Under the pieces are notes generated by a model that was given only the letters and a program-made list of their open reading frames with translations, had not been told where the DNA came from and made no database searches. The translations under genes were made by a program, and so were the position numbers. A stretch of DNA of 44,581 nt from Candidatus Acidiferrales bacterium (GTDB lineage: Bacteria > Acidobacteriota > Terriglobia > Acidiferrales > UBA7541): positions 1-44,581 of the forward strand of contig JASHPG010000110.1 of the NCBI GenBank assembly GCA_030038275.1, in the 5' to 3' direction. Positions 1 to 44,581 of this stretch are shown one piece after another. Position 1 is the first letter of the stretch; the number at the start of each line of letters is the position of its first letter.

Positions 1-838
1 GCAGGTAGTCGAACAACGCCGATTGCGGCCGGACGTCGTCGAACTGCAACAGACGCTCATAGAGTTTGGCCATAACAGCGTCATCGAGTATGGTCTGATC
101 TCCGTATTTCCGGCGAAAAAGATAAGGCAGGCGCACGGCTACATCGATCGTAATGAAGTCGCCGAAGTTCGCCTCGGAGTAACCGTTTTCTGGCACATCG
201 AGCGGAATGGACCCGGATTTTTCTAAATCGATAGCAAAATTATTGTTGTCGTACTCGTGCCCATGACGAATGAGGACGGCCGGATCGTCGGCCAGAAAAT
301 AATGCGGGAACTTCGCGCTTCCATCGACCCCCAGCAATCCGCGCACTCGTTTGCGAATTGCTGGTGTGGCGTTAATAAGACGGTTGTGATTTCCCGGGAA
401 GTAAAAAATTTCAATCCGGTCCGCCGGAAAATCACGTTCTTTGGCATTTGCGGCCTCGTTAGTTCGATATACCCCCTTCGCTAGCAGTTGGAAAACCTCC
501 AGCGCCTCTTTGACCGCCGCTTCTTTGGCCGTCGCGTCGAGGATCCGAAGCGCTTTCTGCTCGAGTTCTTGATTTACTTCCGAGAGCGAAACGTACGGCC
601 GCAATTCGTCGGCGAACCAAAGCGTCGTGCGGCTGAAATCGAACAGATCTCCTGCGATGACAAGCCGAAAGTCTTTTATTTTGCGCCGCTCGACCTGTTC
701 TGCCATTTGTGCGATGAAGTTCCGGTAGGCGCGAGGGTTGAGGTTGCGGCGGAAAGTCACATCTGGGCGCCCGTCGCGCCTAGGGATTACGTCGGAGGCT
801 TCTTCCTCAAAATGCAAATCAGAGATGACCACGATCAT
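1..838 (-). CDS. Calcineurin-like metallophosphoesterase, partial (C-terminus beyond window)
   Basis: About 279 residues are visible, read from an ATG at 836-838; an in-frame stop lies upstream and no other ATG is available. The metallophosphoesterase metal-site motifs appear in order: ISDLHF near residue 6, AGDLFDF near 58, PGNH near 149 and RHGHEYD near 190. This superfamily uses a two-metal centre to cleave phosphomonoesters or diesters; the long spacing between motifs resembles large cytosolic members. The substrate cannot be told. The gene is host DNA outside the prophage and runs off the left edge. No clear ribosome binding site is seen. Confidence 0.85.
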   Translation of the reverse strand, partial: MIVVISDLHFEEEASDVIPRRDGRPDVTFRRNLNPRAYRNFIAQMAEQVERRKIKDFRLVIAGDLFDFSRTTLWFADELRPYVSLSEVNQELEQKALRILDATAKEAAVKEALEVFQLLAKGVYRTNEAANAKERDFPADRIEIFYFPGNHNRLINATPAIRKRVRGLLGVDGSAKFPHYFLADDPAVLIRHGHEYDNNNFAIDLEKSGSIPLDVPENGYSEANFGDFITIDVAVRLPYLFRRKYGDQTILDDAVMAKLYERLLQFDDVRPQSALFDYL

Positions 839-937
839 AAGAACTATGATGCAGCACTGCGGGCAGTTTGTGTCTAGAGTCTAGTTCCAGATGGACTGGT
901 TCGTTCGGGGTAAACGTGCGAAGAACTTCTCTGGAAT

Positions 938-1012
938 TGGTGCCGGCGGGGGGAATCGAACCCACGGCCTAGGGATTATGAGACCCTCGCTCTGCCACTG
1001 AGCTACGCCGGC
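938..1012 (-). tRNA. tRNA-Met (anticodon CAT), prophage attachment site
   Basis: On the minus strand a cloverleaf folds: 7-bp acceptor stem (1006-1012 with 942-948), D arm GCTC/GAGC, anticodon loop CTCATAA and T loop TTCGATT, with CCA encoded at 938-940. CAT fits elongator Met; Ile2 with a lysidine-modified C34 is a less likely alternative. Two non-canonical pairs are seen, U31-U39 in the anticodon stem and U50-C64 in the T stem, so full activity is not assured. The 5' half (972-1012) is duplicated at the far end of the prophage. The integrase stop codon lies 22 bp upstream, and no clear promoter is visible in that spacer or in the integrase 3' end. Confidence 0.93.
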
Positions 1013-1013
1013 A
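972..1013. repeat. attL core: left copy of 42-bp direct repeat
   Basis: These 42 bp are identical to 38200-38241; one mismatch and four more matching bases extend the similarity outward into the tRNA. The core runs from the base before the tRNA 5' end through the anticodon stem. The prophage thus supplies the 5' half of the tRNA rather than the more usual 3' half. Confidence 0.9.
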
Positions 1014-1033
1014 TTGCCAATACTTCCTATCTG

Positions 1034-2116
1034 TTAGAAGCTTTTTCCTCCGGTTTGGCTTGGTACCAGCTCCAGTTGGGTGCCAGCGGCCAAGCGATCT
1101 ACCGCGTGTTGTTCTTGCCCCACCGCAAGATGGGCGTAACGCATCGTCGTCTGGATCGACCGATGGCCCAGCAATTTCGAGACCGTCGCTAAATCCACCC
1201 CTCGCGCGATCAACCGACTCGCGAAGGTATGTCGCAGGTCGTGCCAGCGGAAATCGTCGATGCGCGCCTCCTCCACCGAGGCTTCAAACCACTTGCGCCA
1301 ATCGGGATGGTCGGCTCCGCGAGCGCCCGGACAGACGAACTCCGATCCGTTGGACAACTCCCAGAGGGTTCGAAGCGCTCCTCGCGCTATCGCATTGAGG
1401 CGCACGAATCGGCGCCCCGTCTTTCCCCGGACGGTGAGAACGCCGCTATCGAGGTCCACATTGGCCCATCGCAGCCCGAACTGTTCCCCGCGCCGAATCC
1501 CGGTATGAAGCGCTAGTTCGAATTCCGCTTCACATGCCGGTCCTCGCGTTCTCAGCGCCTTCCGCAAGCTGAGTTCTTCGTCGCCCGACAGAAAGCGAAT
1601 GCGGCCTTCCGCCTCGCGGAACTTGCGGACGCGGGCGACGGGATTGCGAGCGCATATTCCTTCGCGGATGCCGAAGGCAAAAATGCTCGACAAGAGCGCG
1701 CGGTATCGATTCGCCGTCGAGGCCGCAAGCTTCCGCTCCCGCAACGATCGCAAAAACGCTTCTATGCGCGGACCCGTGATCGCGCTAGCTTGCGATGCGC
1801 CAAAATGCCGGAGGATTTCCGGGAGGCGCTCTTCGTCTTTCCGCCACGTGCCGGGGCGTCGATAAAGCTTCTTATCGGCGAGCGCGGCATCTGCGAGATC
1901 GGAAAAGGACAATCCCTTGACGCGCGGGGGCGCGAATTTCCCTTCGCGTACTTCGGCGCGGCGCTGGATATAGGCCTGCTCGGCGACGGAGCGGCGCCCA
2001 ACCTTTTCCCGGTGGCGCTTGCCGTCGGCGTCGTAATAGTTGATCCACCACATCCCCGAATCCGCGGGACGCTCGAAAACGCCGCGCATCGGGCGCTGCT
2101 TCTGTTCGTTCCCCAT
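1034..2116 (-). CDS. int: Tyrosine integrase of the prophage
   Basis: A site-specific tyrosine recombinase expected to join attP to the tRNA-Met attB site. The N-terminus (about residues 8-60) looks like an arm-type DNA-binding domain with a WWINYYDADGKRHRE stretch. The C-terminal catalytic domain shows Arg I in HTGIRRGE, the box II signature HDLRHTF, and LLGHRSIQTTMRY with the nucleophilic tyrosine. The ATG at 2114-2116 is preceded by AAAAGGGGA; a GTG at 2156-2158, overlapping the upstream stop as GTGA, is an alternative that adds 14 residues. It lies immediately upstream of the tRNA and probably shares a transcript with it. Confidence 0.93.
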   Translation of the reverse strand: MGNEQKQRPMRGVFERPADSGMWWINYYDADGKRHREKVGRRSVAEQAYIQRRAEVREGKFAPPRVKGLSFSDLADAALADKKLYRRPGTWRKDEERLPEILRHFGASQASAITGPRIEAFLRSLRERKLAASTANRYRALLSSIFAFGIREGICARNPVARVRKFREAEGRIRFLSGDEELSLRKALRTRGPACEAEFELALHTGIRRGEQFGLRWANVDLDSGVLTVRGKTGRRFVRLNAIARGALRTLWELSNGSEFVCPGARGADHPDWRKWFEASVEEARIDDFRWHDLRHTFASRLIARGVDLATVSKLLGHRSIQTTMRYAHLAVGQEQHAVDRLAAGTQLELVPSQTGGKSF

Positions 2117-2154
2117 TCCCCTTTTGCCCCACGCAGGCCCGACTTTATAGCACG

Positions 2155-2574
2155 TCACGCCTGCGGCAAGTTCACTTTCAGCGCGGGACGCGCTTTGCGT
2201 TTCGGCGCGGAATGCAGCGTGGTTTTTGCGCCCATCGGAAACGCTCCCTGGAGGGCTGCAAATACAAGATCGGAGGCGCAGTCGTTGCGAATCGCTGGAT
2301 TAGCTTGCAGAAATTGCACGACAACGTCCACCATTTGACCCTCCGTAGCGCCTGGCGGAATATGGATAAGCACGCCGTTGAAGCTGTCAGCGATTGCAGC
2401 GATGTATCCGATACAATATGCGCCGTAGGTGCTTCCTGCCACCGCCTCATATCCGCATTGCTCATACAGCTCGTTGCCGCTCTCGAATGCCTGCTTTTGT
2501 TGGGCAGATGCGCGAGGCGCGACAAGCGCGAAAGACGCGGCGATCAGCGCCGCGATTGCGAGTTTCGATTTCAT
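2155..2574 (-). CDS. Exported Rap1a/Tai-like protein
   Basis: A 139-residue protein with a Sec signal peptide (MKSKLAIAALIAASF, cleavage near ASA) followed by a Rap1a/Tai-type domain: YGAYCIGYIAAIADS, then IPPGATEGQMVDVV and a conserved end VFAALQGAFP. Two or more cysteines could form disulfides in the periplasm. Rap1a/Tai proteins are known as immunity proteins against type VI secretion amidase effectors, but many homologues have no proven role. The start is fixed by GGAGG eight bases before the ATG at 2572-2574. It stands between a ribbon-helix-helix gene and the integrase, so it may be expressed in the lysogen. Protection of the host is inference. Confidence 0.7.
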   Translation of the reverse strand: MKSKLAIAALIAASFALVAPRASAQQKQAFESGNELYEQCGYEAVAGSTYGAYCIGYIAAIADSFNGVLIHIPPGATEGQMVDVVVQFLQANPAIRNDCASDLVFAALQGAFPMGAKTTLHSAPKRKARPALKVNLPQA

Positions 2575-2729
2575 CGGTGTAGCCTCCGGGCCGATGATGG
2601 CTGCCAGGAGCGTTGCCGCGAATAGCGCCGAAGTACCGGAGCTGCCCATGCTTGTCCAACCAAGCAACAGCCGCTTGAGACAACTTCTAGCGGCATGGTA
2701 GAGTCACGCGCCGGAATAGGACCACCTTT

Positions 2730-2948
2730 TCAACCCGCCCTTCTCTTTTTTTGCGATTCCCCGGAAGGCTCCCGCAAAAGCTGCTCGATCGAACCGATTT
2801 CCTCATAGCGACGGAAGGCGTAACGATAGAGCGCCGTCGCCAAAGACGTCGGCGTGTGGCCGGTGGCCTGCGCCGCGCGGTTCAGCGCGTCGCCCTCGTC
2901 GAGGCTTAGGGAAAGGCTGATTTGGCGCCGCTTTGATATGTCCGTCAC
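2730..2948 (-). CDS. Ribbon-helix-helix (CopG-like) protein
   Basis: A 72-residue basic protein. KRRQISLSLSL near the N-terminus gives the short beta strand, followed by two helices (DEGDALNRAAQATG and TSLATALYRYAFRRYEE), the pattern of Arc/CopG/MetJ DNA-binding dimers. The GTG start at 2946-2948 is chosen because GGGGAGG lies 11 bases upstream; longer readings would run through the divergent promoter at 3006-3044. It is the first gene of the leftward integrase unit and is divergent from another ribbon-helix-helix gene, an arrangement that recalls the arc and mnt genes of P22. A regulatory role is inferred. Confidence 0.7.
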   Translation of the reverse strand: MTDISKRRQISLSLSLDEGDALNRAAQATGHTPTSLATALYRYAFRRYEEIGSIEQLLREPSGESQKKRRAG

Positions 2949-3005
2949 CGCGTTCTCGTCCTCCCCGCTTCCGTCCGCAGACTCAGAAAATCCTAAGGTA
3001 CTTTG

Positions 3006-3044
3006 TGCTTGACAAGCAAGGCATGCAGTGCTAGTATTGCATGC
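3006..3044 (+). promoter_or_regulatory. Rightward promoter with two palindromic operators
   Basis: A sigma70-like promoter, TTGACA (3009-3014), 17-bp spacer, TAGTAT (3032-3037), points at the ATG at 3045, giving an expected transcript start at or next to that ATG. A 13-bp palindrome TGCTTG-A-CAAGCA (3006-3018) covers the -35. A second inverted repeat GCATGCA-N10-TGCATGC (3021-3044) covers the -10 and start site. Placement suits repression by a dimeric regulator, most simply one of the two adjacent ribbon-helix-helix proteins. Confidence 0.75.
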
Positions 3045-3245
3045 ATGGAGCATCCCAACAGACGCGGAAGGCCCCGGGCGACCCTGGCCGATGGGCGCCT
3101 CTACCAGTTCGGTTTCCGGCTGGAAATTTGGCTGAAGCAGGCGCTCGACGACATTGCCAAACGCCAAGAGCGCACGATGACGCAGGTAGTGCGTCAGGCG
3201 TGCAAAGAGTACGTGGAGCGCGAGCGGGCGAAGCAGGCGGCATAG
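3045..3245 (+). CDS. Ribbon-helix-helix regulator, probably from a leaderless mRNA
   Basis: A 66-residue basic protein. After an Arg-rich start (NRRGRPRA) come a short strand LYQFGFRL, a helix EIWLKQALDDIAKRQ and a second helix TMTQVVRQACKEYVERE, the ribbon-helix-helix order. The ATG at 3045-3047 has no ribosome binding site, and the promoter -10 box ends only seven bases before it, so translation probably begins on a leaderless transcript. It opens the rightward early operon and sits on its own candidate operators; autoregulation or an early lysis-lysogeny switch role is inferred. Confidence 0.75.
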   Translation: MEHPNRRGRPRATLADGRLYQFGFRLEIWLKQALDDIAKRQERTMTQVVRQACKEYVERERAKQAA

Positions 3246-3304
3246 GCTCTAAAGTTTGCCGAGTTCAGGCGGGAAAACCCATGGAACGGGAGAGGTATGC
3301 GCGA

Positions 3305-3613
3305 ATGGACAAGAGTACCAGTACGGAACAGGCGACCATTGAAGCTCACATTACAAAGGACTTAGAGAAGATTTGGAGCTGCCGGACGTTTGCCGCGCGC
3401 AACAGGGAGCACTTTGGCGCGATGCCGAACGAGGCTGGGCACCCACTCACCCTCAGATTGCCGGAACTGACGCGCGCGGAACTGCGCGGCCTGCTTAAAG
3501 CCCACCGGCTCGCTCCGGTGCTTTGCCAGGCTTCCCGCTTCTGGTTGCTAGGCTCGGGCGAGTGGGTGTGCGAGCACATGGTCGATCTGCCCACGGCGGC
3601 GAAGGAGAGCTGA
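3305..3613 (+). CDS. Hypothetical early phage protein
   Basis: A 102-residue protein that I do not recognise. GGGAGAGG lies nine bases before the ATG at 3305-3307, which decides the start over an ATG at 3281. The middle is rich in charged residues (LPELTRAELRGLLKAHRLAP) and looks helical; no transmembrane segment is seen. The stop codon overlaps the next start (TGATG), so the two are translationally coupled. Function unknown. Confidence 0.65.
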   Translation: MDKSTSTEQATIEAHITKDLEKIWSCRTFAARNREHFGAMPNEAGHPLTLRLPELTRAELRGLLKAHRLAPVLCQASRFWLLGSGEWVCEHMVDLPTAAKES

Positions 3614-3867
3614 TGGACCCCGCGCCCAAGGTGCTCTATTCGCGCAAGGAAACGGCGCTGGCGCTGGCGCTGAGCGTCTCGACGGTGGACGTGATGATCG
3701 CGCGGGGAATGCTGCGCGCGGTGCATTTCGGGCGGCGCACCCTCGTCCATCGCGACGAAATCGAGCGCGTGGGACGGCGCATCGCCCAAGAGGATTTGCC
3801 GGTGGTTTGGCCGGAGAAGCAAAACGGGAAAACCATCCGCCTGCCGCAGGCAGGCAGGATCGCGTGA
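3613..3867 (+). CDS. HTH_17/excisionase-like DNA-binding protein
   Basis: 84 residues. The N-terminal half reads YSRKETALALALSVSTVDVMI then a short wing RAVHFGRRTLVHRDEIERV, the MerR-like winged helix of the HTH_17/excisionase family. Such proteins act as recombination directionality factors or small regulators; either would fit an early operon near an integrase. AAGGAG lies five bases before the ATG. The basic tail (KQNGKTIRLPQAGRIA) may add DNA contacts. Whether it is the actual Xis is not shown. Confidence 0.7.
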   Translation: MDPAPKVLYSRKETALALALSVSTVDVMIARGMLRAVHFGRRTLVHRDEIERVGRRIAQEDLPVVWPEKQNGKTIRLPQAGRIA

Positions 3868-3881
3868 GAGGAGGAGCGGCT

Positions 3882-4136
3882 ATGTGCGAGAACGCGTTTG
3901 CGAGGCCGATGTCGATCGAGGAGTGGCACGAGCGCCAGCGCCACGCGGCATGCCAGGACGCCCGGCGCGGGACGTGGAGCTGGGAACGCTGCCACTGCCA
4001 GCACGAGGAGCCCTTCTGCTGCTATTGCGCGGCCTTCGACCGGGAACGCGTGCTCATGTTCCGCGAGGAGCAATACCCGTCGTTTTTCGCGCGGCTGCTA
4101 AGGATTTTCAGGTTCGACCGAATTTTCGCTCGATAA
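3882..4136 (+). CDS. Cys/His-rich hypothetical protein
   Basis: 84 residues starting at an ATG after a strong GGAGGAG. The centre has WERCHCQHEE and FCCYCAAFDRER, giving five cysteines and one histidine within about 20 residues, which could bind zinc. The C-terminus RIFRFDRIFAR is basic and hydrophobic. The last 16 bases, including the stop, recur at 5043-5058. Not recognised; function unknown. Confidence 0.55.
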   Translation: MCENAFARPMSIEEWHERQRHAACQDARRGTWSWERCHCQHEEPFCCYCAAFDRERVLMFREEQYPSFFARLLRIFRFDRIFAR

Positions 4137-4145
4137 GGACGACGA

Positions 4146-4700
4146 ATGAAGAGTGGGACGCACCATACGACCGCCGTGCGGAAGCGCATGAGCGAGGCGC
4201 GCAAACGGGCGCTCGCCGATCCCGCCGTGCGGAAGCGCATGAGCGAGGCGAGCAAACGGGCGCTCGCCGATCCCGCCGTGCGGAAGCGCATGAGCGAGGC
4301 GAGCAAACGGGCGTGGGCCGATCCCGCCGTGCGGAAGCGCAGGAGCGAGGCGAGCAAACGGGCGTGGGCCGATCCCGCCGTGCGGAAGCGCAGGAGCGAG
4401 GCGAGCAAACGGGCGCTCGCCGATCCCGCCGTGCGGAAGCGCATGAGCGAGGCGAGCAAACGGGCGTGGGCCGATCCCGCCGTGCGGAAGCGCAGGAGCG
4501 AGGCGAGCAAACGGGCGCTCGCCGATCCCGCCGTGCGGAAGCGCAGGAGCGAGGCGCATCAGGTACCCGCCGTTCGCCGAAAGCACGCGATTGGACGCGC
4601 GAAGGCGTGGGCCCGAGCCAAAGGGGAGCCGGAAGAAGTGGGCGAAGCGCGCGGAGCGCTTTCGCAGCTAAGGAAGGCGATTCGCGATGCCCAAAAATAA
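4146..4700 (+). CDS. Tandem-repeat protein of NUMOD3-like helical modules
   Basis: 184 residues, most of them seven full and one partial copy of a 17-residue unit (VRKRMSEASKRAWADPA and variants). The unit resembles NUMOD3, a DNA-binding helical module usually attached to homing or HNH endonucleases; here no nuclease domain accompanies it. Units vary only at a few places (M/R at position 5, L/W at position 13), in a mixed order that suggests recent unequal exchange. The protein is very basic. The ATG is preceded by AAGGA, and the 3' end overlaps the next gene by 14 bases. Non-specific DNA binding is the simplest guess. Confidence 0.7.
   Translation: MKSGTHHTTAVRKRMSEARKRALADPAVRKRMSEASKRALADPAVRKRMSEASKRAWADPAVRKRRSEASKRAWADPAVRKRRSEASKRALADPAVRKRMSEASKRAWADPAVRKRRSEASKRALADPAVRKRRSEAHQVPAVRRKHAIGRAKAWARAKGEPEEVGEARGALSQLRKAIRDAQK
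4173..4563 (+). repeat. 51-bp tandem repeats, about 7.6 copies
   Basis: The 51-bp unit begins (GTG codon) at 4176, 4227, 4278, 4329, 4380, 4431, 4482 and 4533, exactly 51 apart; the last copy degrades after about 24 bases. The unit length is a multiple of three, so the protein frame is kept, and several other frames on both strands are also open through the array. Confidence 0.95.
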
Positions 4701-5028
4701 GATGAGCGATCTGCGCGATCACATGTTCGAGGTGTTCGAGGGAGTGAAGGACGGCACGCTCGATATTCATCGCGCGAAGGCCCTGGCCAATATCGCGCAG
4801 GTGATCATCAACTCCGCGAGCGCGGAGGTGCGCGCGGTGAACGCTTACAACGCGCTGGGCGATAACGCGCGCGGCAGCAATTTCTTCGAGCTGCCGGCCG
4901 CCGAGCAACGAGACGATCCGGCGCCGAAGCGATTATCGGGCGCGCCGAGCGCGGCGCCGGGCGAGGGAATCCACGCCATCGACCCGCTGCGGGCGCGGCT
5001 CCCGGAGCCGGCGGAAGGACGCAAATGA
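4687..5028 (+). CDS. Hypothetical phage protein
   Basis: 113 residues; the first 60 (MSDLRDHMFEVFEGVKDG then AKALANIAQVIINSA) are helical and resemble a small protein common in prophage early operons, whose role is not known to me. The last 40 residues are Pro/Ala/Arg-rich and probably disordered. It overlaps the repeat-protein gene by 14 bases. With that gene it lies between two copies of a 16-bp sequence (4122-4137 and 5043-5058). Confidence 0.65.
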   Translation: MPKNKMSDLRDHMFEVFEGVKDGTLDIHRAKALANIAQVIINSASAEVRAVNAYNALGDNARGSNFFELPAAEQRDDPAPKRLSGAPSAAPGEGIHAIDPLRARLPEPAEGRK

Positions 5029-5032
5029 TCCT

Positions 5033-5058
5033 ACGGAGAAGGATTTTCGCTCGATAAG
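5033..5058 (+). repeat. Remnant of the 3' end of the gene at 3882-4136
   Basis: ATTTTCGCTCGATAAG at 5043-5058 is identical to 4122-4137, the last codons and stop of the Cys/His-rich gene. Read in frame, bases 5033-5055 give LRRRIFAR then stop, close to the true C-terminus LLRIFRFDRIFAR. The 107-bp spacer holding it also contains a GTGGTG/CACCAC hairpin (5083-5097) and the GGGAGG of the next gene. Confidence 0.6.
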
Positions 5059-5135
5059 TAGCGGGCGGGAAAACGCGGTCGCGTGGTGCTTCACCACCAC
5101 GGGGCCGCTAATCACATCGTCTATTGGGAGGCGAC

Positions 5136-6437
5136 ATGACTGGCGCAACGGTACCAAACCGCGACACGCAAGGCAAGACGCAATCGGGAGCGGTGAAAAT
5201 GTACGGCGGAACGATTTCGCTGTGGTTTGAGGCCAAGGGGCATCGCTACTCCGTCGCCGACGGGCGTGGCACGCGACAAGTGGCCAGCGTGACGCAGATC
5301 CTTTCGGTGGTGGACAAGAGCGGCCCGCTGACGCAATGGGCCGCGAACGCCACGGTGGAGCTGCTGCGGGACCTTCTGCGGCCCGGCGTCGCCTACGACG
5401 AGATCCAGATCGCCGAATTACTGGAGCAGGCGCGCTTCAACTTCCGCAGCGTTTCGCGGAAGGCCAAGGGCGTGGGCGCCCTGGTGCACGAATGGATCGA
5501 GGCGCACCTGCGCGCGCGCTTGCACGGCGGAGCGGAACCGCCGGCGCCGGTGAACCAGGAGGCCGCCCGCGCGTGCGCGGGAGCCTCGCAATGGATCGCC
5601 GCGCATTTCGAGCCCCGCGCGATGGAGCACTACATCTATTCGCGTGACCACGATTACGCGGGGACGATCGACGTCTACGGACTGGTGGATGGGCGCCCGG
5701 CCATCGTCGATTGGAAAGCCTCAAGCGGACTCTACCCCGAGTTCCGCCTGCAGACGGCGGCGTACGCGCAGGCCTGGAGCGAAATGCACGACGAGCGCGT
5801 CCCGGACCGCTGGCTCGTACGGCTGGACAAAGAGACCGGCGAAATCGAGCCCGTGCTGTTTTCGCGGGAAGAGTTTCGCGCGGATTTGGCCGCTTTCAAT
5901 GGCGCGCAAGCGCTGCACGCGGGACTAAAAAAAGAATCCCGCGAAACGCGCCCATCTTTTTCTCCCGCGCCGGCAAGCGCCGTCCCCGCGATTGCACCTT
6001 CTCCCGCGCCGCGCCCCGGCCAGTACCGCTACGTTGCCGACGGGCGGGGAGGATTGCGGCCGCTGCCCGTGGAAGCGGATTCCGGTTTCGCTGGTATCCC
6101 GGCGGGGAATCGCGCGGACGCCCCTCCTACCCAATCGATCCGCGCGAGCGCCAACACAAGCACACCCGCCGGGATCCCCTCCGCGGCCGCCGCCGCGCCA
6201 CGGCGGCGCGGCGCGAAGCGCGTGTATTACCTCGAGCAGAACGGCGCGCTCGAGCTTTCCGGAGCCACCTTTCCCATCAAGGACGGCTTGAAGGCGATGG
6301 GAGCGCGCGTGACGCGGGACGCGAGCGACAAGGTGACCGGATGGTCGATCGGCGCCGCGAAATTCAACGATGTGGCGGGGCTGTGCGCCCGCGCCGGCAT
6401 CGCGCTGGCGCCCGCGCAACAAGGAGCGGCGGCGTGA
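5136..6437 (+). CDS. RecB/Cas4-like PD-(D/E)XK nuclease
   Basis: 433 residues. The nuclease signature is complete: a His in GALVHEW (118), GTID (D179), VDWK (D192, K194) and QTAAY (Q206, Y210), the RecB/Cas4-type motif set with its QxxxY box. Such phage enzymes act as DNA exonucleases in recombination or end processing. After about residue 260 a Pro/Ala-rich linker of about 80 residues leads to a separate C-terminal block (about 350-425, KRVYYLEQNG to FNDVAGLCARAG) that I do not recognise. The ATG at 5136 follows GGGAGG; an in-frame TTG at 5124 is less likely. The end overlaps the next start as GTGA. Confidence 0.85.
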   Translation: MTGATVPNRDTQGKTQSGAVKMYGGTISLWFEAKGHRYSVADGRGTRQVASVTQILSVVDKSGPLTQWAANATVELLRDLLRPGVAYDEIQIAELLEQARFNFRSVSRKAKGVGALVHEWIEAHLRARLHGGAEPPAPVNQEAARACAGASQWIAAHFEPRAMEHYIYSRDHDYAGTIDVYGLVDGRPAIVDWKASSGLYPEFRLQTAAYAQAWSEMHDERVPDRWLVRLDKETGEIEPVLFSREEFRADLAAFNGAQALHAGLKKESRETRPSFSPAPASAVPAIAPSPAPRPGQYRYVADGRGGLRPLPVEADSGFAGIPAGNRADAPPTQSIRASANTSTPAGIPSAAAAAPRRRGAKRVYYLEQNGALELSGATFPIKDGLKAMGARVTRDASDKVTGWSIGAAKFNDVAGLCARAGIALAPAQQGAAA

Positions 6438-6679
6438 AGTGCTCGCCGATCACGCTTCCCGGAGGCAGCGTGCTCATTCTTTGCGGGCGCGCCGCCGGGA
6501 AGCGGGGAAGGCAGCTCTGCCGCGTGGACGGGATGCGCGAGGCCACGCTGTTGTGCGATTGGCCGATGGGCGGCGGACGCACCTGCGATACGCCGTTATG
6601 CGAGGAGCACGCCGCGAAGATCGGCTCCGATTCGCATCTTTGCCCCGAGCACGCCCGGAGCTGGAGAGGCGAACCGTGA
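6434..6679 (+). CDS. Small Cys/His protein, possible zinc finger
   Basis: 81 residues from a GTG overlapping the previous stop; AAGGAG lies upstream. Cysteines and histidines cluster in the C-terminal half (RTCDTPLCEEH then HLCPEHARSW), a spacing suited to one or two zinc sites. It is the first of three very tightly packed small genes between the nuclease and the replication genes. Function unknown. Confidence 0.6.
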   Translation: MKCSPITLPGGSVLILCGRAAGKRGRQLCRVDGMREATLLCDWPMGGGRTCDTPLCEEHAAKIGSDSHLCPEHARSWRGEP

Positions 6680-6873
6680 AGATCGCGCGCGCCATCGGCC
6701 ACGAATTCAACTGCCTGCCGGGGCACGCGCGCATCCTCGCGCGGGGCACGGGAGCGAGCGCGAGCGTGGCCGTGCGCGACGCCATCCGCAACATGCTGCG
6801 CGACCCGCGGCTGGCGCGGCGCCGCGTGCGCAGCTTCAAGATCGCCGTGGAAGTGACGGAGGCGCAAAAATGA
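6676..6873 (+). CDS. Hypothetical small protein
   Basis: 65 residues from a GTG that overlaps the previous stop (GTGA). The sequence is basic (RLARRRVRSFKIAVEV at the C-terminus) and has no recognised motif. The end overlaps the next ATG. Its reality is supported mainly by the chain of start-stop overlaps on both sides. Confidence 0.5.
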   Translation: MKIARAIGHEFNCLPGHARILARGTGASASVAVRDAIRNMLRDPRLARRRVRSFKIAVEVTEAQK

Positions 6874-7061
6874 ACGCGCAATCGAGCCGGAGCGACTTCG
6901 ACGTGTGCGAATTCGAGCAGCGCGTGGACCGCGATCTGCGCCGGCGGTGGGACGAAATGGAGCGCCGGCAGCTCGCCGCGCGGAGGCGCAGGAGATTGCT
7001 GCGCGCGGCGCTGTTGCTGCTCCTGCTCGCGGGAGCTTTTTGGCTGGGAATGCGGTGGTAA
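6870..7061 (+). CDS. Small single-pass membrane protein
   Basis: 63 residues. The first 40 are charged and helical (FEQRVDRDLRRRWDEMERRQ, then an Arg-rich run RRRRR), and the last 20 form one hydrophobic helix (LLRAALLLLLLAGAFWLGM) ending MRW. By the positive-inside rule the N-terminus is cytoplasmic. It starts by ATGA overlap with the previous gene. Role unknown; location in the early operon argues against a holin. Confidence 0.6.
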   Translation: MNAQSSRSDFDVCEFEQRVDRDLRRRWDEMERRQLAARRRRRLLRAALLLLLLAGAFWLGMRW

Positions 7062-7138
7062 CGATTTTCGCGGCGGCCGGACATTGCGCCGCTAACGGGC
7101 TTCGGCGAAGCACGAACCAATCGCCGGAGGACAGCTGA

Positions 7139-8623
7139 ATGCTCGAGACAGCAGGCGCTGGCGCGCAGGCTGTGCTGGGCGGAGCGCCTGAGACCTGTCC
7201 CGGTCCTTCAGGCGCTCCGATTTTTCCACGAGAGGATCGCATTACGCTAAACGCACGGAGATTCCATCCGCAATCGGGCGAATACCCACAGGCCGAACCA
7301 TCACACAGTCCTTCTCGCAGCCGCATTCCCCGGCATGCGATCGATGGCCCCCAGCGGTTGCGCTTGGGGCACGCCATCGCGCTCCTCGATACGCTGCGGG
7401 AGCTGGCGACCGATCATCAGGGCCACATATTTTTCAATCGCTGCGTGACCTATGGTTGGTTGCAGCGTTACCTCCCCGCCTCGAAACGCACGCTCAAGCG
7501 CTGGATGGCCATCATTAAAGACGAACGGCTGGTGGAAGTGAAGTGCGTCGATGACGTTACGCGCAAACGGCGGGAGGGGATGAAGCTGCGGCTGCTACCC
7601 CAGACCGAGCGCCAAATGAGCCTGTTTTCCGAGCCGGTTTCGATGGAAAAGCCGGGTGCCAAAATTGACACCAGCCTGGTGCCAAAAATGGCCCTTGAAA
7701 GATTTAATTCTTTATACAAAGAAAAGCGGGAGCAACAACCGCGCGCTTCGCGCGCCACCCCCGCTTTTGCGGGGGGTGAAAATGCCGGAAAAACCAGAGG
7801 CCGAGGAAAATCGCTGGGCGAGCGAAATTGGGAGGCCTTCCAAGCCTACCTGCGAGAAACTGCCGCCGCTGACGCCGCGCGAGGAGATCGGCAGGCTGCT
7901 GCTCCCGTTCTTCGAGCTGCATCGGCGCCCGTTTCGGCCAGCAATCCTGAGCCTGTTCGCGGAAGCCCTGGGGGATCTGACCCCGCGGGAAGTGGAGCTG
8001 GGGTTCAGCGAGGCGGCGAAGCGCCTGCGGTATTTTCCGACGCCAGCCGAAGTGCGGCAATTGCTGCACGCGGCGCTCGAACGGCTGCCGCCCCGAGGAA
8101 ACACAGCCGATCCGCGGTGCCCGCGATGCGAGGGCACCGGCTGGAAACGTGTGAATCGCCAGGGCAGCCAATTCGTGGTGGAGTGCGCTTGCCGCAAAAA
8201 AAACGGCTAAGCCTGTGCGGAAAATACGCCAACGCCCGTGAAAAGAGCCACGGCGCTGCAAACGGGGAGGGGGCCGCTATGAAGGCGCTGACGCTATGGC
8301 ATTGGAAATTACGCCCCAGGCCGCTTCGCGTGGCGGATCGCACCGCGCGAAGAGTTCGCCGCGCCGATCCCCGCGCGCGGCGCACAAGGATTGTGGGATT
8401 GGGAGATGCCGCGATGAAACGCGGGAAGTGGCAATTGGCGGTGATCAGCTTGCCCTCGACCGGAGAGCCGCGCGTGTTTCCTTGCCGCAATCCGCTGGCC
8501 GCGCGCTCGGCGGTCTATAAAGCGGCGCAATCGCTGCGCACGATCGTGGCCGTGAGCGTGCGGAAAGACGCCTTGGAAGTGCGTTACATCCGGCGTTTTC
8601 CCGACCGGGCCGGCGAGCTGTGA
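7139..8623 (+). CDS. Replication-initiator-like winged-helix protein; frame runs on without stop
   Basis: The ATG at 7139 follows GGAGG by eight bases. Residues about 75-145 (HAIALLDTLREL, YGWLQRYLPASKRTLKRWM, DERLVEVKC) form a winged helix-turn-helix of the kind found in phage replication initiators. The coding signal is convincing to about 7768. Beyond this the frame stays open to 8623 but overlaps the better-supported gene at 7782-8210, then coincides with the gene at 8414-8623. Removing one G from the six-G run at 7771-7776 would fuse this gene in frame to 7782-8210. So the 494-residue reading is probably not the true product: either a frameshift or a lost stop. A related fold occurs at 13160-13693. 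Confidence 0.55.
   Translation: MLETAGAGAQAVLGGAPETCPGPSGAPIFPREDRITLNARRFHPQSGEYPQAEPSHSPSRSRIPRHAIDGPQRLRLGHAIALLDTLRELATDHQGHIFFNRCVTYGWLQRYLPASKRTLKRWMAIIKDERLVEVKCVDDVTRKRREGMKLRLLPQTERQMSLFSEPVSMEKPGAKIDTSLVPKMALERFNSLYKEKREQQPRASRATPAFAGGENAGKTRGRGKSLGERNWEAFQAYLRETAAADAARGDRQAAAPVLRAASAPVSASNPEPVRGSPGGSDPAGSGAGVQRGGEAPAVFSDASRSAAIAARGARTAAAPRKHSRSAVPAMRGHRLETCESPGQPIRGGVRLPQKKRLSLCGKYANAREKSHGAANGEGAAMKALTLWHWKLRPRPLRVADRTARRVRRADPRARRTRIVGLGDAAMKRGKWQLAVISLPSTGEPRVFPCRNPLAARSAVYKAAQSLRTIVAVSVRKDALEVRYIRRFPDRAGEL
7741..7778 (+). promoter_or_regulatory. Two adjacent hairpins over the ribosome binding site of 7782
   Basis: Hairpin 1 is GCGCGC-TTC-GCGCGC (7741-7755). Hairpin 2 is CACCCCCGC-TTTT-GCGGGGGGTG (7756-7778), with five Cs on one arm and six Gs on the other. 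The G run, the only candidate ribosome binding site for the ATG at 7782, is held in the second stem. Translation of the upstream frame could open it. No T run follows, so a terminator is unlikely. Confidence 0.6.
7782..8210 (+). CDS. Helicase-loader-like replication protein
   Basis: 142 residues. The middle (PPLTPREEIGRLLLPFFEL, then LGDLTPREVELGFSEAAK and YFPTPAEVRQLL) matches the helical pattern of phage helicase loaders of the G39P/DnaC-like type, where the last motif has a conserved FPTxxE form. The C-terminus carries CPRCEGTGW and ECACRKK, four cysteines that could bind zinc. It follows the winged-helix gene, so the two would resemble an O/P-type initiator and loader pair. The frame is +1 relative to the upstream gene and may originally have been fused to it. 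Confidence 0.65.
   Translation: MPEKPEAEENRWASEIGRPSKPTCEKLPPLTPREEIGRLLLPFFELHRRPFRPAILSLFAEALGDLTPREVELGFSEAAKRLRYFPTPAEVRQLLHAALERLPPRGNTADPRCPRCEGTGWKRVNRQGSQFVVECACRKKNG
8279..8417 (+). pseudogene. Remnant of an ASCH-domain gene with internal deletion
   Basis: An ATG after GGGAGGGGG opens with MKALTLW, the usual start of phage ASCH-domain proteins (normally MKALTLWQPW). A few codons later another frame (no start codon of its own) reads APGRFAWRIAP and PARGAQGLWDWEMPR then stop at 8415-8417, the usual C-terminus of the same proteins. The intervening part, about 90 residues in the family, is absent and the pieces are out of frame. ASCH domains bind RNA. The stop overlaps the next ATG. Recognition of both ends is from memory. 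Confidence 0.55.
8414..8623 (+). CDS. Hypothetical small protein
   Basis: 69 residues from an ATG preceded by GGGAGA, overlapping the stop of the ASCH remnant. The sequence (WQLAVISLPSTGEPRVFPC then SAVYKAAQSLRTIVAVSVRK and YIRRFPDRAG) alternates strands and one helix, and looks like a compact alpha-beta protein. It shares its reading frame with the open frame starting at 7139. Not recognised. Confidence 0.55.
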   Translation: MKRGKWQLAVISLPSTGEPRVFPCRNPLAARSAVYKAAQSLRTIVAVSVRKDALEVRYIRRFPDRAGEL

Positions 8624-8904
8624 AGGGAGTTTTGGTGGATGCGACCGAATTGGCAGGGGAGATTTTTCGGACGACGGGCATCCTGATCATCGTCACTAAC
8701 GTGCGCTATGCGCCCGGAGACGTGATGTCTGACGCAGTCGAGAACGTGGAGGGGACGGTTCTCCTACAGCCGCTACACGTAGTGCGGGAGGCTTCTCGCG
8801 CCGAGCGGGAGCGGCAAAGCCGGCTGGTGGCGAAGCTGCTCGGACTTCCAGATGCCCAGCCGATTAACGAACGCATGTTCGCGTACGTGGTGGAGACGGA
8901 TTGA
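8620..8904 (+). CDS. Hypothetical protein
   Basis: 94 residues from a GTG overlapping the previous stop (GTGA); a second GTG at 8635, six bases after AAGGGAG, is an equally good start. The N-terminal half is hydrophobic beta-like (GILIIVTNVRYAPGDVM), the C-terminal half helical and charged (EASRAERERQSRLVAKLLG). No family recognised. Confidence 0.5.
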   Translation: MKGVLVDATELAGEIFRTTGILIIVTNVRYAPGDVMSDAVENVEGTVLLQPLHVVREASRAERERQSRLVAKLLGLPDAQPINERMFAYVVETD

Positions 8905-8917
8905 AGAGGGGCAACAG

Positions 8918-9254
8918 GTGCGGGGAGCTATGACGGGAGCGAGGAGCGTCACCCACTGGGTTTGCGATGTATATAACGGCTCGGACGGCGCGCAAACGCG
9001 GCGGCTGATGCGCGCGTTGCGATGCCGCGGTGATTCCGGAGCGATCGCCGCCCTGCTTTTTCGCGCGCAGAAGGCCAGCCATTGCGCGAAGAAGTACGGC
9101 TACGCCGGATTCGCCGGGCCGCAAGGCAAAGTGGCTTACCGCGACCTGAGCTACGACCGGAAGAGCGAGAATCGTGGAGTGGTGCGTGGAGCTGCTGGAA
9201 CCGCCGGAGGAAAGCGCATCAGCGAAGAGGGAAAAGAGGCGTGGTGCGTTTTGA
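8918..9254 (+). pseudogene. Phage early gene with apparent internal deletion
   Basis: From a GTG at 8918 (GAGGGG upstream) the frame reads VYNGSDGAQTRRLM, AALLFRAQKASHCAKKYG and VAYRDLSYDRKSEN, resembling the N-terminal part of a widespread prophage protein of unknown role. At about 9165 the neighbouring frame takes over with ARIVEWCVELLEPPEE and stops at 9252-9254; this resembles the C-terminus of the same family. The family's middle (a VLYVDLP/SFH region) is missing. The junction sits on the short shared sequence GCGAGAAT. The first frame continues without clear coding character to 9421. Moderate confidence; the family comparison is from memory. Confidence 0.45.
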
Positions 9255-9326
9255 TTTGCGCGCGGTGGGAGAACCGGAGAATGGAATTGGTGTGCGTGGC
9301 TGAATCCTGCGAAGGGTGCTATTTGA

Positions 9327-10460
9327 TTGAGCGCCTACTACAACGAATGCGACGGGAAGAAGGCGGCGTGGCTGCGCGAGCTGATGCGCGAGGGGATCGT
9401 AGCGGATGGCGAAGTCGATGAACGATCGATCGAAGAAGTTAAAGCGAGCGACCTCGCCGGATTCTCGCAATGCCATTTCTTCGCGGGCATCGGCTGCTGG
9501 AGCTACGCGCTCAGGCTCGCCGGATGGCCCGACGACCGACCTGTTTGGACGGGAAGTTGCCCCTGTCCCAGCTTCAGTTGCGCGGGAAAAGGAAAAGGGT
9601 TTGAGGACCCTCGCCACCTCTGGCCGGCTTGGTTTGGACTCATCCGCGAGTGCCGACCTCCAGCGATCTTTGGAGAGCAGGTTAATGCAGCGATTGGATA
9701 CGGCTGGCTCGACATTGTTCAATCTGATATGGAAGGCGCGTCGTACGCCGTTGGGAAGGCGGTACTTGGAGCGTGCAGCGTCGGTGCGCCGCACATCCGC
9801 CAGCGTCTGTACTTCGCTGCCTACGCCGCGCAGCGTGGAAGCGGGTCACGCGATGGGGAATCCAGACAGGGCAATGGACGCACGGTCGCGGCTGGAGGAT
9901 TTGGTATTCGCCAGCCTTCCGACGCCGATGGCTGGTTCCCCGCGGACGGAGACGTACAACGAAGCGGGCAACAACGATTACTCGCGGAAGATTGTGGAAG
10001 TGGCGACGATTCCGACTCCCAATGCTACGGATGGATCGAAGGGCCCGAAAAAATTTGCGAGGGGCAATCCTTCATTTCCGGCGACGGCAAAGCTGTCTGC
10101 AATCGCAACGCCAGCCGCGCGAGATTTCAAGAGCAACCGAGCGAGCGAAGCGTTCCATGCCAAAAGATGGACCGAGACACGCGGGAAAGCCTTAACCGAA
10201 CAGGCGCAACTCGCGGATTCTGGGCCGACTGCGACTGGTGGTACGGACGCGACGGGAAGTATCGGCCAATTGAATCCGGAATTCAGCCGCTGGGTCATGG
10301 GACTCCCAATAGAGTTCTCAAATTGCGCGGATATGGCGATGCAATCGTTCCGCAGGTCGCGGCAGAGTTCATCGGCGCGACCGCTGAAACCTTCGAGACC
10401 GACAAGAACCGGCTGATGAAATTCCTGGCGCGCCAGCTCGGAGGCCGGAAGCCCGCGTAG
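9327..10460 (+). CDS. Phage C5-cytosine DNA methyltransferase
   Basis: 377 residues. Motifs of the Dcm class are in order: HFFAGIG (50-56, SAM binding), GSCPCPSFS (76-84, with catalytic Cys80), GEQV (116-119, the ENV position), GAPHIRQRLYF (QRL box), a variable target-recognition region, and GYGDAIVPQVAAEF (motif X). It would methylate cytosine in phage and host DNA, for instance against restriction. The usual Gln after the catalytic Cys is Pro here. The start is a TTG at 9327 directly after an in-frame stop; the family typically starts SAYYNE, as here. A second frame over the same DNA (9406-10416) is also open and recognisable. Confidence 0.85.
   Translation: MSAYYNECDGKKAAWLRELMREGIVADGEVDERSIEEVKASDLAGFSQCHFFAGIGCWSYALRLAGWPDDRPVWTGSCPCPSFSCAGKGKGFEDPRHLWPAWFGLIRECRPPAIFGEQVNAAIGYGWLDIVQSDMEGASYAVGKAVLGACSVGAPHIRQRLYFAAYAAQRGSGSRDGESRQGNGRTVAAGGFGIRQPSDADGWFPADGDVQRSGQQRLLAEDCGSGDDSDSQCYGWIEGPEKICEGQSFISGDGKAVCNRNASRARFQEQPSERSVPCQKMDRDTRESLNRTGATRGFWADCDWWYGRDGKYRPIESGIQPLGHGTPNRVLKLRGYGDAIVPQVAAEFIGATAETFETDKNRLMKFLARQLGGRKPA
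9406..10416 (+). CDS. Overlapping frame within the methyltransferase gene (PTTDLFG-type protein)
   Basis: A 336-residue frame, +1 to the methyltransferase, from an ATG with GAGGGG ten bases upstream. It contains GSPDGPTTDLFGRE, SSASADLQRSLESRL, LDTAGSTLFNLIWKARRTP, several PTP boxes, NEAGNNDYSRKI and LNPEFSRWVMGLP. I recall these from phage hypothetical proteins found with the same methyltransferase type, so both frames may be conserved. No domain of known function; Ser/Thr/Pro-rich. It could instead be a widely mis-annotated shadow of the methyltransferase; the evidence here does not settle this. Confidence 0.45.
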   Translation: MAKSMNDRSKKLKRATSPDSRNAISSRASAAGATRSGSPDGPTTDLFGREVAPVPASVAREKEKGLRTLATSGRLGLDSSASADLQRSLESRLMQRLDTAGSTLFNLIWKARRTPLGRRYLERAASVRRTSASVCTSLPTPRSVEAGHAMGNPDRAMDARSRLEDLVFASLPTPMAGSPRTETYNEAGNNDYSRKIVEVATIPTPNATDGSKGPKKFARGNPSFPATAKLSAIATPAARDFKSNRASEAFHAKRWTETRGKALTEQAQLADSGPTATGGTDATGSIGQLNPEFSRWVMGLPIEFSNCADMAMQSFRRSRQSSSARPLKPSRPTRTG

Positions 10461-10593
10461 GATGCGCGGCGCGCGCGGCCGGAAGCCCGCAGGCGAACGC
10501 GAAACGGATTTGCAACGCCCAACCCCTGGCCGCGCGGTTGAGAGGCTTCGCGGGCTTCCAATCGCGAAAGGCGAGGGGACAACTTAAAGCGGC

Positions 10594-10618
10594 TACCGCC
10601 CATTACCGCTCTTTACCG
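10594..10618 (+). repeat. Three TACCG repeats with 10-bp period
   Basis: TACCG occurs at 10594, 10604 and 10614, exactly one helical turn apart, in the 270-bp non-coding stretch 10461-10730. This could place three protein-binding half sites on one face of the DNA. The rest of the stretch up to 10668 is GC-rich with CGCG runs and shows no gene. Confidence 0.4.
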
Positions 10619-10668
10619 GCGGTGACGGCGGCGCGCGCGGCCCTCGCGCGCGGACGCTATACGTTTGC

Positions 10669-10708
10669 TTGACCTTCGGCAAGCTCGCGCATTATGTAAT
10701 AATGCGCG
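10669..10708 (+). promoter_or_regulatory. Promoter with overlapping inverted repeat, upstream of second recombinase
   Basis: TTGACC (10669-10674) and TATGTA (10693-10698) with an 18-bp spacer form a plausible sigma70 promoter. An inverted repeat CGCGCATTAT-GTA-ATAATGCGCG (10686-10708) lies over the -10, as an operator would. A T-rich stretch (10717-10725) follows, so a weak terminator is the alternative reading. The recombinase start lies at 10731. Confidence 0.5.
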
Positions 10709-10730
10709 CGGACTGATTCTTTTTTGATTC

Positions 10731-11291
10731 GTGCAAGCCCTCCTCCACGACGAAATGCGCCGGTTGCTTGCCGAAGCCAAGCGGCATTCGGAGCGCGACT
10801 GGCTGATGATCCTGGTGTGCTACACCCACGGCTTGCGAGCGAGCGAAGTGACGCAGTTGCGCGAGGATGCGGTGGCCGACGGAGCGCTGACGGTGAAGCG
10901 CCTGAAGGGATCGTATAAGACCACCCAGCCGCTCCTACCGAATCCCGATCCGCTCTTCGACGGGCGCGACGCGCTGATTGATTTCGCGCGCAAATCAAAG
11001 CGCGGCGCGCGGCTCTTCCCCCTGAGCCGCTCCGCCTTCCGCCACCGCTTGCGCAAGTATTGCGCGGCCGCGAATATCCCGGCGCGCAAGGCCCACCCCC
11101 ACGCGCTCAAGCACTCGATCGCCATCCATACCATTGCAAATGCAGGAATTGAGTACGTGCGGCAGTGGCTGGGGCATAAGTCGATGTCCTCGACCGGACA
11201 GTATCTACGGGTGACCGACGAGGAGGCGGCCGAGAAGATCGCCGAGGCGCTCGGCGCGCGCCGACCCCGGCAGCGGCGTTTGATTGATTGA
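10731..11291 (+). CDS. Small tyrosine recombinase (FimB-sized), HxxK variant
   Basis: 186 residues, only the catalytic domain. Arg I is in YTHGLRASEV, a Lys in RLKGSYKTT, box II reads HPHALKH with Lys where most recombinases have Arg, then WLGHKSMSSTGQY with the tyrosine. Size and layout resemble FimB/FimE-type recombinases that invert or resolve DNA. The GTG start at 10731 has no obvious ribosome binding site. It is separate from the integrase and is in the rightward early-to-middle region with its own promoter, so it may serve multimer resolution or DNA inversion; its target is unknown. Confidence 0.8.
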   Translation: MQALLHDEMRRLLAEAKRHSERDWLMILVCYTHGLRASEVTQLREDAVADGALTVKRLKGSYKTTQPLLPNPDPLFDGRDALIDFARKSKRGARLFPLSRSAFRHRLRKYCAAANIPARKAHPHALKHSIAIHTIANAGIEYVRQWLGHKSMSSTGQYLRVTDEEAAEKIAEALGARRPRQRRLID

Positions 11292-11373
11292 AAAAATTGG
11301 GTGGTTTTCAAACTCGGCCAGAAAGCCTGTAACTCCTTGTCACTTAGATGGTTAACTGCGAACCACTTTTCTC

Positions 11374-11400
11374 TTGACATCCTGCCGCTGCTGGTATACA
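11374..11400 (+). promoter_or_regulatory. Candidate sigma70 promoter
   Basis: TTGACA (11374-11379) and TATACA (11395-11400) with a 15-bp spacer, in the 163-bp gap after the second recombinase. The spacer is shorter than ideal, but both boxes are close to consensus. It would start the transcript carrying the genes at 11455 and 11670. The leader holds a run of eight Cs followed by five As (11422-11434). Confidence 0.5.
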
Positions 11401-11454
11401 GTTGTAGTTGCCGATGGGGATCCCCCCCCAAAAACGAGTCGGCAGGAGAAAACA

Positions 11455-11673
11455 ATGATGACGATCACAGTTCGCTACGCAGGCAAGACCGAGCAAGTAG
11501 AGATCATCCATAAAGTTAGCCAGGGCCTTCACACGACCCACAATCGCGATGGCAGCTTCCAAAAAATGTGGGCAATCGCCGCCGATGGCCGAGTATTCAC
11601 CACAAAATCGCGCGGCGGACATTACCGCCCAGCCCGGGCAGGAGAAGTTCCACCGCTGGCGCTGGGTCTATGA
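11455..11673 (+). CDS. Hypothetical small protein
   Basis: 72 residues; the ATG at 11455 follows AGGAG by six bases (a second ATG is adjacent). The sequence (TITVRYAGKTEQVEIIHKV then GSFQKMWAIAADGRVFTTKS and GGHYRPARAG) alternates strands and turns like a small beta barrel. No family recognised. Its stop overlaps the next ATG. Confidence 0.6.
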   Translation: MMTITVRYAGKTEQVEIIHKVSQGLHTTHNRDGSFQKMWAIAADGRVFTTKSRGGHYRPARAGEVPPLALGL

Positions 11674-11897
11674 CCGACTTCGCTCGCCTGGCCAAGGAAG
11701 CGGCCGCGAAAGCAGGCCACGCGGAAATGTCGCGTCGCGGCAAGCTCGGCAACCCGCGCAAATACCGCCCTTGCAGTTCGCCGCGCAATCCCCACCGCTA
11801 CAAATCGCATCAGTTCCGCTCGGCTCTCGGGCTGCGCAAGAAAATCGGGCTGCGCTGCGCCTACTGCGGGAAAACTCCGTCGCAAGCCGCCCTCTAA
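11670..11897 (+). CDS. Basic small protein with a CxxC motif
   Basis: 75 residues, ATGA overlap with the previous gene. An N-terminal helix (FARLAKEAAAKAGHAEMSR) is followed by a basic middle and a C-terminal CAYCGKTP; a Cys in the middle (RPCSS) could complete a metal site only partly. Possibly a nucleic-acid-binding protein; not recognised. Confidence 0.55.
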   Translation: MTDFARLAKEAAAKAGHAEMSRRGKLGNPRKYRPCSSPRNPHRYKSHQFRSALGLRKKIGLRCAYCGKTPSQAAL

Positions 11898-11900
11898 ACA

Positions 11901-11949
11901 GGCAACCTGGCCAATTGGCCAGGTTGCCCCCGTTGCACCATTTTGGTGC
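11901..11949. promoter_or_regulatory. Perfect 28-bp palindrome followed by a second hairpin
   Basis: Bases 11901-11928 form a perfect palindrome centred on AATT (arms GGCAACCTGGCC). Seven bases later GCACCA-TTT-TGGTGC (11935-11949) forms a second hairpin. They lie between the stop at 11897 and the ATG at 11965, at the boundary of the early/middle and late regions. Without a T run, an operator or a factor-dependent terminator is as likely as an intrinsic terminator. Confidence 0.6.
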
Positions 11950-11964
11950 TATCGTCGGCGCTAC

Positions 11965-12207
11965 ATGACCTGTCCCCGGCCAGGCTGCAACGGCAGGCTG
12001 ATCGTGCGCTGGCACCCGCCGACGCGGCGGAAGGTCTGCCTCCGGCGCCGCCGCGAATGCACCCGCTGCAAGCTCCGCATCACCACCATCGAGCTCCCCG
12101 AAGAAACCTACCAAGCTTTAAGCCGTCCTCGCGCTTTGTCCTCAAGTTATCGAGACGTACAGTTGCAGTTCGGCGAAATCATCCGCATACTGCCGCCTGT
12201 GCGCTGA
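11965..12207 (+). CDS. NrdR-like zinc-ribbon protein
   Basis: 80 residues. The first 45 match the zinc ribbon of NrdR-type repressors: CPRPGC, then the basic LRRRRECTRC and ITTIELPEE. NrdR proper has a following ATP-cone, which is absent, so this is a stand-alone zinc ribbon. It may bind DNA at the palindromes just upstream, giving a regulator of the late region; this is inference from position. No ribosome binding site is clear before the ATG, and a leaderless or hairpin-coupled start is possible. Confidence 0.6.
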   Translation: MTCPRPGCNGRLIVRWHPPTRRKVCLRRRRECTRCKLRITTIELPEETYQALSRPRALSSSYRDVQLQFGEIIRILPPVR

Positions 12208-12286
12208 TCCGGCGGTAAACGCGCGCGGCGTCACCTGCTGCGCCCGCGCGGCCACTTCCACCAGCGGGTACCCTATCGCGCCCTTC

Positions 12287-12592
12287 GTGCGTACCGTCAA
12301 AACCATCCTGCCCTGGTGGCTGCCCGACGCCGCCCTCGCCGACGAATCGCTGCTCGCGGGCTTCGAGCACGTAACCCGGCCCGAATGCCTGCGCCGCGCC
12401 CAAGCCGGGTTGATCGCGCCGGCCGACCCTTCCGGGCGCTTTTGGCGCACGGTGCCGCGCGCCCGCACCGACGATTCCACCGCCTGCCTGAGTTCGCTGA
12501 TTTCCACCGAACTGTCGAAAAGCTTCCGCGAAACCATCGTTTCGCAAATCAAACGGCGTCCCATGCACGAGATCGAAGAGATCCCGGCGTGA
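12287..12592 (+). CDS. Hypothetical protein
   Basis: 101 residues from a GTG, the only start codon in this frame; the frame is open and coding-like for about 60 more codons upstream, so the gene may have lost its true start. Sequence (ILPWWLPDAALADESLLAG then FRETIVSQIKRRPMHEIEE) is helical. The end overlaps the next start as GTGA. No family recognised. Confidence 0.45.
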   Translation: MRTVKTILPWWLPDAALADESLLAGFEHVTRPECLRRAQAGLIAPADPSGRFWRTVPRARTDDSTACLSSLISTELSKSFRETIVSQIKRRPMHEIEEIPA

Positions 12593-12927
12593 ACCAGCGC
12601 CTGGTGACCCGCTACGCGCGCTACGCGGCATTGCGCACGCTGATCGAAAAGTGGTTGGCCGAGAAGCGCGAGGCCATCGTGAAAGCGCTCGAAGCGGGGC
12701 GCGAGTGCCCGAACCGCGGGCCTTACCTCCTGGAGCTGTCCTACGGCGCGAAGAACGTCGATTGGAAGCGCGAATTCCGCGAGCACCTGCGCGCGAACGG
12801 CTGGACCGACGAATGGGTGGAAGAGAAGTTCGCCAAGATCGAGGCCCAGCCGCGCGAGCGCTACCCGAAACTTCTGTCCAAGATCAATCCCGGCTATCGC
12901 GGAAAGATCGTGGTGAGGCTGCCGTGA
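12589..12927 (+). CDS. Hypothetical late-operon protein
   Basis: 112 residues, GTGA overlap on both ends. Strongly helical and charged (LRTLIEKWLAEKREAIVKAL, FREHLRANGWTDEWVEEKFA), ending LLSKINPGYRGKIVVRLP. Position before the terminase suggests packaging or regulation, but no motif supports a role. Confidence 0.55.
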   Translation: MNQRLVTRYARYAALRTLIEKWLAEKREAIVKALEAGRECPNRGPYLLELSYGAKNVDWKREFREHLRANGWTDEWVEEKFAKIEAQPRERYPKLLSKINPGYRGKIVVRLP

Positions 12928-13160
12928 GGGATTTTGCGGCGAGCGCCGCGTTCGCGGCGCTGATCGACGGGCGCCAGCAAGCGAGTAACCGCGGATCGCG
13001 CTGCCGCAAGCTCCGGCTTTCGCGCGAGGAATCGAGGCGCCGGTCGATGGCGGGAATGCGCCGGCGCGAGGAAATCAACCGCGCGAACGCGATGGCGTTC
13101 ATCGCCGAGCATCCCGCGCGGCAGGCCGAATACGAGCGCCGGAATGGGAGGGCGTCGTAG
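12924..13160 (+). CDS. Basic hypothetical protein
   Basis: 78 residues from a GTG overlapping the previous stop. Very Arg-rich (SREESRRRSMAGMRRREE) with a helical C-terminus (AMAFIAEHPARQAEYERR). Possibly nucleic-acid binding. The stop overlaps the next GTG by one base. Confidence 0.5.
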   Translation: MRDFAASAAFAALIDGRQQASNRGSRCRKLRLSREESRRRSMAGMRRREEINRANAMAFIAEHPARQAEYERRNGRAS

Positions 13161-13693
13161 TGGCGGCGCCAGGCGAATGGTTCGCGGAGCTGGGGAACGA
13201 ACGGACCTGCTCCGAGCTGGGCACGAGCGTCTACCTCCTGTTGTGGCTGCGCGCGGATGAAACCCACAAGCGCGGCCCGATCACCTACCGCTACATCGCC
13301 GCGCGCTCGGGTTTTAACGAACGCACCATCGAGCGTTGGGTTCGCGCGCTGCGCCACGCCGGATGGATTCGCGTGGACGCGGCCTGGAACGGCCTCCACG
13401 TGCGCTTGCGGTCGAAATTCGCGCCCGGACCGGCGCAAGAATCGGACTACGAGGAAATCCGCAGTTATGGCTGGCAGCGGGCCCCGAAGTCGCCCAGCGC
13501 CGAAATGGAAGAGGACGCGTTCGCGGGGCGCGGTCGCGACCCTCGCGAGCCGGGATCGCTGCACTTGACTCGCGCCCGCTCCGACGCCGATCCCGAATTC
13601 GTGGTCGAGACTTCGCGCGGGCGCCGCACCGAATACCTGCACGACAGCGATCCTCCCATGGAGCGCTCGAACGCGAAAGCGGGGACGGCGTGA
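13160..13693 (+). CDS. Winged helix-turn-helix protein
   Basis: 177 residues. Residues about 20-85 (SVYLLLWLRADE, ITYRYIAARSGFNERTIERW, LRHAGWIRVDA) form a winged helix like that of the protein at 7139. The rest is charged and low-complexity. Candidate regulator of the late genes or a terminase-associated DNA-binding protein; position before the small and large terminase fits either. Starts at GTG, one base overlapping the upstream stop. Confidence 0.6.
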   Translation: MAAPGEWFAELGNERTCSELGTSVYLLLWLRADETHKRGPITYRYIAARSGFNERTIERWVRALRHAGWIRVDAAWNGLHVRLRSKFAPGPAQESDYEEIRSYGWQRAPKSPSAEMEEDAFAGRGRDPREPGSLHLTRARSDADPEFVVETSRGRRTEYLHDSDPPMERSNAKAGTA

Positions 13694-13872
13694 CGCGCCA
13701 AATTGGCGAACGCGAGCGAATCATCGACGGCCGCGCGGTGCGGGTGCGCGTCATGCAGGCGCGCGAGCCAGGCGCGGCCGAGCGCGAAACGCAGCGGACG
13801 CGGGACGATTCGCGGCGGCCGTGGCAGCGCTGGCAACACGGACTGACGTCGCGAGGCGCGCGCGAGCGATAA
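13690..13872 (+). CDS. Small basic hypothetical protein
   Basis: 60 residues, GTGA overlap with the previous gene and directly followed by the next ATG. Highly charged (RQIGERERIIDGRAVRVRVM then QRTRDDSRRPWQRWQ). No family recognised; support is mainly positional. Confidence 0.45.
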   Translation: MTRQIGERERIIDGRAVRVRVMQAREPGAAERETQRTRDDSRRPWQRWQHGLTSRGARER

Positions 13873-14181
13873 ATGGCTCGCGGAGGGAAACGGGCGGGCG
13901 CGGGACGCAAGGCCGGGGTAAAGCCCGCGCCGCTCGCCGACAAATCGTGCGCGGCGCGGTTGCTCGACGCGCTCAACCGTGCGGCGCGCGAAAACGACGA
14001 TTACGAAGTCCGGCAGTGGCGCGAGCTGACCGAGGCGCGCGAACTGCCCACGCGTCTGCGCGCGCGGGCTTACCTCTACGACAAGCGCGACGGAAAAGCC
14101 ACGCAGGCGATGCAGATCGGACCGGCGGACGGCAAACCCATCGAAATCGCCGTCCGCCTGGTGAAGAGCGATGGACGTTGA
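13873..14181 (+). CDS. Putative small terminase subunit
   Basis: 102 residues, beginning ARGGKRAGAGRKAG, a basic start common in phage small terminases and related DNA-binding proteins, followed by a helical body (LLDALNRAARENDDYEVRQW) and LRARAYLYDKRDGK. It overlaps the large terminase gene by 11 bases. Small subunits recognise the packaging site; a clear helix-turn-helix is not obvious, so the assignment rests on position and the N-terminus. Confidence 0.6.
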   Translation: MARGGKRAGAGRKAGVKPAPLADKSCAARLLDALNRAARENDDYEVRQWRELTEARELPTRLRARAYLYDKRDGKATQAMQIGPADGKPIEIAVRLVKSDGR

Positions 14182-15457
14182 TTTCCCGGAAAAGCTCGCT
14201 TTTCTCTTCGAGCCGCATCGCTACAAGGTGGCCAAGGGCGGGCGCTTCGGCCTCAAATCGTGGAGCTTCGCGCGGGCGCTGCTGATGATTTGCGCGCAGC
14301 CCTGCGTGCTATGGCCCGGACGCACCGAGCCGGTGCGCGTGCTCTGCGCCCGCGAAACCCAGAAATCCATCAGCGAATCGGTGCATCAGCTGCTGCAAGA
14401 TCAGATCGGGCGCCTCGGACTTGAAAGCGCCTACCGCGTGAAGCAATCGGACATCGAATGCGCGAACGGCGGCTACTTCGCCTTCGCCGGCATTCGCCAA
14501 AACGTCCAAAACATCAAGAGCTACGAGGGCTTCGATATCGCGTGGGTGGAAGAAGCGCAGGCGGTGAGCCGCAATTCCTGGAACGTGCTGATTCCCACCA
14601 TTCGGAAGGAAGGCAGCGAAATCTGGGTGTCGTTCAATCCCGACCTCGAAGCGGACGACACCAACCAGCGCTTTTCCGCGCATCCCCCTCCCGACGCGGT
14701 GGTGGCGCATACGACCTGGCGCGACAATCCGTGGCTCACGGACACGATGCGGGGGGAGATCGAATACCTGCGCGAAAAATCGCCGGACGATTACCTGCAC
14801 GTGTACGAAGGATTGTGCAAGCAGTCGGTCGAGGGCGCCGTGTATCGCGCCGAACTCGCCGCCGCGGAAAAAGAAGGGCGCCTGGCGCGCGTCCCTTACG
14901 ATCCGCAAATTCCCGTGGAGACCTACTGGGACCTCGGCTGGGGTGATAACACCTCCATCTGGTTCGCCCAGGCGCTGCCCATGGAATTCCACGTGATCGA
15001 CCATCTCAGCGGCTGCCTGCTGCCGCTGCAGCATTACGTGAAGCTGCTGCAAGAGCGTCCGTACATTTACCGCCGCCATTGGCTGCCGCACGACGCGCGC
15101 GCGCACGAGCTAGGTAGCGGCAAGAGCATCGAGGAGCAGCTCAAGGCCGTCTTCGGCGCGGACAAAGTGCGCGTGACTTCGCGGCTGTCCGTGCAGGACG
15201 GCATCGCCGCGGTGCGCGCGATCTTCCCCCGCTGCTGGTTCGACGCCGAGAAATGCGCGGACGGAATCCAGTCGCTGCGGCATTACCGCTACGAGCGCGA
15301 TGAGGATCGCGGGACGTTTCGCCGCGAACCGCTGCACGACTGGGCCAGCCACGACGCCGACGCGCTGAGAACGCTTGGGCTGGCGATCCGCTCGGCCGAG
15401 CGTCCCAAGGAACTGCCGCGCCCGCGATTCCAGCGGCCCGCGAGCGCGTGGAGCTAG
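14171..15457 (+). CDS. terL: Terminase large subunit
   Basis: 428 residues, typical length. It drives ATP-powered DNA packaging into the procapsid and cuts the DNA. The ATPase has a Walker A variant GGRFGLKS (23-30) and Walker B IAWVEE (123-128), with a coupling-type SFNPD near 165. The C-terminal RNase H-like nuclease shows DLGWGDNTS near 257 and WASHDADALR near 395. The sequence resembles the PBSX/Terminase_3 type rather than P22 gp2. The ATG at 14171 lies inside the small terminase gene. Confidence 0.93.
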   Translation: MDVDFPEKLAFLFEPHRYKVAKGGRFGLKSWSFARALLMICAQPCVLWPGRTEPVRVLCARETQKSISESVHQLLQDQIGRLGLESAYRVKQSDIECANGGYFAFAGIRQNVQNIKSYEGFDIAWVEEAQAVSRNSWNVLIPTIRKEGSEIWVSFNPDLEADDTNQRFSAHPPPDAVVAHTTWRDNPWLTDTMRGEIEYLREKSPDDYLHVYEGLCKQSVEGAVYRAELAAAEKEGRLARVPYDPQIPVETYWDLGWGDNTSIWFAQALPMEFHVIDHLSGCLLPLQHYVKLLQERPYIYRRHWLPHDARAHELGSGKSIEEQLKAVFGADKVRVTSRLSVQDGIAAVRAIFPRCWFDAEKCADGIQSLRHYRYERDEDRGTFRREPLHDWASHDADALRTLGLAIRSAERPKELPRPRFQRPASAWS

Positions 15458-15467
15458 GAGGCAGAAC

Positions 15468-15722
15468 ATGCAAGCGCATCGAGGAGTGAAATCCGTCCTG
15501 CACACCACGGGAAAATTGAACGCGGGCAAGCGCAAGCGCATTCCCAGATCGGAATTCGGGCTGCCGGGCTCGCGCAAATACCCGATGCCCGACAAATCCC
15601 ACGCCGCCAACGCCAAAGCGCGCGCCACGCAGATGGTGGAGCGCGGCAAGCTATCGTCCGCGAGCGCGGCGAGAATTCGCGCCAAAGCCGACCGCATCCT
15701 CGGCAAAGGCCATCATTCGTGA
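15468..15722 (+). CDS. DUF6582-like small phage protein
   Basis: 84 residues; the ATG at 15468 follows AGGAGG by seven bases. The core RSEFGLPGSRKYPMPDKSH followed by a helical AANAKARATQMV and RIRAKADRIL matches the DUF6582 pattern found in many phage head regions, function unknown. Very basic. The end overlaps the next GTG. Confidence 0.6.
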   Translation: MQAHRGVKSVLHTTGKLNAGKRKRIPRSEFGLPGSRKYPMPDKSHAANAKARATQMVERGKLSSASAARIRAKADRILGKGHHS

Positions 15723-15928
15723 ACCACGCGGCGAAAACGGAGCTGCCGCCCGCGCAAAAAGCTCCCCACGCCGTGGTGGCTTACGAACATCCCTCGGCCC
15801 ACGAAGGGCATCGCTGCGGGAACTGCGCGAACTTCATCCGCGCGGCTGGGGAAAAACCGCGCTGCCGCACGGTGCAAAATCCGATTCGCGCGGAGGACTG
15901 GTGCCTCCGCTACAAGGAGAAGCAATGA
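15719..15928 (+). CDS. HiPIP-like cysteine protein
   Basis: 69 residues from a GTG (GTGA overlap). Four cysteines are spaced CGNC, 12 residues, C, 12 residues, C, then LRYKEK; this resembles high-potential iron-sulfur proteins, which hold a 4Fe-4S cluster, and similar short proteins occur in phage head regions. HiPIPs are normally exported by the Tat route, but no signal peptide is present. Cluster binding is not certain; zinc is an alternative. Confidence 0.5.
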   Translation: MNHAAKTELPPAQKAPHAVVAYEHPSAHEGHRCGNCANFIRAAGEKPRCRTVQNPIRAEDWCLRYKEKQ

Positions 15929-16248
15929 GAACCTCGACCGGCGTCGTTCGTTCGGAGGAAGTGATGAAGCAGCACAAACCGGTGGTGCACCACATCGAAA
16001 TCCATCCCAAGCTCGGAGGAGGGGTGCGCGTGGAAATCCACCACAGCGAGCCGCACTTGCACGCGCCGAAGGCCAAGGAATTCGCGCCCGAGGAGGGCGA
16101 GAAATTCCACGCCCATCTGGCGAAAAATACGGGCCTTTCCTGGGAGCCGGAGGAAGAGGGCGACGACGAAAGCGCCGGCGACGAAAACGAAGTGAACGAG
16201 CCGGAAGACGCCGGCGAGCCGGAAGGCGACGAGGGCGACGACGAGTAA
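15925..16248 (+). CDS. Acidic-tailed hypothetical protein
   Basis: 107 residues, ATGA overlap, GGAG upstream. Residues 15-70 are His-rich (VVHHIEIHPKLGGGVRVEIHH, EPHLHAPKA) and likely beta; the last 40 are almost all Glu, Asp and Gly and must be disordered. The acidic tail could bind a basic partner such as the neighbouring Lys/Arg-rich proteins. Not recognised. Confidence 0.55.
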   Translation: MRTSTGVVRSEEVMKQHKPVVHHIEIHPKLGGGVRVEIHHSEPHLHAPKAKEFAPEEGEKFHAHLAKNTGLSWEPEEEGDDESAGDENEVNEPEDAGEPEGDEGDDE

Positions 16249-16470
16249 ATGCCGGTCGAGCGGTTCAAGTCGGCTCAGGCGTACCGCAAATGGAACGCCT
16301 ACCGGCACATTCACGGAATTCCCGCGCCCAACCTCGACGAAGTGGTGATCCACGGCCGCGAGCACAAGGTGAAGCATAGCGCGCTCTCCCGTCCGAAAGC
16401 CAAAGCCGAGCGAAAGCTCAAGCGCGTCGAGCGAGCGCGCCGGCACCGCGGAGTGAGGGATTTGCTCTGA
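16249..16470 (+). CDS. Basic small hypothetical protein
   Basis: 73 residues, starting directly after the upstream stop (TAAATG). N-terminal ERFKSAQAYRKWNAYRHIHG and HVKHS-like segment HKVKHSA, then a Lys/Arg-rich helix (KAKAERKLKRVERARR). Strongly basic, probably DNA- or partner-binding. It ends one base into the next gene. Confidence 0.55.
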   Translation: MPVERFKSAQAYRKWNAYRHIHGIPAPNLDEVVIHGREHKVKHSALSRPKAKAERKLKRVERARRHRGVRDLL

Positions 16471-16652
16471 TGGATTCCGATAGCGCGAACGTTTTTCTCG
16501 ACATCCAGCGCTCCCCCGAGGAAATGCGCGCGCTGATCGAGCGCCTGTGCCGCGAGGCCGTGGAGCGCGGCTACCGCGAAGGCTTCGCGCGCGGCTTCGA
16601 GACCGGCGTGGAACTGTGGGTGCGCGCGAAATCGCCCGAAAAGCATGCCTGA
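16470..16652 (+). CDS. Small helical hypothetical protein
   Basis: 60 residues, one long charged helix (EEMRALIERLCREAVERGY then FARGFETGVELWVRAK). It overlaps the portal gene by eight bases, suggesting coupled translation. Function unknown. Confidence 0.5.
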   Translation: MDSDSANVFLDIQRSPEEMRALIERLCREAVERGYREGFARGFETGVELWVRAKSPEKHA

Positions 16653-18807
16653 TTACGACGACATCGACGAATTTTCCACCGGCGAAGAGAAGCTGCTGGC
16701 GGAAATCCGCGAGCGCTTCGATTACTGCCAGGAGCAGTGGCGGGACATCCGGCAGGAAGCCAAGACGGATATGGAATACGTCTCGGGCAAACCCTGGCCG
16801 GCGCAGGAACGGCGGCGCCGGGAAGACGCGGGACGCCCCTGCCTGGTGATGGACGAAATCTCGCAATACCTCAACCAGCTCGTGAACGACGTGCGCCAGA
16901 ACAAGCGCGCCGTGAAGGTGGTGGCGCGCGGCGCGGGGGCCAACGACAAGACCGCCGAGCTGCGCGGCGACCTGATCCGCGAAATCGAGTACAAATCGAA
17001 CGCGCAAGCGGCCTACGCCACGGCTTTCGAAAACATGTGCCAGCGCAGCTACGGCGGCTGGCGCATCACGCGGCGCTACGTGAGCGACAACTCGTTCGAC
17101 CAGGAGCTGCGCATCGCGCGCATTCCCAATCCCGATTCGAGCTACCCGGACCCGGATTGCAAGGAAGCGGATTTTTCCGACGCGCGCTACTGGTTTTTGC
17201 TGGATTCGATTCCGCGCAAGGAATTCAAAAAGCGCTGGCCGAGAGCGAAGGTTACAGATTTCGACGGCGACCATCTGAAAATCGCGCCCAACTGGATCAA
17301 GGAGGACCAGATTCAGATCGCCGAATACTGGCGCGTGGAGATCGCCGAACGCGAGCTGTTGCAGGTGAAGGGGGCGGAAGGACGGCCGCTCGCGATGTTC
17401 GCGGACGAAATGCCCGAGGACGCCGAGCCGGAAATCGTCAACCGCAGGACGGTGAACCAGCGGCGGGTGATGCAGTACATCACCAACGGGGTGGAAATCC
17501 TGGAGGAGAACGAGGAGCCGGGGCGCTACATCCCCATCGTATGGCTGGCCGGCAAGGAACTGTACCTTTCAGGCGACACCGGCCCGCGGCGCGTGTGGAT
17601 GAGCCTGATCCGCCTGGCGCGCGATCCGCAGATGCTGGTTAATTACTACCGCACCTCGGAGGCGGAAGTGGTGGGCATGACGCCGAAGACGCCTTGGATC
17701 GGCGCGGTGGGACAATTCCACAATCCCGACGCGTGGCAGAACGCCAACACCACTCCAGTCGCCTACCTCGAATACAACCCCACCACCGAATCGACGGGCG
17801 CGCAAACGCTCGGGCCTCCGCAGCGGCAATTGTACGTCCCGCAGATCGCCCCGCTCGAAATGGGGGCGGAATCGGCGCGGCGCGCGGTGCAAGCGGCCAT
17901 GGGACTGACCGCGCTGCCCACCAACGCGCAGAAGCTCAACGACAAATCGGGGGTGGCGCTCGAGGAAATCGACGCGAACGAGGACCGCGGCTCGTTCCAT
18001 TTCATCGACAACTACGAAATGGCGCTCGAACACTCGGGGCGCATCCTGAACGACTTGATCCCTCACGTTTACGACGGTGCGCGCGAAGTGGGCATTCGCA
18101 AGCGCGACGATTCGCACGCGAGCGTGAAGATAAACCAGCCATCGGTTGACGAGGGGGGACGCCCGCAATTCCTGGACCTGACGTCCGGCGAGCACGAAGT
18201 GACCATCACCACGGGCCCGAGCTTTCAGAGCGAGCGCGATGCGGCCAACGAGTTCGTGGACACGATGGTGCCGCAACTCGAAGGATTGCCGATCGACCCC
18301 GGCGTGAAGGCGAAACTGCTGGCGCTGCTGATCAAGGTGAAGGACATCGGGCCGCTCGGCGACGAGATGGCCGAAATGCTCGCGCCGCCGAACGCGCAAG
18401 CGGCCCTGCAGGCGCAGATGCAGCAGCTCGGGCAGCAGAACCAGACCTACCAGACGCTGATCGCCCAGCTGCAGGCGGAGAACCAGAAACTGTACGCCGA
18501 GAAGAACGGCAAGATCGTGGACAACGAATACGCGCTGAAGCTCGCGGCGATCAACAACGACGTGAAGATCCTGATCGCGGAGATCGAGGCCAAGGCGCAG
18601 TCGGAAAGCGAGCGCGCGCAAATGTACAAGGAGTATTGGATCGAGCAGCACGGCGCGGCGCACGAAATCGCCATGCAGACCACGCAGAACGCGCACGACG
18701 CGGAGATGGCCCAGCAGGCGCGCCAGCAGCTCGCCGCGCAGCAGCAACAGCAGCTCCAGGCTTCGGCGCCGGGAAATAACGGTGCTAGCGGAGGAAATAA
18801 TGGCTGA
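16645..18807 (+). CDS. P22-type portal protein
   Basis: 720 residues, close to the 725 of P22 gp1. It forms the dodecameric ring at the packaging vertex. The N-terminal region (FDYCQEQWRDIRQEAKTDM, YLNQLVNDVRQNKRAVKV, PDPDCKEADFSDARYWF) follows the P22 portal pattern, with WLAG and MSLIRLARDPQ further on. The last 130 residues are a Gln-rich coiled-coil (QMQQLGQQNQTYQTLIAQL), matching the helical barrel that extends into the capsid in P22. Confidence 0.9.
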   Translation: MPDYDDIDEFSTGEEKLLAEIRERFDYCQEQWRDIRQEAKTDMEYVSGKPWPAQERRRREDAGRPCLVMDEISQYLNQLVNDVRQNKRAVKVVARGAGANDKTAELRGDLIREIEYKSNAQAAYATAFENMCQRSYGGWRITRRYVSDNSFDQELRIARIPNPDSSYPDPDCKEADFSDARYWFLLDSIPRKEFKKRWPRAKVTDFDGDHLKIAPNWIKEDQIQIAEYWRVEIAERELLQVKGAEGRPLAMFADEMPEDAEPEIVNRRTVNQRRVMQYITNGVEILEENEEPGRYIPIVWLAGKELYLSGDTGPRRVWMSLIRLARDPQMLVNYYRTSEAEVVGMTPKTPWIGAVGQFHNPDAWQNANTTPVAYLEYNPTTESTGAQTLGPPQRQLYVPQIAPLEMGAESARRAVQAAMGLTALPTNAQKLNDKSGVALEEIDANEDRGSFHFIDNYEMALEHSGRILNDLIPHVYDGAREVGIRKRDDSHASVKINQPSVDEGGRPQFLDLTSGEHEVTITTGPSFQSERDAANEFVDTMVPQLEGLPIDPGVKAKLLALLIKVKDIGPLGDEMAEMLAPPNAQAALQAQMQQLGQQNQTYQTLIAQLQAENQKLYAEKNGKIVDNEYALKLAAINNDVKILIAEIEAKAQSESERAQMYKEYWIEQHGAAHEIAMQTTQNAHDAEMAQQARQQLAAQQQQQLQASAPGNNGASGGNNG

Positions 18808-19726
18808 CGAATCGACGACGCAAACCGTGGAAGTACCGGGGCCGCGTCCGCTCGAATCGCTTTCGCCCACGCAATACGAGAAGTGGCGGACGACCGGCGA
18901 AATTCCCGAGGAAGGACCGGGCGAAAAGAAAGAAGACGCCCCCGCGCAACCGGCGCCGAAACGCGAGGCAAAAAAAGAGTCCAGTCCCGGCAAGCTCGGC
19001 TACGCCGATCTGCGCCGCCGCGTCCGCGAACTGGAGGCGGAGAACGAGCAATTGCGCGCTCCCGCGGCGCCCCCGGAGACGCGCGAGGAACCGGCCGCGG
19101 CGAAACCACAAACCACCGAACGCGCGAAACCCCAGCCGGCCGACCGCGACAAGGACGGCAAGGCGAAATACGCGAGCTACGAGGAATACCTCGAGGATTT
19201 GGCCGACTGGAAAGCCGAGCAGCGCCTGAAGGTCTACGAAAGCGAGCAGGCGGAAAAGCAGCGCGCCGCCGGCGTGGCGCGGGAGAACCGCCGCATCGAG
19301 CAATTCTGGAACGAACGCGTGGACAAAGCGCGCGCGCGCTACCAGGACTTCGACGCCGCGCTCGACCCTAAAAACGGGCCCGCGGCGGACATCGCGCCGG
19401 GCTCGGTGGTCGATCAATGGATCTTGCAGAGTCCGCAAGGCGCGGACCTGCTCTATTTCTTTTCGCAAAATCGCGCGGACTTACGGCGCCTGGCGCGCCT
19501 CCATCCCGTGGACGCGGCGCGAGAGCTCGCCGCCATCGAAGCGGCCATGGAAGACGAACGCCACGCGCAAAAAACCGCGCGCACCACGAAAGCGCCTCCG
19601 CCCAGCCGGGAAATCGGCGGCCGGGGAACGGCGGCGGTGGATGACGTGACGAAAGCCGTGGCAGATGACGATGTGGGTGGGTACATCGCCGCGATGAATC
19701 GCAGGGAAATCGCCAGGAAAAAGTAG
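18800..19726 (+). CDS. Scaffolding protein
   Basis: 308 residues (P22 gp8 has 303). The ATG follows GGAGG and overlaps the portal end. The protein is charged and mostly helical, with a Pro/Glu/Lys-rich N-terminal half (KKEDAPAQPAPKREAKKE), a coiled-coil (ADLRRRVRELEAENEQLR) and a basic C-terminus (MNRREIARKK), which in P22 contacts the coat. Position between portal and coat supports assembly scaffold. It is not expected to remain in the mature virion. Confidence 0.8.
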   Translation: MADESTTQTVEVPGPRPLESLSPTQYEKWRTTGEIPEEGPGEKKEDAPAQPAPKREAKKESSPGKLGYADLRRRVRELEAENEQLRAPAAPPETREEPAAAKPQTTERAKPQPADRDKDGKAKYASYEEYLEDLADWKAEQRLKVYESEQAEKQRAAGVARENRRIEQFWNERVDKARARYQDFDAALDPKNGPAADIAPGSVVDQWILQSPQGADLLYFFSQNRADLRRLARLHPVDAARELAAIEAAMEDERHAQKTARTTKAPPPSREIGGRGTAAVDDVTKAVADDDVGGYIAAMNRREIARKK

Positions 19727-19836
19727 GGACGGCGGGAACGATCGCCGGGTAGCGAAGCGCGAAGCCGGAAGGTAACGGTGCCGCGCCGGAGGACGGGTCT
19801 ATGCCGACAAAACTAGATCGCTAAGGAGAGCCAAAA

Positions 19837-21069
19837 GTGGCCAACCAATTCAGTTTTTCGAACTGGGTGGCGATGGAAGCGCTGCGTCTGCTGGTGAACA
19901 AGCTGGAAGTCGCGCAGTTCTTCAATACCACCTGGATGAAACAATTCGAGCAGGAATTCGCCGTGGGAGCGAGCGTGCAGGTGAAACTGCCGCAGCGCTT
20001 CACGGTGCGCAACGGACTGGGCTATCAGCCGCAACCTATCAACCGCCTCACCACCACCGTAAATTGCAACGTCGTCAAGGGCATCGACTTCGAATGGGAC
20101 TCCATCGAGAAAGCGTTGCAGATGGAGCGCTCGAACGAAGAAATCAGCGAGCAGTATCTGGAACCCGCGGCCGCGCAGCTCGCGCAGCAGGTGGATTCCG
20201 ACGCGGCGCTCTTCGCCGCGCAGAACGCCAATAACATCGTCGGCGTCCTGGGGACCGATCCTTCCTCGACCACCACGATCATGCAGGCGCGGCAGCGCCT
20301 GTTCGAACTGGCGTGCCCCTGGGGACAGGAAAAGGGCATGATCGTGCCCCCCTCGGTGAACACCGCGCTGGTTCCCGCATTGCAGTCGCTCTTCAACCCT
20401 TCGAGCGATATTTCCAAGCAGTACAAGCAGGGATCGATCGGGAAGCTAAACGGCTTCGACTGGTACGAATCGATGTCCCTCGCGCGGCTGACCGCCGGAA
20501 CGTGGCAGAACGCCGTGACCATCGACGGAGCGGGGCAATCGGGCGCGAGCCTGCTGCTCAACTGCACCGACGGCGACACCTTCAACCAGGGCGACGTTTT
20601 CCAAATCGCCAACGTCCACCAGGTGAACCCCATGACCCGCTCGGTGCTCACCCCGGTGCTCAAGCAGTTCGTGGTGACCGGCAACGTGATCGCGACGGGA
20701 ACCACCGTGACGGTCCCCATTTCGCCGGCGATCTACGGGCCCGGAAGCCAATACCAGAACGTCGATTCGCTGCCGGCCGCCTCCGCGGCGCTGACGCTTT
20801 ATCCCGGCACCTCGTCGCCGAACGGACTTTCCGGCGCGCAAGCCCTGGCCATCCATCCCGACGCTTTCGCGATGGTGAGCGTGAAGCTCGAATCGCCGGA
20901 AGCCGTCGAGATCATCAGCCAGAAGCGCGACCCCAAGACCGGCATAGCGCTGCGCTACATCCGGGCGTTCGATCCGGTGGAGTCGCGCATGATCAACCGT
21001 TGGGACATGGTGTACGGCTTTGGCGCCATGTATCCCGACAATTGCTGCGTACGTTTGCTCTGCGCCTAG
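19837..21069 (+). CDS. P22-like major capsid protein
   Basis: 410 residues (P22 coat 430). Starts at a GTG after AAGGAG. The N-terminus (FSNWVAMEALRLLVNKLEVAQ, FNTTWMKQFEQEFAVGASVQV, LPQRFTVRNG) follows the P22 coat pattern with its N-arm and E-loop, and the end GFGAMYPDNCCVRLLCA carries three cysteines. A 110-bp untranslated gap precedes it, the longest in this part of the late operon; no promoter or terminator was clear there. It would form the icosahedral shell with the scaffold above. Confidence 0.88.
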   Translation: MANQFSFSNWVAMEALRLLVNKLEVAQFFNTTWMKQFEQEFAVGASVQVKLPQRFTVRNGLGYQPQPINRLTTTVNCNVVKGIDFEWDSIEKALQMERSNEEISEQYLEPAAAQLAQQVDSDAALFAAQNANNIVGVLGTDPSSTTTIMQARQRLFELACPWGQEKGMIVPPSVNTALVPALQSLFNPSSDISKQYKQGSIGKLNGFDWYESMSLARLTAGTWQNAVTIDGAGQSGASLLLNCTDGDTFNQGDVFQIANVHQVNPMTRSVLTPVLKQFVVTGNVIATGTTVTVPISPAIYGPGSQYQNVDSLPAASAALTLYPGTSSPNGLSGAQALAIHPDAFAMVSVKLESPEAVEIISQKRDPKTGIALRYIRAFDPVESRMINRWDMVYGFGAMYPDNCCVRLLCA

Positions 21070-21098
21070 CGCCGACAAAGCGAGGAGAAAAGACGAAC

Positions 21099-21878
21099 AT
21101 GAAAATCAAAAACCTGTTTTTGGCGCTGGCGTTCGCGGGCTTGTTTCCGCTGGCCGCCTACGCGCAGCTGTACACGCTTTCTCAGACCACTCTTTCGGCG
21201 GCGATTTCCGACGGGCAGACCACCTTCGCGGTGGCCAGCCTCACGGGCATCACCGTGCAGACCAACACCAACGCCACCGACATCTACATCGACCGCGAGC
21301 TGATGCAGGTGACCGCCGTGAACTCGACGACCGACACGGTGACGGTGATTCGCGGGGTGAGCGGGACGCAAGCCGCCGCGCACGCCTCGGGCGATATGGT
21401 GCTCGCCGGACCTCCGGCGGCATTCATCAATTACGATCCCGAGGGCGCGTGCAGCGGCACCGCTCCGACAACTCCCACGATGGCGGTGCCGGCGGCTCCG
21501 ACGATCAACACGCGGACGGGAGCGCAGTGGCTCTGCTCGACCGTAAGCGGCAAATGGATTCCGGGATTCAATAATCCCGGACTTTCGGGCACTCCACAAA
21601 CCGAATCCGCGTCCGTGACGGGCGGCACGATCACTCCTTCAGGTCCTCTCGCGCAGTTCACCGGCACAACCGAACTCGAAACGATCAACGTGCCGACAGG
21701 ATGCGGCGGCAACGGCAGCTGCTCGGTAACGCTCATCTTCAGCGGCAGCAGCTCGGGCCTCACATGGGGCACATCGGGGAATATCGCCGCGGCAGGAACC
21801 GCCACGACGACCAAATCAAGCGTGACATTCGTATGGGACGCGACCCTATCGAAGTGGATCCCGTCACGGCTGGCATAA
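21099..21878 (+). CDS. Probable virion accessory protein with Sec signal peptide
   Basis: 259 residues. A signal peptide (MKIKNLFLALAFAGLFPLA, cleavage after AYA) precedes beta-rich sequence. Residues about 25-110 (TTFAVASLTGITVQ, TDTVTVIRGVSGTQAAAH, GDMVLAGPPAAF) resemble a decoration-type domain; the C-terminal 100 residues (GCGGNGSCSVTLIFSGSSS, SSVTFVWDATLSKWI) look like a small carbohydrate-binding or jelly-roll module. A signal peptide on a gene between coat and gp4 is unusual. GAGGAG lies upstream of the ATG. Confidence 0.6.
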   Translation: MKIKNLFLALAFAGLFPLAAYAQLYTLSQTTLSAAISDGQTTFAVASLTGITVQTNTNATDIYIDRELMQVTAVNSTTDTVTVIRGVSGTQAAAHASGDMVLAGPPAAFINYDPEGACSGTAPTTPTMAVPAAPTINTRTGAQWLCSTVSGKWIPGFNNPGLSGTPQTESASVTGGTITPSGPLAQFTGTTELETINVPTGCGGNGSCSVTLIFSGSSSGLTWGTSGNIAAAGTATTTKSSVTFVWDATLSKWIPSRLA

Positions 21879-21894
21879 CGCTCTAGCTCGCTTC

Positions 21895-21935
21895 GGCCGC
21901 TGAGCGCCTGCCTGCGCAGGCAGGCATCAGCGGCC
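21895..21935. repeat. Strong 41-bp hairpin, REP-like
   Basis: Outer arms GGCCGCTGA/TCAGCGGCC enclose a perfect 20-bp palindrome (GCCTGCCTGC/GCAGGCAGGC, 21906-21925). It lies in the 113-bp gap between the signal-peptide gene and the gp4-like gene. No T run follows. It could pause transcription, protect mRNA 3' ends, or be an inserted REP-like element. Confidence 0.7.
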
Positions 21936-21991
21936 AACGATTTCCAAGTGGAGGACGCGCGGCTCCGGCGTCCTCTCACCCATTCGCTCCC

Positions 21992-22978
21992 ATGCCTTCG
22001 CCCATCACCGCGCTCGATCTGATCACCGACGCTTTCCTCGAAGCCGGTATTTTCGCCGCCGGCGAAACGCTTTCGGCGGACGATTCGGCCTTCGGCCTCG
22101 GGAAACTTTCCCGGCTTCTGGACGCCTGGGACGCAGAGAAGCTCAACACCTTCGCTTCCGCGTTCCTCAATTTCACGATCGTACCCAACGTCCAGCCGCT
22201 GACCATCGGCCAAGCGGCGGAAATCACCTCCGCATCGCTTACCTCGAACGTGGCGACCTACATCGCCAAGAATTCTTACAAAGTGGGCGACGTGGTGGAC
22301 ACCAGCGGATGCCAGACCGCGGCGCTCAACGTGACCGGCTACCAGGTGATCGCCGCGACGGCCACGCAATTTCAGCTCGCCATCATCAACGCGAACATCG
22401 CGTCCGAAAGCGAGAGCGGGGCGCTCGCGGTCTACACCACCATCACGCCGCCGAATTTCGCGACCGCGACGCAGCGCCCGGCGCGCATCGAGAACGCCAA
22501 TATCATCCTGAACAACGTGACGCCGCACGTGAAGTGCGCGCTTCGGTTGCGCGACGCCGACTGGTGGGCGGCCAACTCCGTGCCGCAAGTGCCGAGCGCG
22601 CTGCCGACCGATCTCTACTATTCGCCGGAATGGCCGAACGGAAAGCTGTTCCTGTGGCCCGAACCCACCACCAATTATCTGCTGGAGCTCGAAGTGTGGA
22701 TCAACCTGGCCGACATCGCCAGCCTGACCTATCCGTTTTTCTTGCCGCAAGGATACCGCGATGCCGTGACCTACACGCTGGCCGAATCGCTTTGCCCGAG
22801 CTACGGACGGCAGCTCGATCCCACGCTCGCAGCCGCGGGACAGCGGGCGCGCGCGGCGATCCGCAAGCTCAATAGCGCGTCGCCCACCATCTCGACCGCC
22901 GATCCGGGAATTCCGCGCGGCAATCGAGGAAGAAACTATTTCAACTGGCTCAACGGCACGACCATCGCGCCGCGGTGA
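21992..22978 (+). CDS. P22 gp4-like head completion (tail accessory) protein
   Basis: 328 residues. N-terminus (ALDLITDAFLEAGIFAAGE, LGKLSRLLDAWDAEKLNTF) and C-terminal half (YYSPEWPNGKLFLWPEPT, LPQGYRDAVTYTLAESLCPSYG) follow the gp4-like pattern; in P22 gp4 binds under the portal and is 166 residues. About 90 extra residues (roughly 75-160) separate the two parts. Position between coat and gp10 agrees with P22. Confidence 0.8.
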   Translation: MPSPITALDLITDAFLEAGIFAAGETLSADDSAFGLGKLSRLLDAWDAEKLNTFASAFLNFTIVPNVQPLTIGQAAEITSASLTSNVATYIAKNSYKVGDVVDTSGCQTAALNVTGYQVIAATATQFQLAIINANIASESESGALAVYTTITPPNFATATQRPARIENANIILNNVTPHVKCALRLRDADWWAANSVPQVPSALPTDLYYSPEWPNGKLFLWPEPTTNYLLELEVWINLADIASLTYPFFLPQGYRDAVTYTLAESLCPSYGRQLDPTLAAAGQRARAAIRKLNSASPTISTADPGIPRGNRGRNYFNWLNGTTIAPR

Positions 22979-22986
22979 GAACCTAG

Positions 22987-24957
22987 ATGCCGAAATTCGG
23001 ATTCGTAGGCGCGACCTACGCGAACCAATCCCTGAACGCCGACGCGCAGATGACCTGCAACTGGTACCCTGAAAAAACCGAGAGCGGCGACGCCGCTTCG
23101 CCTCTAATTCTGCTGCCCACGCCGGGACTCAAAGTCTTCCTCGGCCTCGGCTCGACGGCGGTTCGCGCGCTGTACACCATCAACGGGCGGCTGTTCGCGA
23201 TCTGCGGCGCGACGCTTTACGAGATTTTTTCGAACGGCACGAGCGTGTCGCGCGGAACGGTGGCGAATGACAGCCTGCCGGCCAGCATGGCCGCGAGCCC
23301 GCAGCAATTGCTGATCGCCTCGGGCGGCGTCCCCTACATCTTCGACCTGACGCTCAACACCCTGACGCCTATTTCCGAGACCGGCAACATTTCCGTGGCC
23401 ACGCCGAACGCCGCGAATCCCGGCAGCGGCTTCGCCGTGGGCGACCAGGTGAACGTGGTGCAATCGGGTGGAACCGGCGCGGTGCTCCAGGTGACCGCGC
23501 AAACCGGAGGGCATCTCTCGCTCGCCACGCCCGCGGCCGCCAATCCCGGCAGCGGATTCGCGACGGGCGACCAGGTGGATGTGGTGCAAGCGGGCGGAAG
23601 CGGCGGCGTATTGCAGGTGACCGCGGAAAGCGGCGGAATTCCCACGGCCTATTCGATCGTCTCGCCGGGACAAGGCTACACGACGGCGAGCGGCGTCACG
23701 CTGAGCGTGGCGACCGGAGCGGGAACCGCGGGGCAGGCGAACGTCACCGCCGCGGGCGTGCCTACCGCGTACGAAATCGTGGACGCCGGCAGCGGCTATA
23801 CGACGGCGACGGGCGTCTCTCTTTCCGTCGCGAGCGGAACGGGAACTGCCGGCGAAGCGGACATCACCGCGGGATTCGAGTTTCCGGGTCCCGTGACGCA
23901 GGTGGGCATCTGCGACGATTTCTTCCTAGCGTTGATCGGCGATTCGAGCGAATTCTTCGTCTCCGCGCCGCTCGACGCGACGGATTGGGACACCAACGGC
24001 AGCGCCATCGTGGAAGTGCTGCCCGACAACATCGTGGGCATGATGGTGGATCACCGCGAGATTTGGTTCTGGAGCGACCGGCAAGCGGTGGTCTATTACG
24101 ATTCGGGCAACACGTTTCCCTTCGATGTGATCCCGGGAGCGTTCATTGAGACCGGCCTCGCGGCCGCATGGTCGCCGGCGCAGCTCGACAACGTGGTTTT
24201 CTGGCTGGGCGCGGATTCGCGGGGACGCGGCATCGTCTATCGCGCCTACGGCTACACGCCGCTGCGGGTGAGCAACCACGCGGTGGAGTACGCCTGGTCG
24301 CAATATTCGCGCATCGACGACGCCATCGGATTCGGATATCAAGACCAGGGCCATAGCTTTTACGTCCTCTACTTTCCCGCCGCCAACGCCACGTGGGTGT
24401 ACGACGTGGCCACGGGGATGTGGCACCAGCGCGGCTATTGGCTGGGCGCGATCGCGCAATTCGGCGCGGCGCGCTACCAGAATCACGCCTTCGCTTTCGG
24501 GATGCACCTGGTGGGCGATTGGGCTAGCAGCAACGTGTACCAGATGTCCATCCCGGTCTCGAACGGAAGCGGCGGCTGGAACTTCGCGGACGACAATGGC
24601 AATCCCATTCGCCGGGTGCGCCGCGCCCCGCACATCGCCAGCGAACAGAAATTCGAATTCATCTCCGAGCTGCAGGTGTACGCGGAAGCGGGCGTGGGTC
24701 CGATTCCGCCACTCGAAGACGGCGCGGGAAATCCGCGCGATCCCCAGCTCGTACTTCGGTGGTCCACCGACGGCGGACATAGCTGGAGTAACCGGCACAC
24801 GCGGGGATTCGGGCAGGCGGGAAAATACCGCACGCGCGCCCGCTGGCTGCGCCTGGGGCGCGGGCGCGATTTCGTGTTCGAGCTTTCCTGCTCCGATCCC
24901 GTACCCGCGCGGATCGTGGACGCCTACATCGAGATCGAGCAAGGAACCGGAGTCTGA
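22987..24957 (+). CDS. P22 gp10-like DNA stabilisation protein with repeat insertion
   Basis: 656 residues; P22 gp10 has 472. It begins FGFVGATYANQSLNADAQM and WYPEKTESG, the gp10 pattern, and continues as a beta-rich protein (DHREIWFWSDRQAVVYYD, FWLGADSRGRGIVYRAYGY). An insert at about residues 138-296 consists of two copies of one unit (NPGSGFAVGDQVNVVQ) followed by two copies of another (PTAYEIVDAGSGYTTATG). Removing it leaves about 497 residues, near the family size. Gp10 closes the tail tube below gp4. Confidence 0.85.
   Translation: MPKFGFVGATYANQSLNADAQMTCNWYPEKTESGDAASPLILLPTPGLKVFLGLGSTAVRALYTINGRLFAICGATLYEIFSNGTSVSRGTVANDSLPASMAASPQQLLIASGGVPYIFDLTLNTLTPISETGNISVATPNAANPGSGFAVGDQVNVVQSGGTGAVLQVTAQTGGHLSLATPAAANPGSGFATGDQVDVVQAGGSGGVLQVTAESGGIPTAYSIVSPGQGYTTASGVTLSVATGAGTAGQANVTAAGVPTAYEIVDAGSGYTTATGVSLSVASGTGTAGEADITAGFEFPGPVTQVGICDDFFLALIGDSSEFFVSAPLDATDWDTNGSAIVEVLPDNIVGMMVDHREIWFWSDRQAVVYYDSGNTFPFDVIPGAFIETGLAAAWSPAQLDNVVFWLGADSRGRGIVYRAYGYTPLRVSNHAVEYAWSQYSRIDDAIGFGYQDQGHSFYVLYFPAANATWVYDVATGMWHQRGYWLGAIAQFGAARYQNHAFAFGMHLVGDWASSNVYQMSIPVSNGSGGWNFADDNGNPIRRVRRAPHIASEQKFEFISELQVYAEAGVGPIPPLEDGAGNPRDPQLVLRWSTDGGHSWSNRHTRGFGQAGKYRTRARWLRLGRGRDFVFELSCSDPVPARIVDAYIEIEQGTGV
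23400..23876 (+). repeat. Two pairs of internal direct repeats in the gp10-like gene
   Basis: Units of about 126 bp start near 23400 and 23526 and differ at scattered bases; a second pair of about 120 bp starts near 23640 and 23760. Both pairs keep the reading frame and together form the inserted domain of the gp10-like protein. Confidence 0.8.
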
Positions 24958-26519
24958 TGGCCGCGCAGAGCATTCCCGGGCCGCCGATCCAGACGCCGCT
25001 CGCGGGGCCGAGCGCCAGCGGAATTTCTTTCGCGTGGCTCAAGTGGCTGCAAAGCGTGCAAGCGGCCATCAGCACCCCGCAAAACGCCCCGGTGGAATCG
25101 GTGTTTGGGCGCAGCGGCGCGGTGGTGGCCGAGACGGGCGATTACGATTTCTCCCAGATCGCCGGAATTCTCTCCGTCGCCCAGGGAGGGACGGGGACGC
25201 CGACGCCTTCACTCATCGCTGGAGCGAACGTGACCATCGAGGGGAGCTGGCCCAACCAGACCGTTTCCGGCGATGCCGGCGTGGTGCTCGAAACCAACGG
25301 CCTCCCCAACGACAACCAGGAGACGCTCAACATTTCGGGCAGCGGCGTCTATTACGGCCCTCCGGGCAGCGGCAAAGTGACGGTGAGCGACGGGCTGATC
25401 CACGGCGATACCGTGTGGGAGACAGACCCCGCTTACTTTGAATTGCGCGACGACTTTGGAAACTACGGCGCGAGCGGAACTACGCTCTCAACGTGTGGCG
25501 ACACGAATAGCTGGACTCTGACAGCCGAGGGAAGCGTAGTCAGCCTCCAAGCGTTCGGGACTCCTCCGCATTTCGGCAACGTATGTTGGCTGGGAAACAC
25601 CGGCGCGGGTGCGGGCGCTTTCCTGTCGCTATCGAATATCGGGACATCCGGCAATGGAGCGGGCTACGCGGGATGGGCGCTGATGGAGCAGCCGTCCTGG
25701 AAAGCGACTTTCATCTTTCAATTTCTGGGCTACGCGCCCGCACAAGGATCGAACGCGCAGATAACTTCGCCAGGGCTTTCACACACCTCGATGTACGTGG
25801 GCATGGACGGCGATATTCCCCTGGCGAGCGCGGCGGCGAAAGGGCGTCCGTATTGTTTTTGCGGCGTGCGCTACGACACCGACACCACGTCGCCGAGCAT
25901 TGGCGATTCGACGTTCGTTTTCGAATGCGTGGCCAACGCGCAGCCGGCTTCCTACACGCGCAACAACACCCAAGGAAACACGGCGAACACCGGAATCACG
26001 CCAACCGAAGGCGTGTGGTACAGGCTGGTAGTGACCTCGACGGCCGCGGGCGAAGTGCTGATGACGCTGACCGGCGACGACGGCAGCTACGCGCAAGCAT
26101 CCCTTTCGATGCCTTCCTACACTTTTTCCGTGTCGTCGGGCGCGAACGCGTCCGTCGTCGATAACGTCGCGCGCCTCACGGGGATGGGCAGCAGCGTTTA
26201 TGTGCCCGCGGTATGGGGTTCCATCCTGAACGTCACGGCGGGAAGTGACTTCACGGGAGCGTGGAGCGCGTCGGGGTATCCCGCCACAAGCGGAGAATCT
26301 TTCTGGTATGCGCCTCAATTGACGGGCAAAACGTATTCGGGAGCCGCATCGGTCACCTTGTATGCGGGAATGTTTCCTGTTTTCTCTTGCGTGAACGACA
26401 CGACGGGAGGAGACCAAATCTGCTTCGTGGTGGACTTCTTTTCGTTCGTCTGGAATCCAGGTATAGCAGGTCTTAATTCCGCCACGGCGAACCCTTCGCT
26501 GACCAGGTACTTCGCGTGA
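24957..26519 (+). CDS. Tail fibre or tail needle-like protein
   Basis: 520 residues, overlapping the gp10-like stop (TGATG). The N-terminal 100 residues have VFGRSGAVVAETGDYDF and VAQGGTG, widespread in phage tail fibres. The rest is Gly/Ser/Thr-rich beta with aromatic patches and EGVWYRLVVTSTAAGE near residue 350, the pattern of carbohydrate-binding (LamG/concanavalin-like) modules. P22 has the tail needle gp26 at this place; no long trimeric coiled-coil is seen, so a receptor-binding fibre is favoured. Confidence 0.65.
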   Translation: MAAQSIPGPPIQTPLAGPSASGISFAWLKWLQSVQAAISTPQNAPVESVFGRSGAVVAETGDYDFSQIAGILSVAQGGTGTPTPSLIAGANVTIEGSWPNQTVSGDAGVVLETNGLPNDNQETLNISGSGVYYGPPGSGKVTVSDGLIHGDTVWETDPAYFELRDDFGNYGASGTTLSTCGDTNSWTLTAEGSVVSLQAFGTPPHFGNVCWLGNTGAGAGAFLSLSNIGTSGNGAGYAGWALMEQPSWKATFIFQFLGYAPAQGSNAQITSPGLSHTSMYVGMDGDIPLASAAAKGRPYCFCGVRYDTDTTSPSIGDSTFVFECVANAQPASYTRNNTQGNTANTGITPTEGVWYRLVVTSTAAGEVLMTLTGDDGSYAQASLSMPSYTFSVSSGANASVVDNVARLTGMGSSVYVPAVWGSILNVTAGSDFTGAWSASGYPATSGESFWYAPQLTGKTYSGAASVTLYAGMFPVFSCVNDTTGGDQICFVVDFFSFVWNPGIAGLNSATANPSLTRYFA

Positions 26520-27166
26520 GCATCTCGCTAGTTAATTCCGCGTCGGCGTACGGTAGCACAGCTACTACTTCGCCAGTCTCAATGGCTGGCGCTAATCTCA
26601 TCGTGCTGATTGCGATAAGCTACGGAGCGATGACCGTTTCGGACTCCGAAAACAATACCTACGATGATGCAATCTCCATTGAAATCAACGGCGCGTTTCC
26701 CTTAACTCTTTATTATTGCGCTAGCCCCGTTGTTTCTTCCTCAATGACATTCACGGTGAAAGGGAATCAATGCGCGCTGGGTGTTGCTGGGTTCTCGGGC
26801 GTGGCAACTTCCCCCGTCGATCAGACCAACTCGAATAACGCAGGGTACGTATCATCGTTTTCCACATCGCTCACGCCTTTACACGCAAACGAACTTGTCA
26901 TAGCGGGAGCGGGAGCGACGACGGCAAACACGACTACCACATACCCCGTTCTCAGCGGTGCCATGACATCGCTCATCGAAGTTGCATCCACGGCAAACAC
27001 CGAAGCGCTATCCGTCGGCTACGCGATCCAAACATCCGCCGCAGAGGAAACCGCGACGTGGGCAGTGAACTCATCCAGAACAAGCGGCGGCGTTATGGCA
27101 TCCTTTTTAGCGAAGTCCGCTGGCGGCGTCCCGAACTCGCTGATGATGATGGGGGCGGGAACGTGA
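26516..27166 (+). CDS. Beta-rich tail-associated protein, AT-richer than neighbours
   Basis: 216 residues from a GTG overlapping the previous stop. Ser/Thr/Ala-rich with strand patterns (VSMAGANLIVLIAISYGAM, LHANELVIAGAGATTANTT, GVMASFLAKSAG). Codon choice is visibly less GC-biased than the flanking genes, a sign of recent acquisition. Probably a receptor-interacting or decoration protein; function inferred from position only. Confidence 0.6.
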   Translation: MSISLVNSASAYGSTATTSPVSMAGANLIVLIAISYGAMTVSDSENNTYDDAISIEINGAFPLTLYYCASPVVSSSMTFTVKGNQCALGVAGFSGVATSPVDQTNSNNAGYVSSFSTSLTPLHANELVIAGAGATTANTTTTYPVLSGAMTSLIEVASTANTEALSVGYAIQTSAAEETATWAVNSSRTSGGVMASFLAKSAGGVPNSLMMMGAGT

Positions 27167-27603
27167 CGAAATTCGGAGGATTGAACGTAGGGTCGCTCAA
27201 CGATTCGGGACAGTTCACGCCCGTATCGTTCGACGCCGACGGCAACCTGCTGGTCAGCTCGCAGCCACCCGCGTACGGCACCATCGGCAGCCAAACCACG
27301 CAGATCGATTCGACCTCCGAGACTACCATTGTGACCGCCGGGGCGAGCGGAATCTACAACGATATCATCGGGTTTCAGATCACCAATCAGTCGGCAACCG
27401 CCGTGACCGTAACCATCAAGGATTCCACAGCGGGAACCACGCGCAAGGTGTTCGACCTGGCCGCGAACGGCGGCATCGTCGTTAATTTTCCCTACGGGTT
27501 GCCGCAATCGGCGGCGGCGAATAACTGGACCGCGACGCTTTCCGCCTCGGGCGTGACCGTGGACGTGAACGTGGACTTCATCGAATCGGCGGAAAGCGCG
27601 TGA
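27163..27603 (+). CDS. Hypothetical structural protein
   Basis: 146 residues, GTGA overlap at both ends. N-terminal FGGLNVGSLNDSGQFTPVSFD then a beta domain (IIGFQITNQSATAVTVTIKD, GGIVVNFPYGLPQSAAANN). This looks like a small jelly-roll-type domain common in phage tail clusters. No family is recognised with confidence. Confidence 0.6.
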   Translation: MTKFGGLNVGSLNDSGQFTPVSFDADGNLLVSSQPPAYGTIGSQTTQIDSTSETTIVTAGASGIYNDIIGFQITNQSATAVTVTIKDSTAGTTRKVFDLAANGGIVVNFPYGLPQSAAANNWTATLSASGVTVDVNVDFIESAESA

Positions 27604-27791
27604 ACGCCCCTGAAGCGGCCATCGCCGGATTCGACGTAGCCGCCGTCGCGGCGCTGCTCTATTCGCATTGGAAGCATCGCGCGCGGACGAAAGACGTGGC
27701 GGGGCGAACCGAACCTGTTGCGCCGCCTCCGCAAGCGGGAATGAAAATCCTGAATCGCCGGCGGCTGGCGCGGGCCGCGAGGAGGCGCTGA
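27600..27791 (+). CDS. Small protein with N-terminal hydrophobic helix
   Basis: 63 residues from a GTG (GTGA overlap). A weak hydrophobic helix (IAGFDVAAVAALLYSHW) is followed by a basic Pro-containing tail (NRRRLARAARRR). It could be membrane-associated. Not recognised. Confidence 0.5.
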   Translation: MNAPEAAIAGFDVAAVAALLYSHWKHRARTKDVAGRTEPVAPPPQAGMKILNRRRLARAARRR

Positions 27792-28039
27792 TGCAACAAC
27801 CGCAATTGAGCGTGGAAAAACTGCTTTCCCGGCTGGGACTCGCAGTGATGCACATCGAGGCGCTGACCGAGCAGAATAACGCGCTCGCCGCCAAGGTCGC
27901 CGCTCTCGAAGTGCTGGCGCAAAAGGCGCAAGCGGACCCCGCGGCGCCGAAGAACCCCTCGGAAGTGCTGGCGCAAAAGGCGCAAGTGGACCCCGCGGCG
28001 CCGAAGAACCCCCCGGAGGCGTGTGGTACCGGCTGGTAG
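27791..28039 (+). CDS. Coiled-coil protein with duplicated segment and abnormal 3' end
   Basis: 82 residues; TGATG overlap with the previous gene. A coiled-coil (LGLAVMHIEALTEQNNALAAK) leads into two copies of an 18-residue unit (EVLAQKAQADPAAPKNPS). The last seven codons and the stop come from a 34-bp copy of tail-fibre sequence (28013-28046) read out of frame. The true end was probably lost. Confidence 0.5.
   Translation: MQQPQLSVEKLLSRLGLAVMHIEALTEQNNALAAKVAALEVLAQKAQADPAAPKNPSEVLAQKAQVDPAAPKNPPEACGTGW
27908..28015 (+). repeat. 54-bp direct repeat, two copies
   Basis: 27908-27961 and 27962-28015 are near-identical (visible changes: GCG to GTG in one codon and a few bases at the end). The unit is a multiple of three and stays in frame. 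Confidence 0.85.
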
Positions 28040-28046
28040 TGACCTC
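28013..28046 (+). repeat. Displaced copy of tail-fibre gene segment
   Basis: These 34 bp match 26005-26038 of the tail-fibre gene at 32 positions. There they encode EGVWYRLVVTS; here they are read in another frame and provide a stop. A run of nine As (28051-28059) follows. This marks a recombination scar or the leftover of a second fibre gene. Confidence 0.75.
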
Positions 28047-28067
28047 CGTTAAAAAAAAAGAAAACAA

Positions 28068-28427
28068 ATGGCGGATGTGACCATCGAGCGGGTAAGCGCC
28101 GCGGATTGGGAAAAACTGCGCGGAGACAGGCCTCCATTCGACCGCTCGATCGGAGTGGCCGCGTTCACGGACGAGCGCGAGGCCGTGGGCTGGGTCTATC
28201 TGGTCGCCCCCGTCCACCTGGAAGGCATCTACATCGAACCCACGCACCGCAAAGGATTGCTGCTCGCGAAATTGCTGGGGGCCGCGGAAGCCGCGGCCAA
28301 GGCGGAAGGCCTGACGAAACTGCTGGCGTATGCGACCGACGATCTGATGGCCGATTACACCGCGCGGCTCGGCTACCAGAAGTTGCCCTGGACGGTGTGG
28401 AGCAAAACGCTCGGAGCGAAAGGCTAG
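28068..28427 (+). CDS. GNAT-fold acetyltransferase-like protein
   Basis: 119 residues. GWVYLVAPVHLEGIYIEPTH then RKGLLLAKLLGAAEAAAKA follows the GNAT order of strand 4, acetyl-CoA-binding turn and helix 3, and a final strand TARLGYQKLPWTVW ends the fold. GNAT-like proteins are common in phage structural regions, where they may modify a virion or host protein; the pyrophosphate loop is weak (RKGLL), so activity is uncertain. The ATG follows the A-rich scar at 28051-28066. Confidence 0.6.
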   Translation: MADVTIERVSAADWEKLRGDRPPFDRSIGVAAFTDEREAVGWVYLVAPVHLEGIYIEPTHRKGLLLAKLLGAAEAAAKAEGLTKLLAYATDDLMADYTARLGYQKLPWTVWSKTLGAKG

Positions 28428-28431
28428 ACAG

Positions 28432-29328
28432 ATGCCCATCGGAGCCATTGGCGGAGCGATTTCCGGCGCGGGATCGCTGATCGGCGGACTGATCGGCGGA
28501 AACGCCGCCTCGAACGCCGCGAACGAGGAAGTGCAGGCGCTCAAGCAGGCCGAGGCGTATCAAGAGCAACAGGAAGGTCAGGCGGTCAACCAGCAGCAAG
28601 CCACCACCGCCAACATCACGGGCGAGCTGAGTCCTTACAACGCGCTCGGCCAGCAATCGAGCGCGAGCCTGCAATCGCTGCTCGCGCCGGGCGGCGCGCT
28701 GACGCAAGGCTATGGCCCGACCTTCACCCCGCCCACCGCGCAACAGGCCGCGCAAACTCCGGGCTACCAGTTCCAGCTGCAACAGGGTCTTTCGGCCCTC
28801 CAGAATTCCGCCGCGGCGCGCGGCGGACTGCTTTCGAGCGGGACGGCCAAGAACCTGACCAACTACGCGGAAGGGCTGGCCTCGACCAATTACAACAACG
28901 CCTACAACCAGGCACTGCAAACCTACGGAACGAATTACAGCGTGTTCAACAACAACCAAAACAACCTCTACAACCGCCTAGCCGGGACTTCGCAGCTGGG
29001 GCTTTCCGCCGGATCCACGCTCGGCTCGCTGCAGCAGCAAGGCGCGAACGCGCTCAACAACGTGTACATGGAAAGCGGCCAGCAAGTGGGCAACGATCTG
29101 GCCGCCATCGGCCAAGCCCAGGCGGCGGGAACCGTGGGCGCGGCCAACGCCTATAGCGGCGCGATCGGCGGGGCGGCGAATTCGATCGGGAGCGGGATCA
29201 CGCTCAGCCAGTTGCTGAACGCGCAAAATGCCGGCGGCAGCATGAGCAACCTCGCGGCGGGCAGCGGCGTGATGGACAACGTCGGCACGCCGGGGCCGAG
29301 CTTCGATCTCGGCGGGAGCTACCTGTGA
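28432..29328 (+). CDS. P22 gp7-like ejection protein
   Basis: 298 residues (P22 gp7 229). The N-terminus (GAIGGAISGAGSLIGGLIGG) is a Gly-rich hydrophobic segment able to enter a membrane, followed by helical Gln/Asn/Ala-rich sequence (TPGYQFQLQQGLSALQNSAA, GLLSSGTAKNLTNYAEGLAS). Such proteins leave the capsid before the DNA and help form a channel across the cell envelope. Position before two other ejection-type genes agrees with P22. Confidence 0.75.
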   Translation: MPIGAIGGAISGAGSLIGGLIGGNAASNAANEEVQALKQAEAYQEQQEGQAVNQQQATTANITGELSPYNALGQQSSASLQSLLAPGGALTQGYGPTFTPPTAQQAAQTPGYQFQLQQGLSALQNSAAARGGLLSSGTAKNLTNYAEGLASTNYNNAYNQALQTYGTNYSVFNNNQNNLYNRLAGTSQLGLSAGSTLGSLQQQGANALNNVYMESGQQVGNDLAAIGQAQAAGTVGAANAYSGAIGGAANSIGSGITLSQLLNAQNAGGSMSNLAAGSGVMDNVGTPGPSFDLGGSYL

Positions 29329-31127
29329 GCAGCATACCGCTAGCGGTGCGTCCTCCGGTTGCGCCGGTTACGCCCATGCAGCAATACGGGCAGGCGCTCT
29401 CGCTGCAAGGAATGCTCGACCAGGTGGCGCTGCAAAAGCAGGCCCAGCAGCAGGGCGCGTTGCAACAGCAAATCGGCCAGCAGACGCTCGCGCAACAGAC
29501 CATCCAGACGCAGCAGGCGCAGCAATACCAGCAGGCCAACCAGGACCTCGAGAACGCCATGCGCGCGAACGGCGGCAATTTCGAGGACGCTCTTTCGACG
29601 CTGCAAAAAAACGGGGCCGATCCCGCGTACATCCAAAAAGCGCAGCAGCAGCGCTTGGACATGGTGACCAAGCTGCAGACCTACGACACCAATCAGCTGA
29701 AGTTGCAGCAGGGGTATACCGACGCGATCGGCGCAACGGCGTCGCAGCTCAAATCCATGGATCCCGACGCGCGCGCGGCGGCGTGGCCGCAATTACGCAA
29801 CGAGCTGATCCTCAAGGGAGTGCCTTCGGGGATGATCCCGGCAACGCTGCCCGACGATACGATGCTCCAGGGCGCGATCGCGGCGTCGAAAAGCGCTTCC
29901 GATCTCTACAAGGAAGCGCTGGCCAACAAGGCGAGCAACGCGGCGCTGCCCGGCATCCAGCAGGCGCAGCAAATCAATTTGCAGCGCGGGGCCAATCAAC
30001 TGATCGCCATGACCAACGGCGACGCCTCGTATCAATCGGTGCTCAACAACCTGAAGATGCAAGGCGTGGACCCGCAGTTCATCGCCGGCTTGCCCAAGCA
30101 TTGGTCGCCAGAGCTGGTGCAGAGCGCGCGGATGAATTCGATGGCCCCGGCCGATCTGGCGAAAGTTCCGCTCGCGAATCAAGAAGCCTCGCAATGGCTC
30201 CAGGCGAATCCGGGAAAGAGTTTGAGCGATTACCAGACGTGGGCGGCCGGAGTGCACGCGAACGCCACGCAGCAGGCCGAGCTCGCGCTGTTGCGGAATC
30301 TGGGAGGGGCAAGCGGCGCGGCGCCGGGAACTTCCGGCACCCAGGGAGCCTCCGCGCTGACCTCCGCGCAGCAAGAAGGAATGAAGGTGGGCATGAGCCC
30401 GGCGGCGCTCGACCAGGCCGCCAATCTCTACCGGCAGGGACAGAACGTGCAAGTACGCGGGCGCGGCGCGATCGGCACCGCGCAGATGGAAGCGATTCAG
30501 AATCGCGCCGCGGAGCTGAGCCCCACCGCGGACATTGCCGCCAACAAGGCCAACTACGCCGCGAATGCGGAGTCGCTCAAGAACCTGCAAAAGAACTACG
30601 ATCAGGTGACGGCCTTCGAAAACACCGCCGGCGCGAACCTCAACCAATTCTTGACTGTGGCGAAGGCAGCGGTCGATTCCGGATCGCCGTGGATCAACAC
30701 GCCGCTGCGACTGGTGAATCAACAGATGGTGGGATCGACCAACATGGCGGCGTTCAACGCCGCGCGGCAAACGGCGCTCACCGAAATCGCCAAGGTGATG
30801 AACAGCTCGAACGCCTCCGGCGTACTTTCCGATTCGGCGCGGCAGGAAGTGGAGAAGCTGATAGGTCCCGACGCCACGCTCGCGCAAATATATTCCGCCG
30901 CCAACATCCTGAAAAAAGACATGGACAACCGCCAACGGGCCTATCAACAGCAAATCGACCAGATTCACGGACGTCTCGGTGGGAGCGCCCCCGCCGCAGC
31001 GACCCAAGGGATCCCGGCCCAGGCAGGCAACCGCGTGCGCGTGACTTCGCCGGAGGGCAAAACGGGAACGATCCCGCGCTCGCAACTCGCGGCGGCGCAA
31101 AAAGCGGGATACAAGCTGGCGCAATAG
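29325..31127 (+). CDS. P22 gp20-like ejection protein
   Basis: 600 residues (P22 gp20 471), GTG start in a four-base overlap. The N-terminal 120 residues are a Gln-rich helix (QALSLQGMLDQVALQKQAQQ), the middle is helical, and the end has a small basic beta motif (NRVRVTSPEGKTGTIPRSQL, KAGYKLAQ), seen in several phage internal proteins. Expected to be packed inside the head and injected. Family assignment rests on composition and order. Confidence 0.7.
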   Translation: MSSIPLAVRPPVAPVTPMQQYGQALSLQGMLDQVALQKQAQQQGALQQQIGQQTLAQQTIQTQQAQQYQQANQDLENAMRANGGNFEDALSTLQKNGADPAYIQKAQQQRLDMVTKLQTYDTNQLKLQQGYTDAIGATASQLKSMDPDARAAAWPQLRNELILKGVPSGMIPATLPDDTMLQGAIAASKSASDLYKEALANKASNAALPGIQQAQQINLQRGANQLIAMTNGDASYQSVLNNLKMQGVDPQFIAGLPKHWSPELVQSARMNSMAPADLAKVPLANQEASQWLQANPGKSLSDYQTWAAGVHANATQQAELALLRNLGGASGAAPGTSGTQGASALTSAQQEGMKVGMSPAALDQAANLYRQGQNVQVRGRGAIGTAQMEAIQNRAAELSPTADIAANKANYAANAESLKNLQKNYDQVTAFENTAGANLNQFLTVAKAAVDSGSPWINTPLRLVNQQMVGSTNMAAFNAARQTALTEIAKVMNSSNASGVLSDSARQEVEKLIGPDATLAQIYSAANILKKDMDNRQRAYQQQIDQIHGRLGGSAPAAATQGIPAQAGNRVRVTSPEGKTGTIPRSQLAAAQKAGYKLAQ

Positions 31128-31130
31128 ATC

Positions 31131-33113
31131 ATGGCTTCCTCCTCCATCGACTTTCAGCCGGATGCGGCAAGCGGGGCTTCGGCTCCCGCGACGCCGTTCG
31201 ATTTCCAGCCCGACGTCCAGACCGTCGCGCCGCCTCCCGATCCAGGGCTGATGGCGCGATTGCGGCAGGCGATGCCCGACGCCACTCCCACGCTGTTGCG
31301 CTCGATCGCCGCAAATCCCGGCAACTACGCGGGGATATTGCCTGCCGGAGTTCTCTACAATCCCGCGCTCCAGCCCGGTGCGTATCAAGCGGCTCCGGGA
31401 GCGCCCATTCAGAATTCGGCGAGTTTGCCGCAAGGAGTAGTGACGCGCGACGATGCGGCGCGTCTAGCGCTGGCGCAAGGTCTTTCCGGCCAACTCGGCT
31501 ACATGCGCGATTTATACAAGATCGAACTTCCGGTGGCCGCTTCCGTGGTCGCGCCGGAACTGCTGGCCGATGTGGTGCCCGAAACCCTGGGCGGATCGGC
31601 GCTGCTGGGAGCCGCCGGACAAGGCGCTGTTGCGGGCGCGAGCGCGGGAGCCGCGGGAGCCGCGACCGCCGAACCCTTGAACGGCGAAAACCCGTTTTCG
31701 CCGAAGGGCGCGGAAAAAATCGCCGAGAGCGCGGGGGGAGGCGCACTGCTGGGGGGTGCGACGGGAACGATTCTTGAGAGTCTCGCGCCTCGCACCGGGA
31801 AGGCGATGATGAATTATTTCGCGCGGCAAGGAGTCGATTTGGACGCCACGCCGGAAACCGCGCAGTTCAATCCGGCCCTGGCGAATACGCCGCGGGAGGT
31901 AGGGCAACAGGCGCAGCGCTTGGGCGTGCAGCTGACGCCCGCGCAATTCAGCGAGCATCCCTTCGCGCGCATCGCGCAAGGACTGGGCGAACGCTCGATG
32001 TTCGGTTCGCGCGAACTCGCGCAAGCCATCAACGTAAACGCCGGCAAGCTGCTCGACGGAGTGCAAGATTTGGCCGAGCGCGTCGATCCCTACAATTTCG
32101 GCTCGGGAGAGCAATCGGCCGGCGAGGCGATCGCGCACGACGCCGATACCGCCCTCAGCGTGCGCCGCGAAAACGCCAACAACGCCTACAAGCAGGCCGA
32201 ATCCGACCAGGCCGACCTCGCCGGCGATCTTTCGGACCTGAAGGATTTCGCCAACGAAAAACTTTTCGTGCGCCAGCCGCACGCGGCGCTGACGCGGCCG
32301 CAATATCAGAGTCCGGGAGTGGCCTCCGCCCTACAGGATATCGCCGACGCGCCCGACCGCGTAGGCAAGAGCCCGTCGATCCAATCGATGCGCAATCTGC
32401 GCACCGAATTCATGGACAAGGCCAACGATTTTTCCGGGAACGTTCCCGACGCCGCGCGCGGCCTCTACAAACAAGCGGCCGCCATCGTGGACGATTCGAT
32501 CATGGACGCGGCGAAGGGAACCCCATTCGAAAAATCCTTCCGGGATGCCAGTTCGCAGTGGAAAAATTTGCAGACGCTCTACAACGAGCCGGGAACGCCA
32601 CTCTACCGCATCCTGCAACAGCACGACCCGGTAGCGGTGACGCGTGGCATTCTGAATCGCCAGTCGCCCACCGATATCGCCACGCTTAAGAGCGAGGGAA
32701 TGCAATCCTCGATCGAAGCGCTGCGGCACCAGGTGATCGACGATGTCGTGGGCGCGCGTTTTCGCGCCACGCCGGGAGGATTGGGCGGCTATTCGAATGA
32801 ATTCCTGCGGAGCCTCTTCGAGCCCGCGCAGCTCAAGGAACTCTATTTGGACGCGGACCTGGGACGGCGCTTCAACTTTCAGATCAACCCCTCGGGCACC
32901 GGCTCGGTCATGTTGGGCGAGACGCAGGTATTGCATCCCGAGCCCAGCAAACTCGGACTGCTGTACGGCTCCGCGCAGGCGAGCATGCCGCAACCGGCGG
33001 CGAATTATCTGGAAAAAGGATTCACTTTGCCACGCGCGACGTCCCTGCGCAACGGGAGCCTCTTGCCCAGCAGCGTGTTGGCCGGCAACGCTTCGCGGGA
33101 GCTCACTCAGTGA
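31131..33113 (+). CDS. P22 gp16-like ejection protein
   Basis: 660 residues (P22 gp16 609). A long Ala/Gly-rich hydrophobic stretch (about 145-185, PVAASVVAPELLADVVPETL then LLGAAGQGAVAGASAGAAGA) could insert in membranes, followed by a long helical region (NNAYKQAESDQADLAGDLS, MRNLRTEFMDKANDF). Third of the three ejection-type genes. Its 3' end overlaps the leftward gene at 33107-33289 by seven bases. Confidence 0.7.
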   Translation: MASSSIDFQPDAASGASAPATPFDFQPDVQTVAPPPDPGLMARLRQAMPDATPTLLRSIAANPGNYAGILPAGVLYNPALQPGAYQAAPGAPIQNSASLPQGVVTRDDAARLALAQGLSGQLGYMRDLYKIELPVAASVVAPELLADVVPETLGGSALLGAAGQGAVAGASAGAAGAATAEPLNGENPFSPKGAEKIAESAGGGALLGGATGTILESLAPRTGKAMMNYFARQGVDLDATPETAQFNPALANTPREVGQQAQRLGVQLTPAQFSEHPFARIAQGLGERSMFGSRELAQAINVNAGKLLDGVQDLAERVDPYNFGSGEQSAGEAIAHDADTALSVRRENANNAYKQAESDQADLAGDLSDLKDFANEKLFVRQPHAALTRPQYQSPGVASALQDIADAPDRVGKSPSIQSMRNLRTEFMDKANDFSGNVPDAARGLYKQAAAIVDDSIMDAAKGTPFEKSFRDASSQWKNLQTLYNEPGTPLYRILQQHDPVAVTRGILNRQSPTDIATLKSEGMQSSIEALRHQVIDDVVGARFRATPGGLGGYSNEFLRSLFEPAQLKELYLDADLGRRFNFQINPSGTGSVMLGETQVLHPEPSKLGLLYGSAQASMPQPAANYLEKGFTLPRATSLRNGSLLPSSVLAGNASRELTQ

Positions 33114-33289
33114 CCGCGTACGAAGCGGTAGGAGAAAATGGCGGCTCCGCACAGCACCCACCCTCCCCCGATCATGCCGGCGATGAATTCGTAGCCGGTG
33201 CGGGTGAGGTTGTGCGCCGCGGCCACGAGCAGCAGCAGCCAAAAAGCGGCCCAGAAAGCCCACAGAACGACGCAAATGCGAGCGAACAT
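33107..33289 (-). CDS. Leftward two-helix membrane protein, candidate exclusion protein
   Basis: 60 residues on the minus strand: MFARICVVLWAFWAAFWLLL gives one membrane helix, then LTRTGYEF, a second helix IAGMIGGGWVLCGAAIFSY and a basic end RFVRGH. Loop charges suggest both ends in the cytoplasm. The ATG at 33287-33289 has only GGGG as a weak binding site. In P22 the leftward membrane gene sieA (superinfection exclusion) occupies the same place between genes 16 and 9; SieA is larger (about 160 residues) with no visible similarity. The role is therefore positional inference. A rightward frame over the same bases looks non-coding. Confidence 0.6.
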   Translation of the reverse strand: MFARICVVLWAFWAAFWLLLLVAAAHNLTRTGYEFIAGMIGGGWVLCGAAIFSYRFVRGH

Positions 33290-33350
33290 GACGCCCCATG
33301 ATGGCCCGGAATTGACTGGAAAACCAATGGTACGGAGGTACCGAAAAACG

Positions 33351-34676
33351 ATGGTACGGCTAGGAAGCATGGGAACAGCCTTTCTCACGGCCCTGGGCAT
33401 CGCACTCGTGCTATGCGCGCCCGGAGCGCGCGCGCAGGGAACGCCAGTCCCCTTCGTCTACTCCCAGTGGTTCAACAACAACGGGCAGCCCTGCGCGGGA
33501 TGCTACCTGTACACGTACGAAAGCGGCACCACCACTCCGCTGGCGACCTACGAGGATTCCGGCGAAACCACCGAAAACGCCAACCCCGTGGTGCTCGATT
33601 CCGCCGGCCGCGCCAAAGTGTTCCTAGGCACGAGCGCCTATACCTTCGAGCTGACGCTTTCGACCGGCACCGAGCTTTGGTCGATCGACGGGATCAGCTC
33701 TTCGCCGCTACAGATTCTTTCGCTCGACAACACCTGGACGGGCACCAACACCTTCAGCGCGGCCACTACTTTTTCCGCGCTGGCCACGCTGAGCGCGGGA
33801 TTGACCGCCAACGGGCCCGCCGACCTCGAATCCGGCGGGGCGATGAGCGGCACGTTCACGGGCAGCCCTTCCTTTAGCGGGACGCCGACATTTTCTAGCG
33901 GCTTTACGAGCACCGTGGCGACGGGGACGGCGCCCTTCACCGTGGACAGCACCACGCAAGTGGCCAACCTGAACGCGAGCGAACTCGAAGGCGACACCTG
34001 GGAAGCGCCCGGAACCATCGGATCTACGACGCCCTCGACCGCAGCGTTCACCACGCTTTCGGCTTCGACGAGTTTTTCTCTGGCGGGCGCGACCGCGCTG
34101 ACCGCCGTGCAGGGAAAAGGCGACACGAATCTGCTGGCCGCCGGCACGGTTTCGTCGACCGCGGGCTTGCCTCTATGCACCGACGCGAATTACGGAGCGA
34201 CCACCAGTAGCTGCACCGCCGAGGCGGGCGCGGCATTCTACAGCGCCACGCTTTCCTCGAACGTGTCGGTCTCGGCGAGCACGGCGACGGCCCTGGGATC
34301 GTGCAGCGGAACGTGCACGGGCCTGGCGCTGCAATTCACGACGCCCTCGACAGGGGGCCCCTGGCGCCTGCTGATTCCGTACGCCCTGATCGCCAAATTC
34401 GGAGGCGGATGCGATTCGCTGGCGTGGGTCCAAACCAGCGACGCGAACAACGGCACCGAGAAATTCGGCTACCAGCACGAAGGGATGTACGACGACAACC
34501 GCTATTACGGCGTGACGCAAACGATCGTCAGCCCGGTGACCTACGCGGCCTCGACAGCGGTTACCGTGGTGATTTATTTCCAGATCAACAGCTATTCGGG
34601 AACGATCTACGCCGTCGATCCCGTGTTCAGCGCTGGAAATTCGGCGATGGAGGCGTGGCTCGTTGCCAGCAACTGA
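33351..34676 (+). CDS. Tailspike/tail-fibre protein with head-binding-like domain and signal peptide
   Basis: 441 residues from the ATG at 33351 (GGAGG 12 bases upstream; ATGs at 33327 and 33369 are alternatives). A signal-peptide-like start (FLTALGIALVLCAPGARAQ) leads to PVPFVYSQWFNNNGQPCAG, TYESGTTTPLATYEDSGE, NANPVVLDSAGRAKVFL, the pattern of tailspike head-binding domains. Repeats of TFSxxTTFSALATLS type form a shaft, and the last 150 residues a beta-rich tip with several cysteines. It stands where P22 has gene 9. Export of a virion protein would be odd, so the hydrophobic N-terminus may have another use. Confidence 0.7.
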   Translation: MVRLGSMGTAFLTALGIALVLCAPGARAQGTPVPFVYSQWFNNNGQPCAGCYLYTYESGTTTPLATYEDSGETTENANPVVLDSAGRAKVFLGTSAYTFELTLSTGTELWSIDGISSSPLQILSLDNTWTGTNTFSAATTFSALATLSAGLTANGPADLESGGAMSGTFTGSPSFSGTPTFSSGFTSTVATGTAPFTVDSTTQVANLNASELEGDTWEAPGTIGSTTPSTAAFTTLSASTSFSLAGATALTAVQGKGDTNLLAAGTVSSTAGLPLCTDANYGATTSSCTAEAGAAFYSATLSSNVSVSASTATALGSCSGTCTGLALQFTTPSTGGPWRLLIPYALIAKFGGGCDSLAWVQTSDANNGTEKFGYQHEGMYDDNRYYGVTQTIVSPVTYAASTAVTVVIYFQINSYSGTIYAVDPVFSAGNSAMEAWLVASN

Positions 34677-34986
34677 CCCTAAGGAACTCACGGCGCTGGG
34701 CGCGGAGCGGGCCCGCGACCAGGCGGAAATCGAGCGGCTGACGGCGCGCATCGAGGAGATCAACGCGCGCATCCGCGCGACCTGCGTGCGCGGCCCGCTG
34801 ACCCCGCGCGAGCGCGAGGTGCTGGCGCTGCTGCTCGAAGGCTTGCAGAACAAGGAAATCGCCGCGCGGCTGGGCATGGGCGAACGCACGGCGAAATTTC
34901 ACGTGTCGAACATCCTGGCGAAAGCGGGCGCGGAAAATCGAGTGCAACTGGTGACCGGAAAATGGACACGGACCACGACATCCTGA
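34663..34986 (+). CDS. LuxR/GerE-type helix-turn-helix protein
   Basis: 107 residues from a TTG overlapping the tailspike end. A coiled-coil (LGAERARDQAEIERLTARIEE) precedes a complete GerE domain: LTPREREVLALLLEGLQNKE, IAARLGMGERTAKFHVSNIL, AKAGAENRVQLV. No receiver or autoinducer domain is present. GerE domains activate transcription as dimers; the coiled-coil could supply dimerisation. A transcription factor inside the lysis end of a phage late operon is unusual; targets are unknown. Confidence 0.75.
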   Translation: MPATDPKELTALGAERARDQAEIERLTARIEEINARIRATCVRGPLTPREREVLALLLEGLQNKEIAARLGMGERTAKFHVSNILAKAGAENRVQLVTGKWTRTTTS

Positions 34987-35198
34987 TGCGCGTGGATTTG
35001 ACCACCACGGCGCTGCACGACGAGCTGATCGGATCGCGCGACCGCGAGGGGCGCATCCCGAAAATCGAGACGAAGCTCGACGCCCACGACAGCCAGATCA
35101 ATTTCTGGCGCGGGGCCATCGCCGTGCTGGCCTTCGGCCTATTGGCGCTGGGCGGAGCGGTGGTGGCGCACCTGTTCGGAGTACTGGGAGCGCGGTGA
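34962..35198 (+). CDS. Holin-like or XhlA-like membrane protein
   Basis: 78 residues from the ATG at 34962 (an ATG at 34986 overlapping the upstream stop is an alternative). A charged helical half (IPKIETKLDAHDSQINFW) is followed by one membrane helix (GAIAVLAFGLLALGGAVVAH). This layout matches XhlA-type holin partners that anchor beneath the membrane before lysis. It lies directly before the lytic transglycosylase gene. Confidence 0.6.
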   Translation: MDTDHDILMRVDLTTTALHDELIGSRDREGRIPKIETKLDAHDSQINFWRGAIAVLAFGLLALGGAVVAHLFGVLGAR

Positions 35199-35202
35199 AA
35201 CG

Positions 35203-35652
35203 GTGAACGCGGAGGAACAGGACGCGGCGGCCGCCGCGCTCGAAACGCTGGCGCGCAAAGCGGCCGCGGCCGCGGGGCTGGATGCCGCGATCGTCTGCGC
35301 CATTTGCGAGAGGGAGTCGAGCTGGGACCCCTGGACCATCCGCTACGAGCCGGATTTCCGCAGCCGCTACGTGGCCCCGCTGCACCTGACGCCCACGATC
35401 GAAGTGGCGCGCTCGGTGAGCTGGGGCCTGATGCAACTGATGGGGCAGACGGCGCGCGAACTGGGCTACATGGAGCAACTGCCGAAACTCTGCGATCCCG
35501 CGACCGGGCTGTATTGGGGCTGCCGGAAATTCGCCGAGTGCCTGGAACGCGCGGGAAAAAATAACAACGAGAAAGCGCTGCTCGATTACAACGGCGGCGC
35601 GAACCCGGCCTACCCCTACGACGTGCTGACGCGCGCGGCGAAATACAAATGA
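35203..35652 (+). CDS. Endolysin: SLT-type lytic transglycosylase
   Basis: 149 residues from a GTG. The transglycosylase-lysozyme fold is marked by AICERESSWDPW with the catalytic Glu (ERESS), SWGLMQLMGQTARELGY (GLMQ box), and a late LLDYNGGANPAYPYDVL (YNGG). It cleaves the glycan strand of peptidoglycan for host lysis. No signal peptide is seen, so release through the adjacent holin-like protein is expected. Confidence 0.85.
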   Translation: MNAEEQDAAAAALETLARKAAAAAGLDAAIVCAICERESSWDPWTIRYEPDFRSRYVAPLHLTPTIEVARSVSWGLMQLMGQTARELGYMEQLPKLCDPATGLYWGCRKFAECLERAGKNNNEKALLDYNGGANPAYPYDVLTRAAKYK

Positions 35653-35867
35653 GCGTCCCGACGCTGGAGGAACTGCGGCGCTGGTTCGATTCTCTTGATG
35701 CACACCAGCGCGTGTGCCGCGTGTGGATCAGGACGGAAAGCTACTCGGCCATGTGCGCCAGGGAAGCAGTGGGAATCGACCGCCTGGGAGGGAAGAACGC
35801 GCTGGTTTGCGAGGGCCACAAGCCCGCCAACGCGGATTGGTTCGTGCGCCTCGCGAAAGAGGGCTGA
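35649..35867 (+). CDS. Hypothetical small protein
   Basis: 72 residues, ATGA overlap with the endolysin. TLEELRRWFDSLDAHQRVCR and VGIDRLGGKNALVCEG suggest a small alpha-beta protein; two or three cysteines. Position in the lysis cassette does not decide a role. Confidence 0.5.
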   Translation: MSVPTLEELRRWFDSLDAHQRVCRVWIRTESYSAMCAREAVGIDRLGGKNALVCEGHKPANADWFVRLAKEG

Positions 35868-35899
35868 TGCAAGCGGAAAGAAAAGAGAGGAAGGAAACG

Positions 35900-36418
35900 A
35901 TGCGAAAAATATTTCGAGCGGCGGCCTTGCTCGCGGCGCTCGCGTGCGCCGGATGCGCGGCGCAAAAAACGGCGGTGAATCCGCCCGCGCCGGCTCCGGC
36001 GAACGGCGACCATAGCATCACGCTGACCTGGCAGCAGACGTTTGCCGACAGCCCGGCGTGCTCTTCGACGGTGACGGCCTCCTGCATTTCGGGATTTTCG
36101 GAGGGCTACGTTTCGGGATCCAGCCAGGAGCAATTACATACCGACACCACCGCGGTGTGCACCGGATCGGCCCAGCCGGAAACCTGCACCAGCACGTTTA
36201 ACGGCGTGCTGCCGATCGGCGTGGTGACTTTTTACGTGAACACCGCCTACGTGGACCAAAACGGAGCGGCGTGCTCCGGCGCCGCGGCGGGAACCACGGG
36301 CGGCGCGGCCGATTGCGAGGCCGCGACCGATACCACCGCGAATCCGCCGACCATCGGAGCCGACGCGGCCACGAACCTGGCGTGCAGCGCCATCGACGGA
36401 AAAGCCTGCGGCACGTAG
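35900..36418 (+). CDS. Exported protein, probable lipoprotein with FN3-like domain
   Basis: 172 residues from the ATG at 35900, chosen for the strong GAGAGGAAGGA upstream (an ATG at 35867 would put 11 charged residues before the signal). MRKIFRAAALLAALACAGC is a signal sequence with a lipobox-like end, although Leu is not at -3. The rest (HSITLTWQQTFAD, SGFSEGYVSGSSQEQL, LPIGVVTFYVNTAYVDQNG) looks like a fibronectin III-type beta sandwich with about ten cysteines. It could be surface cargo or a spanin-like lysis part; no coiled-coil supports the latter. Confidence 0.6.
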   Translation: MRKIFRAAALLAALACAGCAAQKTAVNPPAPAPANGDHSITLTWQQTFADSPACSSTVTASCISGFSEGYVSGSSQEQLHTDTTAVCTGSAQPETCTSTFNGVLPIGVVTFYVNTAYVDQNGAACSGAAAGTTGGAADCEAATDTTANPPTIGADAATNLACSAIDGKACGT

Positions 36419-36470
36419 GGCGCTTTTCGCGTAATTAAAGATTTCTAGAAAATCGAAAAAGGAGCTTCCC

Positions 36471-37031
36471 ATGAAACGAGCGGTAATCGCCGCGATTGCG
36501 GCATTGTGCCTATTCGCATTTCCATCGTTCGCGCAAACCAGCACAACCACCACACCCACTCCCAGCAGCGCCAGCCTGAGCTTCAACGTGGGGGCGGGAG
36601 CATTCGGGCTGGGCGGATCGTCGAACGCCACACCCGCGACGGATATCGCGCTGACGCTCAATCCCGGCATCGCCAAGGCTCCGAACTTTTCCTTCCGCTC
36701 GGATAACTTGCTCGCGCCCGGAGCGAATTTACAGTTCTACGGCGGCGGCGGTGAATACCAGCTGCCGCAGCTGGCCAAGACGGGATTGCTCGCGGACATC
36801 CATTTCAATTTGAACGCGACGTTTGGCCTGGACCGCATCGCGCCGGCGAGCGGGCCCACGCAGGAACATTTCGGGCTGATGGCCGGGGCTTCGATGCACT
36901 ACATGACGTCGGCTGGCGTGGACCTGAATCTCTTTCAGGTGGGCTTCCTGCGCACGCCGGGAGCGCCCTGGGGCGCTAACGCGCCCTATTTTGGTGGGTC
37001 GATCAGCTACTTTTTCGGCAAACAGCAATGA
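36471..37031 (+). CDS. Exported outer-membrane-barrel-like protein
   Basis: 186 residues; AAAAAGGAG lies upstream of the ATG. A clear signal peptide (MKRAVIAAIAALCLFAFPSF, cleavage after FAQ) precedes alternating beta strands (SASLSFNVGAGAFGLGG, GLLADIHFNLNATFGLD, GVDLNLFQVGFLR) and ends GGSISYFFGKQQ, similar to OmpA/OprF-type small barrels. A 52-bp gap before it could hold its own promoter but none is clear. A prophage-encoded barrel could alter receptors or act in exclusion; this is inference. Confidence 0.6.
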   Translation: MKRAVIAAIAALCLFAFPSFAQTSTTTTPTPSSASLSFNVGAGAFGLGGSSNATPATDIALTLNPGIAKAPNFSFRSDNLLAPGANLQFYGGGGEYQLPQLAKTGLLADIHFNLNATFGLDRIAPASGPTQEHFGLMAGASMHYMTSAGVDLNLFQVGFLRTPGAPWGANAPYFGGSISYFFGKQQ

Positions 37032-37486
37032 TGCGATGGCTGCCCATCGCCCTGGCGCTCATCGCCGTGTCCGCGTTCGCGCAGACGTACCGGCGCGATG
37101 GTTCCGTATTTCTACCGAATCCAGAGCTGACGCCGGGACTCGCGCGCACGCAAAGCCGCAAGGAAATCTGCGGTACCACTACCGGAGAATTCCGGCACAC
37201 CGATGAAGCAACGAAACGGAAGGTGTGCGAGGAATACGGCATCGCCAAAGGCTGCCCGGGCGCAGGGTACGAAATCGACCATTTGATTTCGCTCGAAGCC
37301 GGAGGCGCGGACGATATCCGCAACCTGTGGCCGCAACCAGCGCCGCAATTCCACTGGAAGGACCGGCTGGAAGACAGGGAGCACGCGCTGATTTGCAGCG
37401 GGAAAGTGAGCGTGGCCCAGGCGCAGAGCGAGCTGGCCCACGACTGGCCGAAAGCCTACGCGAAGAGGATCGGGCCGCTGCTGTGA
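37028..37486 (+). CDS. Secreted HNH-like nuclease
   Basis: 152 residues, ATGA overlap with the barrel gene. Signal peptide RWLPIALALIAVSAFA (cleavage near residue 19), then a body with four cysteines (48, 67, 76, 123) that could form disulfides, and an HNH-like core YEIDHLISLEAGG (D84, H85), DIRNLWPQ (N99), and K111/H119 downstream. HNH enzymes cut DNA with one metal; in the periplasm such an enzyme could degrade incoming DNA or extracellular DNA. Activity and target are not shown by sequence alone. Confidence 0.65.
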   Translation: MMRWLPIALALIAVSAFAQTYRRDGSVFLPNPELTPGLARTQSRKEICGTTTGEFRHTDEATKRKVCEEYGIAKGCPGAGYEIDHLISLEAGGADDIRNLWPQPAPQFHWKDRLEDREHALICSGKVSVAQAQSELAHDWPKAYAKRIGPLL

Positions 37487-37536
37487 GCTGGAATCCCGTA
37501 CGCGCGCTGGAAATAAAATTCGCTTCGGAGGAAATC

Positions 37537-37710
37537 GTGAACCAGATCAAGAAGTGGGGGCCGACGGCGGTGGCCGTGGCCGGAAGCGTGGCGGCGTTTC
37601 TGCTGCCGAGCGTGCAGCACGCGGTGAAGGCGCATCCCGCCGATCTGGGCTGGGCCATCCTGTACGCCGTGGTCACCCACCTGCTGCCCAGCCCGGTCGC
37701 GAAATCGTAG
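37537..37710 (+). CDS. Small holin-like membrane protein
   Basis: 57 residues from a GTG at 37537, six bases after GGAG; a longer reading from a GTG at 37483 is possible. Two hydrophobic segments (AVAVAGSVAAFLLPSV and LGWAILYAVVTHLLPS) flank a short polar turn. Last rightward gene of the prophage. Could be a second holin or a partner of the exported proteins before it. Confidence 0.55.
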   Translation: MNQIKKWGPTAVAVAGSVAAFLLPSVQHAVKAHPADLGWAILYAVVTHLLPSPVAKS

Positions 37711-37749
37711 CGGCCCGGCGCGCTGCTGTTATTCTGAGACGGGAGGGAA

Positions 37750-38022
37750 CTATGCCCCAGCCTTTGGTGGCTCGCTGCCTGGCACAGTCGGATTTAGAAA
37801 TCCAACTGGCTTTTGGGCAGTTTGGAACATTACAAAATCGGGCGTCAATCCTTGGAAATTTGCCTGCACGGTTTGATGCACCGCCTGATCGACGGCAAGC
37901 TTCTCTCCCACCCCCAGCGAAAAGTAGCTCTTCCCGTACATCTCCCGCGCGGCCCGCATCCCCAAGGAAAAATAAAGCTCGGCTGCGACGAGCTTCAAAA
38001 GATTGAGTTCGAATTTGTCCAT
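37750..38022 (-). CDS. Leftward hypothetical gene at the right end of the prophage
   Basis: 90 residues with an excellent AAGGAG seven bases before the ATG. The N-terminal 60 residues (MDKFELNLLKLVAAELYFSL, FSLGVGEKLAVDQAVHQTV) look helical; the C-terminus is Pro-rich. Not recognised. It lies between the last late gene, to which it is convergent, and attR. The stranded host tRNA promoter at 38297-38325 points into it across about 260 bp, so it may be expressed in the lysogen as a moron. A TGTATATACA palindrome (38072-38081) lies between. Confidence 0.6.
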   Translation of the reverse strand: MDKFELNLLKLVAAELYFSLGMRAAREMYGKSYFSLGVGEKLAVDQAVHQTVQANFQGLTPDFVMFQTAQKPVGFLNPTVPGSEPPKAGA

Positions 38023-38199
38023 CTAAGTCTCCTTCGCGGAAAGTTTTCCGCCATGGGCCGGTGTATGCACATGTATATACAGCGGAGCCGGTGTCCGTCC
38101 TGGTGCCAGCGCGCCACGCTTCGGCAGCTGCTGGTGCCAGCCGCATATCCATTTTTTCAGGGTTTAGGGCTCGCCACGCGCTCCCACACTAAGCGCCTC

Positions 38200-38241
38200 G
38201 GGATTATGAGACCCTCGCTCTGCCACTGAGCTACGCCGGCA
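38200..38241. repeat. attR core: right copy of 42-bp direct repeat (5' half of tRNA-Met)
   Basis: Identical to 972-1013. Read on the minus strand it is the tRNA-Met 5' half, through the anticodon stem, after which the sequence diverges into prophage DNA. It cannot fold as a tRNA. Confidence 0.9.
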
Positions 38242-38296
38242 CATTGCGCGCCATCAGCACTCTTGGCACCGATTGCACGCAAAAAGGTGTATTCGA

Positions 38297-38325
38297 ATGC
38301 TACGGTCTCGCCTCCCGCACGTCAA
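38297..38325 (-). promoter_or_regulatory. Orphaned native-looking promoter of tRNA-Met
   Basis: On the minus strand TTGACG (38325-38320) and TAGCAT (38302-38297) are 17 bp apart; the expected start is near 38290, about 50 bp before the tRNA 5' end at 38240. This is the arrangement of a normal tRNA promoter in the pre-integration chromosome. It now transcribes only the tRNA 5' half and then prophage DNA. Confidence 0.65.
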
Positions 38326-38413
38326 GACATGTCCGCTTTGGGCGAACGTCGCCCAAATCTACAGTGGTCAGCGCGCTAGCGCGAGGGACGAGCCTCGCGC
38401 ATAATGTGCCGCT

Positions 38414-39319
38414 ATGCGCGAATGGCTCGAATATGCGGGAGCGTCGATAGGAATCAAAGCGCTCGGGATTTTGCCGCGGCCGGCTGCAAGGTTCGTGGGC
38501 TTTTGCTTCGCCGCCGCGGCATTCGCGATTCGCACTCCGCTGCGGCGCGCTGCCGAGTTCAATTTGCGCCTGGCGTTTCCCGATTGGACGGACGATCAGC
38601 GCAAACGGGTGATCCGCGGGATGGTTCGGCAGATCGGCTGGATGGTCGGCGAATTTTCGCAATTTCCAAAATATACGCCCGAAAATATCGCGCGAATCGT
38701 TACCGTTGAAGGCGCGGAGAACTTCGAATGCGCGCGGTCGCGCGGCAAAGGCGTTCTCTTTCTGACGGGACATATGAGCGCGTGGGAACTCGCGCCTTTC
38801 GCGCACGCTCTTTACGGGCACCCGCTGCATTTTTTAGTGCGGCCTGTTGCCAACCGGCGCGTGGATGAACTCGTCAATTCGTACCGCTGCCTTTCGGGCA
38901 ACGCGCCAATCGAGAAGAACCGGGCTGCGCGCGCCATCCTGAAAGTGCTTGGCGAAGGCGGGACCGTAGGCGTGCTGGCGGACCACAACACGGCGCTCGA
39001 AGAGAGCGTGTTCGTCAATTTCTTCGGCGTTCCGGCGTCCACCACTTCGGGCCTCGCGCGACTCGCCTTGCGCACCGGCGCGGCAGTCGTCCCTGGATTT
39101 CTTCGCTGGGATCCGCCGAGCCGAAAATACATTCTCGGCTTCGCGCCGGTCGTCGAGTTATCGCGGTCCGGCGACGAAGAGAGTAACGTGATCGAAAATA
39201 CCGCGCGATTTACGAAAGTGATCGAGCGATTCATTCGCGCGCATCCGGATCAATGGCTTTGGGTCCACAAAAGATGGAAGACGCGCCCTCCGGGAGAAAA
39301 GCCAGTCTATCCATTTTGA
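38414..39319 (+). CDS. lpxL: Lipid A lauroyl-type acyltransferase
   Basis: 301 residues, usual length. It transfers a secondary acyl chain to lipid A at the inner membrane. The HX4E catalytic motif is GHMSAWE (H120, E125), with VLADHN downstream and an N-terminal hydrophobic anchor (about 12-40). A -10-like CATAAT lies at 38400-38405, only nine bases before the ATG, so the true promoter or a leaderless start is unclear. First host gene after the prophage, followed by lpxD. LpxL and LpxM subtypes cannot be separated by eye. Confidence 0.88.
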
Positions 39320-39365
39320 TTTTGCCGCGTCAGCCGCGCATCGCCGCGCGCCGAAGGAGATGCCC

Positions 39366-40391
39366 ATGACTCGCACCGCCGATGAATTAGCAAAGTATCT
39401 TCATGCCAAGCTCGCTGGTGATCCAGATGTTCCGATTTCCGGCGTCGCCACCCCTGAAGCAGCGCGCGCCGAAGATCTGATCTACGCCGCATCGCCGAAG
39501 CATCACCAGCAAGCAGCTGCTTCGGCATCTCGCTGCGTGGTTGCCGCGCCTGGCGTGTGCCTAACGGGCAAAACTATCCTCGAAGCGGACGACCCCAAAT
39601 TCGCGTTCGCCAAAGCGGCTGATTGGCTGCTAGCGAAACCAGCGCGCGAGGAGGGAATTCACCGAACAGCCATCGTCGCGCCGAGTGCCGCAATTGCAGC
39701 GAGCGCTTCGGTTGGCCCCTATGCGGTGATTGAGGGCGACGTCGAAATCGGCCCCGGATCGCATATCGGCGCGTTCTGCTTCGTCGGCCGCGTCGCGCGC
39801 GTAGGAGAAAGCTGCATGCTTCATCCGCGCGTCACGCTCTACGCTGGCGTGCAAATTGGCGATCGCGTGGAAATTCATTCCGGGGCGGTGATCGGCGCGG
39901 ACGGGTTCGGCTACGTGTACGGCGAAGGGCGCCACTGGAAATTTCCTCAAATTGGCTCCGTGCAGATCGGTGACGACGTGGAGATCGGCGCGAATACCAC
40001 GATCGACCGCGGTTCGCTGGACACAACGTGCATCGCGCGAGGAGTGAAAATCGACAATCTGGTGCAGATCGCACACAACGTTCGCATCGGCGAGCACTCC
40101 ATCATCGCCGCGCAGACAGGGATTTCCGGCAGCAGCACGCTGGGAGAGCGCGTGATCGTCGGTGGCCAGGCCGGTATCGGAGACCATTGCCGGATCGATG
40201 ACGACGCGAGGCTTGGGGGGCAAGCAGGGGTCCTTAGTGGGAAAACGATCCGGCAGGGAGATACCGTCTGGGGAACGCCAGCGCGTCCGCTGGGGAGATT
40301 CAAGGAGCAGTACGCTTGGCTCGCGCGGCTGCCGGAGTTGGCAGCGCGCCTCCGCGCCCTGGAATGCAGCAGCGAGGACAGGGGCCGTTGA
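39366..40391 (+). CDS. lpxD: UDP-3-O-acylglucosamine N-acyltransferase
   Basis: 341 residues. It adds the N-linked hydroxyacyl chain in lipid A synthesis. An N-terminal uridine-binding domain (about 1-95) precedes a left-handed beta-helix of hexapeptide repeats ([20 protein letters not shown]), with catalytic His237 in QIAHNVRIG and the GADGFGY signature. The ATG at 39366 is six bases after AAGGAG; an in-frame ATG at 39360 lies inside that site. Follows the acyltransferase by 46 bp, probably one operon. Confidence 0.93.
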
Positions 40392-40490
40392 CCTTTTCGA
40401 ATAGCCGGACGCAAATGCCGGGCATCGCTTTCGAGCACACTTGGCATCGGAGATTCCAGTTGCGGACGGACTATGCCGGGTGGTTTTCGG

Positions 40491-40519
40491 TTGACGCTGG
40501 CGGAGTTCCGCCCGATAAT
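40491..40519 (+). promoter_or_regulatory. Promoter of the hopanoid operon
   Basis: TTGACG (40491-40496), 17-bp spacer, GATAAT (40514-40519); expected start near 40526. The gap 40392-40821 has no gene; the transcript would have a leader of about 295 nt containing an AATCCCG/CGGGATT hairpin (40591-40606), no terminator and no recognised riboswitch. Confidence 0.65.
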
Positions 40520-40821
40520 AGCGCGGAGGGGCTCTGTAAGTATCAGTAATTCCGGGAAATTCTCCACCCCAACGCGTTTCCCGCGCCGGGAATCCCGGTC
40601 GGGATTGTGGCAATCCTGGCGTTCGCAGGGTTCCGGAAACACCCGTGGGTCTTTCGATCCAAGGTTCGCATCCCAGGCTATGACCGTTGCCGGGGTGTGG
40701 GCATCAGCAGCGCCATGAGAGGCGATTCCAGCTATGGTCGGCCCTGTTAACGGCAGGAAGGGACCACGAAACGGTCTGTACAGCATTCCGCAGTCGCACT
40801 AAATCGATATCTGAGGAGCAG

Positions 40822-42879
40822 ATGCCAGAAGCCAGGCTGCGCGAAGGCGTGAACCATCCATTCGACGGAGCTCAGGCCAAGCCAGAGAGGCTTGGTGGCG
40901 CCGCCGCTGCGGCTGCGACGCAGCGCCAGGCCGAGCCGGCGGTCGAGCGTGCAATTGCGCGCGCTGTGCGCTGGCTGCTTTCCGCGCAGCACTCCGACGG
41001 GTTCTGGTGGGGAGAGCTCGAAGCCGATACCACGTTGGAATCAGATTATATTTTCTTCCTCCACGTCATCGGTCAGTCCCAATCCGACAAAATTCCCAAG
41101 CTGGCAAAGTACATCCGAGCTCGTCAACTGGCGGATGGAGGCTGGAGCATTTTCCCAGGCGGGCCTTCCGAACTGAATGCAACAGTGAAGGCCTGGGTCG
41201 CGCTCAGAATCGCGGGAGACTCGGCCTCGTCCTCGCATCTGGAGCGCGCCAAGCGCAGAATTCACGAACTCGGCGGCCTGGAATCCACAAATTCTTACGT
41301 GCGCATGTATCTCGGGATGGTCGGAGCGATCGATCCCGAAATGGCTCCGGCGATCCCGCCGGAAGTGATGCTGCTGCCGTATTGGTTTCCGCTGAATATC
41401 ATCGAAATGTCGTCGTGGACGCGCGGTATCGTCATTCCCCTGGCCATCGTAAGCGCCATGCGCCCGAATTGGCGCCTGCCCGAAGGCGTCACCGTGGACG
41501 AGCTCTTTACCCGACCTGGCGCAAAACCGAAATCCCTTTCGTGGGACGCGCACATATTGTCTTGGAAGAATGCGTTTCTGGCGCTGGATCGCGCCGTGAA
41601 GGTTTACGAGCGCGCTCCCTGGAAGCCCTTCCGGCGGATGGCCCTCAATCGCGCGCGCGCGTGGATGTTCGATCGGCTGGAACGTAGCGAAGGCCTGTCG
41701 GCTATATTTCCGGCCATGACCAACTCGATTTTCGCGATGCTAGCGCAAGGCGGCGATACCACCGATCCGCTCGTCGCCCGTGAGCTTGGTTACCTGGAAA
41801 GCTATGAGATCGATGGAGAGGATGGCATGCGTATGCAGCCGTGTATCTCTCCGGTTTGGGACACGGCTATCGCCATGGTCGCGCTCGAAGAAGCTGGGGT
41901 TGATCCCGCGCATGCTGCTCTGGTGAAAGCCGCGCGTTGGCTGCTCGATAACCAAATCCTCGGCCGGGGCGATTGGCAAGTGAAAAACCGCAAAGCGCCG
42001 CCGGGCGGATGGGCGTTTGAATTTCTGAATGACTGGTATCCGGACGTGGACGACACGGCATTCGTACTGATGGCTCTATGGCGTGTGGCTGAACCGGATG
42101 CGGAGCGGATGCGCGCCGCGATTCGCCGCGGGCTGGCTTGGCTTCTCAGCATGCAAAACGCGGATGGTGGCTGGGGCGCCTTCGACCACGAAAACAACCG
42201 GCAATTCCTGAACACCGTACCGTTTGCTGATCACAACGCGATGCTCGATCCTTCGACTGCGGACGTGACCGCGCGCGCCTTGGAATGCCTTGGACAGATG
42301 GGCTGGCCCGCGTCCGACCCCGCGATTGCGCGTGCCCACGCGTTTTTGCGCCGCGAGCAGACGCGTGAAGGCGCATGGTATGGCCGTTGGGGAGTGAACT
42401 ACATCTATGGCACTAGCGGCGTGTTGCGCGCGCTGGAAGCTGCGGGAGTGGGATCGTCTCAGGAAGCGCGGCGGGGCGCGGAATGGCTGCGTTCGGTGCA
42501 AAATGACGACGGCGGCTTTGGCGAGACGATTCTTTCCTATTACGACGATTCGCTGAAAGGCCGCGGCCCGAGCACCGCTTCGCAGACCGCATGGGGCCTG
42601 ATCGGCCTACTTGCTTCCGCTGGTCCGGATGACCACGCGGCAGTGCGCGCCGCCGAATGGCTGATCTCGCACCAGAATGAAGACGGTAGCTGGGATGAGG
42701 ATGAGTTCACAGGCACCGGTTTTCCCTGCGTGTTCTATCTGAAATATCACCTGTACCGGAATTCCTTCCCGTTATACGCCCTGGCGCGCTACGATAATTT
42801 GAAGAAGGGCCGGTCGCGTTTTGCGGGCGTGCGCGTAGGGCCCGAGGAAGTTCGGAGCAGCGCTGGAATCCGACTGTAG
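40822..42879 (+). CDS. shc: Squalene-hopene cyclase
   Basis: 685 residues. It cyclises squalene to hopene and hopanol on the membrane. The catalytic DXDD motif is DVDD (408-411); several QW repeats are seen (RQLADGGWSIF, MQNADGGWGAF, VQNDDGGFGE, HQNEDGSWDE). The start at 40822 follows GAGGAG. Two hopanoid-type genes follow, so this is the first gene of a hopanoid operon. Confidence 0.95.
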   Translation: MPEARLREGVNHPFDGAQAKPERLGGAAAAAATQRQAEPAVERAIARAVRWLLSAQHSDGFWWGELEADTTLESDYIFFLHVIGQSQSDKIPKLAKYIRARQLADGGWSIFPGGPSELNATVKAWVALRIAGDSASSSHLERAKRRIHELGGLESTNSYVRMYLGMVGAIDPEMAPAIPPEVMLLPYWFPLNIIEMSSWTRGIVIPLAIVSAMRPNWRLPEGVTVDELFTRPGAKPKSLSWDAHILSWKNAFLALDRAVKVYERAPWKPFRRMALNRARAWMFDRLERSEGLSAIFPAMTNSIFAMLAQGGDTTDPLVARELGYLESYEIDGEDGMRMQPCISPVWDTAIAMVALEEAGVDPAHAALVKAARWLLDNQILGRGDWQVKNRKAPPGGWAFEFLNDWYPDVDDTAFVLMALWRVAEPDAERMRAAIRRGLAWLLSMQNADGGWGAFDHENNRQFLNTVPFADHNAMLDPSTADVTARALECLGQMGWPASDPAIARAHAFLRREQTREGAWYGRWGVNYIYGTSGVLRALEAAGVGSSQEARRGAEWLRSVQNDDGGFGETILSYYDDSLKGRGPSTASQTAWGLIGLLASAGPDDHAAVRAAEWLISHQNEDGSWDEDEFTGTGFPCVFYLKYHLYRNSFPLYALARYDNLKKGRSRFAGVRVGPEEVRSSAGIRL

Positions 42880-42959
42880 CACGCCATGGCCAAGTTCGCT
42901 GCAAATAAACGCGCGCACTGGGGGGCATTTGGAACGATCGCGCGCATCTGCCGCATCGC

Positions 42960-44000
42960 ATGACAACTCTTGTTACAGGCGCTAGCGGTTTCGTTGGCAG
43001 CCACGTGGCTCGCCAGCTTGTTGCGGCCGGCCATTCAGTTCGCATTCTGATGCGGCGCAGCAGCCGGCTTGAATTTCTCGACGATCTTGCCGCCGAGCGC
43101 GTGGAAGGCGATCTGCGCGACGAGGCCTCGATCCGGCGCGCAATGAACGGCGTTCGCCAGGTTTTTCATGTAGCGGCAGACTACCGCCTGTGGGCGCGCA
43201 ATCCCGATGAGATATACGACAGTAATGTTGGCGGCACGCGCCGCTTGCTCGACGCCGCTGCCGCTGAGGGCGTGTCGCGCATCGTATATACCAGCACCGT
43301 GGCTACCATCGCTGTATCGCAGCCTGAGAACGCCCACGATGCGTTGCCCGATGAATCCACGCCCGCTACAGTCGATCAAATGATCGGGCACTATAAGCGA
43401 TCAAAATTTCTTGCGGAGGCCGAGGCCCAAAAGGCCGCTGCAGCGGGCCTGCCGGTGGTGATTGTAAATCCCACCACGCCCGTGGGCCCGGGGGACTGGA
43501 AACCCACGCCTACCGGGAAAATCATCCTCGATTTTTTGAACGGAAAAATGCCCGCCTACGTCGATACGGGGCTGAATCTTGTTGCAGTCGAAGACGTCGC
43601 CGCTGGGCACCTGCTCGCCGCCGAGCGAGGCCGCGTCGGCGAGCGCTATCTTCTTGGTGCGCGCAATATGACGTTGAAACAGATTCTCGAAGCGCTGGCG
43701 GTCATCACCGGGCGTCCCGCCCCGCGCGTTCGGCTGCCGCATGCCGTCGCGCTTGCGGCTGGATATGCGGACGAATGGTTCTCTCGTCTGATCGGGCGCG
43801 ATCCAAGCATTCCTGTGGAAGGCGTGAAAATGTCGCGGCATCGCATGTTCGTCGCCAGTGGCAAGGCTGAAAGGGAACTGGGATACGCGCCTGGGCCGGT
43901 GGAAGACGCACTGGCACGGGCGGTCAGCTGGTATCAGGAGCACGGCTACACGCGCCGGCCGCAGGCGGCAAAAACAGGTGTCCACGCGGAGGCGGTGTAG
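42960..44000 (+). CDS. hpnA: Hopanoid-associated sugar epimerase-like protein
   Basis: 346 residues, an extended short-chain dehydrogenase. NAD-binding TGASGFVGSHVARQL at the N-terminus and the YKRSK active-site motif (Y144, K148), with NPTTPVGPGDWKPTPTGKII typical of HpnA. In hopanoid clusters HpnA is linked to modification of the side chain, with its exact substrate unsettled. It lies 80 bp after shc. Confidence 0.88.
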   Translation: MTTLVTGASGFVGSHVARQLVAAGHSVRILMRRSSRLEFLDDLAAERVEGDLRDEASIRRAMNGVRQVFHVAADYRLWARNPDEIYDSNVGGTRRLLDAAAAEGVSRIVYTSTVATIAVSQPENAHDALPDESTPATVDQMIGHYKRSKFLAEAEAQKAAAAGLPVVIVNPTTPVGPGDWKPTPTGKIILDFLNGKMPAYVDTGLNLVAVEDVAAGHLLAAERGRVGERYLLGARNMTLKQILEALAVITGRPAPRVRLPHAVALAAGYADEWFSRLIGRDPSIPVEGVKMSRHRMFVASGKAERELGYAPGPVEDALARAVSWYQEHGYTRRPQAAKTGVHAEAV

Positions 44001-44007
44001 TCGGCCC

Positions 44008-44581
44008 ATGAGGATTTTAGTCACATTCGCGATAGAAAACGAGTTCGCGCCGTGGCGTGAACGGTGGAGTTTTAAGGTTGTCGAGCCTGATCGGACCCAA
44101 GTCGTCGCGCCGGAAACATACGCGGCCGAAATTGCCGGAGCGCGTGTGGAAGTAGTGCTCACGGGCGCAGGGCCTCGACCCGCTGCCGCGGCAATTTCGC
44201 AGGCGATTCCAACCGGTCCCGAAAGTATCGATTTCTGTATTTCTTCGGGGCTGGCTGGGGCGCTGCGGCCGCAATATCGCATCGGGCAGATATTGGCAGC
44301 GCGCGAAGTGCGTGCCGGAGATATTGAGTCCGCCGCGCCGGGCGATACACTACAGAGTAGCGAGGCGCTGTTTTCGTTGGCAAGCGAATGCGGCGCGATG
44401 CCCGTTGCGAAATTTCACACGGCAGGGCGCGTTATCGGCAAAGCCGACGAGAAAAAGTACCTCGGCGAAAGCGCTGACGCGGTGGAGATGGAAAGTTATG
44501 TGATTTTGGCCGAAGCACGCCGCCGCGGCGTTCCGGCCATTGCCGTTCGCGCCATCAGCGATTTGGCGGACCAGGATTTGC
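44008..44581 (+). CDS. hpnG: Hopanoid-type nucleoside phosphorylase, partial
   Basis: 191 residues visible; continues past the window. The purine phosphorylase/MTA-SAH nucleosidase fold is shown by VLTGAGPRPA, a mid GLAGAL, VEMESY and AIAVRAISDLAD. HpnG removes adenine from adenosylhopane to give ribosylhopane in the bacteriohopanetetrol pathway. Starts seven bases after the hpnA stop, probably the same operon. Confidence 0.8.
   Translation, partial: MRILVTFAIENEFAPWRERWSFKVVEPDRTQVVAPETYAAEIAGARVEVVLTGAGPRPAAAAISQAIPTGPESIDFCISSGLAGALRPQYRIGQILAAREVRAGDIESAAPGDTLQSSEALFSLASECGAMPVAKFHTAGRVIGKADEKKYLGESADAVEMESYVILAEARRRGVPAIAVRAISDLADQDL

Follow-up and report, generated by a model that had tools for sequence, protein, structure and literature searches.

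The M.EcoHK31I methyltransferase (MTase), which targets YGGCCR, has a small subunit whose gene lies within that of the large subunit, in a different frame. In M.AquI, and in the split MTases of the actinophages Hammer (gp91/gp90), Lilbooboo (gp32/gp33) and Ryadel (gp8/gp7), whose genes overlap by 32–209 nt, motif X is found on the second protein. The second genes of the three split actinophage enzymes carry modules, motif IX and motif X. M.EcoHK31I and M.AquI are both two-polypeptide enzymes; in the former, the large subunit features motifs I–VIII and X, and hosts the predicted TRD, and the smaller one carries motif IX alone, according to PMC3404938. PMC3439449 presents M.EcoHK31I as a naturally split enzyme. 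Single-chain MTases are found in the actinophages GD43-6 (gp22), FreddyB (gp73), MelBins (gp5) and Baddon (gp4). In these, motif X lies in the same frame as a WMMxxP segment resembling motif IX, and LLPTP modules were identified in three of the four (GD43-6, FreddyB, MelBins). Multispecific MTases of Bacillus phages (SPR, phi3T and SP-beta type) are single-chain as well. These C5 enzymes carry tandem recognition units in a variable region, as reported in PMC8936443. The HNH endonuclease residing inside an insertion in a phage methylase, described in PMC11855218, represents a different hidden frame. A nested layout as that described below was not found in the consulted parts of the literature on overlapping, nested and split MTase genes, a search which left out preprints and most subscription papers, nor in the accessible portions of PMC3711429, PMC8227390, PMC5009743, PMC5582158, PMC12707154 and PMC4081073.

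In a Candidatus Acidiferrales bacterium, one stretch of prophage DNA seems to hold the two halves of a DNA-methylating enzyme in overlapping frames; the hidden half is the one expected to select the target sequence, and this layout recurs in many phages. The locus resides in a window of 44,581 nucleotides (the whole stretch of DNA analyzed; contig JASHPG010000110.1), which resembles a prophage. Ten ORFs were scanned, and exonuclease, terminase, portal, tail and head-closure genes were identified; a tRNA-Met (938–1012) is flanked by an integrase gene (1034–2158, minus strand). The MTase ORF (9327–10460) and the +1 ORF (9406–10416, 336 residues) reported in the initial annotation were both found, and are called here alpha and beta (or ORF2), respectively. 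All alpha and beta features map to the plus strand. Directly past the MTase, an ORF of 186 residues (10731–11291, plus strand) matches the phage integrase families phrog_1 and phrog_216, and is additional to the integrase at 1034–2158. A second copy of the gene pair resides in the same genome (C108, ~34.1–35.1 kb; L018, L019); it features a mid-gene frame change, and neither frame is whole. The ORF2 family was found in 3 of 199 genomes of the same phylum, including the genome of the window.

Alpha, the putative catalytic subunit of a C5-cytosine MTase, has a TTG start and measures 377 residues. It carries motifs I–VIII and X, without motif IX. Alpha matches phrog_363 (E 5e-70) and PF00145 (E 3e-13), the latter at profile positions 65–163 of 324 alone, corresponding to the motif IV–VIII part. 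Motif I (CHFFAGIGCWSYALRLAGW, 9471–9527) is denoted by family conservation and a weak (6 bits) alignment to the start of M.HhaI, motif IV (GSCPCPSFS, 9552–9578) and motif VIII (GAPHIRQRLYFAA, 9783–9821) by profile alignment to M.HhaI, motif X (RGYGDAIVPQVAAEF, 10326–10370) by family conservation and a weak alignment to motif X of split enzymes. Alignment was complemented by the standard numbering of motifs I, IV, VIII and X, and the catalytic Cys is presumably located within GSCPCPSFS. As to the features that define PF00145 members, the catalytic domain from the PC motif (IV) to motif VIII is found in alpha, as is motif X, the latter by family conservation; motif IX and the recognition region are not found in the same chain. 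In the AlphaFold model of alpha, residues 1–170 are mostly well folded, as are again residues ~340–370. The linker which runs through the recognition region (9822–10175) is predicted to be disordered, residues 172–280 having mostly pLDDT <50.

Beta, the proposed recognition and motif-IX subunit, starts with an ATG. The plausible ribosome binding site claimed in the initial annotation corresponds to a Shine-Dalgarno-like GAGGGG (9390–9395), 10 nt ahead of this ATG. A conserved core (ADLQRSLESRL...GSTLFNLIWKARRTPLGRR...RTS, 9652–9798) is followed by module 1 (LPTPRSVEAG..., 9817–9915), module 2 (LPTPMAGSPRTETYNEAGNNDYSRKIVEVAT, 9916–10008), module 3 (IPTPNATDG..., 10009–10101), module 4 plus a linker (IATPAARDFKS..., 10102–10266), and by a motif-IX-like segment (QLNPEFSRWVMGLPIEFSNCA, 10267–10329). 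The structure model of beta is poor overall (mean pLDDT 58). Confident regions are a helix and a beta-hairpin at residues 80–127, which make the core, and a helix at residues 291–297. Beta matches two PHROGs that bear the label 'DNA methyltransferase', phrog_1008 (E 1e-31) and phrog_31772, as well as phrog_27243 (unknown); the phage relatives proposed in the initial annotation were therefore correct. The window ORF2 found nothing in Pfam, NCBIfam or PADLOC at E <= 1. Pfam returned a single chance-level match for 1 of 15 ORF2s (CUL7_CUL9_N, E 0.099), NCBIfam none at E <= 0.001 for 101 ORF2s. No match to PDB entries was obtained with the ORF2 model by Foldseek at E <= 0.001, or with the ORF2 sequence profile at E <= 10.

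The order of elements in the DNA is motif VIII (9783–9821, alpha), modules (9817–10266, beta), motif IX (10267–10329, beta), motif X (10326–10370, alpha). At the sequence level, motifs are split as in M.EcoHK31I, I–VIII and X being on the large and IX on the small subunit. The small-subunit gene is likewise nested in another frame, as in M.EcoHK31I. The predicted TRD of M.EcoHK31I is placed in the large subunit (PMC3404938). Here, by contrast, the recognition region apparently belongs to the frame of the small subunit, where several recurring modules form an array; it is placed there by selection, predicted disorder and profile evidence. The present locus differs from M.EcoHK31I also by its prophage location and spread among phages, the two being likened by description. 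As in M.AquI and in the split actinophage MTases, the second polypeptide would hold motif IX together with some or all of the recognition region, but motif X is found here on the first protein, and beta is fully nested rather than partly overlapping. In single-chain actinophage MTases the motif order is the same, all in one frame. Tandem units are featured also by the multispecific Bacillus phage MTases; here the units lie in an overlapping frame, and would have a recognition role. The best reading of these likenesses is that the pair probably works as M.EcoHK31I does, the location of the recognition region in beta, the module array and the phage spread being the points of difference.

Relatives were gathered by MTase profile (best 80 of 595 confirmed), ORF2 query and ORF2 profile (best 80 of 594, and of 130). 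Loci featuring one MTase ORF across the whole profile were kept (244 of 259, 15 being dropped), and 206 remained after removal of near-duplicates. Openness was scored over the matched MTase stretch, leaving out its first 120 and its last 60 nucleotides. Of the 73 non-redundant viral loci selected by MTase (from the best 80 of 595), 71 have an open +1 frame, with 4 stops in total; in synonymous codon shuffles of the same genes 3.9 open frames and 218 stops are expected. The +2 frame is open in 0/73, the antisense frames in 3, 0 and 0 of 73. Among loci selected by ORF2, a choice biased towards openness, the +1 frame is open in 44/46 viral loci (1.9 expected) and in 70/73 loci from bacterial genomes (4.1 expected). 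The GC content of the three groups ranges from 0.52 to 0.71. A further MTase-selected sample, in which 405 of 422 loci passed the full-length MTase filter and 286 were left after deduplication, had the +1 frame open in 71/77, with 8 stops. At L081, L084, L086, L218 and L252 the MTase frame is broken by a stop and ORF2 is open; these are possibly inactive copies or sequencing errors.

Open frames of this type may be untranslated shadows, alike from one genome to the other merely because the MTase is conserved and GC-rich. Shadow frames are common, and annotation may be viewed in this light, as most of the 60 listed ORF2 matches bear one feature name under the match; the openness expected from shuffling is, moreover, above zero (3.9/73). 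The excess of open frames (71/73) speaks against a shadow, as does the +1 similarity, which lies far above that of synonymous shuffles, with z about 160 in the N block and 116 in the C block. The control is not perfectly neutral, since +1 similarity before ORF2 is also above shuffles, a point in favour of a shadow, but the excess is far weaker (z 10.8). dN/dS was measured by single-change counts on aligned gene pairs (286 sequences), which are not independent of each other. ORF2 ratios are NN/NS 0.315 (0.282–0.349) and SN/SS 0.42 in the N-terminal overlap, NN/NS 0.168 (0.129–0.217) and SN/SS 0.39 in the C-terminal overlap. Upstream of the ORF2 start, the corresponding +1 values are 2.09 (1.48–3.10) and 1.15. 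A less clean control, with a mock second gene in the +2 frame, gives ratios that disagree (NN/NS 3.37, SN/SS 0.69). ORF2 is under purifying selection. The initial annotation had named frequent stops in the second frame of homologues, and near-neutral dN/dS of that frame, as signs against a second gene. Both were sought, and neither was found (71/73 and 71/77 homologues open; 0.32/0.42 in the N block, 0.17/0.39 in the C block).

Constraint was also followed along the gene by comparing the number of identical codons with that expected among pairs sharing the amino acid. The identical-codon ratio is 1.07–1.16 up to 9551, hence there is little constraint on the first ~50 residues of ORF2. It rises to 1.47–1.99 at 9597–9821, is 1.7–2.0 over the conserved beta core and about 2 at 9687–9776. 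Values are lower and patchy mid-gene (0.93–1.49 at 9867–10136), and the maximum (2.65) is at 10272–10316, over the ORF2 segment LNPEFSRWVMGLP in the motif-IX-like region. The first +1 ATG falls at MTase residues 27–41 (window numbering) in 177/206 genes. Shine-Dalgarno-like matches of at least 5 nt precede the ORF2 ATG in 53/200 genes, versus 19.2 +/- 3.7 in shuffles. As judged by comparison of relatives, both frames are conserved and selected, and the start region of ORF2 features an excess of initiation signals. These data bear on programmed frameshifting, by which ribosomes would slip to the +1 frame once past motif VIII and return ahead of motif X, to produce a single full-length enzyme. 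The motifs follow each other as in a single-chain enzyme, the switches falling near 9820 and 10325, and single-chain relatives exist; yet the constraint on ORF2 starts well upstream of the first switch, at 9597–9821, the conserved ATG region and the Shine-Dalgarno excess suggest that ORF2 has its own start, and two slips would be required. We regard frameshifting as very improbable.

The middle of the gene follows a different pattern. Clustering of modules in the frame of ORF2 favours this frame by construction; the comparison was therefore repeated on DNA-selected matches. HSPs measuring 60 nt or more, with an identity of 92% or less, were picked regardless of frame in the middle (n=1841) and in the N block, HSPs not being independent. 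In middle HSPs, identity is 0.833 in the ORF2 frame, that of the MTase frame (0.551) does not surpass that of the third (0.570), and differences are concentrated at position 3 of ORF2 codons (0.370, versus 0.134 and 0.097). The N block is reversed, identity being 0.770 in the MTase frame versus 0.550 and 0.521 in the others. NS/SN is 1.46 (1.12–1.91) in the middle versus 0.24 in the N block. SN/SS for ORF2 alone is 0.86 in the middle, with an interval (0.41–2.72) too wide to be informative. The frames exchange roles mid-gene, and the DNA there evolves as coding in the frame of ORF2. Some constraint on the MTase frame persists in the middle, since its NN/SN is 0.42. When ORF2 codons are shuffled, ~573 stops are expected in the middle MTase frame over 285 loci, and 52 loci would be open by chance; the set was chosen with both frames open, 17/422 loci having been dropped earlier for having no full-length MTase ORF. 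Openness of the MTase frame across the middle looks selected.

ORF2 being the better conserved frame mid-gene, and the excess of Shine-Dalgarno-like matches, also speak against a shadow. This reading is contradicted by openness, +1 similarity, dN/dS and middle frame identities, and is hardly credible. Dual coding of the locus is practically certain. The initial annotation, which had raised long dual coding with an unstudied product, was right on the first point, both frames being conserved and selected; the product is probably the missing recognition region and motif IX part of the MTase, and not a new kind of protein; M.EcoHK31I is the one precedent for such a layout known from biochemistry.

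The latter assignment rests on profile comparisons. The ORF2 profile matches single-chain C5 MTases at 94.4% (E 9e-8), in the recognition-region and motif-IX segment, and the C-terminal halves of split enzymes at 94.9% (E 4e-8); these matches involve a short conserved segment, and comparison alignments of 3–4 sequences. The alpha profile matches the single-chain set at 98.9% over motifs IV–VIII, and split second halves at 1.5%, aligned at motif X alone. No match was found between ORF2 and alpha family profiles (0.3%). A profile of the ORF2 motif IX matches the +1 frame in 286/286 genes, and in 185/185 among the genes outside its building set; it matches neither the MTase frame (0/286) nor the third frame (0/286). 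In single-chain enzymes, the same profile matches the MTase frame just before motif X in L462 (E 1.5e-6), Baddon (L262, E 1e-4) and GD43-6 (L439, E 0.007), and weakly matches MelBins (L441, E 0.64). Split Ryadel and Lilbooboo are also matched (E 2e-4); no match is obtained for FreddyB (L440), for the split Hammer enzyme (L437) or for the canonical MTase encoded in the same genome (L434). With Pfam, the best stretches reported for single-chain and split phage MTases end before motif IX, and none of the 3 split second halves is matched.

By alignment, motifs I–VIII and X belong to alpha, and beta matches the part of single-chain and split relatives that holds the recognition region and motif IX. 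ORF2 might be a real but separate protein, such as an anti-restriction or regulatory factor, which shares DNA with the MTase without being a subunit of the enzyme. The lack of a fold match for ORF2 leaves room for this explanation. Against it stand the profile match of ORF2 to this part of single-chain and split MTases, and the presence of motif IX in ORF2, and not in the MTase frame, in 286/286 genes and, by pattern, in 58/77 loci of another clade; we consider it improbable. That ORF2 is the recognition and motif-IX subunit is highly likely on these comparisons.

ORF2s hold 0–9 units which open with a WPTP- or LPTP-like pattern and have a median length of 41 residues (278/286 parsed); four are found in the window ORF2. 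Similar units recur at differing ordinal positions across ORF2s, as exemplified by module 2 of the window: the cluster it falls in is represented in 31 ORF2s, where it occupies positions 1–5 and 7. Among mid-gene DNA matches, 68% are displaced by at least 30 nt, none with a change of phase. Displacement can denote true shuffling, or gain or loss of neighbouring units. The best reading is that ORF2 would be built from recurring modules of 30–60 residues. Whether modules are separate target recognisers is evenly balanced.

A second MTase clade was searched with enzymes of Paenibacillus, Mycobacterium and uncultured phage as query. The best 80 of 588 loci yielded 77 classified genes, 2 duplicates and 1 gene without motif IV being set aside. 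In this sample of the best 80, a IX-like motif was identified by pattern in the +1 frame in 58/77, in the MTase frame in 1/77, and was not found in 18/77. Between motifs IV and IX, 57 of the 58 have an open +1 frame (3.0 expected; GC 0.43–0.68). In the phage collection, tblastn matches to ORF2 were found in 139 records. Both frames are annotated in some, as K1ind2 ('Mte8-like protein') and PhiXhv-5. Variant arrangements were also observed. In Gordonia phage Baddon (1309–2379), the MTase is single-chain, but across much of the catalytic portion its +1 frame remains open and module-like, suggestive of a form intermediate between nested and single-chain. In Komagataeibacter phage phiKX2 (L264) ORF2 is intact, its C-terminal part is annotated, and the end of the MTase frame is divergent, without recognisable motif X. 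In L015 (1–1198), an ORF2-like frame lies beside a rearranged MTase frame bearing a second motif-VIII-like stretch, an arrangement which looks like a partial duplication or recombination.

The locus is, in all likelihood, one C5-cytosine MTase made as two proteins from nested frames, as in M.EcoHK31I. The order of parts is the one seen in ordinary single-chain enzymes, with the middle part shifted into the +1 frame. Translation of beta would start independently at the internal ATG, and alpha and beta would assemble into one enzyme. Alpha would span the recognition region as a disordered linker, the sequence of which would hardly matter as long as it is open, and beta would span the catalytic motifs with an N-terminal part of its own. 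The WxTP... modules repeated in beta may be target-recognising segments which are gained or lost, and shuffled from phage to phage. The likely use of the enzyme is to methylate the phage's or prophage's own DNA, as protection from host restriction.

There is an even chance that, more broadly, a large share of phage C5 MTases are dual-frame enzymes with the specificity subunit in the +1 frame, that selection on the DNA passes from one frame to the other mid-gene, the catalytic ends being in one and the recognition modules in the other, and that modules shuffle as phase-preserving cassettes, possibly conferring several specificities. Because cassettes would preserve phase, one enzyme may carry several specificities and switch them, the other frame being merely kept open. 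If this is true, many phage and prophage 'DNA methyltransferases' would be annotated without their specificity half, and predictions of specificity from the annotated frame alone would use a disordered linker. The locus would also be a long case of same-strand overlap, of wide occurrence, in which each frame has a functional reason and is under measurable selection. Single-chain, split and nested enzymes form a natural series, in which the origin of the overlap is testable.
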